Assembly (NCBI GenBank): GCA_018820275.1
Contig: JAHJOO010000038.1
Location: 62,001 to 126,000 of the forward strand
Direction of reading: 5' to 3'
DNA length: 64,000 nt
Source of the DNA: Alphaproteobacteria bacterium
GTDB lineage: Bacteria > Pseudomonadota > Alphaproteobacteria > Caulobacterales > Caulobacteraceae
The notes below the pieces were generated by a model. The model did no database searches. It saw nothing but the letters and a program-made list of their open reading frames with translations, and was not told the origin of the DNA. How positions within the stretch are numbered: the first letter of the stretch is position 1; each line of letters begins with the position of its first letter. The translations under genes and the position numbers were made by a program. Shown here piece by piece: positions 1 to 64,000 of this stretch.

Positions 1-1
1 T

Positions 2-286
2 CTGGACCTGCCGCCGCCGAACCCGACCCCGACGGAAGAGCCGGAAGAGCCGGTCTACATCACGATCCAGGAATCGGGCTCGCTGTTCATCGCCGACCAG
101 GCGACCACGCTGGAAACCCTGCCCGCCGACGTGTGCGCGGCCTTGGGCGGCGGCGAGTGCCGTGAAGAGCGCCTGTTCATCCGCGCCGACGCCGAAGTGA
201 AGTACAACGCCTTCATGGAAGTGATGAACACCCTGCAGGAGAACGGCTTCTTCAAGGTCGGCCTGCTGAACGAAGACATCACCTGA
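2..286 (+). CDS. ExbD/TolR-family biopolymer transport protein, C-terminal part (5' end outside window)
   Basis: Frame 2 reads LDLPPPNPTPTEEPEEPVYITIQESGSLFIADQATTLETL...FIRADAEVKYNAFMEVMNTLQENGFFKVGLLNEDIT*, the ExbD/TolR periplasmic domain pattern. Confidence 0.85.
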   Translation: MDLPPPNPTPTEEPEEPVYITIQESGSLFIADQATTLETLPADVCAALGGGECREERLFIRADAEVKYNAFMEVMNTLQENGFFKVGLLNEDIT

Positions 287-307
287 TTTCGGGCGAATGC
301 CTGGAGG

Positions 308-341
308 AAAGGGCCGCTTCCCGCACGGGGGCGGCCTTTTT
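308..341 (+). terminator. Rho-independent terminator after the ExbD/TolR gene
   Basis: aaagggccgc...gcggccttttt: GC stem followed by a T run, 22 nt after the stop codon. Confidence 0.6.
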
Positions 342-358
342 CATGACCGGAGACCGGC

Positions 359-700
359 ATGACGGCCGATGAGATCGACGCCCTGGTCATGGCCCTGCCG
401 GGGGCGGAGCGAAGCACCGCCTACGGCGAGCCGTGCTGGCGGATCGCGGGAAAGTTCTTCGCCCGGCTGAGGGCCGAGGACGCCAGCCTGGCGCTGGATG
501 TCGGCGACCGGGAGCGACGCGACATGTTGGTGGAGATGGAGCCGGAAGTCTTCCACCTGACCGACCACTACCGGGCCTGGTCCTATGTGCTGATCCGGAT
601 CGCTGGCGTCGATCGCGCCTGGCTGGAGACCGAGCTGAAGGCGCGCTGGCGCAAGGTGGTGCCGGCGGCGCTGCGGAAGGCGCACCCGGGCTTGACCTGA
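359..700 (+). CDS. MmcQ/YjbR-family DNA-binding-like protein
   Basis: 113 aa; MALPGAERSTAYGEPCWRIAGKFFARL...W..VVPAALRKAHPGLT pattern of the YjbR fold. Confidence 0.7.
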   Translation: MTADEIDALVMALPGAERSTAYGEPCWRIAGKFFARLRAEDASLALDVGDRERRDMLVEMEPEVFHLTDHYRAWSYVLIRIAGVDRAWLETELKARWRKVVPAALRKAHPGLT

Positions 701-745
701 CGCGGCGTCATCCGGCCATAGTGCGTTTCCGAAAAGGACGGACCT

Positions 746-1621
746 ATGACCCCGGACCCGCGCGACCTGACCATTTCGGCCCGCGACGGCCACGCCCTGT
801 CGGCGCGGCTGTTCCCGGCCGGGGCACCGCGCGCGGCGGTGCTGATCAGCTCCGGCACCGGGTTTCCCAAGGGCTTCTACGAGCGGTTCGCGCGGCACAT
901 GCAGGCGCGGGGCCTGACGGCGCTGACCTATGACTTCCGCGGCATCGCCGGGTCGCGGCCCGACGACCTGGCGGCGATGGAGATGGACTATCCGGACTGG
1001 GGCCGGCTGGACATGCCGGCGGCGCTGGACGCCCTGGTCGCGGCGGCGCCCGGGCTGCCGATCGGGCACGTGGGGCACAGCGTGGGCGGTCATTTCGTGG
1101 GCTTCATGGACAATCACGACCGCATCCGACGCCACGCCTTCGTCTCGGTCGGCTCGGGCTACTGGGGCAAGCACCACCGCAGCTACAACCCGCTGGAGCT
1201 GTTCTTCTGGTTCGGATTCGGGCCCTGGAGTCTGGCGCGGCGCGGATATGTGAAGGGCGGCGGCCTGTGGGGCGGTACGGACCTGCCGCGCGGGGTCTGG
1301 GAGACCTGGCGGCGCTGGTGCCTGAACCCGCGGTACTTCGCCGACGAACTGGCCGACCGGCTGAGGCCGCACGACTTCGAGGGGGTGACGGCACCGATCC
1401 GCAGCTGGATTTTCACCGACGACCCGATCGCCAATCCGCGCACGGCACCCGACATGCTGGCGGTCTATCCGAATGCGCCGAGCGAGATGATCGTCCGCAG
1501 TCCGGCGGACCAGGGCGTCGGCCGCATCGGCCACGAGGGCGCCTTCCGGCGCGGCATGGAGCCGCTGTGGGACGAGATCGCCGACTGGCTGGTTGACCCG
1601 GCGGAGCCCGGCCCCACCTGA
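746..1621 (+). CDS. alpha/beta hydrolase family protein
   Basis: 291 aa; GHSVGG nucleophile elbow and N-terminal ARDGHALSARLFPAG...AVLISSGTG. Confidence 0.75.
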   Translation: MTPDPRDLTISARDGHALSARLFPAGAPRAAVLISSGTGFPKGFYERFARHMQARGLTALTYDFRGIAGSRPDDLAAMEMDYPDWGRLDMPAALDALVAAAPGLPIGHVGHSVGGHFVGFMDNHDRIRRHAFVSVGSGYWGKHHRSYNPLELFFWFGFGPWSLARRGYVKGGGLWGGTDLPRGVWETWRRWCLNPRYFADELADRLRPHDFEGVTAPIRSWIFTDDPIANPRTAPDMLAVYPNAPSEMIVRSPADQGVGRIGHEGAFRRGMEPLWDEIADWLVDPAEPGPT

Positions 1622-1656
1622 GGCGTTCCGCCCGTTTCAGACTCCGGAGCCCGCCC

Positions 1657-2505
1657 ATGACCGACCAGCCGACCGTGACCGTCGACGGACACGCCATCCC
1701 CCTGCTGGGCTTCGGCACCTGGAACCTGGCGCCGGACGACGCGCGGCGGATGGTGCGCGAGGCGCTGCGCGTCGGCTACCGCCACATCGACACGGCCTGG
1801 ATCTATCACAACGAGGCGGCGGTCGGCGCGGGCATCCGGGACGCCATCGAGGCGGGGATCGTCGCGCGCGAGGACGTCTGGTTGACGACCAAGATCTGGG
1901 TGGTGAATTTTCACCGCGACGCCCTGCTGAAACAAGCAGAGGAGTCGGCCGCCAGCCTGGGCACGACGCCGGACCTGCTGTTGCTGCACTGGCCGAAGGC
2001 CGACCCGTCGTTCGAGGAGACGCTGGGGGCGCTGAACGCGGCGAAGGACCGCGGGCTGACGAAGGCCATCGGCCTGTCGAACTTCCCGTCGGCGGACTGG
2101 AAGCGGGCGCAGGCCGCATCGGAAGCGACGCTGGTCACCAACCAGGTCGAGTATCACCCCTATCTGAAGCTGAAGTCGCTTCTGGAAACGGCGCAGGCGC
2201 TCGGGTCGTCGATCACGGCCTGGTCGCCGCTGGCGCAGGGCAAGGTCGCGGACGACGCCACCCTGATTGAGATCGGACGCGCCCACGGCAAGACGGCGGC
2301 GCAGGTGACCCTGCGCTGGCTGATCCAGCAGGGAGTGATCGCCATCCCGCGCACCTCGAAGGAAAGCCGGGCGGCCGAGAGTTTCGACATCTTCGATTTC
2401 GCGCTGTCGGGAGAGGAGATGGACCGGATCCACGCCCTGGCGCGGCCGGACGGCCGGCTGGGCGACTGGCTGGACGACGCCTTCCAATGGGATCAGGAAT
2501 GGTGA
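1657..2505 (+). CDS. aldo/keto reductase
   Basis: 282 aa; GFGTWNL, GYRHIDTAWIYHNEAAVGAGI, LLLHWPK, IGLSNF motifs. Confidence 0.9.
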   Translation: MTDQPTVTVDGHAIPLLGFGTWNLAPDDARRMVREALRVGYRHIDTAWIYHNEAAVGAGIRDAIEAGIVAREDVWLTTKIWVVNFHRDALLKQAEESAASLGTTPDLLLLHWPKADPSFEETLGALNAAKDRGLTKAIGLSNFPSADWKRAQAASEATLVTNQVEYHPYLKLKSLLETAQALGSSITAWSPLAQGKVADDATLIEIGRAHGKTAAQVTLRWLIQQGVIAIPRTSKESRAAESFDIFDFALSGEEMDRIHALARPDGRLGDWLDDAFQWDQEW

Positions 2506-2553
2506 CCGGCTGATCGCGCGCAGACGCGGCCGCCCAAGGGACAGGAGCCGCCG

Positions 2554-2802
2554 ATGGGCCAGGTGCTGGGATTTCCCGGGATCAATCCGGACGACGCCGC
2601 CATGGGCGCCCGGCTGAGACGCTGGCGCGAGGCGCGCGGCATGGCGGTCGAGGACCTGGCCCGGCTGATGGACCTGACGCCGGAGGAGGAGCGGCGCGTG
2701 GAGGCGGGCCGGGTGCGTCTGAACAGCGTCAAACAGGGTGCGGCGACGCGCGCCCTGCGGCTGCCCCTCTGGGCGCTGGCGTCGGACAGGCCGGCGCATT
2801 AA
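2554..2802 (+). CDS. short helix-turn-helix (XRE-like) protein
   Basis: 82 aa; [34 protein letters not shown] resembles an HTH_XRE core. Confidence 0.5.
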
Positions 2803-2812
2803 GCCTCGGCCC

Positions 2813-4342
2813 ATGGCCTACAAGTCCCTGCGCGACTTCATCGACATGCTGGAAGCCGAGGGCGAGCTGGTGCGCGTCCGCGAACCGGTCTCGACCCATC
2901 TGGAGATGACCGAGATCCAGACCCGGCTGCTGCGCAACGGCGGGCCGGCGGTGATCTTCGAAAAGCCGGTGATGCCGGACGGATCGATCAGCCCCATCCC
3001 CTGCCTGGCCAATCTGTTCGGCACGGTGAAGCGGGTGGCCATGGGGGTGACGCTGGAGAAGAAGCGCCGGACCACGCCCGAGGAGCTGCGCGAGGTCGGC
3101 GAGCTGCTGGCCTTCCTGCGCAATCCGACGCCGCCCCGGGGTCTGGGCGACGCCATGGAGATGCTGCCGCTGATTCAGACGGTCATGGCGATGCGGCCCA
3201 GGGTCGTGAAGTCCGCGCCGGTGCAGCAGGTGGTGTTGAAGGGCGAGCAGATCGACCTGACCCGCCTGCCGATCCAGGGCTGCTGGCCGGGTGAGCCGGC
3301 GCCGCTGATCACCTGGGGCCTGGTCGTCACCAAAGGGCCGGGCGAGGCGCGGGAGGACGACTTCAACCTGGGCATCTACCGGATGCAGGTGCTCGGCAAG
3401 GACCGGGCGATCATGCGCTGGCTGGCCCACCGCGGCGGGGCCCAGCACTACGCGCGGCACAAGAAGGCCGGGAAGCGCGAGCCCCTGCCCGCCGCCATCG
3501 TTCTGGGGGCCGATCCGGGCACCATTCTGGCGGCGGTGACGCCGGTGCCGGACACCCTGTCGGAGTACCAGTTCGCGGGCCTGATGCGCGGCGCCAAGGC
3601 CGAGCTGGTGCCCTGCAAGACCGTTCCGCTGATGGTGCCCGCCCAAGCCGAGATCGTGCTGGAGGGCCACGTCCTGCTCGACGAGCATGCGCCGGAGGGG
3701 CCGTACGGCGACCACACGGGCTACTACAACTCGGTCGAGACCTTCCCGGTGTTCCAGGTGACGGCGATCACCATGCGCCGCGACCCGATCTATCTGACCA
3801 CCTTCACCGGGCGTCCGCCGGACGAGCCGAGCGTGCTGGGCGAGGCGCTGAACGAGGTCTTCATCCCCCTGCTGCAGCAGCAGTTTCCCGAGATCGTCGA
3901 CTTCTGGCTGCCGCCCGAGGGGTGCAGCTACCGCATCGCCGTGGTGTCGATGAAGAAGGCCTATCCGGGCCACGCCAAGCGCGTGATGCTGGGCGTCTGG
4001 AGCTATCTGCGCCAGTTCATGTACACCAAATGGGTCATCGTCGTGGACCACGACATCGACGCCCGCGACTGGAAACAGGTGATGTGGGCCATGGCCACCA
4101 AGATGGACCCGGCCCGCGACATCACCCTGATCGAGAACACCCCGATCGATTATCTGGACTTCGCCAGCCCGGAGAGCGGTCTGGGGTCCAAGATCGGCCT
4201 GGACGCCACCGACAAGTGGGAGCCCGAGACGCACCGCGAATGGGGCCAGGAGATCCGCATGGACGACGCGGTCGTCGAGCGCGTCAACGAGATCTGGGAC
4301 CGGCTGGGGCTACCGGGTGAAGGAACGCCGATCTGGAAGTGA
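2813..4342 (+). CDS. ubiD: UbiD-family decarboxylase
   Basis: ATG at 2813 ([22 protein letters not shown]...); UbiD signatures such as [31 protein letters not shown] and [11 protein letters not shown]. Confidence 0.9.
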
Positions 4343-4354
4343 GACGACGCCCAT

Positions 4355-4373
4355 GTTATAACTTCGTTCTAAC
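4355..4373 (+). promoter_or_regulatory. Candidate autoregulatory operator/-10 of the mazEF-type module
   Basis: GTTATAAC-TTC-GTTCTAAC: two 8-mers at 11-bp period ending 10 bp before the antitoxin ATG; contains TATAAC. Confidence 0.45.
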
Positions 4374-4383
4374 GGAGACGACC

Positions 4384-4662
4384 ATGGGCTCGGCCATCAG
4401 GAAAATCGGCAATTCCGCAGGCGTGATCCTGCCCAAGCCGGTGCTGGAGGCGCTGGGCGCCAAGCTGGGCGACGTGGTCGAGTTCGTGACCGAGGGGTCG
4501 GTCGTCAGGATTGCGACAGTGAAGCGCGACCCGCGCGATGGATGGGAAGAAGACTCCCGCAAGCTGGGCCGCCTGGGCGTTTCGGACGAAACCCGGGAGT
4601 GGCTGGAAGCGCCGCTCAATGCGGAAGCCGACGCCGAGTGGGCATGGGATGGCGAATGGTGA
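4384..4662 (+). CDS. AbrB/MazE-family antitoxin
   Basis: MGSAIRKIGNSAGVILPKPVLEALGAKLGDVVEFV: SpoVT/AbrB swapped-hairpin motif. Confidence 0.85.
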   Translation: MGSAIRKIGNSAGVILPKPVLEALGAKLGDVVEFVTEGSVVRIATVKRDPRDGWEEDSRKLGRLGVSDETREWLEAPLNAEADAEWAWDGEW

Positions 4663-4982
4663 GGCCCGCGCGCGGCGAGGTCTGGCTGACGCGGCTGGAT
4701 CCCACCGAGGGCAGCGAAATCCGCAAGACCCGTCCCTGCGTGATCGTGTCTCCCGAGCGCCTTAGCCATCACGACATCTACATGATCGCGCCGCTCAGCA
4801 GCGGCGACGCCAAGGCGCGATTTCGGGTCGAGACGGTGTTCCAGGGCCGGGCGGGACGCGTCCTGCCCGACCAGTTGCGCACGGTGTCGCGTGGACGTCT
4901 GCTCCAACGGCTTGGCGTTCTCGACGTCGGCGACTTCGACCAGGTGCTGGGCATACTGAGGCTGATGTTCGAGCCGGACTAG
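4656..4982 (+). CDS. MazF/PemK-family endoribonuclease toxin
   Basis: MVRPARGEVWLTRLDPTEGSEIRKTRPCVIVSPERL...LPDQLRTVSRGRLLQRLG; overlaps antitoxin stop (ATGGTGA). Confidence 0.9.
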   Translation: MVRPARGEVWLTRLDPTEGSEIRKTRPCVIVSPERLSHHDIYMIAPLSSGDAKARFRVETVFQGRAGRVLPDQLRTVSRGRLLQRLGVLDVGDFDQVLGILRLMFEPD

Positions 4983-5018
4983 GGAGGGCTCCGGACAGGC
5001 GGCGGGATGCCCGGGCCG

Positions 5019-6254
5019 TCAGGCCCTGGCGCCATATGTCAGCCGTCGCCAAAGCGCCTCCAGCGGCCCCTGGCCGAACAGACGCAGCCACACGGCAGAC
5101 AACACGATCTGGCCCGCGAACAGCGCGAGGCCAAGGCCGACGAACTGGAGCGGCGCCATATGTCCGATCCAGCCGAGGCCGATGCCGAAGAAGACGGCGG
5201 TGCCCAGAACCGACTGCATCACATAGTTGGTCAGCGCCATCCGGCCCGGCGCGGAGAAGACGCCCAGCACGGGCTTTGCTTTGGGCCAGGCCAGCAGGAA
5301 GCCGGCGCCGTAGGCGAGCGCCAGCGGAATGACGCCGAGCGCATAGCCCGCGTCCTGAAGGACGCCGTTGAGGTCGCTGCCGTCCATGGTGGCCATGCCG
5401 AAGACGTAGAGGGCGTTGCCGGGAATGCCGAAGACGAGGCCGAAGATCAGAACCGGTTTCAGCAGCTTGCGGTCGGTCAGCAGCGTGCCGGCCACCAGAC
5501 GGCGCCCGGCAATCAGGCCCAGCATCATCAGGGCCAGAACCTTGAACGGACGACCGCTCTCCAGCAGCGAGCCGAAGCGCCAGATCGCGCCCTGGAACTG
5601 GTAGAGGAAGAAGCTGGGCCAGCTTGGGTCACGTATGATGCCGATGAACTCGGGAAAGGCCGCGGGATCGACCATGCTGCGCGTGCCCGTGGCGTTCGCG
5701 AAGGCGGTCACGGCGGAATAGACGCCGAGGTCCAGCGGCACGCCCGAGGCGCGCAGCGCCGCCTTCAGCGGCACGACCAGCAGGATCAGGACCACCGCCG
5801 TGACCAGCAGACGCCGGTCGCTCCAGCCGCGCAGGAACACCAGCAGGAAGCCGAGCAGGGCGTACAGCGTCAGGATGTCGCCGAACCAGATGAAGACCAG
5901 ATGGATCAGGCCGAAGGCCAGAAGCACGGACAGGCGCCGCCGGAAGATCGCCACCCCCGGCGCGCCGCGCCCGTCGAGCCGCGCCAGCATGATGGCGAAA
6001 CTTGCCCCGAACAGCAGGGAGAACAGGCTGTAGAATTTGCCGTCGATCAAGCCGACGAAGGCGACCGCGGAGACGATGTCCTGAACCGGACCGGCGAGGG
6101 CCACCCGCTGGGGCGCGTCCATCAGGAACCAGCCCGAGAAGCTGGTGAACAGATTGGCGACGAAGACGCCCAGCAGGGCGAAGCCGCGCAGGGCGTCCAC
6201 CGCGGTGATCCGCTCCGCCGCCGCGCTCGGCACCGCCCTGTCGTCGTCGTGCAT
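5019..6254 (-). CDS. DUF418-family multi-TM protein
   Basis: ITAVDALRGFALLGVFVANL ... KFYSLFSLLFGASFAIML ... MALTNYVMQSVLGTAVFFGIGLG; start taken as internal ATG at 6254. Confidence 0.8.
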   Translation of the reverse strand: MHDDDRAVPSAAAERITAVDALRGFALLGVFVANLFTSFSGWFLMDAPQRVALAGPVQDIVSAVAFVGLIDGKFYSLFSLLFGASFAIMLARLDGRGAPGVAIFRRRLSVLLAFGLIHLVFIWFGDILTLYALLGFLLVFLRGWSDRRLLVTAVVLILLVVPLKAALRASGVPLDLGVYSAVTAFANATGTRSMVDPAAFPEFIGIIRDPSWPSFFLYQFQGAIWRFGSLLESGRPFKVLALMMLGLIAGRRLVAGTLLTDRKLLKPVLIFGLVFGIPGNALYVFGMATMDGSDLNGVLQDAGYALGVIPLALAYGAGFLLAWPKAKPVLGVFSAPGRMALTNYVMQSVLGTAVFFGIGLGWIGHMAPLQFVGLGLALFAGQIVLSAVWLRLFGQGPLEALWRRLTYGARA

Positions 6255-6382
6255 GATCCAGCCCCCCGATCCTGCATAGACGGGTAGCGACGTTCGGCCA
6301 ATGGCGCGGTGCGAAACTTGCCGCGTGACGGAGCGCCGATCGCGCAATAGGCTGATTTTTCACCGATCGCCGGGGGGGGCGG

Positions 6383-6430
6383 ATGAGCGCGTTCGACGTC
6401 CTGCTCGACCTTCGCGGCCCGCGGCCATGA
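6383..6430 (+). CDS. putative 15-aa leader peptide ORF (MSAFDVLLDLRGPRP)
   Basis: ATG 6383 to TGA 6428-6430; overlaps downstream ATG 6427 as ATGA; first 14 nt identical to the downstream gene. Confidence 0.35.
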   Translation: MSAFDVLLDLRGPRP

Positions 6431-6987
6431 GCGCGTTCGAGTTCTTCTTCGGCTTCTACGGCCTGATCCTGGGCCTGTCCGTGGTGGAGATCATCGGCGG
6501 GTTCGCGCGGGCGCTGCGGGCGCGCAAGCGCATCCGGCTCGGCTACTGCACGCCTTTGCTGGCGCTGTTCCTGCTGCTCGACCTCATCAGTTTCTGGACG
6601 GGCAGCTGGACGCGCTTTCAGAACGTCGAGATCAGCCCCGGCCTGCTCGTCACCGCCCTGGCGATCGCCGGGCTCTACTATCTGGCGGCCTCGCTGGTCT
6701 TTCCCGACTTCCAGGAGTGGGAGACGACCGACGACTTCTATGACGGCCACAAGGTGTGGGTGCTGCTGGGCAGCTTCGTCGCCAACCTGCTGGCCTTCAC
6801 CACCCTGCCGCTGGTGGCCGGGGATGCTGGCTTCGTGGTGGCCTTCTGGACCGACCCGAGCATGTGGATGTTCCTCGGGCCGCTCTTTGCGATGATGCTG
6901 GGCGTCGCCCTGATCCGCGACCGCCGGATCAACGTCGTCCTGCTCGCGCTCATCTGCCTGATGTACGCCGTGGACACCTTCATATGA
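6427..6987 (+). CDS. uncharacterised multi-TM protein, tandem paralogue 1
   Basis: MSAFEFFFGFYGLILGLSVVEIIGGFARALRARKRIRLGYCTPLLALFLLLDLISFWTGSW... Confidence 0.75.
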   Translation: MSAFEFFFGFYGLILGLSVVEIIGGFARALRARKRIRLGYCTPLLALFLLLDLISFWTGSWTRFQNVEISPGLLVTALAIAGLYYLAASLVFPDFQEWETTDDFYDGHKVWVLLGSFVANLLAFTTLPLVAGDAGFVVAFWTDPSMWMFLGPLFAMMLGVALIRDRRINVVLLALICLMYAVDTFI

Positions 6988-7607
6988 GCGCCTTCGAGTT
7001 CTTCTTCAGCTTCTACGGCCTGCTGCTCGGCCTGTCGGTGGCCGAGCTGGTGGGAGGGTTAGCCCGACTGCTGCACGAGCGGCATCGGGTGCGTTTCGTG
7101 TGGCTGACGCCTCTGCTGGCGCTGTTCGTGGCAGCGGATCTGGCGACGTTCTGGAACCAGGCGTGGCGATTCTTTCGCGGGGCGCCGTTCAATCCGGCCC
7201 TGCTGTTGATCGGCCTGGTCATCGCCGCGACCTTCTATGTGGCGGCCAGCATCACCTTCCCGCGCGTGACCGCCGAAGGGGTCGAGACCCGCGTTGATCT
7301 GGACGACCACTTCTGGACGCACCGGCGGGTGGTGTTCGGCTGCGTGCTGGCCGCCAACGCCATGGTGTGGGCGCTGTTGGGCCTGCTGGCGCTGGCGGAC
7401 CCGGTCTGGGCCGCCTTCTGGACGCCGCGGCTGCTGTTCGGGGTCGCCCTGTTCGCCGCCTGCACGGCGACGGCCGCCTTCGCGCCCTCGCGGCCGGTGG
7501 TCGTCGGTGCCCTGCTGATCGTGCTGGCCTACACCCTGTGGAACATGGTCCGGGCCGGCGCGATCCTGATCGCCGACGGGGTTTGGCTGCCGGCGACGGG
7601 GGGCTGA
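6984..7607 (+). CDS. uncharacterised multi-TM protein, tandem paralogue 2
   Basis: MSAFEFFFSFYGLLLGLSVAELVGGLARLLHERHRVRFVWLTPLLALFVAADLATFWNQAW...; ATGA overlap with previous stop. Confidence 0.75.
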   Translation: MSAFEFFFSFYGLLLGLSVAELVGGLARLLHERHRVRFVWLTPLLALFVAADLATFWNQAWRFFRGAPFNPALLLIGLVIAATFYVAASITFPRVTAEGVETRVDLDDHFWTHRRVVFGCVLAANAMVWALLGLLALADPVWAAFWTPRLLFGVALFAACTATAAFAPSRPVVVGALLIVLAYTLWNMVRAGAILIADGVWLPATGG

Positions 7608-7609
7608 GG

Positions 7610-8179
7610 GTGAGCGCGTTCGAGTTCTTCTTCGGCTTCTATGGCCTGATCCTGGGCCTGTCTGTGGTGGAGGTCATCACCGGCCTCGTCCGGGTGTTCA
7701 AGCGGCGCCAGCGTGTGCGCATCGGCTGGCTGACGCCGATGCTGGCGCTGTTCGTCCTGCTGGACATCTCCAGCTTCTGGATTGTGGCCTGGGGGGCCAT
7801 GCAGACGCTGGAGGTCAGATATGGCCTGCTGGTGATCGGCCTCGCCATCGCGGGACTTTACTCCGCCGCCGCCTCCTTGGTGACGCCGGACGATCTTGAG
7901 GCCTGGCCCGACTTCGACGCCTTCTATGACGCGCACAAGCGGTATGTGGCGGGCGGGCTGGCGATCACCAATCTGTTGGCGTTCGAAGTCGTGCCGTTGC
8001 TGACCACCGATCGGCTGACCGACGTGGTCGCGGCACGGCTCTCGCCCGACCAACTGGCTTGGACCGTCCCCTATTTCGGCCTGCTGCTCGCGATCGGTCT
8101 GGTGCGCGACCGGCGAGCAAATATGGCGTTCCTGGCCTTGCTGATCGGCTTCTACCTCCTGCAGACGTTCGGCCTCTGA
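7610..8179 (+). CDS. uncharacterised multi-TM protein, tandem paralogue 3 (GTG start)
   Basis: (V/M)SAFEFFFGFYGLILGLSVVEVITGLVRVFKRRQRVRIGWLTPMLALFVLLDISSFWIVAW... Confidence 0.75.
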   Translation: MSAFEFFFGFYGLILGLSVVEVITGLVRVFKRRQRVRIGWLTPMLALFVLLDISSFWIVAWGAMQTLEVRYGLLVIGLAIAGLYSAAASLVTPDDLEAWPDFDAFYDAHKRYVAGGLAITNLLAFEVVPLLTTDRLTDVVAARLSPDQLAWTVPYFGLLLAIGLVRDRRANMAFLALLIGFYLLQTFGL

Positions 8180-8227
8180 CCACTCGGGCCTTGCCGTCCG
8201 GGCCCATCCACGCGAGACCTTCGCCCC

Positions 8228-10060
8228 ATGCGAAACGCCCTCGTCCTCGCCGTCCTGGCCGCCCTGTCCTCGAGCCCCGCCATGTCCCAGACCCCGCCGC
8301 CCGCACCGAACATTGCGCCGTGGGATCAGGAATTCCTGCCGCCCGCGCCGGACTGGAACGGCACCAGCCGCAGCCTGATCCGGCGCACGACCGATCCCTG
8401 GGCGACCGACTTCGAGAAGGATCCGGAGCTGAATTTCAGCCCTGACTATGCCGCGACCCGCGCCTGGTTCGACCGGCTGGACGCCTCGTCCGAGCTGATC
8501 CGCATCGAGGAATTCGGGGTCTCGCCCGAGGGGCGTCCGATCTATGCGGTCATCGCGTCGAAGGACGGCGCGGCCTTCGATCCGGCCAAGCCGGTGCTGC
8601 TGATCCAGGCGGGCATTCACCCCGGCGAGATCGACGGCAAGGACGCCGGGATGATGCTGCTTAGGGACATCGCCCACTATCGCAAGGACCACCTGCTGGA
8701 CGGGGTCAACCTGATCCTGATCCCGATCCTGTCGGTGGACGGGCATGAACGGGCGTCGGAGTACAGCCGGCCGAACCAGCGGGGGCCGCGCGTCCAGGGC
8801 TGGCGCAACACGGCGACCAACCAGAACCTGAACCGCGACTACATGAAGCTGGACCAGGCCGAGATGCGCGCGGTGCGCGGCCTGATCGTGAAGTACCCGC
8901 CGGACCTGTACGTCGACGTGCACGTCACCGACGGCATGGACTACCAGTACGACGTGACCTTCGGATTCAACGGCGAGAACGGGGCGTTCACGCGGTCGCC
9001 GGCCAGCTCGACCTGGCTGGACGATGTGTTCAAGCCGGCGATGTACGGGGCGCTGGAAGACCGGGGGCACATCCCGGGCGAGCTGGTGTTCGGGGTCGGC
9101 GACGATCCGAAGGCGGGGCTGTCGGACGGCGGTCTGGGCGAGCGGTTCTCGAACGGCTGGGGCGCGGCGGCGCACGTGCCGACGATCCTGATCGAGAACC
9201 ACAGCCTGAAACCCTATGACCAGCGCGTGCTGGGCACCTACGTCTTCATCGAGGCGGCGCTGCGGATCCTGGCCGACGACGGCGGCGACCTGCGCGCGGC
9301 GATCCGGGCGGACGAGGCGCTGAGGCCGGCGGAGATCCCGGCCAATTTCGAGCCGGACCCGACGCCGCAGCGCACCGTGGCCTTCAAGGGCATCCGCTAC
9401 GAGACCTGGCGGTCGGAAGCCTCCGGGCGGGAGGAGATCCGCTGGCTGGGCGAGCCCGACCCGGAGCTGTGGCAGGTGCCCTTTTACGGGTCCCGGCCGA
9501 CGCTGACGCTGACGCGACCGGACGCCTACTGGGTGCCGGCGCACCGCGCCGACCTGATCGAGCGGCTGGCGATCCACGGCGTGCGCATGGAGCGGCTGGA
9601 CGCGCCGCGGACCGTGCCCGTCGACATGCTGCGGCTGGTGGATCCGACGGTGGCGACGCGGACCAATGAGGGGCACGTGGCCACTGCGGTGAAGACCGTC
9701 GAGGTCGAGCGCCGCGACTGGACCTTCCCCGCCGGCTCGGTGCGGGTGTCGACCGACCAGCCGCTGGGCGACGTGGTCGTGCTGCTGCTGGAGCCGCAGT
9801 CCAGCGAGAGCTTCTTCGCCTGGGGCCTGATCCCGGAGGTGCTGAACCGGGTCGAATACATCGAGGGCTATGCCATCGCGCCGCTGGCCGACCGGATGCT
9901 GGCGGCCGATCCGGCGCTGAAGGCCGAGTTCGAGGCCAGGCTGGCGGCGGACGCGGCGTTCGCGGCGAATGGCGACGCGCGTTTGCAGTGGTTCTACGAG
10001 CGAACCCCGTTCTATGATGACCGCTTCCGCCTGTATCCGATCGCCCGGGAGACACGATGA
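8228..10060 (+). CDS. M14-family metallocarboxypeptidase-like protein, secreted
   Basis: 610 aa with signal peptide; LLIQAGIHPGEIDGKDAGMMLLRDIA (HxxE) and NLNRDYMKLDQAEMRA. Confidence 0.85.
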   Translation: MRNALVLAVLAALSSSPAMSQTPPPAPNIAPWDQEFLPPAPDWNGTSRSLIRRTTDPWATDFEKDPELNFSPDYAATRAWFDRLDASSELIRIEEFGVSPEGRPIYAVIASKDGAAFDPAKPVLLIQAGIHPGEIDGKDAGMMLLRDIAHYRKDHLLDGVNLILIPILSVDGHERASEYSRPNQRGPRVQGWRNTATNQNLNRDYMKLDQAEMRAVRGLIVKYPPDLYVDVHVTDGMDYQYDVTFGFNGENGAFTRSPASSTWLDDVFKPAMYGALEDRGHIPGELVFGVGDDPKAGLSDGGLGERFSNGWGAAAHVPTILIENHSLKPYDQRVLGTYVFIEAALRILADDGGDLRAAIRADEALRPAEIPANFEPDPTPQRTVAFKGIRYETWRSEASGREEIRWLGEPDPELWQVPFYGSRPTLTLTRPDAYWVPAHRADLIERLAIHGVRMERLDAPRTVPVDMLRLVDPTVATRTNEGHVATAVKTVEVERRDWTFPAGSVRVSTDQPLGDVVVLLLEPQSSESFFAWGLIPEVLNRVEYIEGYAIAPLADRMLAADPALKAEFEARLAADAAFAANGDARLQWFYERTPFYDDRFRLYPIARETR

Positions 10061-10452
10061 GCGCCCTGCAAGCCGCCGGTCTGTGGACCGCGCTCCTGAT
10101 CCTTCTGCTGGTCGTCCTGTCGATCCGGGTCATGCTGCGACGCCGCGGGGCGCGCATCTCGCTGGGCGACGGCAAGGCCGGAGAGCTGGCGGCGGTGTCG
10201 CGAGGCTTCGGCAATGCGGCGGAGTACACGCCGCTGATGATCGGGGCGCTGATCCTGCTGGCCCAGCTGGGCGCGAGCCCGTTCGAGATCCACCTGCTGG
10301 GCGGCTCGTTCCTGGCCGGACGTGTCATCCATCCGCTGGGCCTCGACCCGAACCGGGCCCGACTCGCGCGGGTGATCGGCATGACCCTGACCTGGGTCCC
10401 GCTTGTGACCGCCGTCGCCATGCTGCTGATCGCGGTCTTCGCCCTGGGATGA
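10057..10452 (+). CDS. MAPEG-family membrane protein
   Basis: AAVSRGFGNAAEYTPLMIGALILLAQLGASP..LHLLGGSFLAGRVIHPLGL. Confidence 0.85.
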   Translation: MSALQAAGLWTALLILLLVVLSIRVMLRRRGARISLGDGKAGELAAVSRGFGNAAEYTPLMIGALILLAQLGASPFEIHLLGGSFLAGRVIHPLGLDPNRARLARVIGMTLTWVPLVTAVAMLLIAVFALG

Positions 10453-10489
10453 CGGTTGCGGGGTCCGGCCCCGACGGCCATATCGGGGC

Positions 10490-11833
10490 ATGTTCGACGC
10501 CGCCCCCGACGACCTTCTGCCCGACCTGATCACCGCCGCGCGCAAGGCCGGCGCCGACGCCGCGGAGGCGGTGCTGGCCCAGCGCGCCAGCCTGTCGGTC
10601 GGGGTCCGCAACGGCACCCTCGAGGAAGTGGAGCGGGAAGAGAGCCGCGACCTGTCCCTGCGGGTGTTCGTCGGCCGCCGGCAGGCGACGGTCAGCTCGT
10701 CCGACCTGTCGCCGGCGACGCGGGCGCGGCTGATCGAGCGCGTCGTGGCCATGGCCCGGCTGGCACCCGAAGACCCCTACGCCCGGCTGGCGGCGGCCGG
10801 CGAGCTGGCGCGCGGCGACCTGCCCGATCTGGACCTGTTTGATCCGTCCGAGCCGACCCCGGCCGAACTGGAGCGGGCGGCCGTGGAGGCCGAGGCCGCG
10901 GCGCTGGGCGTCGAGGGCGTGGCCAGGTCGGAGGGCGGGCACGCCTCGACCAGCTCCAGCCGCTGGCGGCTGGTGACCTCGGAAGGGTTCGACGGCGTGC
11001 ATCGCGGCAGCGTCTTCTCTCTGGGCGCCTCGGTCATCGCCGAGAAGGACGGAGCCATGGAGCGCGGCGGCGAGCACCGGGCCATGCGCTGGCTGGCCGA
11101 CCTGCCTTCGGCGCAAGAGATCGGGCGCGAGGGCGGACGCCGGGCGGCGCGGCGCGTGGGCGCGCGCAAGATCGCCTCGACCACCGCGCCGGTGATCTTC
11201 GAGAACCGGGTGGCGACCCAGGTGCTGTCACCCCTGGTCTCGGCCATGGCCGGGCCGTCGGTGGCGCGGGGCATGAGCTTCGTGAAGGACCGCCTGGGCA
11301 ACGCGGTGCTGCCCGCCGGCCGATCACTGATCGACGACCCCTTCCGCCCCCGCGGCCTCGGCTCCACGCCGTTCGACGACGAGGGCCTGCCGGTGGCCCG
11401 GCGGGCGCTGGTCGAGGACGGGGCGATCACGACCTGGCTGCTGAACCTGTCGGCGGCGGCGCAGCTGGGAATGGCCTCGACCGGCCATGCCTCGCGCGGC
11501 GGGGCCGGTCCCGCCGGCGTGTCAGGCCACAACCTGCACCTGACGCAGGGCGACCGCGATCTGGACGGGCTGATGGCCGACGCGGGCAAGGGCCTGCTGG
11601 TCGCCAGCATGTTCGGGCCGTCGCTGAACCCGGACACGGGCGACTGGTCGGCCGGGGTGTCGGGCTTCTGGTTCGAGAACGGCGTCATCGTCCACCCGGT
11701 CAACGAGGTGACCGTGGCAGGCAATCTGCTGGACCTCTATGCGCGTCTGGTGGCCGGGTCGGATCTGGAGTTCCGGGGGAGTTTCAACAGCCCCTCCCTG
11801 ATGTTCGACGCGGTGGCCATCGCGGGAAAATGA
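10490..11833 (+). CDS. pmbA: TldD/PmbA-family metalloprotease (PmbA/TldE type)
   Basis: 447 aa; VGVRNGTLEEVEREESRDLSLRVFVGRRQATVSSSDLS and NLHLTQGDRDLDGLMADAGKGLLVASMFGPSLNPDTGDWSAGVSGFWFENG. Confidence 0.9.
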   Translation: MFDAAPDDLLPDLITAARKAGADAAEAVLAQRASLSVGVRNGTLEEVEREESRDLSLRVFVGRRQATVSSSDLSPATRARLIERVVAMARLAPEDPYARLAAAGELARGDLPDLDLFDPSEPTPAELERAAVEAEAAALGVEGVARSEGGHASTSSSRWRLVTSEGFDGVHRGSVFSLGASVIAEKDGAMERGGEHRAMRWLADLPSAQEIGREGGRRAARRVGARKIASTTAPVIFENRVATQVLSPLVSAMAGPSVARGMSFVKDRLGNAVLPAGRSLIDDPFRPRGLGSTPFDDEGLPVARRALVEDGAITTWLLNLSAAAQLGMASTGHASRGGAGPAGVSGHNLHLTQGDRDLDGLMADAGKGLLVASMFGPSLNPDTGDWSAGVSGFWFENGVIVHPVNEVTVAGNLLDLYARLVAGSDLEFRGSFNSPSLMFDAVAIAGK

Positions 11834-12636
11834 CCGCGTCGCAGGCCGATCTCGACCTGATCGTCGCGGCCGCGCGCGAGGCCGGCGCCCTGGCGCTGAG
11901 CGAGCGGTCCAAGGGTCTGAAGATCCAGACCAAGGTCGGCGGCTCTCCCGTGACCCACGCCGACCTGGCGGTCGACGCCCTGCTGAAGGCGCGGCTGCTG
12001 GGCGCGCGCGCGGACCACGGCTGGCTGTCGGAGGAGACGCCCGACGGGCCGGAGCGACTGTCGAAGCGGCGCATCTTCGTGGTCGACCCGATCGACGGCA
12101 CGGTCGCCTACATGAAGGACCGGCCGTGGTGGTGCGTGCCGATCGCGATCGTCGAGGACGGCCGGCCGGTGGCGGCGGTGGTCCACGCGCCGATGCTGGA
12201 CGAGACCTTCACCGCCGTCGCGGGCGGCGGCACCTTCCTGAACGGACGTCCGATCACGGCGTCGGACACGGCCGACCTCGACGACGCGGCCGTGCTGGGC
12301 GACGCGCGGCTGTTCGCCGACGTCAGCCTGTGGCCCGAGCCCTGGCCGGCGATGCGGTGGGAGAAGCGCAACGCCCTCGCCTATCGCCTGTCGCTGGTGG
12401 CGGCGGGCGCGTTCGACGCCGCCATCGCCACGACGCCCAAATGGGACTGGGACGTCGCGGCCGGCGCCCTGATCGCGACGGAGGCCGGGGCGAAGGTATC
12501 CGACCACCACGGCCGCCCCTGGACCTTCAACCGCGCCGACCCGCGTCAGGCCGGTCTGGTGTGCGCCGCGCCCGCCCTTTGGCCGTTGATCGTGCGGCGC
12601 ACGCGGTCCATACCCCTGCCCGCCGACCTCCCCTGA
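11830..12636 (+). CDS. inositol monophosphatase-family / 3'(2'),5'-bisphosphate nucleotidase (CysQ-like)
   Basis: 268 aa; FVVDPIDGTVAYMK and WDWDVAAGALIATEAGAKVSD motifs. Confidence 0.85.
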   Translation: MTASQADLDLIVAAAREAGALALSERSKGLKIQTKVGGSPVTHADLAVDALLKARLLGARADHGWLSEETPDGPERLSKRRIFVVDPIDGTVAYMKDRPWWCVPIAIVEDGRPVAAVVHAPMLDETFTAVAGGGTFLNGRPITASDTADLDDAAVLGDARLFADVSLWPEPWPAMRWEKRNALAYRLSLVAAGAFDAAIATTPKWDWDVAAGALIATEAGAKVSDHHGRPWTFNRADPRQAGLVCAAPALWPLIVRRTRSIPLPADLP

Positions 12637-12647
12637 CGAGACGCCTG

Positions 12648-12893
12648 ATGACCGAAGCCCACGACGACCACGAACAACTGCTGCACATCGTCATCGGCGG
12701 CGAGCTGCGCCATCTGGACGCGCCGGTGTTCCGGGACCTGTCGAAGGTGGAGTTCGTCGGCGCCTTCCCGAACTACGCCGAGGCGCGCAAGGCGTGGAAG
12801 GCGCGGGCGCAGGCGACGGTCGACAACGCCCACATGCGCTATTTCATCCTGCACGCGCACCGGCTGATCGACCCGCGGAGCGACGGTCACTGA
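12648..12893 (+). CDS. DUF4170-like small protein
   Basis: MTEAHDDHEQLLHIVIGGELRHLDAPVFRDLSKVEFVGAFPNYAEARKAWKARAQATVDNAHMRYFILHAHRLIDP. Confidence 0.7.
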   Translation: MTEAHDDHEQLLHIVIGGELRHLDAPVFRDLSKVEFVGAFPNYAEARKAWKARAQATVDNAHMRYFILHAHRLIDPRSDGH

Positions 12894-13087
12894 TGGAGCT
12901 GTTCGGCCGCACCTTCGACGCCCAGCAGGTGGCCGGCCTGGTCTTCATGCTGGCGCTGCTGGCCCTGTGGGGCAACGTGCTGCGGGCCCAGCTGCGCGAG
13001 CGGCGCTGGATCAAGCGGCGCCAAGCCGAGATGAAGGGCGCGAAGGACGCGTCGCGGCGGCCGGATCGCGGCGGGCCCTGGGGCTGA
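12893..13087 (+). CDS. small single-TM hypothetical protein
   Basis: MELFGRTFDAQQVAGLVFMLALLALWGNVLRAQLRERRWIKRRQAEMK...; start overlaps previous stop. Confidence 0.55.
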   Translation: MELFGRTFDAQQVAGLVFMLALLALWGNVLRAQLRERRWIKRRQAEMKGAKDASRRPDRGGPWG

Positions 13088-13091
13088 GCCC

Positions 13092-13757
13092 CTATTCGCG
13101 GCGCAGAAGCTTCTCGGTCAGCAGCGTGCCCCACCACTGGGCCTTGAACTCCGCACGGATCGCTTTGGGGTCGTAGGCGGGCGAACTGACCCAGTCGAGG
13201 AAGGCGACGCCGGTCGGCTCGACCTCGTTCAGATACTTCTCCAGCGTGAAGTCGAGCACGCCGGTCAGCCCCTCGCGGCTGTGAAGGTATTTCTTGTCCA
13301 GCTGTTTGATGGCCTCGGAGATCGGCTCCCCGAGATGGAAGTGGCGATAGAAGACCGCCATCATCCCGGCCCGGTCCGCGCCCGACTTGCAGTGGATCAG
13401 GGCGGGGTATTCGATCGTCCGGAACAGCTCCCGGGCGCGGTGGATGCGGTCGGCCTGGGGCGGATCGCGGCTGTCCAGCGGCGCGTCGATCAGCGTCAGC
13501 CCCAGCCTTTCGCAGGCGTCCTTCTCCAGCGCGTAATAGGCCTCGTCCCGCGCCCCGCGCAGGTTGATGACCGTCCGGATCCCCTGACGCTTCCAGTCCG
13601 CCAGCTGGCGCGGCGAGGGCTGGTTGGTGCGGACCAGGTCGGGGCCCAGCCAGTGGGCGTTGCGGAACCCCCGCCGCAGGAAGGCGTGGTCGCCCCAGAC
13701 GTAGTCCCAGTGCGCCTTGAACCGGCCGGCGCGAGTGGAAAGATCGTAGCGGGACAT
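13092..13757 (-). CDS. protein tyrosine / dual-specificity phosphatase family protein
   Basis: LIHCKSGADRAGMMAVFYRHF: HCxxGxxR P-loop. Confidence 0.85.
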   Translation of the reverse strand: MSRYDLSTRAGRFKAHWDYVWGDHAFLRRGFRNAHWLGPDLVRTNQPSPRQLADWKRQGIRTVINLRGARDEAYYALEKDACERLGLTLIDAPLDSRDPPQADRIHRARELFRTIEYPALIHCKSGADRAGMMAVFYRHFHLGEPISEAIKQLDKKYLHSREGLTGVLDFTLEKYLNEVEPTGVAFLDWVSSPAYDPKAIRAEFKAQWWGTLLTEKLLRRE

Positions 13758-13845
13758 GGAGCGGAGATAGCCCGTCCGCGGCCGTTCGGGAATGCGGGCG
13801 ACGCGCGGCTGGCATAGGATGCGCGGACACAGCCGGAGATCGTCG

Positions 13846-14391
13846 ATGAAACCGCTCGTCCTGAACGCCGCCCTGGCCCTCACGCTTGCCGCCTGCACCC
13901 CAGCCGAGGAGCCCGCCCCCGCGCCGGCCGAGGTTCCGGCCGCCCAGGTCCCCGCCGCCGTCGCGGCCGACCACACTCCGCTGAACCGGTTCCTGACCGC
14001 GTACACGGCGGACGCCATGGCCCCGCTGTCCTATGCGAGCGGCACGAGCGGCGACCTGACGTTCGTGCTGTTCTCGGGGCCGGAGTACTGCGGCTCGGGC
14101 GGATGCACGCTGTTGATCCTCGGCGGTGGCGACGAGATCGACTATGCCGTGCTCGGCGAGACGACCGTCACCCGCGCGCCGATCCGGGTGCTGTCGACGT
14201 CGGCCAACGGGCGACCCGACGTTGGCGTGCAGGTGGCCGGAGGTGGCGCGGAACCGCACGAGGCCCTGCTGGCCTTCGACGGCACGAAATATCCCTCCAA
14301 CCCGACCGTCCCGCCCGCGAGACGCGTCGACGGTGCCGAGGGTCAGGTCGTGATCGCCGACGACGCCCCGCTGACGTCGCTGAAGGGGTGA
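13846..14391 (+). CDS. putative lipoprotein, unknown function
   Basis: Lipobox-like MKPLVLNAALALTLAACTPAEEPAPAPA... Confidence 0.6.
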   Translation: MKPLVLNAALALTLAACTPAEEPAPAPAEVPAAQVPAAVAADHTPLNRFLTAYTADAMAPLSYASGTSGDLTFVLFSGPEYCGSGGCTLLILGGGDEIDYAVLGETTVTRAPIRVLSTSANGRPDVGVQVAGGGAEPHEALLAFDGTKYPSNPTVPPARRVDGAEGQVVIADDAPLTSLKG

Positions 14392-14439
14392 GGCGGCGTC
14401 CGGCTTGACTTCCCCTCCCCGCCGTCCGACCTCCGACCG

Positions 14440-16253
<1,814 letters not shown>

Positions 16254-16257
<4 letters not shown>

Positions 16258-16940
16258 GGCCGCTGCGCAATCCGGCGATCCGCGACGGGCTGGCCTGGCT
16301 GCTGGCGGCGTGGATGCGGTTCTGCTTTGCCACCATCCGCTGGACCCGCGAGGGCGAGGCGGAGGTCGAGGCGATCTGGGCGCGCGGTGGGGGCGTGATC
16401 CCGATCTTCTGGCACTCGCGGCTGGCACTGTCCCCGGCGTCCTGGCCGCTGGACCGCGCCACCCCGACCAAGGCCCTGATCTCGCTGAGCGCCGACGGCC
16501 AGTTCATCGCCCGGGCCATGGGCCGCGTCGGCTTTCCCGCCGTCCGGGGGTCGACGGCCAACAAGGACAAGGCCCAGGCGGCCAAGGGCGGGTCTCAGGC
16601 CCTGCGCGACGGTCTGAGGCAGCTCAAGGTCGGGGGGCTGGCCGTGACGCCGGACGGGCCGCGCGGGCCGGCCAATGTCATGGGCGAGGGCGTGCCGCTG
16701 ATGGCGAAGCTGTCGGGCGCGCCGGTGGTGTTCCTGGGCCTGTCGTGCCGGCCGGCGATCCGGCTGGGCAGCTGGGACCGGGCCGTGGTGCCGCTGCCGT
16801 TCGGGCGGGGCGCCGTGGTCTACGACACGGCCCTGTACCCCGAGGGTGCCGAGCCGGGCGAGGTCGCGGCGGCGTGGACCGCACGACTGACGGCGGTGGA
16901 GGCGCGAGCGGACGCGATCACCGGTCTGGAGCGCACCTGA
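16254..16940 (+). CDS. DUF374-family lysophospholipid acyltransferase-like protein
   Basis: IPIFWHSRLALSPASWP...ALISLSADGQFIARAMGRVGFPAVRGS...LAVTPDGPRGPANVMGEG. Confidence 0.85.
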
Positions 16941-18230
16941 GTGAGCGCCGCGCTGTGGGCATACGGCGTCGTCACGCGCCTGCTGGAGCCGCTGGCACCG
17001 CGGCTACTGGACGGCAGGGCCCGACGCGGCAAGGAAGACGCGGCGCGGGTCGACGAGCGGCTGGGCCTGACCTCGGTCGCGCGGCCGGCGGGCGCGCTGA
17101 TCTGGCTGCACGGGGTCAGCGTCGGGGAGACGCTGTCGCTGCTGCCGCTGGTGGAGCGGCTCCGTCGGGAACGCCCCGACATGACCGTGCTGGTGACCTC
17201 GGGCACCGTGACCTCGGCCCAGCTGCTGGCGCGCCGACTGCCGGCGGGGGTGATCCACCAGTATGCCCCGGTGGACGGCCCCCAGGCGGTCGCGGCCTTT
17301 CTGGACCACTGGCGGCCCTCGCTGGGAGTGATGGTCGAGAGCGAGCTGTGGCCGAACCTGCTGCTGGCGGCCAGGGCGCGGGGCGTGAAACTGGCGCTGG
17401 TCAGCGCCCGGGTCACGCAGAAGACGGCCGACGGCTGGGCCCGGATTCCGGCCGCGGCGCGGCGGGTGCTGGCCGCGTTCGACCGGATCCTGCCGCAGGA
17501 CGACGCCTCCGCCGGGCGGCTGGAGGCGCTGGGCGCGCGGATCGACGGCCGGGCCAATCTGAAGCTGGCGGGCGAGGCGCCGCCGCATGACGCCGCGGCC
17601 TTCACCGCCATGTCCGCCGCGGTCGGCGACCGCGCGGTGATCGTGGCGGCGAGCACCCACGAGGGGGAAGAGGCGGCGATCGTGCGCGCGCTGGACCGGC
17701 TGACGGGTCGGGTCTGCCTGATCCTCGTCCCGCGCCATCCGGAGCGCGGGCCGGGGGTCGCCGCGGCGCTGGAGTCCGAGGGCTGGCGACTGGCGGTGCG
17801 GTCGCGCGGCCAGACGCTGGACGGCGGCACGGACCTGTATCTGGCCGACACCCTGGGCGAGATGGGGCTGTTCCTGCGGCTGGCCGACGTGGTGGTGATG
17901 GGCGGCTCGTTCCACGCGGCCGTCGGACAGCCGCCGGTCGGCGGACACAATCCGCTGGAGCCCGCGCGGCTGGGCAAGCCGGCCGTCACCGGCCCGGACA
18001 TGACCAACTGGGCCGCGGTGACCGAGATGCTGGTCACCGGCGGCGGGCTGCGCGTCGTGGAAACGCCCGAGGCCCTGCCCGAGGCGATCGCGCCGCTGCT
18101 GACCGACCCGGCGGCGGCAAAGCGGATGGGCGAGGCCGGGCGGCGCACGGCGGCGGAGGTCGGTGCCGTGGTCGATCAGGTGATGGCGGCGCTGGAGCCG
18201 CTGATGCCCGCGCGGAAGGGGCGGCGATGA
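16941..18230 (+). CDS. waaA: 3-deoxy-D-manno-octulosonic acid transferase
   Basis: LIWLHGVSVGETLSLLPLVERL...LVTSGTVTSAQLLARRLP...YAPVDGPQAVAAFLDHWRPSLGVMVESELWPNLL; followed by lpxK. Confidence 0.93.
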   Translation: MSAALWAYGVVTRLLEPLAPRLLDGRARRGKEDAARVDERLGLTSVARPAGALIWLHGVSVGETLSLLPLVERLRRERPDMTVLVTSGTVTSAQLLARRLPAGVIHQYAPVDGPQAVAAFLDHWRPSLGVMVESELWPNLLLAARARGVKLALVSARVTQKTADGWARIPAAARRVLAAFDRILPQDDASAGRLEALGARIDGRANLKLAGEAPPHDAAAFTAMSAAVGDRAVIVAASTHEGEEAAIVRALDRLTGRVCLILVPRHPERGPGVAAALESEGWRLAVRSRGQTLDGGTDLYLADTLGEMGLFLRLADVVVMGGSFHAAVGQPPVGGHNPLEPARLGKPAVTGPDMTNWAAVTEMLVTGGGLRVVETPEALPEAIAPLLTDPAAAKRMGEAGRRTAAEVGAVVDQVMAALEPLMPARKGRR

Positions 18231-19231
18231 CGCTGAACACGCCGCGCTGGTGGTATCGCCGGGACCGGAAGCACGGGGCTGTGCTGCGGATGCTGCTGAC
18301 GCCCGCGGGCTGGATCTGGGCCGTGGCGACGGCGCGGCGGCTGGCCCGGGGGGCGTGGGTGGACGCAGGCGCGCCGGTGATCTCGATCGGCAATCTGACC
18401 GTCGGCGGATCAGGCAAGACGCCGGTCGCCATGGAGACGCTGCGGCTGCTGCGCGCGGCGGGCGTCGACGCGCATGCCCTGTCGCGCGGCTACGGCGGGC
18501 GGCTGACCGGCCCGGTGCGGGTCGAGCCGACCAGGCACACGGCGGCCGACGTGGGTGACGAGCCCCTGATGATCGCGGCGACCGCGCCGGCGTGGATCGC
18601 GCGCGACCGGGTCGCGGGCGCGCGGGCCGCGGTGGCGGCGGGCGCGGAGACGCTGTTGCTGGACGACGCGCATCAGAACCCCGCGCTGAAGCAGGCGCTG
18701 AGTCTGGTCGTCGTGGACGGCGAGACGCGCGACGACGAGTGGCCGTTCGGCGACGGCTCGGTCTTTCCGGCCGGGCCGATGCGCGAGCCGCTGAAGGTCG
18801 GGCTGGCGCGGGCGGACGCGGTGATCGTGCTGTTGCCGACCGACGTCGCGCAGGTCGATCCGGACCTGCGGGACGAGTTCGGCAGCCTGCCCGTCTTCGT
18901 CGCCCGGCTGGCCCCCGAGGGCCCGCCGCCGCTGGGACCCCAGGTCGGCTTCGCCGGCATCGCCAAGCCGTGGAAGGTGGAGCGCTCGCTGAAGGCGGCG
19001 GGCTGCGATCTGGTCGACTTCGCCGCCTTCCCCGACCATGCGGCCTATGCCGAGGCCGAGCTGAAGGCGCTGGCCGACCGCGCGGCGGTGTTCGAGGCCG
19101 GGCTGGTCACCACCGAAAAGGACTGGGTGCGCCTGCCGCCCGAATGGCGCGCGCGGGTGACCTCATGGCCGGTGCGCGCGCGGTTCGACGACGAGGCGGG
19201 GTTCCTGGCCCTGCTCAGGTCCCCCGTCTGA
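18227..19231 (+). CDS. lpxK: tetraacyldisaccharide 4'-kinase
   Basis: MTLNTPRWWYRRD...PVISIGNLTVGGSGKTPVAMETLRLLRAAGVDAHALSRGYGGRLTGPVRV...DDAHQNPALKQALSLVVVDG. Confidence 0.95.
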   Translation: MTLNTPRWWYRRDRKHGAVLRMLLTPAGWIWAVATARRLARGAWVDAGAPVISIGNLTVGGSGKTPVAMETLRLLRAAGVDAHALSRGYGGRLTGPVRVEPTRHTAADVGDEPLMIAATAPAWIARDRVAGARAAVAAGAETLLLDDAHQNPALKQALSLVVVDGETRDDEWPFGDGSVFPAGPMREPLKVGLARADAVIVLLPTDVAQVDPDLRDEFGSLPVFVARLAPEGPPPLGPQVGFAGIAKPWKVERSLKAAGCDLVDFAAFPDHAAYAEAELKALADRAAVFEAGLVTTEKDWVRLPPEWRARVTSWPVRARFDDEAGFLALLRSPV

Positions 19232-20609
19232 CGGCGGGGCGGTCCAGCACGTCGTCTCGCAGGGGGGTCATGGTCGACAGGTCCCAGTCGGCCTCGACGA
19301 AGGGCTTGCGCGTCGGCTCGGTCACGGCGGGATAGCCGCCGACCTCACGCTCATGGTCGATGATCTCGCCGCGGCCCTCGGCCACCTCGGCGATCAGCAG
19401 GACGTCGCGCTGGTCGCGGTCCCAGGGGCGGGCGCCGACGTTGCGCAGCACGTTCACCTGGACGTCCACGGCCGGCATGGGCTCGAGGCCCTCCCACCAC
19501 ACCGGCGGACGGCGCACCTCGATGATCCGGGCATTGGTGGTGGTGTAGCGGCCGAACATGCGCAGCGGCTCGCCGACCTGGTCCACGGCGATGTTGTCGC
19601 GGCCGTAGTATTCCACGTCGCCCGCCCCGCCGATCATCATGAAGGCCAGATGCTCGGTCGGCGTGGACGGCCCGGCGCGGAGCACATTGCCGACGACGGT
19701 CATCTTGCCGACCTCGAAGGGCACCTCGCCCCATTCCTCGGGCGCGAGGTTGTAGTGGATGGCGCGCGGGCCCGGATTGTAGATCAGGTTGTTGGCGATG
19801 ATGCCGTGCACCCCACCCTTGAACAGCGGGCTGCGCTCGTAGTTGTGGGCGTAGAGGTTGCCGACGATCAGAAGGCCGGTGACGTTGTCGTGGATCAGCG
19901 AGCCCTTGGAGTGTTCGCCCTTGGAATGGGTCGAATAGGCCAGGCTCTCGCCCGAGATGTTGTTCGAGAAGGTGATGTTGTGGCTGGTCCCGGCGCGCCA
20001 GTCCTCGGGCGTGGTTCCGGTGAAGCGGGGGCCGGAGGCCGACAGGTTCTCGTCGGTCGCCCAGGTCAGGCTGTTGTGGTCGATGATGACGTTGTGCGCG
20101 CCGACCGTGGCGATGCCATCCTCGTCCCAGCCGCTCATCCACTCGCCGCCGGCCGAGCCGGGACGAATGCGCAGGTGCTGGACGATCACGTCGTGGCCGC
20201 GGATGTCCATGCCGCCGCGGATCAGGGTGATGCCGGGCGAAGGCGCCGTCTGGCCGGCGATGGTGATGAACGGATTGCGCAGGACCAGGGTCTTCTTTTC
20301 GAGATCGATGACGCCGCCGACCTCGAAGACGACGATGCGCGGGCCGTCGGCCTCGATCGCCGCGCGCAGGGAACCCGGTCCTTCGGACGCCAGGGTGGTG
20401 ACGCGGATGATGCGCCCGCCGCGCCCGCCCGGCGTCGTGGCCGCCCAGCCCTGGGCCCCCGGGAAGGCCAGCGGCGCGGCGACCTGCGGCGCGGGCTCGG
20501 CCCGGCGACCGAAGCCGAGGAACTGCGCCGAGGCCACCGTCGGCGCGGCGAAAAGCAGGACGAAGGCGGCGAGGCCGGCAAGCGGGCGTGAAGTTCGCAT
20601 GGTTTCCAT
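19215..20609 (-). CDS. pectate lyase-like polysaccharide lyase, secreted
   Basis: Signal peptide then FPGAQGWAATTPGGRGGRIIRVTTLASEGPGSLRAAIEADGPRIVVFEVGGVIDL...ITIAGQTAPSPGITL; parallel beta-helix pectate lyase N-terminal pattern. Confidence 0.8.
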   Translation of the reverse strand: METMRTSRPLAGLAAFVLLFAAPTVASAQFLGFGRRAEPAPQVAAPLAFPGAQGWAATTPGGRGGRIIRVTTLASEGPGSLRAAIEADGPRIVVFEVGGVIDLEKKTLVLRNPFITIAGQTAPSPGITLIRGGMDIRGHDVIVQHLRIRPGSAGGEWMSGWDEDGIATVGAHNVIIDHNSLTWATDENLSASGPRFTGTTPEDWRAGTSHNITFSNNISGESLAYSTHSKGEHSKGSLIHDNVTGLLIVGNLYAHNYERSPLFKGGVHGIIANNLIYNPGPRAIHYNLAPEEWGEVPFEVGKMTVVGNVLRAGPSTPTEHLAFMMIGGAGDVEYYGRDNIAVDQVGEPLRMFGRYTTTNARIIEVRRPPVWWEGLEPMPAVDVQVNVLRNVGARPWDRDQRDVLLIAEVAEGRGEIIDHEREVGGYPAVTEPTRKPFVEADWDLSTMTPLRDDVLDRPAVRRGT

Positions 20610-20658
20610 CCTATGGCGGGCCGCTTGAGGGCGCGACCGTCTGTTCCGGATTCAAATT

Positions 20659-20670
20659 GACACCGGTTTC
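20659..20670. promoter_or_regulatory. candidate LacI-family-type operator between divergent pectate lyase and hydratase/TRAP genes
   Basis: GACACCGGTTTC: ACCGGT core with 10 of 12 positions symmetric. Confidence 0.35.
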
Positions 20671-20707
20671 CTTCGTGCGCAATGTCGGATCAACATGGGG
20701 AGGATGC

Positions 20708-21511
20708 GTGGCTCACGCGCACGACAATTCAAGCGTTTCGCCGGTCGCCCGCGCCTTCGTGGAGGCGCGTGAGCGCGGCCGCCCCCTGCCGGTCTGGCCC
20801 GGATCCGAGCCCGACAGCCTGGCCGCCGCCTATGCCGTGCAGGACGACGCCATCGCCCTGTGGTCCGACCGCATTGCGGGATGGAAGCTGGGGCGCGTGC
20901 CGCCGCCGTGGGACGCGCGCTTCGGGGCCGGCCGGCTGGCGGGGCCGATCTTCGCCGCCCAGGTGCGCGAGGCCGCGGAGGCGACCTTTCCTGTGATCGT
21001 CGGCGGATTCGCCGCGGTCGAGGCCGAGTACGTGCTGGTCATGGGCGCCGACGCCCCCGACGGGGACGGCTGGACCGCGGAGACCGTTGCCGATCTGGTG
21101 GCCGACGCCCGGATCGGGATCGAGATCGCGGGCAGTCCCTTTCCCGGCATCAACGACCACGGCCCGGCCGTCACCGCCTCCGACTTCGGCAACAATCAGG
21201 GCCTGATCCTGGGGCCGTCCATCCCCGACTGGCGGGACCGGCTGAACGGGCTGACCTGCCGCATGGAGATCGACGGCGGCGAGGTCGGGCGCGGGGGGGC
21301 CGCCATGGTGCCGGGAGGTCCGCTGGATTCCCTGGCCTTCCTGCTGAACCTTCTGCACACGCGGGGACGGGTGCTGGAGGCGGGGCAACTGGTGTCGACC
21401 GGGGCGGCCACCGGCGTGCACCGGATCTACGCGGGGCAGGCCTGCCTGGCCGATTTCGGGCCCGACGGAAGTCTTGCGGCGCGGGCCGTGGCGTGGGGGA
21501 CGGACGGATGA
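20708..21511 (+). CDS. 2-keto-4-pentenoate hydratase / MhpD-like family protein
   Basis: GTG start after GGGGAGG; SLAAAYAVQDDAIALWSDRIAGWKLGRV...LAGPIFAAQV...EAEYVLVMG...GIEIAGSPF. Confidence 0.75.
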   Translation: MAHAHDNSSVSPVARAFVEARERGRPLPVWPGSEPDSLAAAYAVQDDAIALWSDRIAGWKLGRVPPPWDARFGAGRLAGPIFAAQVREAAEATFPVIVGGFAAVEAEYVLVMGADAPDGDGWTAETVADLVADARIGIEIAGSPFPGINDHGPAVTASDFGNNQGLILGPSIPDWRDRLNGLTCRMEIDGGEVGRGGAAMVPGGPLDSLAFLLNLLHTRGRVLEAGQLVSTGAATGVHRIYAGQACLADFGPDGSLAARAVAWGTDG

Positions 21512-22509
21512 CGGCGACGCGGCGCGGACTGGCTTTCGGAGCCCTTGGACTGGGCGGGCTGGCGGTGTCGGGATGCGCCCCGACGGCGCGGGCGGGCGCC
21601 GCGACCGAGTTCAAATGCGTCGACGTGCATCCCGCCGACTATCCCACCGTCGCGGCGGTGAAATGGATGGGCGAGGAGCTGTCGCGCCTGACCGACGGCC
21701 GTCTGGGCGTGCGCCAGTTTCCCGCGGGCCAGCTGGGCACCGAGGACGACTCCATCGGCCTGACCCGCTTTCAGGCGGTGGACGTGTGCCGGGTGGCGGT
21801 GGCGGCGCTGAACAACGCCTTTCCCGAGACGCGCATTCTGGCCCTGCCCTACGTCTTCCGCTCGGTGGCCCATGTGCGCGCCGTGGTCGACGGGCCGATC
21901 GGCACCGACCTGCTGAACGTTTTCGAGGGCCGCGGGCTTGTGGGGCTGGCCTATTACGACGCCGCGCCGCGCAGCTTCTACAACGTCCGCCGGCCGGTGG
22001 CCGAGCCGGGGCAGTTGAAGGGCCTGAAGATCCGGGCCCCGCAGTCGGACATCTTTCTGGAATCGATCCGGGCCATGGGGGCCAATCCGACGCCGCTGAC
22101 GTTCGGGGCGGTGTTCTCGTCGCTGCAGACGCACCTGATCGACGGGGCGGAAAACAACTGGCCCAGCTACCAGTCCAGCCGCCAGTTCGAGGTGGCCCGC
22201 CACTGGAGCGACACCCAGCACTCGTTCTCGCCCGACGCCCTACTGATGTCGAAGGCCAGTCTGGAGCGGCTGACGCCCGCCGACCGCGATCTGGTGCGCG
22301 ACATCGCGCGGCGGTCGGTGCAGGTCATGCGCCCCCTCTGGGACGCGCGCGAGACCGAGGCGAAGGCGAAGGTGATCGCGGCGGGCACGGTGGTGACCGA
22401 GGTCGACCGCGACGCGTTCGCCGCCTCGGTGAAACCCGTGCTCGACAAGTATCTGGCCGATCCGGGACTGGACCGGCTGCACGACCTTGTGACGACGACG
22501 GCCGGATAA
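21508..22509 (+). CDS. TRAP transporter substrate-binding protein (DctP family)
   Basis: VKWMGEELSRLTDGRLGVRQFPAGQLGTEDDSIGLTRFQAVDVCRVAVAALNNAFPETRILALPYVFRS...GAENNWPSYQSSRQFEVARHWS. Confidence 0.92.
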   Translation: MTATRRGLAFGALGLGGLAVSGCAPTARAGAATEFKCVDVHPADYPTVAAVKWMGEELSRLTDGRLGVRQFPAGQLGTEDDSIGLTRFQAVDVCRVAVAALNNAFPETRILALPYVFRSVAHVRAVVDGPIGTDLLNVFEGRGLVGLAYYDAAPRSFYNVRRPVAEPGQLKGLKIRAPQSDIFLESIRAMGANPTPLTFGAVFSSLQTHLIDGAENNWPSYQSSRQFEVARHWSDTQHSFSPDALLMSKASLERLTPADRDLVRDIARRSVQVMRPLWDARETEAKAKVIAAGTVVTEVDRDAFAASVKPVLDKYLADPGLDRLHDLVTTTAG

Positions 22510-22546
22510 GGCCGCGAACAGAAACGGCTTGAAGAGGGAGGAGCCC

Positions 22547-23047
22547 ATGAGCGATCCGACGCCCGCGCGCCGACGCGCGCTGGACGGGCTGGCGGCCCTG
22601 ACGCTGGGCACCGCAGGCGCCTGCTTGGTCGGCATGGCCCTGGTGCAGGCGTGGCAGGTGTTCGCCCGCTATGTCCTGAACGACAGCCCGGGCTGGACCG
22701 AGCCCGTGGCCCTGCTGCTGATGGGGCTGGCGGTGATGCTGGGCGCGGCCGTCGGGGTGCGGCGCGAGAGCCATTTTGCCTTCGAGGGGCTGCGCGACGC
22801 CCTGCCCGGGCCGATCCGGGCGGCGGCGACGGCGCTGGCGCGGCTGATCGCGCTCGCAGCCGGTCTGGGCCTGCTGGGCTACGGTGCCTGGCTGATGATC
22901 GACGACTGGGGCGTGGCCATGGCGGGGGCCCCCCTGCCCTCGGGCCTGAAGTTTCTCGGGCTGGCGGTCGGCGGGGGGCTGATCTCCCTGTTCGCGCTGG
23001 AGCGGTTGCTGACCGGCGATTTCGTCGACCCGCAGGCGGAGGACTGA
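22547..23047 (+). CDS. TRAP transporter small permease (DctQ family)
   Basis: WQVFARYVLNDSPGWTEPVALLLMGLAVMLGAAVGVRRESHFAFEGLRDALP; SD GAGGGAGGA. Confidence 0.9.
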   Translation: MSDPTPARRRALDGLAALTLGTAGACLVGMALVQAWQVFARYVLNDSPGWTEPVALLLMGLAVMLGAAVGVRRESHFAFEGLRDALPGPIRAAATALARLIALAAGLGLLGYGAWLMIDDWGVAMAGAPLPSGLKFLGLAVGGGLISLFALERLLTGDFVDPQAED

Positions 23048-23051
23048 ACCG

Positions 23052-24332
23052 ATGGAATACGTGATCCTGTTCGGCGTCCTGTTCGGCCTGCTGGCGATCG
23101 GCGTGCCGGTGGCCTTCTGCCTGCTGGCCTCGACGCTGGCGACGGTGCTGTACCTGCTGCTGCCGCCCGTGGTGGTGTTCCAGCAGATGGGCTCGGACAT
23201 GGGCTCGGTCGCCCTGCTGGCCATCCCCCTGTTCATCTTCACCGGCGAGCTGATGATGAAGGGCGGGCTGGCGGACCGGATGATCGCCCTGGCCGCCTCC
23301 ATGGTCGGCCACGTGCGCGGCGGTCTGGGCCAGGTGACGGTGGTCGGCTCGACCCTGTTCGGCGGGGTCTCGGGCAGCGCCATCGCCGACGTCTCGGCCA
23401 TCGGTGGCACCATGATCCCGCAGATGCAGAAGCGGGGCTATCAGTCCGACTATGCGGTCAACGTGACCATTTCGGCGGCGCTGGTGGCCCTGCTGGTGCC
23501 CCCGTCGCACAACATGATCCTGTACTCGGCCGCGGCCGGGGGCGGGGTGTCGATCTCCGACCTGTTCGCCGCGGGGATCATCCCGGCGCTGACGCTGGCC
23601 GCGGCGCTGATGGTCACCGCCTACGTCGTGGCGCGCCGCAGGGGCTATGCGGCCGAGGCCTTCCCCGGCTTCGGCGTGGTCGCGACGCGGTTCGTGGCGG
23701 CGGTCCCGGGGCTGCTGCTGGTGCTGATCATCTTCGGCGGCATCCGCGCGGGCATCTTCACGGCGGTCGAAAGCGCCTCGATCGCGGCGGTCTACGCCGC
23801 CGTCATCACGGGCATCGTCTATCGTCACCTGTCCTGGGACGGCTTCAAGTCGGCCTGCACCGGCGCGGCGCGGACGGCGGGCGCGGTGCTGTTCATCATC
23901 GGCACGGCCGGCGCCTTCGGCTGGCTGATGGCCTATCTGCAGATCCCCGGCCAGATGGTCGGCCTGCTGCAGACCCTGACCGACAACCCCATCCTGATCC
24001 TGCTGATGATCAACGTGGTGCTGCTGATCCTGGGCACCTTCATGGACATGGCGCCGCTGATCATCATCTGCACCCCGATCTTCCTGCCGGTGGCCAAGGC
24101 CTTCGGCGTGGACCCGGTGCAGTTCGGAGTGATCCTGCTGCTGAACTGCGGCATCGGCCTGATCACGCCGCCGGTGGGGTCGGTGCTGTTCGTCGGCTCG
24201 GCCATCGCGCGCGTGCCGATGACCCAGGCGCTGAAGACCATCTGGCCGTTCTGGCTGGCCTGCGCGGGCGTGCTGACGCTGGTGACCTTCGTGCCGGCGC
24301 TGAGCCTCTGGCTGCCCGCCCTGCTGAAATAG
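23052..24332 (+). CDS. TRAP transporter large permease (DctM family)
   Basis: GVPVAFCLLAST...AIPLFIFTGELMMKGGLADRMIALAASMVGHVRGGLGQVTVVGSTLFGGVSGSAIADVSAIGGTMIPQM. Confidence 0.95.
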   Translation: MEYVILFGVLFGLLAIGVPVAFCLLASTLATVLYLLLPPVVVFQQMGSDMGSVALLAIPLFIFTGELMMKGGLADRMIALAASMVGHVRGGLGQVTVVGSTLFGGVSGSAIADVSAIGGTMIPQMQKRGYQSDYAVNVTISAALVALLVPPSHNMILYSAAAGGGVSISDLFAAGIIPALTLAAALMVTAYVVARRRGYAAEAFPGFGVVATRFVAAVPGLLLVLIIFGGIRAGIFTAVESASIAAVYAAVITGIVYRHLSWDGFKSACTGAARTAGAVLFIIGTAGAFGWLMAYLQIPGQMVGLLQTLTDNPILILLMINVVLLILGTFMDMAPLIIICTPIFLPVAKAFGVDPVQFGVILLLNCGIGLITPPVGSVLFVGSAIARVPMTQALKTIWPFWLACAGVLTLVTFVPALSLWLPALLK

Positions 24333-24333
24333 A

Positions 24334-24999
24334 TCAGGCTGCGTCTTTCGGGCCGTAGCGCAGGCGGGCGAGGAAGTCGGTGGCGGCGCGCAGGGGCGAG
24401 TAGAAGTCCTTGCCCGCCTTCCACTTCTCGAAGGCCATGACGTTCTCGATGCGGGCGGCCACGAAGGCGTCGGCGGCCTCCTTGCCGTCGAACAGGCGCA
24501 GGGTCATGGCCGGGATCAGGATGCCCGACAGGATGGTGCGCTTGGACTGGAGGTTCCAGTCGGTCGCCGTGTCGCCGGCCCAGCGCCAGATGCGGTCGGC
24601 CGTGGCCCAGGTCAGGGACAGGGCCAGGTCGGCGTTGGTCGGCAGGGCCATGAAGCCGGCGACGCGCTTCTCGGCCTCGGCCCCCGCGGCCGAGGCCTCC
24701 AGCCGGGCCGAGACGCCGCGGGCGATGCGCTCGCGGATCTTCAGCGCGGTCGGGTCGACGTCGGCCAGCGATTCGAAGGCCGCGTCGTCGTTGCGGCGCC
24801 ACAGCAGGGCCGCCAGGTCCCGCGGCCCGTTGGGCAGCAGCAGTTCGCGGTCGCCGTCCGACAGGCCGCAGGCGGCGCAGGCGGCCGCCACCATGCGACC
24901 GTTCCAGCCCATGACGGGCGCGCGGTCCAGGGCGGCGTCCAGCACCGTCTGCTCCATGCGGGAGGCCCAGTCGTCGGTTGCGTCGCCCGTTTCGGTCAT
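24334..24999 (-). CDS. COQ9-family protein (ubiquinone biosynthesis associated)
   Basis: 221 aa; W...[11 protein letters not shown]...[30 protein letters not shown]...TLRLFDG. Confidence 0.8.
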
Positions 25000-25187
25000 G
25001 GCGGCATGATAGGCCCCGAAAAAGGGCCGCGCGAGCCCTCGGAAGGCGGCGCGACGATCTGGACAGGCCGCGGCGGCTCGTGTATCAGCCCGCCTTCATC
25101 CGCGGACCCGGTCTGACGGAGAACGATTTCGTTTTGTCTGCCCGTCTCCCTCACAGGACGCGGCGGGCGGCCAAAGGAGAGTTTCAC

Positions 25188-25430
25188 CTGGTTCAGATTT
25201 TCGTCCGCGACAACAACGTCGATCAGGCGCTGAAAGCCCTGAAGAAGAAGATGCAGCGCGAAGGCAGCTTCCGTGAAATGAAGCGCCACGTGCACTACGA
25301 GAAGCCCTCGGAGAAGCGCGCCCGCCAGAAGGCCGAGGCCGTGCGCCGCGCCCGCAAGCTGGCCCGCAAGCGCGCCCAGCGCGAAGGCCTGCTGCCCGCG
25401 CCGAAGCCGCGCGTGCCCGGCGGCCGCTGA
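25188..25430 (+). CDS. rpsU: 30S ribosomal protein bS21, apparent CTG start
   Basis: (M)[69 protein letters not shown] at 25188 follows AAAGGAGAG at SD spacing. Confidence 0.9.
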
Positions 25431-25459
25431 TCCGCTGATCGGCAATCCAGATTGAAGAG

Positions 25460-25490
25460 CCGCCCCGGCAAGCCGGGGCGGTTTTTCTTT
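25460..25490 (+). terminator. Rho-independent terminator of rpsU
   Basis: ccgccccggc-aa-gccggggcgg followed by tttttcttt: perfect 10-bp inverted repeat plus T tract. Confidence 0.92.
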
Positions 25491-25491
25491 G

Positions 25492-27378
25492 TCAGTACAG
25501 CGTGCGGAACCGCAGCGTGCCCGCGATGGCCTTCAGCGCGTCGAGCGCGCGCGGGTCATAGTCGCGGTCGACGTCGACGATGACGTAGCCGGTGCGCTCG
25601 TCAGTCTTCAGGTGCTGGCCCAGAACGTTGAGGCCGGCGGAGGCCAGGGCGCTGTTCAGCTCCGCCAGGACGCCCGGCTGGTTGCGGTGGATGTGCAGCA
25701 GGCGATGTGCCTCGGCCACGTCGGACAGCTGGACGTTGGGCAGGTTGACGCTGAAGGTGGTGTCGCCGCGGTTCAGATAGCCCAGCAGGCGCTCGGCCGC
25801 GAACTCGCCGATGGCCTCCTGCGCCTCCTCGGTGGAGCCGCCGATGTGCGGCGTCAGGACCACGTTGGGCAGGCCCATCAGCGGGCTGTCGAAGGGGTCG
25901 TCGTTGGTGCGGGGCTCCTGAGGGAACACATCCAGCGCGGCGCCGCCGATGCGGCCTGATCCGATCGCCTGGGCCAGGGCGCCGACGTCGACGACGTGGC
26001 CGCGCGACAGGTTCAGCAGTAGGGCACCGGGCTTCATGGCCGACAGCTCCCGCGCGCCGATCAGATCGGCGTTCGAGGACCGGCCGTCGACGTGCAGGCT
26101 GACCACGTCGGCCTCGGCCAGCACGGCCTCCAGCGACGGCAGGCGGCGCGCATTGCCCAGCGCCAGCCGCTCGGTCAGGTCATGGAAGACCACGCGCATG
26201 CCGATGGCCTCGGCCACCACCGACAGCTGGCTGCCGATGGCACCGTAGCCGATCAGGCCCAGGGTCTTGCCGCGCACCTCGCGCGCGCCGGCGGCCGACT
26301 TGATCCACTGGCCGCGGTGCATGGCGGCGGACTTGTCCGACACGCCCCGCATCAGAGTGACGATCATGCCGATGGCCAGCTCGACCACGGAGCGGGTGTT
26401 GGAATGCGGGGCGTTGAAGACGGCGACGCCGCGGTCGGCGGCCGCCTCAAGATCGATCTGGTTGGTGCCGATGCAGAAGGCGGCAACGGCCATCAGCCGG
26501 TCGGCGGCGTCCAGCACGCGGGCGCTGACCTCGGTCTTGGAGCGGACGCCGAGGACGTGCACGCCCTTCAGCCGCGCGATCAGCTCGTCCTCGTCCAGCG
26601 CCCCCTTCACGGTCTCGACCGTGTAGCCCGCGGCCTGGAACCGCTGGACCGCGGCGGGGTGGACGTTCTCCAGCAGCAGGATGCGGATGCGGCTGCGGGG
26701 ATAGGACCAGCGGCCGGCGAGACCCTCGGCGTGCAGGACCTCGTCCAGGGTGGCGGCCTCGCTGTCGGCGGCGGCCACGACGCGCTCGCGGCGGACGATC
26801 TCGGTGAAGGCGACGAAGCGGTCGGCGGCGCCGGCCAGCCGGACCTCCGCGTCGGTCCAGCCGTCGCCGATCATGACCACCGGGCCGGTCAGGTTCAGGG
26901 CGCGGATCGCGGCGGCCTTGCCCTGCGGCAGAAGGATGGGATTGGACCGGACGCCCGTGACCCGGCCGGCCTCGTCGTAGGTCAGGTCGTTGGCCAGGAC
27001 GCGATCGGCGGGCACGCCCAGCAGATCAGCGACGGGGGCGATGACCTCGCGAAACCCCCCGGAGACGATCACCAGCCGGTCGGCGTGGCGGCGCAGGGTC
27101 TCGAGATTTCGGGCCACGGACGGCGCGAGGCGCGACGGGGCGCGGGCGGCCAGCGCCTGCACGTGCTCCCGCGTGACGGGCAGCAGGGCCAGCCGCTGCG
27201 TCAACGCCTCGGCGAAGTCGATCCGGCCGGCCATGGCCGCGTCGGTCAGCTCGGCGACCTGCGCGCGTCGCTCGGCGGCGTCGCTCGCGTCCGCCAGCGA
27301 CAGCTCCGCCAGCGCTTCCAGGGTCTCGAAGTCCACAAGCGTGGAATCGAAGTCGAAAATCAGGGTCGGGGCGGCCAT
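25492..27378 (-). CDS. fused HAD phosphoserine-phosphatase-like domain plus D-3-phosphoglycerate dehydrogenase with C-terminal ACT-like region
   Basis: 628 aa single ORF: MAAPTLIFDFDSTLVDFETLEAL...IVSGGFREVI...MIGDGWTDAEVRLAG (HAD) then ILLLENVHPAAVQRFQAAGYTVETVKGALDEDELI...GYGAIGSQLSVVAEAIGM...LTPHIGGSTEEAQEAIG (PGDH). Confidence 0.93.
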   Translation of the reverse strand: MAAPTLIFDFDSTLVDFETLEALAELSLADASDAAERRAQVAELTDAAMAGRIDFAEALTQRLALLPVTREHVQALAARAPSRLAPSVARNLETLRRHADRLVIVSGGFREVIAPVADLLGVPADRVLANDLTYDEAGRVTGVRSNPILLPQGKAAAIRALNLTGPVVMIGDGWTDAEVRLAGAADRFVAFTEIVRRERVVAAADSEAATLDEVLHAEGLAGRWSYPRSRIRILLLENVHPAAVQRFQAAGYTVETVKGALDEDELIARLKGVHVLGVRSKTEVSARVLDAADRLMAVAAFCIGTNQIDLEAAADRGVAVFNAPHSNTRSVVELAIGMIVTLMRGVSDKSAAMHRGQWIKSAAGAREVRGKTLGLIGYGAIGSQLSVVAEAIGMRVVFHDLTERLALGNARRLPSLEAVLAEADVVSLHVDGRSSNADLIGARELSAMKPGALLLNLSRGHVVDVGALAQAIGSGRIGGAALDVFPQEPRTNDDPFDSPLMGLPNVVLTPHIGGSTEEAQEAIGEFAAERLLGYLNRGDTTFSVNLPNVQLSDVAEAHRLLHIHRNQPGVLAELNSALASAGLNVLGQHLKTDERTGYVIVDVDRDYDPRALDALKAIAGTLRFRTLY

Positions 27379-27420
27379 GCCGGGACCCTGACCGACCTTC
27401 GCAGTTGCAGCAAGCCGCGT

Positions 27421-28722
27421 TCAGCGCCGGTCCTGAAAATGCTTCAGCGCCGCGGCGCCGACGGCGGCGGCGATGGTCGCGATGGCCGCGGCGGCGGCAC
27501 CTTCCTGGGCGTGATCGCGGGCGTAGCCGACGGCGCGGTGCCGCGAGTCGCGCCCGATCAGACGCCCCGACAGCTCGCCGACCCGGTCCCAACCGTCCTG
27601 GGCATGGTCCCTGACGTCGCGCAGACGGTCGCCCGCGCGCAGACGCGACCACAGGCGAGAGGGGCGCACGCGCTCGCGGAGGCGCTCGTAGCGCGTCGGG
27701 CCGCTGCGCTGGTTCAGAAGCAGGGTCGCCAGACCGATCCCCGCCAGCACGGCGACGACGCCGGCCGCCACGCCCGGGTGTTTGCGGATCTCCGCCAGAG
27801 CGCTGAAATTCCTGACCATGGGATAGTGCACCTCTTCCTCCAGACCGTCGTCGGCGGGATCCCAGAGGCCGTCCTCGTAAGGGTGATACTCGCCCCGCTT
27901 GTCGCGCATGAGCATCGGAGCGAACCGGGCGAACAGAGGTTCCGCGATGCCGGGCAGGGCCGAATAGAAGGAGGCGATGATGCGCCCGCCCCCGCCGACC
28001 GTGATCTCGCGGATCGGATGGGTGGCGCACCAGAGAATCGTGTCGGCGACCACCGGCGTCGCATAGACCGGCTGGGGGTTATGTACGGCGTGGCCGGTGA
28101 GGTTGCGGGCGTGCTTGTTATAGGGCGTGTCGATCGCGGCCGGTTTGACGAGGCTGAGCGCCACCGGCGCGTCCTCGCGCATCAGCTCCATGCGCAGGGC
28201 GTTGCTGAATCCCTTCACCGCGTGTTTCGACGCCGAATAGACGCCCTGCACCGGGATGGGGGCGTCGGCCAGGGTCGAGCCGACGTTGACGATGGTGCCG
28301 CCGTCGGGCCGTTCACGCAGGTGCTCCGCCGCGATCAGGGAGCCGTTCACCACGCCCCAGTAGTTGGTCTCGAACAGCCGGCGCTGGTCCTCGAGCGTGA
28401 CCTCGCGGATGGCGCCGAAGATCGAGATGCCCGCGTTGTTCACCCAGGTGTCGAAGCCGCCGAACAGGCGGCGCGCCTTGTCGGCCGCCTCGGCGAGGGC
28501 CCCGTGTTCGGCCACGTCCGCCACCGCATAGCCGACGCGCGCGCCCTTGGCCTGCAGCTCCTCCGTCAGTTTCGCCAGGTCGTTTTCCCCGCGCGCGATC
28601 AGAAACACGCAGGCGCCCGCCGCCGCCGCCTTGCGCGCGGTCGCCAGACCGATGCCCGAGGTGGCACCGGTGATGACGATGGACTGCTCGCTCAGGGGCT
28701 TGAGGACGGGCTTGCGGGCCAT
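27421..28722 (-). CDS. SDR-family oxidoreductase with C-terminal hydrophobic extension
   Basis: VITGATSGIGLATARKAAAAGA, NNAGIS, YSASKHAVKGFSNALRMEL; about 130 aa beyond the SDR fold with hydrophobic segments. Confidence 0.85.
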   Translation of the reverse strand: MARKPVLKPLSEQSIVITGATSGIGLATARKAAAAGACVFLIARGENDLAKLTEELQAKGARVGYAVADVAEHGALAEAADKARRLFGGFDTWVNNAGISIFGAIREVTLEDQRRLFETNYWGVVNGSLIAAEHLRERPDGGTIVNVGSTLADAPIPVQGVYSASKHAVKGFSNALRMELMREDAPVALSLVKPAAIDTPYNKHARNLTGHAVHNPQPVYATPVVADTILWCATHPIREITVGGGGRIIASFYSALPGIAEPLFARFAPMLMRDKRGEYHPYEDGLWDPADDGLEEEVHYPMVRNFSALAEIRKHPGVAAGVVAVLAGIGLATLLLNQRSGPTRYERLRERVRPSRLWSRLRAGDRLRDVRDHAQDGWDRVGELSGRLIGRDSRHRAVGYARDHAQEGAAAAAIATIAAAVGAAALKHFQDRR

Positions 28723-28864
28723 GCGGCGCTCCTGGTTTCGGGGGATGTTCTCGAGAACGGGCGGCCGGCCGTCGCGTTCCCAGCTTGGCCGTAGCATCCG
28801 GGCTTGGATTGCGCCAAGCGCACGCCTATCTGGCCCCTTTCCCGATCGCTCGCCGGAGACCGAC

Positions 28865-29770
28865 TTGACCGACGCCGCCCCGCCCCTCGACGACCTGGCC
28901 GCCGCCTTCCAGATCGAGGGCTGGCCGGTGCGCGGGCGGATCGTGCGCCTGGGCGCGGCGATCCACGAGGTCCTGTCGGCGCACGACTATCCCGAGGCCG
29001 TGGCTGCCCTGCTGGGCGAGGCCTGCGTGCTGGCCGCGCTGGTCGGCTCCAGCCTGAAGTTCGACGGCCGGCTGCTGGTGCAGGCGCAGGGCGACGGGCC
29101 GGTACGCTACCTCGTCGCCGACTACGGCACCGACGGCACGCTGCGGGGCTTCTGCCGGTTCGACCCGGAGGAGGTGGCGGCGGCGTCGCAGGGCTTCGCC
29201 CGACCGGGGGCCCAGACCCTGCTGGGCAAGGGCGTGCTGATCATGACGCTGGATCGCGGCCCGGACTTCGAGCGCACCCAGGGCATCACGCCGATCGAGG
29301 GCGAGAGCCTGAGCCTGTGCGCCGAGCATTTCTTCGAACAGTCCGAGCAGGTGCCGACCAAGGTGCGGCTGGCGATCGGCTCGGTCGACGCCGGCGAGGG
29401 GCCGCGCTGGCGCGCCGGGGGGGCCCTGATCCAGGTGATCGCGGCCGACGACGCCCGGGGCGACACCGCCGAGGTGTGGGAGCGCAGCCGCGCCCTGTTC
29501 GCCACCCTGGCCGACGACGAACTGCTGGACCCCACGATCACGCCGGAGGTCCTGCTGTTCCGCCTGTTCCATGAGGACGGGGTGCGGCTGGAGGGCCCCC
29601 GGGCCCTGCGCGCCCAGTGCCGCTGCTCCCAGGACCGGATCGAGGCCATGCTGGCCAGCTTCAGCCCCGCCGAACGCGCCGACATGGTCGAGGACGACGG
29701 CCGGATCCACGTGAAGTGCGAGTATTGCGGCCGGAACTATGAGCTGGACGCGGAGGCTCAGCCCGCCTGA
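28865..29770 (+). CDS. hslO: redox-regulated chaperone Hsp33
   Basis: TTG start; GSSLKFDGRLLVQAQGDGPVRYLVADYGTDGTLRGFCRFD; C-terminal CRC...CEYC zinc ligands. Confidence 0.92.
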   Translation: MTDAAPPLDDLAAAFQIEGWPVRGRIVRLGAAIHEVLSAHDYPEAVAALLGEACVLAALVGSSLKFDGRLLVQAQGDGPVRYLVADYGTDGTLRGFCRFDPEEVAAASQGFARPGAQTLLGKGVLIMTLDRGPDFERTQGITPIEGESLSLCAEHFFEQSEQVPTKVRLAIGSVDAGEGPRWRAGGALIQVIAADDARGDTAEVWERSRALFATLADDELLDPTITPEVLLFRLFHEDGVRLEGPRALRAQCRCSQDRIEAMLASFSPAERADMVEDDGRIHVKCEYCGRNYELDAEAQPA

Positions 29771-30138
29771 GCGGTCCGGGTGACGGCGATGCTCGCGCCG
29801 TCGCCTCGTCGGTCCATGCGGAACGTCCCCGACCAGTCGCCGATGATGGTCCAGGTCCCGACGACGGACTGGCCGTCGGGCGACAGCTCGCCGACGTATT
29901 CGATGGTCCTCCGCCCCCCGTCCGGCAATTTGGTGAAGGCAACGGAGGTTCCGGTGCGCTGACCCTCGATCTCGGCTTCCAGCGTGCGGCCCGGATGCCA
30001 GGAGTCCGGCTCGGCGGTCAGGCCGGAGACATGACCATTCACCTCTTCCAGAGTCGCGGTGAAGGCGGTCGGCGGCAGGGCGTCCCCGGCGTAGAAATAG
30101 GCACCGGCCCAGCGCCCGGTCAGGTCGGGACCGCTCAC
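29758..30138 (-). CDS. hypothetical protein
   Basis: 126 aa; LTGRWAGAYFYAGDALPPTAFTATLEEVNGHVSG...GTWTIIGDWSGTFRMDR. Confidence 0.6.
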   Translation of the reverse strand: MSGPDLTGRWAGAYFYAGDALPPTAFTATLEEVNGHVSGLTAEPDSWHPGRTLEAEIEGQRTGTSVAFTKLPDGGRRTIEYVGELSPDGQSVVGTWTIIGDWSGTFRMDRRGDGASIAVTRTAQAG

Positions 30139-30157
30139 CGGCTGGTACCCGTCGGGC

Positions 30158-30847
30158 TCAGGCCCCCAGATCCAGCGAATAGCCGGCGGAGCGCACCGTA
30201 CGGATCGGGTTGACGGTGCCGTCGATGTTCAACGCCTTGCGCAGGCGGCCGACGTGGACGTCGACGGTGCGGGCCTCGACGTAGACGTCCGAGCCCCAGA
30301 CGGCGTCCAGCAGCTGTTCGCGGCTGAAGACGCGGCCGGGGTGCTGCATGAAGTGGTCCAGCAGGCGGAACTCGGTCGGGCCGAGGTGGACCTCCGACCC
30401 CGCGCGGCGGACGCGGTGGGCGACGCGGTCGATGACGATGTCGCCGTGATTGATGCGGTCGTCGGCCAGGCCCGGGCGAATGCGGCGCAGAACGGCGCGG
30501 ATGCGGGCGATCAGCTCCGTCATCGAGAAGGGCTTGGTCAGATAGTCGTCGGCGCCGGTGTCCAGACCGCGCACCCGGTCGGTCTCTTCGCCCCGGGCGG
30601 TCAGCATGATGATGGGCAGGTTGCGCGTCTCGGCCTTGCCGCGGATCCGGCGGCAGACCTCGATGCCGGACACCTTGGGCAGCATCCAGTCCAGCAGGAC
30701 GAGATCGGGCAGACGCTCGTCGATCTGGACCAGGCCTTCCTCGCCGTCGCCGGCGACAACGACGCGATAGCCTTCCTTTTCCAGATTGTACTGAAGCAGG
30801 GTGGCGAGGGCGTCCTCGTCTTCCATCACCAGAACGTAGGGCTGCAC
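30158..30847 (-). CDS. phoB: phosphate regulon response regulator
   Basis: REC (LLDWMLPKVSG...TARGEETDRVRGLDTGADDYLTKPFS) plus OmpR-type wHTH; adjacent to phoU/pst genes. Confidence 0.95.
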   Translation of the reverse strand: MQPYVLVMEDEDALATLLQYNLEKEGYRVVVAGDGEEGLVQIDERLPDLVLLDWMLPKVSGIEVCRRIRGKAETRNLPIIMLTARGEETDRVRGLDTGADDYLTKPFSMTELIARIRAVLRRIRPGLADDRINHGDIVIDRVAHRVRRAGSEVHLGPTEFRLLDHFMQHPGRVFSREQLLDAVWGSDVYVEARTVDVHVGRLRKALNIDGTVNPIRTVRSAGYSLDLGA

Positions 30848-30882
30848 TTCAGTCTCCAGGCTGGTCGGTCAGTCGCGGCGGG

Positions 30883-31599
30883 TCAGGCGCCGGCCTTGAA
30901 TTCGGGTTCGGCCGGCAGGGCGCTGAGGCGAGGCCGCTCGCCGTACATGTCCCCGCCGGTGATCTCGTAGTGGATGGTCTCGGCGATGTTGGTCGCGTGA
31001 TCGCCGATGCGTTCGAGGTTCTTGGCCATGAACAGCAGGTGGGTGCCGGCCGAGATCGTCCGCGGGTCGCCCATCATGTAGGTGAGCAGTTCGCGGAACA
31101 GGCTGTTGTAATGCTCGTCGACCTCGTCGTCGGTGCTCCACACCGAGACGGCGCGGTCCAGCTCGGAGGCAGTGTAGGCGTCCATCACGTCGCGCAGGCG
31201 GCCGGACACCAGCCGGCCCATCCGCTCGATCGAGCGGGTCAGGGGCACCATGGGCTCGCCCTCGGCCAGAATCAGGCCGCGCTTGGCGATGTTGCGGGCC
31301 AGGTCGCCGGTCCGTTCCAGATCCACCGCCAGCTTCATGGCCGCCAGGGTCTTGCGCAGGTCCGAGGCAACCGGCTGGCGCAGGGCGATCAGACGGATGG
31401 CCTTCTTCTCGATGTCGTGGTGCAGCGCGTCCAGCTTGTGGTCGCGTTCCACCACAGCCCGGGCCAGGGCAATGTCCCGCCGGGCGACGGAGTCTACGGC
31501 GTCGGCGACCTGGGCTTCGGCCAGCCCCCCCATGCGGGCGACCTCGGCCGTGAGCTGGTTGAGCTCTTCCCCATAGGACTTGACGGTGTGTTGGTTCAT
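30883..31599 (-). CDS. phoU: phosphate transport system accessory protein
   Basis: HTVKSYGEELNQLTAEVARMGGLAEAQVADAVDSVARRD...DLERTGDLARNIAKR...MAKNLERIGDHATNIAE. Confidence 0.95.
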   Translation of the reverse strand: MNQHTVKSYGEELNQLTAEVARMGGLAEAQVADAVDSVARRDIALARAVVERDHKLDALHHDIEKKAIRLIALRQPVASDLRKTLAAMKLAVDLERTGDLARNIAKRGLILAEGEPMVPLTRSIERMGRLVSGRLRDVMDAYTASELDRAVSVWSTDDEVDEHYNSLFRELLTYMMGDPRTISAGTHLLFMAKNLERIGDHATNIAETIHYEITGGDMYGERPRLSALPAEPEFKAGA

Positions 31600-31612
31600 T
31601 CGGGAGGTGATC

Positions 31613-32569
31613 TCAGCCGAAGCGGCCGGTGATGTAGTCGAGCGTGCGCCGTTCGCGCGGGTTTGTGAAGATTTCCTCCGTGGGCCCCGTTTCGACGAGA
31701 CGGCCCATGTGGAAGAAGGACGTGCGCTGCGACACCCGGGCGGCCTGGGCCATCGAGTGGGTGACGATGACGATGCAGTACTGCTCGCGCAGTTCGTCGA
31801 TCAGTTCCTCGATCTTGGCGGTGGCGATGGGGTCCAGCGCCGAGCAGGGCTCGTCCATCAGGATCACCTCGGGCTCCACCGCGATGGCGCGGGCGATGAC
31901 CAGACGCTGCTGCTGGCCGCCCGACAGGCCGGTGCCCGGCGAGTGCAGGCGGTCGGCCACCTCTTCCCACAGGCCGGCGCGCTTCAGCGAGCGCTCGACC
32001 ACGCCGTCCAGGTCGGTCTTCGACGTCGTCAGGCCGTGGATGCGCGGGCCGTAGGCGACGTTCTCATAGATCGACTTGGGGAAGGGGTTCGGCTTCTGGA
32101 ACACCATGCCGACCTGGGCGCGCAGCAGCACGGGGTCGACGGACTTCGAGTTCACGTCCTGGCCGTCCATCTCGATGGTGCCGGTGACGCGGGCCGAGGG
32201 GATGGTGTCGTTCATGCGGTTGAGGCACCGCAGGAAGGTGGACTTGCCGCAACCCGACGGGCCGATGAAGGCGGTGACGGTCTTGTCGGGGATGTCGACT
32301 GAGACGTCGTGCAGCGCCTGCTTGTCGCCGTAGGAGACGGAGACGTCGCGGGCGCGGATCTTGATCGGACCCAGCGGCTCGGCCGGCCGGGGAGAAACGG
32401 CGGCCCCGACGGTGGCGTCGGCGGGGGCCGGTGCCACCGCGTCCGAGGCGGGGGCCTCGGGCGGGTGACCGGCTTCGGCAGCCGGAAGGACCTGGCCGCC
32501 CATGCGGGGCATGTCGGTCGGGTCGCCCGAACCCCGGTCGTCGTGCGAGCGGAAGATGTTGAACTTCAT
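31613..32569 (-). CDS. pstB: phosphate ABC transporter ATP-binding protein with about 75-aa N-terminal extension
   Basis: [66 protein letters not shown]. Confidence 0.95.
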
Positions 32570-32574
32570 AGGAC

Positions 32575-33864
32575 TTACCACCGACGTTCGAAGCGGCGCC
32601 GCAGGACGATCGCGGCGGCGTTCATGACGATCATGAGGGCCAGGAGAACCATGATCGCCGCGGCGGTGCGCTCATGGAACGCGCGCTCGGAGGCGTTCTC
32701 CCAGATGTAGATGAGCGACGGCAGGGCGCCGGTCGGCTCGGCGATCGAGGTCGCCACGCCCGGCACGAAACTGACCATGCCGATCAGCAGCAGGGGCGCG
32801 GTCTCGCCCAGCGCATGGGCCATGGAGATGATGGCACCGGTCATGACGCCCGGCATGGCCAGCGGCAGGACGTGCTGGAACACGGTCTGGGTCTTCGACG
32901 CGCCCAAGGCCAGCGCCGCCTCGCGGATCGAGGGCGGGACCGCCTTCAGCGACGAGCGGGTGGCGATGATCACGGTCGGCAGCGCCATCAGCGCCAGCAC
33001 CAGACCACCGACCAGGGGCGAGGACCGCGGCAGGTGCATCCAGTTGATGAACAGCGCCAGGCCGAGCAGGCCGTAGACGATCGACGGCACGGCCGCGAGG
33101 TTGTTGATGTTGACCTCGATGAAGGCGCTGATCCGGTTGCGCGGCGCGAACTCCTCCAGCCAGATCGCGGCGGCCACCCCGATGGGGATCGCCAGCAGGG
33201 CGGTGACCAGCAGCATCAGGGCCGAGCCCACCACGGCACCCAGAACGCCCGCCAGCTCCGGCTCGGTGGAATCCCCCGATGTGAACATCCGGCTGTTGAA
33301 GCGGCGCTCCACGAAGCCGTCGTCCTGAAGCCGGTCCAGCCAACCGATCTGGCGGTCGGTGACGCGGCGCTGCTCTTCGGGCAGATCGCGCTCGATCTCG
33401 CCCTTGAACAACAGGTCGGCGTCGTCGGAGAGCGGGGCGGTGACCGTGACGGTCTTGCCGATCAGCGACGGATCCTCACGCACCATGTCGGCGGCGACGA
33501 ATTTGAGCTCCGACGAGAAGATCTGGCGCATCTCGGTCGAGGCGCGGCCCGCCGGGTCGTCGGTGACGCCCAGGCGCGCCAGCTGCTGCTCGGCGACCAT
33601 CTGCGGGAAGTTGGTCCCCTGCGGATAGGCCGGATCGATGCGGGCGGGGTCCATATAGACCGGGATCGCCACCTCGTGCGCCCAGAAGGCGGTGTTGCCC
33701 TGGGTCCAGATGCGGCCCAGCAGCAGCGCGAGGAAGCCGATGGCCACGGCGATGGCCAGCAGGCCATACAGCTGGAAGCGCCGCTCGCGGGCGTAGCGCC
33801 GGCGCAGGCCCTTCTGCAGGCGGGCCGCGCGGTCCGCGGTGGAGGGGGCGATCGCGTCAGTCAT
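32575..33864 (-). CDS. pstA: phosphate ABC transporter permease PstA with long extracytoplasmic insertion
   Basis: Permease domain [17 protein letters not shown]...[41 protein letters not shown]; about 200 aa between TM1 and the permease core. Confidence 0.93.
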
Positions 33865-35287
33865 ACTGCTGCCGGTAGGTCTGGACGATGCGCTGGGCCA
33901 CAATATTCAGCAGCAGGGTGGCGAGGAACAGGGTCAGCCCGAGGCCGAAGGCGGACAGGGTCTTGGCGCTGTCGAACTCCTGGTCGCCGGTCAGCAGAGT
34001 GACGATCTGGACCGTGACGGTGGTGACGGTGTCCAGAGGGTTCAGGGTCAGGCGGGCGGCCAGGCCGGCGGCCATGGTGACGATCATGGTCTCGCCCACC
34101 GCCCGCGACACGGCCAGCAGCAGGGCCCCCGCGACGCCCGGCAGGGCCGCCGGCATCAGGACGCGCCCGACGGTCTCGGACTTGGTGGCCCCCATGGCGT
34201 AGGAGCCGTCGCGCAGCGACTGGGGCACGGCGTTGATGATGTCGTCGGACAGGGAGCTGACGAAGGGGATCAGCATGATCCCCATGACGCCGCCGGCGAC
34301 GAGGGCCATCTGGTTCTGGACCAGCATGAGATACTGGCCCAGCCCGTCCAGCGGACCGCCGATCAGCTGGGCACCGATGCCGTTGAAGAAGGCCCGGAAG
34401 GCCGGCCCCACGGTCAGGGCGGCGAAAAAGCCGTAGACCACCGTGGGCACGCCGGCGAGAATCTCCAGCACCGGCTTGACGATCGCGCGGGTGGCCGGAC
34501 CGGCGTACTCCGACAGGTAGATGGCCGACATCAGCCCGACCGGCGCGGCCACGGTCATGGCGATCAGCATGATCAGGAAGGTGCCGGCGAACAGCGGCAG
34601 GGCCCCGAAGGCGCCGGTGGAGCCGACCTGGTCGGCGCGGATCGCGGTCTGGGGCGACCACTGAGTGCCCAGCAGGAACTCCTGGATCGGCACGCGTTCG
34701 AAGAAGCGCGTGGCGTCGATCAGCAGGGAGGCGACGATGCCGACGGTGGTCAGGACCGCCACCGCGGCGCAGGCCAGAAGCACGCCCACGACCCAGCCCT
34801 CGACCCGGTTGCGCGCGCGCAGGTCCGGCTGGATCCGGCTGAAGGCCAGGAGCCCGCCGAGAGCACCCGCCAGCAGGGCGATGGCCAGGGCGCCGAGGAG
34901 CCGGATCTGGTCCATGCGGGCGGCCCGCACGGCCTGGGCCGCGAGGTCGGCGTTCAGGGGCGCTTCCCACGCCTGAAGCGGCGTCTCGCCTTCGGCGACC
35001 CGGGCGACGTCGGCGTAGAAGGCGTCGCGGCGGATGTCGTCCAGCGCGGCGACGGTCGCGGGCTGGCCGGACTCCAGCAGGCTGCGTTCGACCTGGGTGC
35101 CGAAGATCGCCGCCGCGAGCAACACCACCAGAACCGGCGCGGCGACCCAGATAGCGGCGTAGGCCCCGTGCTGGCCGGGGCGCGAGTGCGGGCGCAGGCC
35201 CGCGAACCGGCGCTGGGCGACGGCGCGGCCGGCCCCGTAGGCCAGCGCGGCGAAAACGATCGGCAGGAGGAAGAGAAGCGCGCTCAT
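33857..35287 (-). CDS. pstC: phosphate ABC transporter permease PstC with extended N-terminus
   Basis: YLSEYAGPATRAIVKPVLEILAGVPTVVYGFFAALTVGP...VPQSLRDGSYAMGATKSETVGRVLMPAALPGVAGALLLAVSRAVGETM. Confidence 0.93.
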   Translation of the reverse strand: MSALLFLLPIVFAALAYGAGRAVAQRRFAGLRPHSRPGQHGAYAAIWVAAPVLVVLLAAAIFGTQVERSLLESGQPATVAALDDIRRDAFYADVARVAEGETPLQAWEAPLNADLAAQAVRAARMDQIRLLGALAIALLAGALGGLLAFSRIQPDLRARNRVEGWVVGVLLACAAVAVLTTVGIVASLLIDATRFFERVPIQEFLLGTQWSPQTAIRADQVGSTGAFGALPLFAGTFLIMLIAMTVAAPVGLMSAIYLSEYAGPATRAIVKPVLEILAGVPTVVYGFFAALTVGPAFRAFFNGIGAQLIGGPLDGLGQYLMLVQNQMALVAGGVMGIMLIPFVSSLSDDIINAVPQSLRDGSYAMGATKSETVGRVLMPAALPGVAGALLLAVSRAVGETMIVTMAAGLAARLTLNPLDTVTTVTVQIVTLLTGDQEFDSAKTLSAFGLGLTLFLATLLLNIVAQRIVQTYRQQYD

Positions 35288-35381
35288 CGGGTCCGGCGAA
35301 AAGGAATCAGACCGCGCCGGAGAGGCCGATCTGTCCGGCCGGGAAACTGCCCGTGATGGGTAAGCGGATTACGACTGTGGC

Positions 35382-35399
35382 GTGACAGTTCCGTTACAG
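35382..35399 (-). promoter_or_regulatory. Pho box (PhoB binding site) upstream of pstC
   Basis: Minus strand CTGTAAC-GGAA-CTGTCAC: two CTGTMAY half-sites at 11-bp period, about 95 bp upstream of the pstC start. Confidence 0.8.
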
Positions 35400-36800
35400 C
35401 GTGGGGGGCCGCTCGCTCGCCGGCCTACGGTCGTCCGAGAGGGGGAAAAATGCCGTGAACACAGTACCTTGACCGGGCGCACTCTCGACCGAGAGGCCGC
35501 CCCTGTGGCGGTTGACGATATGTTTGACGATCGCCAGGCCGAGGCCGGTGCCGGGGCGGTCCCCCCCGCTCTTCTGCCCCTCGACCCGATAGAAGCGTTC
35601 GGTCAGGCGCGGAAGGTGCTCCCGCTCCATCCCCGGGCCGTGATCCCGGACGACCACGGCGGCGTGGCGGGACGCGCCGTCCCGGTCGGGCGTCAACAGC
35701 GGAAGTCGGGCCGACGCGCCCATCCGCGCGGCGCCCGCCTCGTCGACGGTGAGACCCGCCATGACCTCGATCTCGACCCGCCCGCCGCGGGGAGAATATT
35801 TGACGGCGTTGTCGATCAGGTTCTGGATCACCTGGACGATTTCGTCCCGGTCGCCGCGGATCGAGGCCGCGGGCACGCCGCCGACGACGACCTCGACGGC
35901 CTTCTCCTCGGTCAGCACGCTGAGGGCGTCGACGACGTCGGTGACCGCGCGCGCGAGGTCGACGCGACCGGACGGCGGAATGTGCTCGTTCAGCTCGATC
36001 CGGCTCAGCGACAGCAGGTCGGCGACCAGGCGACCCATGCGATCCGCCTGCGCGCTCATGATGTCGAGGAAGCGGTCGCGCGCCTTGGGGTCGTCCCGCG
36101 CGTGACCCTTGAGCGTCTCGATGAAGCCGGAGAGGGACGCCAGCGGCGTGCGCAACTCGTGGCTGGCATTGGCCAGAAAGTCGACGCGCATCAGCTCCAT
36201 GCGCCGCACGTCGGTGTCGTCCCGCAAAACCAGGACGGCGAGGGGCCGGTCCTCGCCGCAGGACAGGGGACGGGCATGGGCCTGCCAGTGGCGGTCGCGC
36301 ACGCCGGCCCAGTCCACCGTGCGTTCGACGCCGCCGAACAGGGCTTCGTCCACCGCCTCCAGCACCAGCGGGTCCCGCAGCACCGAGACCAGGATGGCGC
36401 CGTCGCTCTGGATGCGCAGCAGATCGCGCGCCGCCCGGTTGGCCAGCACCACGCGGCGGCCCGCGATGTCGTCCGGCTCGCCGCCGCTGACGACGAGGAC
36501 GGCGTCGGTCAGCGCCTCGAAGGCGGCGTCGAGGAGGCCGGGATCCGCGGCCGCGGGCGCCGGGGCGTCGGGGGCCGTCGCGACGGACGCCGCCGCCGCC
36601 GAGGCCTCCTTCGGCCGGCTGACCATCCAGGTCGCGACGATCACCGCGACCACCCCGCCCAGCAGAACGGGCGCGTGGTGGGGATGGAGAGCCGCCACCG
36701 CCAGAAGGACCGCCGACGCCACCCCGCCGCTGGCCCCCGCCGTCCAGAGACGCGACGTCGCGGTCGGCGCGATCGGGGACGGATTGGAGGCGTCGGGCAT
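35394..36800 (-). CDS. phoR: phosphate regulon sensor histidine kinase
   Basis: FLANASHELRTPLASLSGFIETLKGHARDDPKARDRFLDIMSAQADRMGRLVADLLSLSRIELNEH...GTGLGLAIVKHIVNRHRG; upstream of pst genes. Confidence 0.92.
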   Translation of the reverse strand: MPDASNPSPIAPTATSRLWTAGASGGVASAVLLAVAALHPHHAPVLLGGVVAVIVATWMVSRPKEASAAAASVATAPDAPAPAAADPGLLDAAFEALTDAVLVVSGGEPDDIAGRRVVLANRAARDLLRIQSDGAILVSVLRDPLVLEAVDEALFGGVERTVDWAGVRDRHWQAHARPLSCGEDRPLAVLVLRDDTDVRRMELMRVDFLANASHELRTPLASLSGFIETLKGHARDDPKARDRFLDIMSAQADRMGRLVADLLSLSRIELNEHIPPSGRVDLARAVTDVVDALSVLTEEKAVEVVVGGVPAASIRGDRDEIVQVIQNLIDNAVKYSPRGGRVEIEVMAGLTVDEAGAARMGASARLPLLTPDRDGASRHAAVVVRDHGPGMEREHLPRLTERFYRVEGQKSGGDRPGTGLGLAIVKHIVNRHRGGLSVESAPGQGTVFTAFFPLSDDRRPASERPPTL

Positions 36801-36929
36801 CGGAAATCTCTAGGCGGTGATCGCGTCCGTTGGAACCGCCCGGAGGCCGTCCGACCCGACGGGCGACCGGAGAGCGGGCGCATAGCGGGCGTTTCCGCCA
36901 ATCGCGTGACAGCGGCCGACACGCACGGA

Positions 36930-38843
36930 ATGTTCACCTGTGCCGTGGAGACTGGAGGGAGACAGTCCCGGGATCCCGCGATTTTGAACGCCGTACTGCC
37001 TGGCCTGACGACGCTGCACGACCTTCGCTCGGTCGTGGCCGTAGGCGTCGTGTGCCTGATCGGGTTCACCGTCGCCCTCGTCCTGGGTCGGCGCGTCCTG
37101 CCGATGCGGGGCCGCACGCGCGCGGCGGTGGTCGTCGCCGCCGGCGCGCTCGGCGGCCTCGTCGTCTGGGTGGTGGGCTTCGGCGCGGCGGGTCCCGGTC
37201 AGGCGGGCCTTCTGGCGGCCATGGCGATCGCGGCCCTGTTCCCGGCGCTTGTGGCGGCCCTTCTCGCGGCGGTGAACCACTGGAACGACGGCCGCACGCT
37301 GGACCAGATCCGCGAGGCGGTCGAGGCCATGCCCGACGCTATGGGTTTCTACGATCCGGGCGGCCGCCTGGTGCTGTGGAACGCCCGCTATGCCGAGGTG
37401 AACACGGAGCTGGTGGCCAAGCTGACGACGGGGATGCGGTTCGAGGAAGTGCTGCAGATCGGTCTGGACGCCGGCATCTACACGGACGCGATCGGGCGTC
37501 AGGCGGAATGGCGCGCGGAACGGCTCGCGGCGCGCGAGCAGCTGTCGGCGACGCTGGAACAGCATCGCGACGACGGCCGGTGGCTACGCGTGCAGGACCG
37601 GCGCACCTCCAACGGGGGCATCGTCACCCTGGTGACCGACATCACCGACCTGAGGCGGGACGCCCGGGCCCTGGCGGAAGCGCGCGACGCGGCCGAGGCG
37701 GCGAACGCGGCCAAGAGCCTGTTCCTGGCCAACATGAGCCATGAGATCCGCACGCCGCTGAACGGCGTGATCGGCCTGGCCCAGGCGCTGGGGCGCACCG
37801 ATCTGGGCCCCGATCAGCGCGAAATGCTGGAGCTGATGCAGTCGTCCAGCCGGATGCTGCTCACCTTGCTGGGCGACATCCTCGATCTGGCCCGGATCGA
37901 GAGCGGACGCCTGTCGCTGGAGGACGAGCCCTTCGAACTGAAGACCGCGGTGCGCGAGGCCGCCGACCTGTATCGGGCTTCGGCCGCCGCGAAGGGCCTG
38001 GCGCTGGTCGTGGACGTCTGTCCGGAATGCCCGGACTGGGTCGCCGGCGACGTGGTGCGTCTGAAGCAGGTCATGTGCAACCTCGTCTCCAACGCCGTGA
38101 AATTCACCGAATCCGGCCTGATCAAGCTGGAGGCCCAGTGCGGCCCGGCCGTGGACGGAACGCCGACCCTGCGCATCGCGGTCAGCGACACCGGGATCGG
38201 CTTCGGACCCGAGCAGAGGGACCGGCTGTTCGGCCGCTTCGAACAGGCCGACGGCGCCATCACGCGGCGCTACGGCGGCTCGGGCCTGGGCCTCTCGATC
38301 TGCCGCCAGCTGGCGGGGATGATGGGCGGGGCCCTGGACGCCGAAAGCGAGCCGGGCGGGGGCTCGACCTTCCTGCTGACCGTGCCGCTGCGCGCCGCCG
38401 AGGCGCCGGCCGCGATCGATCCGGATGTGGTCGCGACTCCCGAGGCCGGGGCCACGGTCAGGGTCCTTCTGGCGGACGACCATCCGACCAACCGCAAGGT
38501 GGTGGAGCTGATCCTCGGCGCGGCGGCGGTGCAGTTGACCAGCGTGGAGGACGGTGCCGAGGCGGTGGCGGCCTACTGCGCCGGAACCTTCGATCTGGTC
38601 CTGATGGACATGCAGATGCCGGTCATGGACGGCCTGACCGCCACCCGCGCCATCCGCGAGTTCGAGTGCGAGAACGACCGCCCGCTGACGCCGATCGTGA
38701 TGCTGACGGCGAACGCCCTGCCGGAGCACGTGGCCGCCGCCCGGGCAGCCGGTGCCGACAAGCATCTGGCCAAGCCGTTCGAGGCGGCGGAGTTGCTGGC
38801 CCTCGTGACGTCGCCGGACCGAGCGGTCGCGCAGGCGGCCTAG
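36930..38843 (+). CDS. hybrid sensor histidine kinase/response regulator (TM-PAS-HisKA-HATPase-REC)
   Basis: [68 protein letters not shown]; start uncertain. Confidence 0.88.
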
Positions 38844-38992
38844 CGGGCTTCGAAAAAGCGCTCGTATCGGGCCTGGTCGGTGCCATTGCTGAGGGGCGAC
38901 AACTCCCACGCGACCCAGGCCGAGGCGGCGGACGAGAGCAGGAACAGTCCCGCGATGAGGCGCACGCCCCGATCCCTGACGATCGATCTCAT
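38840..38992 (-). CDS. 50-aa single-TM small protein, not in the supplied ORF track
   Basis: [50 protein letters not shown]; basic N-terminus, hydrophobic segment, hydrophilic tail. Confidence 0.5.
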   Translation of the reverse strand: MRSIVRDRGVRLIAGLFLLSSAASAWVAWELSPLSNGTDQARYERFFEAR

Positions 38993-39061
38993 TCCCGCCC
39001 TCCGCGTCGACCTGACGTCGACGTCACGGAAACGCCCGTTTCCCGACGCCGTTCCGCAGGC

Positions 39062-40345
39062 TCAGTCGCGGGGCTCCAGCGCGCGCCAGGCGATGTCGGA
39101 GCGGTGGAACCCGCCGGGCCAGTCGATCGCCTTGACCGCCGCATAGGCGCGGTCCCGGGCCTGAGCGACGTCGTCGCCCAGGGCGCAGACGTTCAGCACG
39201 CGCCCGCCGGACGCGACGAGGGCGCCGGTCTCGTCCCGGCGCGTGCCGGCGTGAAAGACCTGGACGTGGGGACCGAAGTCGCGGTCGGCGCCGCGGATGA
39301 TCGAGCCTTCCAGCGGGCTGTCCGGATAGCCCTGGGCCGCCATCACCACGCAGATGCAGGCCTGGGGCCGGAACTCCGGCGCGGCCGGCATGCGCGACAG
39401 GTCCCCGCGCGCGCAGGCCAGCAGCCACGGCACGACGTCGCCGGAGAGGCGCATCATCAGCACCTGACACTCCGGGTCGCCGAAACGGGCGTTGAACTCG
39501 ACGACCTTGGGGCCCTCGTCCGTGGCCATGAGCCCCGCGAACAGGACGCCGCGGAACGGCGCTCCCTCGCGCGCCATGGCGGCGACCACCGGCGCGACGA
39601 TGCGGCTCTCGGCCTGCGCGACCATCTCCGGGGTGAAGACCGGCGCGGGGGAATAGGCCCCCATGCCGCCGGTGTTGGGGCCGAGGTCGCCGTCGAAGGC
39701 GCGCTTGTGGTCCTGGGCACCGCCGAACAGCACCGCCCGCGTGCCGTCGCACAGGGCAAACAGGCTGCCCTCCTCGCCGTCCATGAACTCCTCGATGACG
39801 ACGCGGGCCCCGGCGGCACCGAAGCGGCCCCCCAGCATGCGGGAGATCTCGGACTCCGCGTCCTTGCGGTCGGGGCTGATCGCCACGCCCTTGCCGGCGG
39901 CCAGACCGTCGGCCTTGATCACATAGGGCGGCTTGAACACCTTCAGGGCGTCGCGCGCCTCGCTGATCTTCTCATAGACGCCGAAGCCCGCGGTCGGGAT
40001 TTCCCAGCGCTCCATGAAGGCCTTGGCGAAGGCCTTGGAGGTCTCCAGTCGCGCGGCGCGGGCGGAGGGGCCGAAGCAGGGGATGCCGGCGGCGGCCAGC
40101 CGGTCGGCGAGGCCGGCCTCCAGCGCCGATTCGGGGCCGACCACCACGAGATCGGCCTGCATTTCGCGCGCGAGGGCGGCGAGGCCGTCGGCGTCGGTGA
40201 CCTTCAGTTCGGGGCGAAGTTCGGCGTGCTTGCCGATGCCGGGGTTGCCGGGCGCGCAGACCAGCCGCCGGCACAGCGGCGACTGGGCGATCTTCCACGC
40301 CAGGGCGTGTTCGCGCCCGCCCGATCCGACCAGCAGGATGTTCAT
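39062..40345 (-). CDS. purD: phosphoribosylamine--glycine ligase
   Basis: MNILLVGSGGREHALAWKIAQSPLC...PYVIKADGLAAGKGVAIS...GAYSPAPVFTPEM. Confidence 0.97.
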   Translation of the reverse strand: MNILLVGSGGREHALAWKIAQSPLCRRLVCAPGNPGIGKHAELRPELKVTDADGLAALAREMQADLVVVGPESALEAGLADRLAAAGIPCFGPSARAARLETSKAFAKAFMERWEIPTAGFGVYEKISEARDALKVFKPPYVIKADGLAAGKGVAISPDRKDAESEISRMLGGRFGAAGARVVIEEFMDGEEGSLFALCDGTRAVLFGGAQDHKRAFDGDLGPNTGGMGAYSPAPVFTPEMVAQAESRIVAPVVAAMAREGAPFRGVLFAGLMATDEGPKVVEFNARFGDPECQVLMMRLSGDVVPWLLACARGDLSRMPAAPEFRPQACICVVMAAQGYPDSPLEGSIIRGADRDFGPHVQVFHAGTRRDETGALVASGGRVLNVCALGDDVAQARDRAYAAVKAIDWPGGFHRSDIAWRALEPRD

Positions 40346-40389
40346 CGCCCGGGGGAATGACCGCGCCCGCCGACGGGGTCAAGCGCGCC

Positions 40390-40551
40390 TCAGCCCAGGC
40401 GGGCGAAAACCACGAAGGCCAGGACGCCCAGCAACACCACCCCGGCGATCAGCAGCCAGGGCGACAGGGCACCGCCGGCGCTGCGGCGCGACAGCTCGGC
40501 GTCGGCGGGAGAGGGGTCGCGCGGCGGCAGGTCGGGGGGCTGGGCGGCCAT
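40390..40551 (-). CDS. small C-terminal TM hypothetical protein
   Basis: [53 protein letters not shown]. Confidence 0.55.
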
Positions 40552-40603
40552 GGGATCTCCGGTTCGGGTTTGCCCCACGGTGAGGCCGGTCTACGTTCGC
40601 ATC

Positions 40604-42055
40604 ATGACCGACGACTCCTATGTGTTCGAGGGCCCGGCCGAGGCACCGGCGCCGCGCGACAACAATCCGCCGCTGTCGATCTCGGAACTGTCGTTCGCCC
40701 TGAAGCGCACGCTGGAGGACCGCTTCGGTCACGTGCGCCTGCGCGGTGAGATCTCGAAGGTGAACCGGCACGCCTCGGGCCACGTCTATCTGACGCTGAA
40801 GGACGACAAGGCCTGCATCGACGGGGTGATCTGGAAGGGGTCGGTACGCGGGCTCGGCATCCAGCCGGAAACCGGGCTGGAAGTCATCGTCACCGGCAAG
40901 ATCACCAGCTATCCGGCGCGGAGCAGCTATCAGATCGTCATCGAGTCGATGGAGGCGGCGGGCGCGGGTGCCCTGCTGGCCCGACTGGAGGCGCTGAAGG
41001 TCAAGCTGCGCGACGAGGGTCTGTTCGACCCGGCTCGCAAGACGGCCCTGCCGCCGCACCCGGCCGTGATCGGCGTGATCACCAGCCCGACCGGCGCGGT
41101 GATCCGCGACGTGCTGCACCGGATCGCCGAGCGCTGGCCCTGCCGGGTCGTGGTCTGGCCGGTGGTGGTGCAGGGCGACGTCGCCGCCGCCCAGGTCGCG
41201 GCGGCGATCCGCGGATTCGACGCGCTGGGGCCCGGCTCCCCCCTGCCCCGCCCCGATCTGGTGATCGTGGCCCGCGGCGGAGGCTCGGTCGAGGATCTCT
41301 GGCCCTTCAACGATGAGGCCCTCGCGCGGACGGTGGCGGAGGCGCGCATCCCGATCGTCTCTGCCGTCGGCCACGAGACGGACACCACCCTGATCGACTT
41401 CGTCTCCGACCGCCGCGCGCCGACGCCGACGGGCGCGGCCGAGATGGTCACGCCCGTGCTGGCGGACCTGATCGGCTGGGTCGCGGATCTCTCGGCCCGG
41501 GCGGCCCGGGCCTCGGGACGGCTGGTGGAGGATCGGCGCACGCGGCTGCGGGCGGCGGCGCGCGGCCTGCCGGCGCGGGCCGACGACCTGCTGGCCCTGC
41601 CAAGACAGCGACTGGATCAGGCGTCCCTGCGCCTGGGCGCCGGTCTCGAGCGCAACCGCGCGGCGCACGAGCGCCGGGCGACGGCGATCGGCGCCCGGCT
41701 GGGACCGCACCTGCTGGAGCGGGCGATCGAGCGTCGCCGCGCCCGGCTGGACGCCACGACCGCCCGGCTGGCGGCCTTTCCGCCGACGCTGGAGCGACGC
41801 GGCGAGCGGCTGACCGCCCTGGCCCGCGCGCTGACGACGCTGGACCCGGCGCGGCCCAAACCGGGTTTCGCGCGGGTCGAGGATCAGGACGGCGCGTGGC
41901 TGACGAGCGCGACGGCGCTGACGCCGGGCCGGGCCGTGCGTCTGGTCATGCCGGACGGCACGGCCGGGGCGACCGTCGACGGCGGCGACCCGAGGCCTGC
42001 CAAGGCAGCCGCGAGGCCGAAGGCGACGCCGCCCGATCAGGGGGCGCTGTTCTGA
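40604..42055 (+). CDS. xseA: exodeoxyribonuclease VII large subunit
   Basis: [56 protein letters not shown]...[60 protein letters not shown]. Confidence 0.97.
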
Positions 42056-42095
42056 CGGTCTTGAGCCCGTCGCGCGCCGCCCCTACCCTGTCGCC

Positions 42096-42287
42096 ATGAG
42101 CGATCAGGAAGCCCGCGTGTCCTATGGCGACGGCGACTTCGCCGTGGTGAAGCCGGGGCGGTTCGTCCGCTGCGCCGTCACCGGCAAGCCGATCCCGCTG
42201 GAAGGCCTGCGCTACTGGTCGGCCCAGCGGCAGGAGGCCTATGCGGGGCCGACCGAGGCGGCCCAGGCCCTGGGCGGCGCACGATGA
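42096..42287 (+). CDS. DUF2093-like small protein
   Basis: YGDGDFAVVKPGRFVRCAVTGKPIPLEGLRYWSAQRQEAYAGP. Confidence 0.8.
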   Translation: MSDQEARVSYGDGDFAVVKPGRFVRCAVTGKPIPLEGLRYWSAQRQEAYAGPTEAAQALGGAR

Positions 42288-43108
42288 GCCCCGACCGGCG
42301 CGCGCTGCTGGCGGGCGTCGGCGGCCTGGCCCTGGCGGGCGCGGCGCGGGCGGAGGTCCAGCTGGCCGTGACCGGCCGGTTCCAGCAGGGCGGCCACGCG
42401 ATCGGGCGCACGACCCCGCGGGCCATGATCTACGTCGACGGCGAGGCGCTGACCCAGGCGTCGGCGGCCGGCTGGTTCTTCGTCGGCTTCGACCGCGATG
42501 CGGCCGGATCGACCGAGATCGTGGCCCGGGACGGCGGGGTCGAGGCGCGGCGCACGCTGCGGCTGGAACGCGGCGACTTTCCCACCAGCCGGATCGACGG
42601 CCTGCCGCCCGCCACCGTCCAGCCGACTGACCCGGCCCTGCTGGAGCGCATCCAGCGCGAGGTGGCGCTGAAGACGGAGGGGTTCGCGAGCCGGGTCGAC
42701 GGCGACGACTTCCGCGACGGCTTCCGCTGGCCGCTGGAGACCGTCCGGGTGACCAGCGCCTGGGGCGCCCAGCGCATCCTGAACGGCACACCGGCGCGGC
42801 CTCACTACGGGATCGATCTGGGCGGGCCCGCCGGGGCCGCGATCCGGGCGCCCGCCGCGGGCACGGTGGCGCTGGCGGAGCGCGATCTGCATTTCGAGGG
42901 CGGCCTGACCCTGATCGATCACGGTCAGGGGCTGATCAGCGCCTGCCTGCACCAGTCGCGCCTGCACGTGGCCCGCGGCGACCGCGTGGCGGCCGGAGAC
43001 GTCATCGGACGCGTCGGCTCCAGCGGCCGGGCGACGGGCCCCCATCTGTGCTGGCGTCTCAAATGGCGCGACCGGAACCTCGATCCCTCGCTGATGGTGC
43101 GGGCCTGA
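42284..43108 (+). CDS. M23-family metallopeptidase, secreted
   Basis: ARPHYGIDLGGPAGAAIRAPAAGTVALAE...LTLIDHGQGLISACLHQSRLHVARGDRVAAGDVIGRVGSSGRATGPHLCWRL. Confidence 0.92.
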   Translation: MSPDRRALLAGVGGLALAGAARAEVQLAVTGRFQQGGHAIGRTTPRAMIYVDGEALTQASAAGWFFVGFDRDAAGSTEIVARDGGVEARRTLRLERGDFPTSRIDGLPPATVQPTDPALLERIQREVALKTEGFASRVDGDDFRDGFRWPLETVRVTSAWGAQRILNGTPARPHYGIDLGGPAGAAIRAPAAGTVALAERDLHFEGGLTLIDHGQGLISACLHQSRLHVARGDRVAAGDVIGRVGSSGRATGPHLCWRLKWRDRNLDPSLMVRA

Positions 43109-43157
43109 CCGGCCGGGTGCGATCCGCCCCCCGATGAAGATTTGTTTCGGCCCTGAT

Positions 43158-43172
43158 TTACCGACTCCTTAC
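43158..43172 (+). promoter_or_regulatory. CtrA-box-like element with a GANTC site in the spacer
   Basis: TTAC-CGACTCC-TTAC, compare TTAA-N7-TTAA; GACTC fits GANTC; about 57 bp upstream of the RR start in an AT-enriched stretch. Confidence 0.3.
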
Positions 43173-43228
43173 CACTCTGTAATCTGGTCCCCCGGTCGCG
43201 GACGTCGCGGCGCCCGGATCCCGTGACC

Positions 43229-43750
43229 ATGTCGTCCTTGAGTCCCCTTCAGATCCTGCTGGTCGACGACAACCAGCACATGCGGGCCATCACATCCGCC
43301 ATTCTCCAGTCTGCGGGCGTCCGCAGGATCCGCGAGGTCGGCGACGGCGGCGCGGGCCTGGACGCGCTGAAGGAGCAGGCCTTCGACGTGGCCATCGTCG
43401 ACTTCAACATGTTCCCGCTGGACGGCGTCGAGTTCACGCGTCTGGTGCGCAACAGCGCCGACAGCCCGAACCCCTATCTGCCGATCATCATGATGACGGG
43501 CCACTCGGAGAAGAACCGGGTCATGGAGGCGCGGGACGCCGGCGTGACCGAATTCGTGGTCAAGCCCATCACCGCCAAGGCGATCCTCGAGCGGCTGAAC
43601 GCCGTGATCTTCCGTCCCCGGCCGTTCGTGAAGACCGAGGGCTACTTCGGGCCCGACCGGCGGCGCACCGACGCGCGGAACTTCAAGGGACCCTATCGCC
43701 GGGCGGGCGATGCGGACCGGGCCGCGGACTCTGACGAGAGCGCGGCATAG
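43229..43750 (+). CDS. single-domain (CheY-like) response regulator with C-terminal tail
   Basis: ILLVDDNQHMRAITSAILQSAGV...DVAIVDFNMFPLDGVEF...PIIMMTGHSEKNRVMEARDAGVTEFVVKPITAKAIL; tail KTEGYFGPDRRRTDARNFKGPYRR. Confidence 0.88.
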   Translation: MSSLSPLQILLVDDNQHMRAITSAILQSAGVRRIREVGDGGAGLDALKEQAFDVAIVDFNMFPLDGVEFTRLVRNSADSPNPYLPIIMMTGHSEKNRVMEARDAGVTEFVVKPITAKAILERLNAVIFRPRPFVKTEGYFGPDRRRTDARNFKGPYRRAGDADRAADSDESAA

Positions 43751-44646
43751 ACCTTGTCGGGCCACCGCCTGTGGACCCAGAACCAGTCCTCCGGAACCTC
43801 GCGCACCCGATCCTCGACGAAGGTCGTCACGGCCTGGACGCCCCGGGCGATGTCGGCGGCGCGATCGCCCGTCTTCTCCAGCACGATCGGGGCGTGCGCG
43901 GTGACCCGGAAGCGCACGCCCGGGAGGCGCACGACGCTCATCGGCTGCAGGACCGTGCCGAATCGGAGGGCCAGACGCGACGGCCCGGGCGCGGCGTTCA
44001 CGGGCTGGCCGAAGAAGACGACCTCGGGCCCCTCACTGAACTTCTGGTCGTTCATCAGGGCGACCGACTCGCCGCGCTCCAGCCCCGCCAGCAGCTCCCG
44101 CGCGCCGTCGCCGCCCTTGGGCGCGAACAGCCTCACGCCGTAGCGGGCGCGGGCACGACGGATCTGGGCGTCGACGTAGGGATTGTTGGCCTGCCGGTAG
44201 GTGATCTGGCAGGGCACGCCGGCGGCCAGGATGGCGGCGGGCATGGTTTCGAAACAGGCCAGGTGGCCCGAGACGAAGACGACGGGCCGACCCGAGTCGC
44301 GGATGTCGTGCAGACGCTCCAGGCCGACGATCTCCAGTCGGCCGGACTCCATCGTGATGCGGTCCAGCAGGGTCGTCTCGGCGAAGGTCCGGCCGGTGCG
44401 CTCCCAGCTCTCCAGCGCCAACGCCTCGCGCTGCGCCTCGTCCATGTCCGGAAAGGCGATCCGCAGGTTCCGGATCACCGTGCGGTGGGTGCCGGTCTTC
44501 GGGCCAAGCGTCCTGAGCAGCCAGCCGCCGAAGGCCGAGGCGCGCTCCACGCCCAGCGCCCTCAGCAGCGCGGTCAGGCCCGCGAAGGCGACCGCCTCCA
44601 GCCGCCAGGCGAGATCCTGGACCAGACCGGGCCGGTCACCAGGCAA
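43693..44646 (-). CDS. LpxL/HtrB-family lipid A acyltransferase-like protein
   Basis: TVIRNLRIAFPDMDEAQREALALESWERTGRTFAET...VVFVSGHLACFETMPAAI...MNDQKFSEGPEVVFFGQPVNAAPGPSRLALRFG...WFWVHRRWP. Confidence 0.88.
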   Translation of the reverse strand: MPGDRPGLVQDLAWRLEAVAFAGLTALLRALGVERASAFGGWLLRTLGPKTGTHRTVIRNLRIAFPDMDEAQREALALESWERTGRTFAETTLLDRITMESGRLEIVGLERLHDIRDSGRPVVFVSGHLACFETMPAAILAAGVPCQITYRQANNPYVDAQIRRARARYGVRLFAPKGGDGARELLAGLERGESVALMNDQKFSEGPEVVFFGQPVNAAPGPSRLALRFGTVLQPMSVVRLPGVRFRVTAHAPIVLEKTGDRAADIARGVQAVTTFVEDRVREVPEDWFWVHRRWPDKVYAALSSESAARSASPARR

Positions 44647-45406
44647 TGGTGATGCCGCCGTCCACGACCAGGGTCTGGCCGGTCATGTAGCTGGAGGCCG
44701 GCGAGGCAAGATACACCGCCGCGCCCGCGATCTCGTCCGGCAGGCCGATCCGGCGCAGGGGCGCGGGGTCGGTGGCGACCTTCAGGATTTCCGGGTTCTC
44801 CCAGAGATAGCGGGCGAAGTCGGTCTTGATCAGGCCCGGCGCGATGCAGTTCACCCGGACGTTCGACGGCCCCCACTCCACCGCCAGGTTGCGCGCCAGC
44901 TGCATGTCGGCGGCCTTGGAGACGTTGTAGGCCCCGATCAGGGCGTTGCCGCGCAGGCCGCCGATCGACGAGACGATGACGACGGAGCCGTCCTTCCGCT
45001 CCAGCATCTCGGGCGCGACCATCTGGATCAGCCAGTGATTGGAGACGACGTTGTTCTGCAGGATCTTGTCGAACTGCTCGTCCGAAATCCCCGCCATCGG
45101 GCCGGCGTAGGGGTTGGACGCGGCGTTGCAGACGAGGACGTCGATCCGGCCGAAGGCGGCCCGGGTCTCGTCGACCAGCCGCTGCAGGTCTTCCTTGGAG
45201 GCGATGTTGGCGGGCACGGCGATGGCCCGGCCGGCGCCGAAGCGGGCGTTGATCTCGTTCGCCACCTCCTCGCACGGCCCCGGCTTGCGCGAGGAGATGA
45301 CGACGTTGGCACCGTGCTCGGCCATGCGCTCGGCGATCGCCTTGCCGATGCCGCGCGAGGACCCGGTGATCACGGCCGTCTTGCCGGTCAGATCGAACAG
45401 TTCCAT
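44636..45406 (-). CDS. SDR-family oxidoreductase
   Basis: MELFDLTGKTAVITGSSRGIGKAIAERMAEHGANVVISSRK...YNVSKAADMQLARNLAVEWGPSNVRVNCIAPGLIKT...GQTLVVDGGITI. Confidence 0.93.
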   Translation of the reverse strand: MELFDLTGKTAVITGSSRGIGKAIAERMAEHGANVVISSRKPGPCEEVANEINARFGAGRAIAVPANIASKEDLQRLVDETRAAFGRIDVLVCNAASNPYAGPMAGISDEQFDKILQNNVVSNHWLIQMVAPEMLERKDGSVVIVSSIGGLRGNALIGAYNVSKAADMQLARNLAVEWGPSNVRVNCIAPGLIKTDFARYLWENPEILKVATDPAPLRRIGLPDEIAGAAVYLASPASSYMTGQTLVVDGGITIAW

Positions 45407-45509
45407 GGGTCGCCCCTTCATTCCCAAGTTTCTGCGGCCGCTCTCTGGCCGTTCCGACGCAATAGCCGGATACTTGGCCGATTCCACCCGGAAAGGGTCT
45501 TCCCTCCCG

Positions 45510-46784
45510 ATGCGCGCGGTCACCACGGGCTTCCTGTTCTTCGGCTATCTGTTCCTCGGCATGACCGTGGGGGCCCTGCTGTGGCGAGGCGGCCTGGGGC
45601 TGGGAGCGGGCGTGGCCGGAACCCTGGGGACGCTGGGCGTGCTGGCCGCGGTTCACGTCGCCGTGGCCTCGGCCGCCCGGGCCCGGGCGCTGTCGCAGGA
45701 AATCGCCCAGGTGCGCGAGGCCCACCGCCTGCTGGCCGACGCCATGGAGCAGACCCAGGGGGCGCTGTCCGACCTGGCCCTCGCCATCGAGAGCGGCCCC
45801 CTGTCGCGCGCCGAGGAGCTGACCGGCGAGGTGCGCATGCTGGAGACCCTGATCCAGCAGATGAGCGAGAGCGTGGACCAGCGTCTGGCCGACGCCCGCC
45901 CCGCGGCCAGCCCGTTCGAGGATCGCCATCGGCGCCAGGCCGACGCCCTGCTGCGCACCGTGCACGACGCCCTGACGGAAAACCGGGTCGACCTGTACCT
46001 GCAGCCCGTCGTCAGCCTGCCGCAGCGTCGGACGGTCTTCTACGAGAGCTTCACCCGCCTGCGCGATTCGACCGACCGGGTGATGATGCCGGCGGAATAC
46101 CTGTCCATCGCCGAGGGCGAGGGGCTGGTGCCGGCGATCGACAACCTGCTGCTGTTCCGCTGCGCCCAGATCGTGCGGCGACTGGCCCGGCAGGACCGCA
46201 AGGTCGGCGTCTTCTGCAACGTGGCCCTGTCCTCGCTGGGCGACGAGACCTTCTTCCCCCAGTTCCTGGATTTCCTGAACCAGAACCGCGACCTGAACCA
46301 GGCGCTGATCTTCGAACTGGGTCAGGCGACGTTCGACGCGCGCGGCGCCGTCGAGGCCCGCAACATGGCCAAGCTGGCCGACCTGGGCTTCCGCTTCTCC
46401 ATCGACAAGGTGCAGACGCTGGATCTCGACTTCGCCGATCTGCAGCGGTCCGACGTGCGGTTCGTCAAGGTCGCGGCGGACCTGCTGATCGAGCAGCTGC
46501 TGGACCTCGACGGCGCGGCGCCGCTGGCCTCCCTGCCCGACATCCGGGCGGCGGACTTCGCCGGTCTGACGCGCCGCTACGGCATCGAGGTCATCGCCGA
46601 GAAGTGCGAAAGCGAACGCCAGATCGTCGACGTCCTCGAACTGGACGTGGGCATGGGTCAGGGCCACCTGTTCGGCGAGCCGCGCGCCATCAAGGAAGAC
46701 GTGCTGGCCGAGACGGACCCGCCGGCGGAGTTCCTGCGCTCGACGCTTCGCACCGCCGAGACGCGGCGACGCCGCGTCGGCTAG
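45510..46784 (+). CDS. TM/coiled-coil protein with degenerate EAL domain, TipF-like
   Basis: N-terminal TMs, Glu/Arg-rich linker, EAL fold (VDLYLQPVVSLPQRRTVFYESFTRLRD...GVFCNVALSSL...FELGQATF...FSIDKVQTLDLDFADL...IAEKCESERQ...GQGHLFGEP). Confidence 0.8.
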   Translation: MRAVTTGFLFFGYLFLGMTVGALLWRGGLGLGAGVAGTLGTLGVLAAVHVAVASAARARALSQEIAQVREAHRLLADAMEQTQGALSDLALAIESGPLSRAEELTGEVRMLETLIQQMSESVDQRLADARPAASPFEDRHRRQADALLRTVHDALTENRVDLYLQPVVSLPQRRTVFYESFTRLRDSTDRVMMPAEYLSIAEGEGLVPAIDNLLLFRCAQIVRRLARQDRKVGVFCNVALSSLGDETFFPQFLDFLNQNRDLNQALIFELGQATFDARGAVEARNMAKLADLGFRFSIDKVQTLDLDFADLQRSDVRFVKVAADLLIEQLLDLDGAAPLASLPDIRAADFAGLTRRYGIEVIAEKCESERQIVDVLELDVGMGQGHLFGEPRAIKEDVLAETDPPAEFLRSTLRTAETRRRRVG

Positions 46785-46816
46785 CCTTGGCCGTCGCCGC
46801 CTGCTAACCGCGCCGC

Positions 46817-47350
46817 ATGAAGATCCCCCGCATCGCCTGGGCCGCCTACGGCTTCGCCGTCCTGATCATCCTGCTGGACCAGGCCACCAAGGCCTGGGTG
46901 CTGGGGTCGGCGGACGTGTCGGACGTGGCGATGATCCCAGACGGCTACCGCTTCGCCGAGGTCATTCCGGGCCTCTTCCACATCACCATGGTTCGCAACA
47001 CCGGCGTCAGCTTCGGCCTGTTCGGGGGCGGCGAGGCGCGCTGGGCGCTGACGGTCTTCTCGCTGCTGGTCTCGGGCTTTCTGGTGTGGTGGGCGACGCG
47101 GACCGACCGCCGGATCCTGATCACCGCCATCGGCCTGGTCATCGGCGGCGCGGTCGGCAATGCCATCGACCGGATCCAGTACGGCTACGTCGTGGACTTT
47201 CTCGACTTCTCGGGCACCGGGGTGTTTCCGTGGGTCTTCAACGTCGCAGACGCGGCCATCACGGTCGGCGTGATCCTGCTGTTCGTCGACGGTTTCCTGA
47301 GCGACCGCCGTCCGCCGGCCAAGGTTGGCGCGGCCCCCGAAAAGTCGTAA
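46817..47350 (+). CDS. lspA: lipoprotein signal peptidase
   Basis: LDQATKAWVL, HITMVRNTGVSFGLFGG, GGAVGNAIDRIQYGYVVDFLDF...FNVADAAITVGVILL. Confidence 0.95.
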   Translation: MKIPRIAWAAYGFAVLIILLDQATKAWVLGSADVSDVAMIPDGYRFAEVIPGLFHITMVRNTGVSFGLFGGGEARWALTVFSLLVSGFLVWWATRTDRRILITAIGLVIGGAVGNAIDRIQYGYVVDFLDFSGTGVFPWVFNVADAAITVGVILLFVDGFLSDRRPPAKVGAAPEKS

Positions 47351-47410
47351 TCAGCCGCTCTTGAAGTCCGACGCGCCTTCGTGCGTCCGCCGCCGTCGTG
47401 AGTTGAGACC

Positions 47411-47986
47411 ATGTCGATCCGCAAATATGCCGTCCTCGGTCTGATGACCGCCTCCGCCCTGTCGCTGGCCGCTTGCGGCAACGTGCGGCAGTCGCTGGGC
47501 ATGACCCGCGTCACCCCGGACGAGTTCCTGACGGTCTCCACCGCCCCGCTGAGCCTGCCGCCCGAGTACGGCCTGCGTCCGCCGCAGCCGGGCCAGCCCC
47601 GTCCGCAGGACGTCACCCCCGAGGTCGAGGCGCGCCGCATCCTGGCCACCGAGCGCGGCGCGGTGGTCCGGTCCGAAGGCGAACAGGCCCTGGCGGCGCG
47701 AGTCGGCGCGGGCACCGAGTCGGTCGACAGCCGCGTCCGCTATCTGGTCGACGACGAGTTCGGCGACCTGGCGCACAAGGAATCCAGCTGGGCCGACCGC
47801 GTGATGTTCTGGCGCCGCGACGACGCCTCGACGCAGGGCACGACGCAGATCACGACCAACGACGGGGCCGTGACGATCGACGCCACCACCGAATACGAGC
47901 GCATGCAGCAGCTGACGGGCGGCCAGAACGCCATCGTCATCACGCCGCGCCGCGCCGGCGGCGGCTTCAAACTGCCGGGACTGTAG
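47411..47986 (+). CDS. DUF3035-like lipoprotein
   Basis: LSLAACGNVRQSLGMTRVTPDEFLTVSTAPLSLPPEYGLRPPQPGQPRPQ. Confidence 0.8.
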   Translation: MSIRKYAVLGLMTASALSLAACGNVRQSLGMTRVTPDEFLTVSTAPLSLPPEYGLRPPQPGQPRPQDVTPEVEARRILATERGAVVRSEGEQALAARVGAGTESVDSRVRYLVDDEFGDLAHKESSWADRVMFWRRDDASTQGTTQITTNDGAVTIDATTEYERMQQLTGGQNAIVITPRRAGGGFKLPGL

Positions 47987-47989
47987 GCC

Positions 47990-48961
47990 TCAGGTCGTCA
48001 GCACGCGGGGAAGTTTGAAGGTGACGGTCTCGCGCAGGCCGTCGTCCTCGCTCACCTCGGCGTCGAAGCGCCCACAGACGGCGTCGATCACCCCCTGAAC
48101 CAGGCTTTCCGGCGCCGACGCCCCGGCGGTGACACCGAGTGCGCGCACGCCCTCGAACCAGGCCCAGTCGATCTGCGAGGCGTCGTCGACTAGATGGGCC
48201 GCGGCGGCCCCCGCCCGATGCGCGACCTCGACCAGGCGCACCGAGTTCGACGAGTTCTTCGACCCGACCACGAGCACCAGATCGCTGACCTGCCCCAGTC
48301 GCTTGACCGCTTCCTGACGGTTGGTGGTGGCGTAGCAGATGTCTTCCTTGTGCGGATCCGGCAGCTCCGGGAAGCGCCGCTTGAGCGCCGCGAGAATCTC
48401 CGCCGTGTCGTCGACCGAGAGGGTGGTCTGGGTGGCGTAGGCGAGGGCCGCCCCCGCGGGTCGCACGAAGGCCTCGGCGTCCTCGACCGTCTCGATCAGG
48501 GAGATCGCCTCCGGCGGAAGCTGACCCATGGTGCCGATCACCTCGGGATGGCCGGCGTGACCGATCAGCAGGATGTGCCGGCCGGCCGCATGGTGGCGTT
48601 CCGCCTCGACGTGGACCTTGGAGACGAGCGGACAGGTGGCGTCCAGGAACAGCATCTCGCGCGATCGGGCGGCGGCCGGCACGGACTTGGGCACCCCGTG
48701 GGCCGAGAAGACCACGGGCCGGTCGTCCGGGCAGTCGTCCAGCTCCTTGACGAAGATCGCCCCCATGGCCTTGAGGCGATCAACGACGTGCTTGTTGTGC
48801 ACGATCTCGTGGCGGACGTAGACGGGCGCCCCGTACTTCTCCAGGGCGCGCTCGACGATCTGGATGGCGCGGTCCACGCCGGCGCAGAAGCCTCGCGGCG
48901 CGGCGAGCCGCACGGTAAGCGGACGGCGCGGATCGTCGACGGCGGCGGAGGGAGGGGTCAT
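47990..48961 (-). CDS. ispH: 4-hydroxy-3-methylbut-2-enyl diphosphate reductase
   Basis: [41 protein letters not shown]...[41 protein letters not shown]...[15 protein letters not shown]. Confidence 0.97.
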
Positions 48962-49100
48962 GCCGCCTCATCTAGAGGCTGGCGACCCCGCGCGCCACCG
49001 TCCCGCGGGTTTGCCGCGCCTCGGTTTAGCCGCTATCAGCGGTAAGCGTCTTACCGGGCGGGGCGCACGTCGCGCGCCCGCTCCCAGCCGGATATTCATC

Positions 49101-49763
49101 ATGCGTCGCGTCCTTCCGCTCGTTCTCGTCGCCGGCCTGGCCGCCGCGGCCCTGCCGTCCGCCGTCGCCGCCCAGAGCCAGTCGGGCCGAGGCGAAACCG
49201 CCGACGGGCAGAACGCCAACCAGACCGCCCGCCAGCCGCGGATCGCCCCCCTGTCGCGCCGGGCGAACGCCGGGCCGTGCCCGACCGTCCGGATCCTCTA
49301 TGACGCCGCGCGCTACGTCGAACTGGCCGACGGTCAGGCGCGCGCCGCCAGCGTCGGCTACACCGGCGAGATCGAGGGCGTGAACTCGGAGTGCACCTAT
49401 CGCAACGACGAGCCGATCACGATCGACATGGACATGCTGTTCCGGCTCGGCAAAGGACCGGCGGCCCAGGGCGAGGGCCGCACCTACCGCTACTGGGTCG
49501 CGGTGACGGCGCGCGACCGCGCCGTGCTGCACAAGGAATATTTCGACCTGCCGGTGGCCTTCGTGGAGGGTGCCGACCGGATGGACGCCCACGAGCAGCA
49601 GCGGATCGTCATCCCGCGGGCGGAAGCCACCACCTCGGGCGAGAATTTCGAGGTCCTGATCGGCTTCGACGTGACCCCCGAACAGGCCGAGTTCAACCGC
49701 AACGGCAGTCGCTTCTGCGTCGACGCCGTCGGGACCGACCCGGGCACCTGCGTCCGCAGATGA
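49101..49763 (+). CDS. secreted hypothetical protein
   Basis: Signal peptide [42 protein letters not shown]... Confidence 0.7.
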
Positions 49764-51520
49764 GCGCTCTGAGATCCGACCTGGGCGAAGCGGTCGCGGC
49801 CGCCTTCGCCGCCGAAGGCGTGGACGCCGCGGCCGTGCGGGTGACGGCCTCGGACCGGCCCGACCTTGCTGACTTCCAGTCCAACGCCGCCCTCGCCCTG
49901 GCCAAGGTCACCAAGGCCAACCCGCGCGATCTGGCCGGGCGCGTCGCCGCGCGGCTGGAGGGCGATCCCCGCCTTGCGGCCGTCGAGGTGGCGGGGCCGG
50001 GCTTCATCAATCTGAAGGTTGCGGACGCCGCCCTGTCGCAGCGGGCGATCGAGGTCGCGAGCGACGCGGCGCGCGCCGGCGCCGAGGCCGTGGCCGAGCC
50101 GCGCCGGGTGGTCATCGACTTCGCCGGACCGAACGTGGCCAAGCCCATGCACGTGGGGCATCTGCGCAGCTCGATCATCGGCGAGAGCCTGAAGCGGCTG
50201 TTCCGCTTCCGCGGCGATACGGTCTGGGGCGACGCCCATTTCGGCGACTGGGGCTTCCAGATGGGGCTGCTGATCACCGCCCTGGCCGAGGAGGGCCGCG
50301 CCGACGCCTTTCTGGCCGAACACGGCCCCTTCCCCGCCGAAAGCCCGGTGACGCTCGAGGACCTCGAGCGGCTGTACCCGGCCGCCGCCGCCCGCGCGAA
50401 GGAAGAGCCGGAGTTCCGCGACCGCGCCCGCAAGGCCACCGCCGAGCTGCAGGCCGGGCGTGCCGGCTATCGCGCGCTATGGGCCCATTTCGTCGCTGTC
50501 AGCCGCACGGCGCTGGAGCGCGAATTCACCGCCCTGGGCGTCACCTTCGACCTGTGGAACGGCGAGTCGGACGCCGATCCCCTGATCCCCGACATGGTCG
50601 CCGATCTGAAGGCGCGGGGCCTGGCCGAGTTCGATCAGGGCGCCTGGATCATCCGCGTGTCCGAAGAGGGCGAGAAGCGCGAGCTGGCCCCCCTGCTGCT
50701 GGTCTCGTCCGAGGGCTCGGCCATGTACGGGACCACCGACCTGGCCACCATCCTGCAGCGCCGTCGCGAGCAGGATTTCGATCTCGTGCTCTACTGCGTC
50801 GACGCGCGCCAGGGCGACCATTTCGAACAGGTGTTCCGGGCCGCCTGCAAGGCCGGCTATGCGACGCCCGGCCAGCTGGAGCACGCCGCCAACGGGACCA
50901 TGAACGGGTCCGACGGCAAGCCCTTCAAGACCCGCGCGGGCGGCGTGCTGAAGCTGCACGATCTGATCACCATGGCGACCGACAAGGCCCGCGATCGCCT
51001 GCGCGAGGCGCATCTGGGCGAGGACGCCTCGGCCGAGGAGTTCGACGCGATCGCGCACAGGGTCGGCGTCGCCGCCCTGAAGTTCGCCGACCTGTCGAAC
51101 GGCCGAACCACCAGCTACGTCTTCGACCTGGACCGCTTCACCAGCTTCGAGGGCAAGACGGGGCCATACCTGCTGTATCAGGCGGTGCGCATCAAATCCC
51201 TGCTGCGCAAGGCCGCCGACCAGAGCGTTGAGCCGGGCCCCATCGCCGTGGCCGAACCCGCCGAGCGCGACCTGGTCCTGACGCTGGACGCCTTCGAACA
51301 GGCGGTGGACGACGCCTACGCCAAGCGCGCGCCCCACGTGGTGGCCGAGCACGCCTACCGGCTGGCCCAGGCGTTCTCGAAATTCTACGCCGCCTGCCCG
51401 GTGCTCGCCCCGGGCCACGAGGCGACCCGCGGGTCGCGGCTGGCGCTCGCCGCGGCGGCGCTGATGCAGCTGGAGACGGCGCTGGGCCTGCTGGGCATCG
51501 ACGTGCCGGAGCGGATGTAG
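49760..51520 (+). CDS. argS: arginine--tRNA ligase
   Basis: [55 protein letters not shown]...[14 protein letters not shown]-terminal [14 protein letters not shown]-type end. Confidence 0.96.
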
Positions 51521-51589
51521 CGTCAACGACACGGACTCCGGGCCTGTGGATCGATTAACTGTTTCGATCGGGGACGGGCGGAGCCGGGC

Positions 51590-52351
51590 ATGGGGCGCAG
51601 GGCCAGCATTGAGTTCGACGTACCGGCGGTGCGCCGCGACGGCTTCGCCCTGCCGCTGCGTCGGGCGGGCCTGTACGTCGACGGCTTCAACCTGCACCAC
51701 GCCCTTCTGGAGTTCGACGAGCCAGAGCTGATGTGGCTGGACCTCAGGGCCCTCGGCCGTCGGCTGATCGGGCGGGGCGAGCGCCTGACCCAGGTCGTCT
51801 GGGCCTCGGCCCACCGGCCTCAGCGCCGCGACCGGGCCGAGCCCCTGTTCACCTACGAGCGGGCTCTGAGGGCCAGCGGCGTGCGCTGCCTGATGGGCCA
51901 TTTCGTGATGCACGGCGAAGGGTGCCGGGCCTGCGGGCACGTCTGGACGCGGGCGACCGAGAAGCAGAGCGACGTCAACCTGGCGCTCGCGGTCGCGGCC
52001 GACGCCATGGCCGGGCGCATCGACGCAGCCTATCTGGTAACCGGCGACGGGGATCATGCCGCGACCGTCCGCTATTTGGCCGAGGCACATCCGCGGATGC
52101 AGGTCGTCAGCGTCGCTCCGCCCGGGCGGGGCCATAATCGCCAGCTCCTGCGCTGGGCGACGGCGCGGACGGAGATCGCCCCCGCTCACGTGAGGGCCAG
52201 CCAGCTGCCCGACCGCATCGTGACCCGGGCCGGGGTCGTCGTGCGCCCCGATGCCTGGCGCCCCGACGACCCCACGCCGTCGCCGGACCCGACCGATCCC
52301 CCCTCGACCGCGCGCGCGCCGCACCTCAGACTGGTCGTGTCGAACACCTGA
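51590..52351 (+). CDS. NYN-domain (PIN-like) putative RNase with Cys motif
   Basis: AGLYVDGFNLHHALLEF...EGCRACGHVWTRATEKQSDVNLALAVAADAMAGRIDAAYLVTGDGDHAATVRYL. Confidence 0.85.
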   Translation: MGRRASIEFDVPAVRRDGFALPLRRAGLYVDGFNLHHALLEFDEPELMWLDLRALGRRLIGRGERLTQVVWASAHRPQRRDRAEPLFTYERALRASGVRCLMGHFVMHGEGCRACGHVWTRATEKQSDVNLALAVAADAMAGRIDAAYLVTGDGDHAATVRYLAEAHPRMQVVSVAPPGRGHNRQLLRWATARTEIAPAHVRASQLPDRIVTRAGVVVRPDAWRPDDPTPSPDPTDPPSTARAPHLRLVVSNT

Positions 52352-52361
52352 GGTCCACGCC

Positions 52362-53381
52362 ATGACCGATCTCGCCGCCTACGTCGCCGGCCTGCCCAAG
52401 GCCGAGCTGCACCTGCACATCGAGGGCTCGCTGGAGCCCGAACAGATGTTCGAGTTCGCCCGGCGCAACCGCGTGGCCATTCCGTTCGACGACGTCGAGG
52501 CGGTGCGGGCGGCCTACGACTTCTCCAACCTGCAGGACTTCCTCGATATCTACTACGCCGGGGCGGACGTGCTGCGGACCGAGGCCGACTTCCACGACCT
52601 CGCCCTGGCCTATTTCCGGCGCGCCGCGGCCGACAATGTGCGGCACGCGGAGATCTTCTTCGATCCCCAGACGCATACGGACCGCGGCCTGCCCTTCGGC
52701 GTCGCGGCGGACGGTTTGCTGTCGGGAATGAAGGCGGCGGAGCTGGAACTGGGCGTCACGTCGAAGCTGATCCTGTGCTTCCTGCGCCACCTGGACGAAG
52801 CGGCGGCCTTCGACACGCTGAAGGCCGCCGAACCGTGGCTGGACCGCATCGTCGGCGTGGGGCTGGACTCGTCGGAGGTCGGGCATCCGCCGTCCAAGTT
52901 CCGGCGCGTGTTCGACCGCGCCGGCGAGATGGGCCTGAAGCGCGTGGCCCACGCCGGTGAGGAGGGCCCGCCCGCCTATGTGCACGAGGCGCTGGATCTG
53001 CTGCAGATCGACCGCATGGACCACGGCAACCGGTCGATGGAGGACGAGGCCCTGATCGCAAGGCTGGCGGCGGAGCAGATGACGCTGACGGTCTGCCCGC
53101 TGTCGAATCTGAAGCTGTGCGTGGTCAAGGACCTGAAGGACCACCCCGTGCCCGAGATGCTGCGGCGCGGCCTGCACGTGACGCTCAATTCCGACGATCC
53201 GGCCTATTTCGGCGGCTATGTGAACGAGAACTACATCCGTCTGGCCGAGGCCGTGGGGCTGACGCGGGCGCAGGTGACGCAGCTGGCGCGCCACAGTTTC
53301 GAGGGCAGTTTCCTGACTGATGCCGAAAAGGCGGCACACCTCGCCGAGGTGGAGGCCTGGGCCGCCCGCGCCGCCTCCTGA
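52362..53381 (+). CDS. add: adenosine/adenine deaminase family protein
   Basis: LPKAELHLHIEGSLEPEQMFEFARRN...HAGEEGP...RMDHGNRSMED...VCPLSNLKLCVV...LNSDDPAYFGGYVNENY. Confidence 0.88.
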   Translation: MTDLAAYVAGLPKAELHLHIEGSLEPEQMFEFARRNRVAIPFDDVEAVRAAYDFSNLQDFLDIYYAGADVLRTEADFHDLALAYFRRAAADNVRHAEIFFDPQTHTDRGLPFGVAADGLLSGMKAAELELGVTSKLILCFLRHLDEAAAFDTLKAAEPWLDRIVGVGLDSSEVGHPPSKFRRVFDRAGEMGLKRVAHAGEEGPPAYVHEALDLLQIDRMDHGNRSMEDEALIARLAAEQMTLTVCPLSNLKLCVVKDLKDHPVPEMLRRGLHVTLNSDDPAYFGGYVNENYIRLAEAVGLTRAQVTQLARHSFEGSFLTDAEKAAHLAEVEAWAARAAS

Positions 53382-53513
53382 GCCATTTCGTCCGCGACCG
53401 GCGGACTTGACGACAAACGGACGCTTTACGGTCACGCTTGTGAAGCGGGGGCGTCGCGGGCCGGACACGCGCGGGGGCTACGGCCGGATTCTGCGTCACC
53501 CGGGGGATCCGTC

Positions 53514-56093
53514 ATGCACAGCCACACCATCCGTAAGTCTCTGCTGCTGGGCGCTGGTGCCCTTGCCCTGTCGTGGGCGGCCGCCGGCGCCGCCTCGGCG
53601 CAGCAACAGGACCCGACCGTCACCCAGGTCGACGACATCATCGTCACCGCCCAGCTGCGCGAGCAGGACCCCGTCGAGGTGCCCTTCGCCCTGACCGCCT
53701 ACACCGGCGAGTTCCTGCAGGATCTGGGCGTTCAGGAGTTCGACGGACTGTCGGCCTTCGTGCCCGGCTTCCTGGTGCAGAACCAGTCGCCGAACAACCC
53801 GGGCTTCGTGATGCGCGGCATCACCTCGGACTCCGGCGAGGCCACGGTCGAGCCCCGCGTGTCCGTCTATCAGGACGGCGTCTCGATCTCGAAGTCGCGC
53901 GGCTCCTACGTCGAACTGTTCGACCTGCAGCGCGTCGAGATCGCCAAGGGCCCGCAGTCGACCCTGTATGGCCGCGGCGCGCTCATCGGCGCCGTGAACC
54001 TGGTCCAGAACAAGCCCGTCATCGGCGTGGCCGAGAGCGAAGTCGCCGTCTCGGCCGGCAGCCTGGAGACGGCCAACATCGAGGCCTGGGCCAACCTGCC
54101 GCTGGGCGACGTGTTCGCCGTGCGCCTCGCCGGCCGGATCAAGGACCGCGACGGCTACGTCGACAACCTGGTGGGCGGTCCGGACTACAACGGCGTCGAG
54201 ACGGAGGCCTTCCGCGCCTCGGCCGCCTTCGAACCGTCGGACGCCTTCCGCTATGACGTCATCGCCAACTGGCAGCGCGACGAAGGCACGGGCACTTCGT
54301 TCAAGTCGCTCCAGTACTTCCCGGCCGACGCGGCCACCGGCGCCGTCCTGGGCGGCCGCCAGCCGTGGGAGGGCGCGGCCCTGACCCCCCGCGCCGACTT
54401 CGACGGCGGCAAGGAACTCGGCCTTGACCGCGAAGTCTGGGGCGTGACCGGCATCGGGGCGTGGGAGTTCGCCCCCGGCCTGTCCCTGACCAGCATCACG
54501 GCGTACCGCGAGTTCGAAAGCTATGAGACCTTCGACGCCGACGGCGTCTCCCTGCCGGTCCTGACGGCGGCCGAGGACGCCCGCGGCGAGCAGACCAGCC
54601 AGGAGTTCCGTCTGGCGTGGGACGGCGGCGACCGTCTCTCGGGCTTCGTCGGCGCGGCCTGGTTCCACGAGGACGGCGGCCAGCGCGTGGTGACCCAGTT
54701 CGACGAGCGCGTCGCCCTGGCCCAGGTCGCCGGCCTGCTGGACGGCAATCCGCTGGCCGCGGGCAACAACACCCTGCCCCTGTCCGCCTACAGCAGCAGC
54801 GCGCTGATCGACCCGATCCTGGCCGGCTTCGGCCTGCCGGCGGCCGTGCGCCCCGGGATCCGCGGCAACCTGAAGGCCGCGCACATCGAGGAGGGCACGA
54901 ACACCCAGGAGCTGACCAGCTACGACCTGTTCGGCGACGTCACCTTCCGCGTCACCGACCGTCTCGAGATCGCCGCCGGCGCGCGGTGGACCACCGACGA
55001 GAAGACGGTCGGCTATTCGGCCTCGGTCACCAACGGCCGCTCGGTGCTGGGCGGGCTCCTCGCCCTGCCGGCCTACCAGGCGCAGATCGCGGCCCTGATC
55101 GCGATCGGCACGCCCGAGGCGCTGGCCCAGGCCGGGGCGCTGGGCACCTTCGTCAACAACCTGATCGTCCAGCTGGCCACGCCGGGCGCGGCCAACGCGC
55201 CGTTCACGGCCGCCTTCCCGGCGTTCGGTCTGGGCGTGCAGCCGACCACGGGCAACGGCAACTTCGGCTATCAGGATCTGGAGGACGACGGCCTGACCTG
55301 GCGCCTGACCGCCCGCTACGATCTGAGCGACCGGACCTCGGTCTACGCCAACTACGCCCGCGGCCGCCGTCCGCAGGTTCTGGCCGCCCGCCCGCCGTCC
55401 CTGCCGCTGGGCGCTCCGACCTTCACCCTGGTGGAGGAAGAGACCGTCGACAGCTTCGAGGTCGGCTACAAGACCGCGATGAACGAGGGCCGTCTGCGCT
55501 TCGACGGCGCGGTGTTCTACTACACCTACGACAATTTCCAGACGACGGTTCAGGAAGGCACGCGCTTCGTCACGACCAACGCCGGCGAGGCGACGTCCTA
55601 TGGCGTCGAGACCCAGGTGTTCTGGATCGCCTCGGAGTCGATCGACGTCTTCGGCACCTACGCCTTCAACCGGTCGCGCTTCGAGAGCGGCATCTTCGAC
55701 GGCAACAGCTTCCGCCTGTCGCCCGACCACATGGCGTCGATCGGCATGGTCTGGCGCGTGCCGCTGGCCGGTGGCGAGCTGGAGCTGCAGCCGACCTACA
55801 CTTGGCAGTCGGAAGTCTTCTTCAGCGACGACAACGACACCCCGGCGCTGCAGGTGGCCAACCTGGTGCCCGACACGGCCCAGGACGAGGTGCAGGACGC
55901 CTACGGCCTGCTGAACCTGCGGGTGCGGTGGTCGCCGTCCAACGGCGGCTGGCAGGTCGAGGCCTACGGCGACAACCTGCTGGACGAAGAGTACATCAAG
56001 GACGCGGGCAACACCGGCGACGGGCTGGGCCTGCCGACCTTCATCGCCGGCCGGCCGCTGGAATACGGCATCGGCGTGCGCGTCCGCTACTGA
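53514..56093 (+). CDS. TonB-dependent receptor
   Basis: 859 aa; signal peptide, DDIIVTAQLREQDPVEVPFALTAYTGEFLQDLGVQEFDGLSAFVPGF plug region, barrel ending in an aromatic residue (..GVRVRY). Confidence 0.95.
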   Translation: MHSHTIRKSLLLGAGALALSWAAAGAASAQQQDPTVTQVDDIIVTAQLREQDPVEVPFALTAYTGEFLQDLGVQEFDGLSAFVPGFLVQNQSPNNPGFVMRGITSDSGEATVEPRVSVYQDGVSISKSRGSYVELFDLQRVEIAKGPQSTLYGRGALIGAVNLVQNKPVIGVAESEVAVSAGSLETANIEAWANLPLGDVFAVRLAGRIKDRDGYVDNLVGGPDYNGVETEAFRASAAFEPSDAFRYDVIANWQRDEGTGTSFKSLQYFPADAATGAVLGGRQPWEGAALTPRADFDGGKELGLDREVWGVTGIGAWEFAPGLSLTSITAYREFESYETFDADGVSLPVLTAAEDARGEQTSQEFRLAWDGGDRLSGFVGAAWFHEDGGQRVVTQFDERVALAQVAGLLDGNPLAAGNNTLPLSAYSSSALIDPILAGFGLPAAVRPGIRGNLKAAHIEEGTNTQELTSYDLFGDVTFRVTDRLEIAAGARWTTDEKTVGYSASVTNGRSVLGGLLALPAYQAQIAALIAIGTPEALAQAGALGTFVNNLIVQLATPGAANAPFTAAFPAFGLGVQPTTGNGNFGYQDLEDDGLTWRLTARYDLSDRTSVYANYARGRRPQVLAARPPSLPLGAPTFTLVEEETVDSFEVGYKTAMNEGRLRFDGAVFYYTYDNFQTTVQEGTRFVTTNAGEATSYGVETQVFWIASESIDVFGTYAFNRSRFESGIFDGNSFRLSPDHMASIGMVWRVPLAGGELELQPTYTWQSEVFFSDDNDTPALQVANLVPDTAQDEVQDAYGLLNLRVRWSPSNGGWQVEAYGDNLLDEEYIKDAGNTGDGLGLPTFIAGRPLEYGIGVRVRY

Positions 56094-56100
56094 GCCTGAG

Positions 56101-56124
56101 GGGCCGGGTCTCCGGACCCGGCCC
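56101..56124 (+). repeat. perfect intergenic inverted repeat (10-bp stem, TCCG loop)
   Basis: GGGCCGGGTC-TCCG-GACCCGGCCC between TBDR stop and phoD start; no T tract. Confidence 0.85.
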
Positions 56125-56145
56125 GCATCCCTGACGGAGGCCCTC

Positions 56146-57804
56146 ATGGCCAAGCTTCACCGCCGCGGCCTTCTGGGCCTGTTCGCCGCCGGCTCGGCCA
56201 TCCCCGCCGTGGCGCGGGCCGACGACGAAGTCGCGGGCTTCGAGCACGGCGTGGCCTCGGGCGATCCGATGGCGGACCGCGTGATCCTGTGGACGCGGGT
56301 GACGGCGCGCACGCCGGTCGACGTGGCGTGGCGCATCTGGCCGGCTGACGGGACGCGTCCGTCGCGGGCCAGCGGGCAGGTCCGGGCGGGACCGGACCGC
56401 GACTGGACCGTGAAGGTCGACGCGACGGGTCTGGAGCCGAGCCGGGAGTATCTGTTCGAGTTCGCCGCAGGCGGTGCCGTGTCGCCTCAGGGCCGCTGCC
56501 GCACCCTGCCGGTCGGCGCGACCGAGGACGTCGTGGTGGCCGTCGCCTCGTGCCAGCTGCATCCCGGCGGCCTGTTCAACGCCTGGGCGGCGGTGGCGGA
56601 GCTGGAACGCCTGGACGCCGTGATCCACCTCGGCGACTACATCTATGAGTACGGGGCCGGGCCGGACGCCTACGGCATGACCACCGGCGCCGCCCTGAGC
56701 CGGATCCCCCAGCCGCCGCACGAGATCGTCACCCTCGACGACTATCGCCTGCGTCACGCCCAGTACAAGTCGGACCCGGACCTGCAGGCGGCCCACGCGC
56801 GCGCGGCCTTCATCTGCGTCTGGGACGACCACGAGGTCACCAACGACGGCTGGCTGAACGGGGCCGACAACCACCAGCCGGACACCGAGGGCGACTGGGC
56901 CACGCGCAAGGCCGCGGCGATCCGGGCCTATGCCGAGTGGATGCCGATCCGCGAGCCGGAGGGCGGGCTGACCGACGCCATCTTCAGGTCCTTCCGCTTC
57001 GGCGATCTGATGGCGCTGCACATGGTCGAGACGCGCCTGACGGCGCGGGCCGAGCAGCTGGACTATGCCCGCGACATGGTGGTGGTCGACGGCGCGCCCG
57101 ACGTCGCCGGCTTCGAGACGAAGCGCAACGACCCGACGCGCGACCTGCTGGGCGAGCCCCAGCGGGCTTGGTTGTCGGACGCGCTGGGCCAACACCGCGA
57201 CGCTGCCTGGCAGGTGATCGGCAACCAGGTCGTGATGGCGCGCGTGGCCGGCCCCGACGTGACCGCGGTCGCCGGACCGGATCAGATCGAGGCGGCGCTG
57301 GCGTCCCTGCCCGCCGAGGTCGCCGACGGCCTGCGCAAGGTCATCCCCCTGTTCAAGGCCGGCATGCCGTTCAACCTCGACAGCTGGGACGGCTATCCGG
57401 TCGCCCGCGAGCGGCTGTACGCCCAGTTCGCCGAGGCCGGGGTGCAGCCGATCGTTCTGGCCGGCGACAGCCACGCCTTCTGGGTCAATGAGCTGAAGGA
57501 CGCCGCCGGCGCGCGTCGGGGCGCGGAGTTCGGAACCAGCGCCATCTCCAGCCCCTCGCCCGGCGATGCGGTGGGCGCGATCCCGCTGGGGCCGCTGCTG
57601 GATCAGGCCAATCCCGAGGTCCTGCACTGCGACCAGAAGGCCAAGGGGTTCATCGCCCTGACGGTCACGCGGGAGGCGGCGACGGCGGAGTTGATCTCGG
57701 TCTCCACCATCCTGGCCAAGCCGTTCGAGACCCGCTCGCTGGGCCGCTGGCGGGTGGAGAAGACCGCCGACGGCATCACCGCGCCGAGCCGGGTGCGGGG
57801 CTAG
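56146..57804 (+). CDS. phoD: PhoD-family alkaline phosphatase
   Basis: RRGLLGLFAAGSAIPAVARA signal; FEHGVASGDPMADRVILWTRVT...VAVASCQLHPGGLFNAW...VIHLGDYIYEYG...WDDHEVTNDGW...LAGDSHAFWVNEL. Confidence 0.95.
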   Translation: MAKLHRRGLLGLFAAGSAIPAVARADDEVAGFEHGVASGDPMADRVILWTRVTARTPVDVAWRIWPADGTRPSRASGQVRAGPDRDWTVKVDATGLEPSREYLFEFAAGGAVSPQGRCRTLPVGATEDVVVAVASCQLHPGGLFNAWAAVAELERLDAVIHLGDYIYEYGAGPDAYGMTTGAALSRIPQPPHEIVTLDDYRLRHAQYKSDPDLQAAHARAAFICVWDDHEVTNDGWLNGADNHQPDTEGDWATRKAAAIRAYAEWMPIREPEGGLTDAIFRSFRFGDLMALHMVETRLTARAEQLDYARDMVVVDGAPDVAGFETKRNDPTRDLLGEPQRAWLSDALGQHRDAAWQVIGNQVVMARVAGPDVTAVAGPDQIEAALASLPAEVADGLRKVIPLFKAGMPFNLDSWDGYPVARERLYAQFAEAGVQPIVLAGDSHAFWVNELKDAAGARRGAEFGTSAISSPSPGDAVGAIPLGPLLDQANPEVLHCDQKAKGFIALTVTREAATAELISVSTILAKPFETRSLGRWRVEKTADGITAPSRVRG

Positions 57805-59591
57805 ACCAACGCCTCGAACTCGTCGACCAGCCGCTCCAGCCGCTTGGTGCCGATCCGCCAGAAGGCGGGGTCGCGCGGGTTCAGGCCGAAGGGCTTCAGC
57901 GCCTCGACGTAGGTCCTCGTCCCGCCGGCGGCCAGCAGGTCGCGGTACAGGGGTGTGAACCCTTGCGGATCGGCGCGGCGCGTCTCCATCAGGGCCGCGG
58001 TCAGCAGGTCCCCGAAGGCATAGGCGTAGACGTAGAACGGCGAGTGGACGAAGTGGCTGACGTAGGCCCACCACACGTCATAGCCCTCGTTCAGCGTCAC
58101 CGCGGGGCCGAGGCTGGCCCCCATCTCCTCCAGCCAGATCTGGCCGATCCGCTCGACCGACAGCTCGCCGCCCGCCCGCTCCTCGTGGAAGCGCGTCTCG
58201 AAGCGGTGAAAGGCGATCTGGCGCACCACCGTGTTCAGCCCGTCCTCGATCCTGCCGGCCAGCAGGCCGCGCCGCTCCGCCGCCGGTGCCTCGGCCAGCA
58301 GGCGGTCGAAGGTCAGACCCTCAGCGAAGATCGAGGCCGTCTCCGCCAGCGTCAGCGGCGTGTCGGCCAGGAGGGTCCCCTGATCCGCCGCCAGCGTCTG
58401 GTGCACGCCGTGCCCCAGCTCATGCGCCAGCGTCAGCACGTCGCGCCGCTCGCCCATCCAGTTCAGGAAGACATAGGGGTGCCGGTTCGCCGTCACCGGG
58501 TGGGCATAGGCGCCCGACTGCTTGCCCGGCCGGGCCCGGGCGTCGATCCACGGCTGGTCGAAGAAGCCGCGCGCCCGGTCGGCGAACTCGGGGCCCAGCG
58601 CGGCGAAACTGTCCAGCACCACCTCACGCCCTTGGCCCCAGTCGAAGCCGCGCGGGGCCCGGGTGTCCAGCGGCGCATTGCGGTCCCAGTGGTCCAGCTT
58701 CGGCTTGCCCAGCACGCGGGCCTTGAGGGCGTAATAGCGGTGCGACAGGGCCGGATAGGCCTGGGCCACCGCCTCGGCCATGGCGTCGACCGCCTCGCCG
58801 TCGACCTCATTGGCCAGGTGGCGGCTGTCGGCCGGGCGCGCGAAGCCGCGCTTGCGGCCTTCCAGCGCGTGCTCGGCGGCGACGGTGTTCAGCACCATGG
58901 CCAGAACGCGGGACTCGCCGCGGAGCGCTTGGGTCAGCCCCTCGGCCGCCGCCTGGCGCCGGGCGGGTTTGGGGTCCGACAGGCGGTTCAGGGCCTCGGC
59001 GAGGGTCAGCCCGTCCTTGCCGACCTTCAGCGCCGCCAGGGTTTCGTCGAACAGGCGCGGCCACTGGGCCGAGAGCGGCATGCGCTCGGCCAGATAGGTC
59101 TCCAGCTCCGACGACAGTTCGTGCGGCTTCTGGGCCCGCACGCGCCGCAGCCACGGCCGCCAGCGCGCCGCACCGGGGTGCGCCGCCAGCGCCGCCTCGA
59201 TCTCGACCTCCTCCAGCTGGTTGATCTCCAGCGACAGCCAGACGGTCGGCGTGGCGACGGCGGCGATCTTCTCGCGCACGTCGGCCTCGAACCCTTGAGC
59301 GGCCGCGTCGTCCCGCGCCGTGGAGGCGGCCAGGAAGGCGTAGGCGGCGACCCCGCCCAGGGCGTCGGACGCCTGCTCGTACAGGGTGATGGCGCGATCC
59401 AGCCGCGCGCCCAGTTCTGCCGGCTCGCCGCGCGCGGCGACCAGCTGGCCCTCCAGCGCCCCCAGCTCGGCCACGCCCGCGCGGGCGGCGTCCAGATCGG
59501 CGGCGATGCGGACGTCGTCACGCCCGGCATAGAGGTCGGACAGGTCCCACAGGGGGGCGTCGGTGTCGGGGCTCTTGAAGGGGGCGTTCAT
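57801..59591 (-). CDS. pepF: M3-family oligoendopeptidase
   Basis: LTLAHELGHGVHQTLA (HExGH), LPLTLAETASIFAEGLTFD; start ATG at 59591. Confidence 0.93.
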   Translation of the reverse strand: MNAPFKSPDTDAPLWDLSDLYAGRDDVRIAADLDAARAGVAELGALEGQLVAARGEPAELGARLDRAITLYEQASDALGGVAAYAFLAASTARDDAAAQGFEADVREKIAAVATPTVWLSLEINQLEEVEIEAALAAHPGAARWRPWLRRVRAQKPHELSSELETYLAERMPLSAQWPRLFDETLAALKVGKDGLTLAEALNRLSDPKPARRQAAAEGLTQALRGESRVLAMVLNTVAAEHALEGRKRGFARPADSRHLANEVDGEAVDAMAEAVAQAYPALSHRYYALKARVLGKPKLDHWDRNAPLDTRAPRGFDWGQGREVVLDSFAALGPEFADRARGFFDQPWIDARARPGKQSGAYAHPVTANRHPYVFLNWMGERRDVLTLAHELGHGVHQTLAADQGTLLADTPLTLAETASIFAEGLTFDRLLAEAPAAERRGLLAGRIEDGLNTVVRQIAFHRFETRFHEERAGGELSVERIGQIWLEEMGASLGPAVTLNEGYDVWWAYVSHFVHSPFYVYAYAFGDLLTAALMETRRADPQGFTPLYRDLLAAGGTRTYVEALKPFGLNPRDPAFWRIGTKRLERLVDEFEALV

Positions 59592-59696
59592 GGCCTGAGT
59601 CTGGGGGCGGCGACGCGCCGATGCAACGTCCGAAGGCCGCCAGACCGGCCGGGCGGGGCGCGGCACAGTGCCCAGCATCCCCATCGGAGAGCCGTC

Positions 59697-60167
59697 ATGA
59701 CCTATCGCATCGAAGCCCTGCCCGTCGCGCCATTCCAGCCCCTGTTCGACCTGTCCGATGCCGAGCTGGCCAAGGTCGGCGCGCGTCGCTGGACCGCCAC
59801 CCACGCCGGGCTGGCCCCCTGCCGGGTCAGCCTGCAGGACGCCGACGCCGGAGAGCGGCTGATCCTCGTCAACCACGCCCACCTGACCGACGCGTCGTCG
59901 CCCTACCGCGCGAGCGGGCCGATCTTCGTGCGCGAGGCCGCGGCGCGGGCGGAACCGCAGCCGGACGCGGTGCCGGAGATGTTGAGCCGCCGTCCCCTGT
60001 CGATCCGCGTCTACGACCGGCGCAACATGATGATCCAGGGCGAGGTCATCGCCGGCGCCGATCTGGACGCCGCCCTGCACCGCTGGTTCGCGACGCCGGA
60101 GGTCGAGACCGTGCACGTCCATTTCGCCCCGCGCGGCTGCTATCTGGCGCGCGCCGTCCGGCACTGA
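59697..60167 (+). CDS. DUF1203-like protein
   Basis: LILVNHAHLTDASSPYRASGPIFVREAAARA...HVHFAPRGCYLARAVRH. Confidence 0.75.
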   Translation: MTYRIEALPVAPFQPLFDLSDAELAKVGARRWTATHAGLAPCRVSLQDADAGERLILVNHAHLTDASSPYRASGPIFVREAAARAEPQPDAVPEMLSRRPLSIRVYDRRNMMIQGEVIAGADLDAALHRWFATPEVETVHVHFAPRGCYLARAVRH

Positions 60168-60223
60168 CGCCCTTTCCTTTCCGCGCCGCCTGGGGCTGAG
60201 TGGCGGCGTCGGGGAGGACGATC

Positions 60224-62098
60224 ATGAGCGAAGCCGAGGTCGAACGGTCGGGCATGGGCGCGGGGTCGGCGGGGCTGGCCCCGGCCCGTCTGGTGGTCGG
60301 GCTGGCGCAGGGGCTGGCGCTGTACGGCCTGTATCGCGCCGGCGAGGCCGAGGCCTGGCCGTCGACCGTGCCGCAGCTGTTCGGCCCCCTGCTGCTGACC
60401 GCCCTGTTCCTGCCGGTCGTGGTGCTCGGTGGGCTGGGACGTTTGCGCATCGTCACCCTGGCGGCGTGGACCGCGGCGGCGGCGGCGCTGCTGGCGCTGG
60501 TGGGCTGGTACGACGTGGCGCGGCAGTCGGCCGAGCGGGTCGGCGAGCTGGGCCTGTCGCCCTTCCCGCTGCCGTTCTTGGCGGCGGCGATCTTCATCCT
60601 CCATCACCTGATCGTGCCGGCGGACCAGGAGCGGCGGCCGATCGCCTCCTTCCCCCGGTATTTCGACGTGGCGTGGAAGGCGGGCGTGCAGCTGGCCCTG
60701 TCGATCGCCTTCACCGGGGCCCTGTGGCTGCTGCTGTTCCTCGGCGCGGCCCTGTTCGGCCTGATCGGCATCCGCCAGTTCGGCGACCTGCTGCAGGAGC
60801 CGTGGGTGGCCATCCCCCTGACCACCATCACCTTCGCCCTGGCCGTGCACCTGACCGACGTGCGCGACGGCCTGATCCGGGGCGTGCGGTCGGTCGTGCT
60901 GATGCTGCTCAGCTGGCTGCTGCCGGTGATCGCGGGCCTGACCGGAGCCTTCCTTGTCGCCCTGCCGTTCACCGGGCTGGACGGGCTGTGGGAACAGGGC
61001 TCGGCGACGGCGCTGATGCTTGTGGCGGCCGCAGCGATCATCGTCCTGATCAACGCCGCCTATCAGGACGGGACGGCGGCGACGCGGCCACCCGCCGCAT
61101 TGCGCTGGGCGGCGATGATCGGCGGCCTGCTGCTGGTCCCGCTGGTCGGGGTCGCGACCTGGGGGCTGGCGCTGCGGATCGGCCAGCACGGGCTGACGCC
61201 CGACCGCATCACGGCCGCGGCCTGCATTGTTGTGGGGGCGGTCCACGCCGGGGGCTATGCCTGGGCGGCGGTCTCGGGCCTACGCGGCGGGGCGTGGATG
61301 AAGCCTCTGGAGCGGACCAACGTCTTCGGCGGCATGCTGGCGGCGGCGCTGATCGTGCTGCTGTTCAGCCCCGTGCTGGATCCGGCGCGGCTGTCGGTCA
61401 CGGACCAGACGGCGCGGCTGGCGCGGGGCGACGTGCAGCCCGCGGACTTCGACTACGCCTTCCTCCGGTTCGAGAGCGGCAAGGTCGGCGAGGCGGCGCT
61501 GGCCAAGTTGGCGGCTTCGTCGGACGCGGACATCGTGAAACGGGCGAAGGAAGCCCAAGAGGCGGAGGGCGTTTGGGACCTGCGAGACGCACCCCGAGCC
61601 CGGCCCCGCGCGCCGAGGATCGCGGCATGGCCCGAAGGCGCCAGCCTGCCCGCCGGGTTTCTGGACGAGGTGCGGATCGGCGACCCGCGCTGGTATTGCG
61701 AAGGCAGTGACGAATGCCTGGCCATCGCGCAGGATCTGGACCGGGACGGGACCGAAGAGGTTCTGTTGGCCGGTTCCCAGAACGTCCACCTGTTCGCGCG
61801 TGATGGAACCGGCAAGTGGGTCTCGCAGGGAGAGTGGCTGGTCGCAGGCTGCGCGCCGCACCGCTCACGTCCGGACCCCCGGGACCTGATGAGGGCCGGA
61901 CGACTGGCGCCGCGGCCGACGCGATGGCCTGACCTGATGGCCGGGGATCTGCAACTGAGGCTCAACAGCGAGCATTGCGTCGCGGCCGAGGCCGCAACCG
62001 CTGCCCCTTCAGTCACGAGCGAGCCAGAGCCCGCGCCACAGGCGTCGAACCCGCCCCCCGTCGAAGATCATGCTCCCCTGCGAGGTCGCGCCTTCTGA
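60224..62098 (+). CDS. DUF4153-like multi-TM protein with C-terminal soluble domain
   Basis: Multiple TMs, AIFILHHLIVPADQERRPIASFPRYFDVAWKAGVQLALSIAFTGALW; C-terminal DLDRDGTEEVLLAGSQNVHLFARDG resembles an FG-GAP/Ca-binding repeat. Confidence 0.75.
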   Translation: MSEAEVERSGMGAGSAGLAPARLVVGLAQGLALYGLYRAGEAEAWPSTVPQLFGPLLLTALFLPVVVLGGLGRLRIVTLAAWTAAAAALLALVGWYDVARQSAERVGELGLSPFPLPFLAAAIFILHHLIVPADQERRPIASFPRYFDVAWKAGVQLALSIAFTGALWLLLFLGAALFGLIGIRQFGDLLQEPWVAIPLTTITFALAVHLTDVRDGLIRGVRSVVLMLLSWLLPVIAGLTGAFLVALPFTGLDGLWEQGSATALMLVAAAAIIVLINAAYQDGTAATRPPAALRWAAMIGGLLLVPLVGVATWGLALRIGQHGLTPDRITAAACIVVGAVHAGGYAWAAVSGLRGGAWMKPLERTNVFGGMLAAALIVLLFSPVLDPARLSVTDQTARLARGDVQPADFDYAFLRFESGKVGEAALAKLAASSDADIVKRAKEAQEAEGVWDLRDAPRARPRAPRIAAWPEGASLPAGFLDEVRIGDPRWYCEGSDECLAIAQDLDRDGTEEVLLAGSQNVHLFARDGTGKWVSQGEWLVAGCAPHRSRPDPRDLMRAGRLAPRPTRWPDLMAGDLQLRLNSEHCVAAEAATAAPSVTSEPEPAPQASNPPPVEDHAPLRGRAF

Positions 62099-62217
62099 CG
62101 CGTTAACCGCCCGCACACCACGCGCGCTGACCCGATCTTCACCGCGTCCGACGTAGAACCGTCCCGAAATGGGTCGGTCCAGCTTGGGCCGGCGGCGACG
62201 ACGACGGGGCTTTGACG

Positions 62218-63678
62218 ATGGCCAAGACGGTTCTGGTGGTGGACGACGACCCCACGCAGCGGCGCCTGATCCAGGCGGTGCTGGAGCGTGAGGGGCTGGG
62301 CGTGGCCCAGGCCGAGACGGGCGGTCAGGCGATCGACCGGATGACGGCGGGCGGCGGCGCGGACCTGATCCTTCTGGACATGGTGATGCCGGGCATGACC
62401 GGGCTGGAGTGCCTGGCCGAGCTGCGCGCCGCGGGCGTGTCGGCGCCGGTGATCGTGCTGACGGCCAACGGCGGCATCGAGACCGTGGTCAAGGCCATGC
62501 AGGCCGGGGCCCAGGACTTCTTCGTCAAGCCGGTGTCGCCCGAACGGCTGATGGTCGGCGTGCGCAACGCCCTGCAGCTGACCCAGCTGACGGCCGAGGT
62601 CGGGCGGCTGAAGAAACAGGCGGCGAACCGCACCACCTTCGACGATCTGGTGGGCAGCAGCCCGGCCATGCGTCAGGTGAAGGCCATGGGCGCGCGCGCG
62701 GCGAAGTCCGGCATTCCGGTGCTGATCACCGGCGAGAGCGGCGTCGGCAAGGAAGTCATCGCCCGCGCCCTGCACGGCGCCAGCGACCGCGGCGGCAAGC
62801 CTTTCGTGGCCGTGAACTGCGGCGCCATTCCCGCCAATCTGGTGGAGTCGATCCTGTTCGGCCACGAGAAGGGCAGCTTCACCGGGGCCAGCGACAAGCA
62901 CCTGGGCAAGTTCAAGGAGGCCGACGGCGGCACCCTGTTCCTGGACGAGATCGGCGAGCTGCCGCTGGACATGCAGGTCAAGCTGCTGCGCGCCCTGCAG
63001 GAAGGCGAGATCGATCCGGTCGGCGCCAAGCGTCCGGTCAAGATCGACGTGCGCATCGTCTCGGCCACCAACCGGGATCTCGCGTCCCAGGTGGCCGAGG
63101 GGCGGTTCCGCGAGGACCTGTTCTATCGCCTGAACGTCTTCCCGATCGAGGCCCCGGCCCTGCGCGACCGCCGCGAGGACGTGGCGGCGCTGGTGGATCA
63201 TTTCGTGGGTCGATTCAACGTTGAGGAGGGCAAGCGGGTCATGGGCTGCGCGCCCGAGACCCTGGCCCTGCTGACCGCCTTCGACTGGCCCGGCAACGTG
63301 CGCCAGCTGGAGAATGCGGTCTATCGCGCCATCATCCTGGCCGACGCGCCCTATCTGCAGCCGCACGACTTCCCGGCCATCTCGGGCGTCGCCATGCCCG
63401 TGCTGGAGAGCGCGCCCGCGCCGTCAGGCCCGTCGCCCGCGGCCGAGCACGCCGGCGTCGAGATGCCGCCGGCCCCGGACGTGCCGATCCGCATCCTGGA
63501 CGAGCGCGGCCACCTGCGGACGCTGGAGGAGATCGAGCGCGACCTGATCCAGCACGCCATCGAGGTCTATGCCGGCCACATGTCGGAAATCGCGCGGCGC
63601 TTGGGGATCGGGCGCTCGACGCTGTACCGCAAGGTCCGCGAGCAGGGGCTGGAGGAGCAGATCAAGGAGGCGGGGTGA
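62218..63678 (+). CDS. sigma-54-dependent response regulator (TacA-like)
   Basis: REC + AAA+ ([53 protein letters not shown]) + Fis-type HTH. Confidence 0.9.
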
Positions 63679-63682
63679 GGGA

Positions 63683-64000
63683 TCAGGCGGGAGCAAGCCT
63701 GCAGTAGGTCGCCAACCACGCTTCGAAGGAAGATGCCAACTGATCGACTGACTGAAAGTCGTGGTCGAAGTACCAGACCACATCCCCGCCCCTCCGATTG
63801 AAGGCGAAGAGATTGCCTCCGCTGTCGCCGGCGAAGGCAATCAGATCGTCTGGCATGCCGTTCGTGATCCATGCCTCCGTCGCGGCCACAGCCTCAGCAG
63901 GACTGAAGAAATCGCCGAGGTGCGGGAGGTCAGCCTCAGCTTCATCGATGGCTTCCCACAGGTCGGCGGTCACCCGCAGCAGGCCAACCTCGAGCAACGC
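63683..64000 (-). CDS. SMI1/KNR4-like protein, C-terminal fragment (5' end outside window)
   Basis: ADLPHLGDFFSPAEAVAATEAWITNGMPDDLIAFAGDSGGNLFAFNRRGGDVVWYFDHDFQSVDQLASSFEAWLATY; frame open to window edge. Confidence 0.6.
   Translation of the reverse strand, partial: ALLEVGLLRVTADLWEAIDEAEADLPHLGDFFSPAEAVAATEAWITNGMPDDLIAFAGDSGGNLFAFNRRGGDVVWYFDHDFQSVDQLASSFEAWLATYCRLAPA

Follow-up and report, generated by a model that had tools for sequence, protein, structure and literature searches.

A variable array of diverged paralogues from an unnamed, predicted six-helix membrane protein family in the interval bounded by ubiD and a gene for an M14 carboxypeptidase

In the window, that is, the whole stretch of 64,000 nucleotides from a Brevundimonas-like bacterium analyzed here, three homologous genes for small membrane proteins lie in a row between a ubiD gene and a gene for an M14 zinc carboxypeptidase (Table 1). 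All three are open, co-directional and located on the plus strand, with starts at 6427, 6984 and 7610 as given in a preliminary description of this DNA. Their products align over the whole length and share 53 invariant columns, with pairwise identities of 42% (copies 1 and 2), 52% (copies 1 and 3) and 39% (copies 2 and 3). The ATGA overlap previously noted between copies 1 and 2 was found at 6984-6987, and a gap of 2 nt lies between copies 2 and 3; co-translation of the tandem homologues is probable. A fourth intact paralogue of the same genome is located on another contig (G000:C54:3653-4237).

Table 1. Features of the array and its surroundings in the window.
Feature	Position	Strand	Remarks
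UbiD-family decarboxylase	2813..4342	+	conserved; delimits the variable interval on the left
MazE/MazF-type toxin-antitoxin pair	4384..4982	+	inside the variable interval, between ubiD and the array
DUF418 membrane protein	5019..6254	-	divergent; inside the variable interval
Relic of a further copy	6383..6430	+	15 codons, MSAFDVLLDLRGPRP and stop; TGA overlaps ATG of copy 1
Copy 1	6427..6987	+	186 aa, six predicted TM helices; clade C, closest to B. aveniformis at about 53%
Copy 2	6984..7607	+	207 aa; clade A; orthologous to the gene that is normally present as a single copy in the ubiD-M14 interval; pLDDT of AlphaFold model 92.5
Copy 3	7610..8179	+	189 aa, begins with GTG; clade C, closest to B. 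lenta at 62%; pLDDT of AlphaFold model 94.4
M14 zinc carboxypeptidase	8228..10060	+	610 aa; conserved; delimits the variable interval on the right
MAPEG	10057-10452	+	right of M14; in the remainder (10057..12636) of the conserved gene string
PmbA/TldD	10490-11833	+	in the remainder (10057..12636) of the conserved gene string
Inositol monophosphatase family	11830-12636	+	in the remainder (10057..12636) of the conserved gene string

Searches of Pfam, NCBIfam, PADLOC and PHROGs returned only sub-threshold matches for copies 1-3, which agrees with their earlier assignment to an uncharacterized family with several membrane-spanning segments. The weak Pfam matches to DUF2162, DUF2776 and ETR1_N remained under the curated cut-offs (16.6 vs. 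34.4, 14.7 vs. 26.1 and 14.9 vs. 27 bits, respectively). No credible match was obtained in the PDB by sequence profile and none in a viral structure library. Since phage records contained no match to the family and plasmid records a single one (Pararhizobium), there is no sign that these genes are phage or plasmid cargo.

The family was found in 39 of 149 Caulobacteraceae genomes. A genome collection yielded 80 loci, which were chosen by a match to the conserved start, so that single, multiple and empty sites are sampled out of proportion. These loci are found mainly in Brevundimonas, and also in Asticcacaulis, Caulobacter, Sphingomonas/Blastomonas, Luteimonas, rhizobia and one Gemmatimonadetes bin. 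Fused two-domain versions did not occur among the loci surveyed. In the Luteimonas copy (L101:5001-5040), ATC replaces the usual ATG at the conserved start; this copy may be decayed or start later. Outside the Caulobacteraceae no conserved neighbours were found, and unrelated housekeeping genes flank the members.

A profile search (E down to 1e-20) also led to a wider superfamily, with members in further alphaproteobacteria and a small number of additional Pseudomonadota, that likewise has no Pfam or NCBIfam entry. Positions F4, G16, L17, G25, F56-W57, F92-P93 and F106 are common to the whole superfamily. Unlike the array family, the wider members are single copies with a different N-terminal motif and unrelated surroundings (ureC, eutB), from which we read some of the genomes as rhizobium-like. 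The urease and the eutB company are each limited to one lineage. At the rhizobium-like loci L175 and L131-L134, a distant member and a GST-like gene lie between ureC and a ureE-like gene with a His-rich tail, while at the Bradyrhizobium-like loci L172, L128 and L139 a distant member adjoins eutB, the gene for the large subunit of ethanolamine ammonia-lyase. One eutB-adjoining member (G613) is split over two reading frames.

To trace the ancestry of the three copies, a tree of 113 members was analyzed, in which clades A (62 members), B (26) and C (4) separate. Copy 2 falls among Brevundimonas single-copy genes and is 94% identical to the gene of its nearest relative, L064. The partner of copy 3 in the tree is a B. 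lenta gene (support 99/95) and that of copy 1 a B. aveniformis gene (support 100/82), the latter join being flagged by the program as one between long branches. Clade C, to which copies 1 and 3 belong, is patchy in distribution. The array had been described as a tandem triplication. This can no longer be maintained, because the copies lie in two old clades and the closest relative of each is found in another species. The nearest relatives, L064 and L076, carry copy 2 alone, and in a DNA comparison with them ubiD, copy 2 and the M14 gene are colinear, with copies 1 and 3 as extra material flanking copy 2 and the MazEF-type pair and the DUF418 gene as further extra material between ubiD and copy 1. 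We propose that copy 2 is the resident gene, to which copies 1 and 3 of a different clade were later joined.

The near-identity of copies 1 and 3 at their 5' ends, remarked on before, is real: within the first 22 codons, 18 of the 20 informative codons are identical, compared with 36 of 73 in the remainder. According to the codon comparison this is more than protein constraint explains, and just 1% of matched between-genome pairs reach the same level. The likely cause is local gene conversion or a shared recombination point. Concerted evolution of all array starts was rejected as an explanation, since codon identity within arrays is barely raised (0.67 vs. 0.62) and is striking only for copies 1 and 3. 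The relic at the head of the array contains an exact repeat of the first 14 nt of copy 1, whose start is overlapped by the ATGA at the end of the relic. Starts of the type ATGAGCGCSTTCGA occur four times in the window against 0.09 expected, which is far above chance. Copies may be gained and lost via recombination at the conserved 5' ends.

We then compared the contents of the ubiD-M14 interval. Among 59 loci with both borders visible, 41 hold a single member (36 of clade A, 5 of clade B) and 17 hold two to four members that differ in order and composition; in the remaining locus (B. viscosa) the sole copy is broken by a stop. In draft genomes, such in-frame stops may stem from sequencing errors. 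The member orders AB, BA, BAC, CAC and BBAB were seen, and clades A and B occur together in at least nine loci. Copy number among relatives ranges from one to seven. The largest array (L097:65-6309) comprises seven co-directional members, the last of which is truncated at 61 codons; it follows a gene for a 651-aa TPR-like protein that overlaps member 1 with its end, and a divergent eighth member is located 2 kb upstream. Copy remnants were detected at L047 and probably at L057 and L083. Empty sites exist as well: in six genomes ubiD and the M14 gene are 30-159 bp apart with no member between them. In a Caulobacteraceae sample, family members lie beside the M14 orthologue in 25 of the 50 genomes having that peptidase and are absent there in the other 25. 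MazEF, DUF418, DUF3829 and WYL genes are further passengers in this slot. Taken together, birth and death of copies shape the array, and a fixed three-subunit complex is not conserved.

A PemK/MazF-type gene like that of the window is present in the same interval at L043, L049, L050, L067, L072 and L095, the assignment having been checked by profile in L072 only. The DUF418 gene of the window (5019-6254) is missing from the interval in the nearest relatives.

These findings bear on the proposal in the preliminary description that the three homologues form a hetero-oligomeric membrane complex. In its obligate form, the copies would be dedicated subunits of one complex, co-translated for stoichiometry. 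Neighbouring copies in most arrays are indeed joined by an ATGA overlap or spaced by 1-3 nt, the copies have diverged and yet remain intact, and clades A and B co-occur repeatedly. Human TMEM175, in which two unlike six-TM repeats form one pore, provides a natural precedent. However, the predominance of single-member loci at the same site, the existence of both A alone and B alone, the lack of a fixed order, the lack of members next to the peptidase gene in 25 of 50 genomes and the truncated copies all argue against an obligate complex, and the CAC make-up of the window recurs in no other surveyed locus. We therefore regard this proposal as unlikely.

Alternatively, the array could be a selfish or decaying passenger of little function, whose copies pile up and rot in a permissive intergenic slot. 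The empty sites, the other passengers and the relics and in-frame stops in relatives would fit such a process. However, dN/dS values of 0.10-0.18 between copy 2 and its close relatives reveal clear purifying selection on this gene, and the cores of the intact copies 1 and 3 are conserved. The latter two are comparable with distant relatives only: between copy 3 and its B. lenta relative, pN is 0.24 and pS 0.52, and differences at the three codon positions amount to 0.30, 0.18 and 0.47, so that the third position dominates. This is consistent with copy 3 being a coding gene under constraint, saturation leaving the ratio rough. A mere passenger array is thus quite improbable. Decay in relatives, which the preliminary description had named as an argument against its own reading, is seen in part: truncated copies, relics and in-frame stops occur, whereas copy 2 is constrained and copies 1 and 3 are intact.

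AlphaFold models of copies 2 and 3 (pTM 0.87 and 0.89, respectively; pLDDT in Table 1) both consist of six long helices, which we take to be membrane-spanning. A Foldseek search with the copy 2 model matched the channel CmTMEM175 (PDB 5VRE) with a probability of 0.91, TM-scores of 0.58/0.63 and an E-value of 1.1, and the copy 3 model matched the same entry with a probability of 0.97, TM-scores of 0.67/0.67 and an E-value of 0.96; as the two models were built on one sequence set, the searches are not independent. 5VRE is the sole outstanding PDB match of both models, the others listed having TM-scores of at most 0.44. The earlier impression that no known function is apparent holds in that no named family was returned, and the structure search adds that both models single out this channel. 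Because the E-values are about 1, the match, which rests on TM-score and probability, is a lead and not proof of a TMEM175 fold.

Conservation is highest in helix 1 (2.69 bits), compared with 1.89 bits for helix 3 and 1.94, 1.13 and 1.38 bits for helices 4, 5 and 6. The acidic residue E5 at the start of helix 1 is present in 96% of the members, and W57 at the end of helix 2 is invariant. According to the positive-inside rule, the N-terminus is predicted to lie outside in 57 of 57 members. When true TMEM175 proteins were counted in the same way, both termini carried positive charges and loop 1 had few of them, which fits an N-inside orientation.

We tentatively favour, with somewhat less than even confidence, a TMEM175-like oligomeric pore to which each copy would be able to contribute alone as a homo-oligomer. 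The array would consist of accreted, diverged paralogues of one unnamed six-TM family in the variable ubiD-M14 slot. Each protein would adopt the fold of a bacterial TMEM175 subunit, helix 1 being its most conserved part, and by analogy helix 1 would lie at the centre of an ion-passing oligomer, probably of four subunits. Since most relatives carry one copy only, each protein should work as a homo-oligomer, and mixed oligomers where several copies coexist would be at most facultative.

The chief rival to the pore is that the same fold does a non-channel job, for instance as a membrane accessory in assembly, in the binding of lipids or small molecules, or as a modulator of neighbouring membrane or secreted enzymes. 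This is a serious possibility, although it too falls short of an even chance. It would be in keeping with the missing sequence homology to TMEM175, the opposite predicted orientation, the missing TMEM175 selectivity features and the company that Caulobacteraceae members keep with ubiD, M14, MAPEG and pmbA. A dedicated accessory of the M14 enzyme is at odds with the lack of a conserved partner beyond the Caulobacteraceae and with the many genomes in which the peptidase gene has no family member beside it. Gene neighbourhood does not discriminate between the pore and this rival.

On either account, the genes belong to a proteobacterial membrane-protein superfamily without an entry in the major family libraries. 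If the TMEM175-like fold is true, the range of a channel architecture hitherto described for a single family would be extended, the inverted orientation would bear on the origin of this fold, and the variable arrays would be a natural experiment on homo- versus hetero-oligomers. The most far-reaching version, in which an inverted-orientation TMEM175-fold channel superfamily without detectable sequence kinship lets bacteria build mixed oligomers from variable arrays of two to seven subunit genes, as a modular counterpart of the fused two-repeat human channel, is highly improbable.

Compared with the bacterial TMEM175 K+ channels (PF06736; CmTMEM175, MtTMEM175), the array proteins are similar in length (about 190-200 aa), in their six predicted TM helices and perhaps in fold, the models matching 5VRE with TM-scores of up to 0.67 at E-values of about 1. 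In TMEM175, helix 1 lines the pore and is most conserved, helices 4-6 are poorly conserved, and a Trp of helix 2 packs on the start of helix 1 (PMC7176437). The array family likewise has its most conserved helix in helix 1, poorly conserved helices 4-6, an acidic start of helix 1 and a Trp ending helix 2. However, the array proteins gave no Pfam match to PF06736, and hhalign against TMEM175 returned a probability of 0.3%, with scores no better than a reversed-profile control. Helix 1 does not begin with the R...FSD motif of TMEM175, the consensus at this point being MSAFEFFFSFYG. Helix 1 of TMEM175 channels also carries a conserved layer of threonines (Thr38 of MtTMEM175; PMC7176437), whereas mid-helix 1 of the array family is without a family-wide Thr and has small (S18, A20) and hydrophobic residues. 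Moreover, the N-terminus is inside, in the cytoplasm, in TMEM175 and predicted outside in the array family. A true TMEM175 gene is present elsewhere in the same genome (G000:C18).

SMR, Fluc and DUF606 proteins are paired small membrane proteins, the partners of which are often opposite in orientation. The array genes resemble such pairs as tightly spaced tandem paralogues for small multi-TM proteins, but differ from them in that a single orientation is predicted for all 57 members; dual-topology pairing was rejected on account of this common charge bias.
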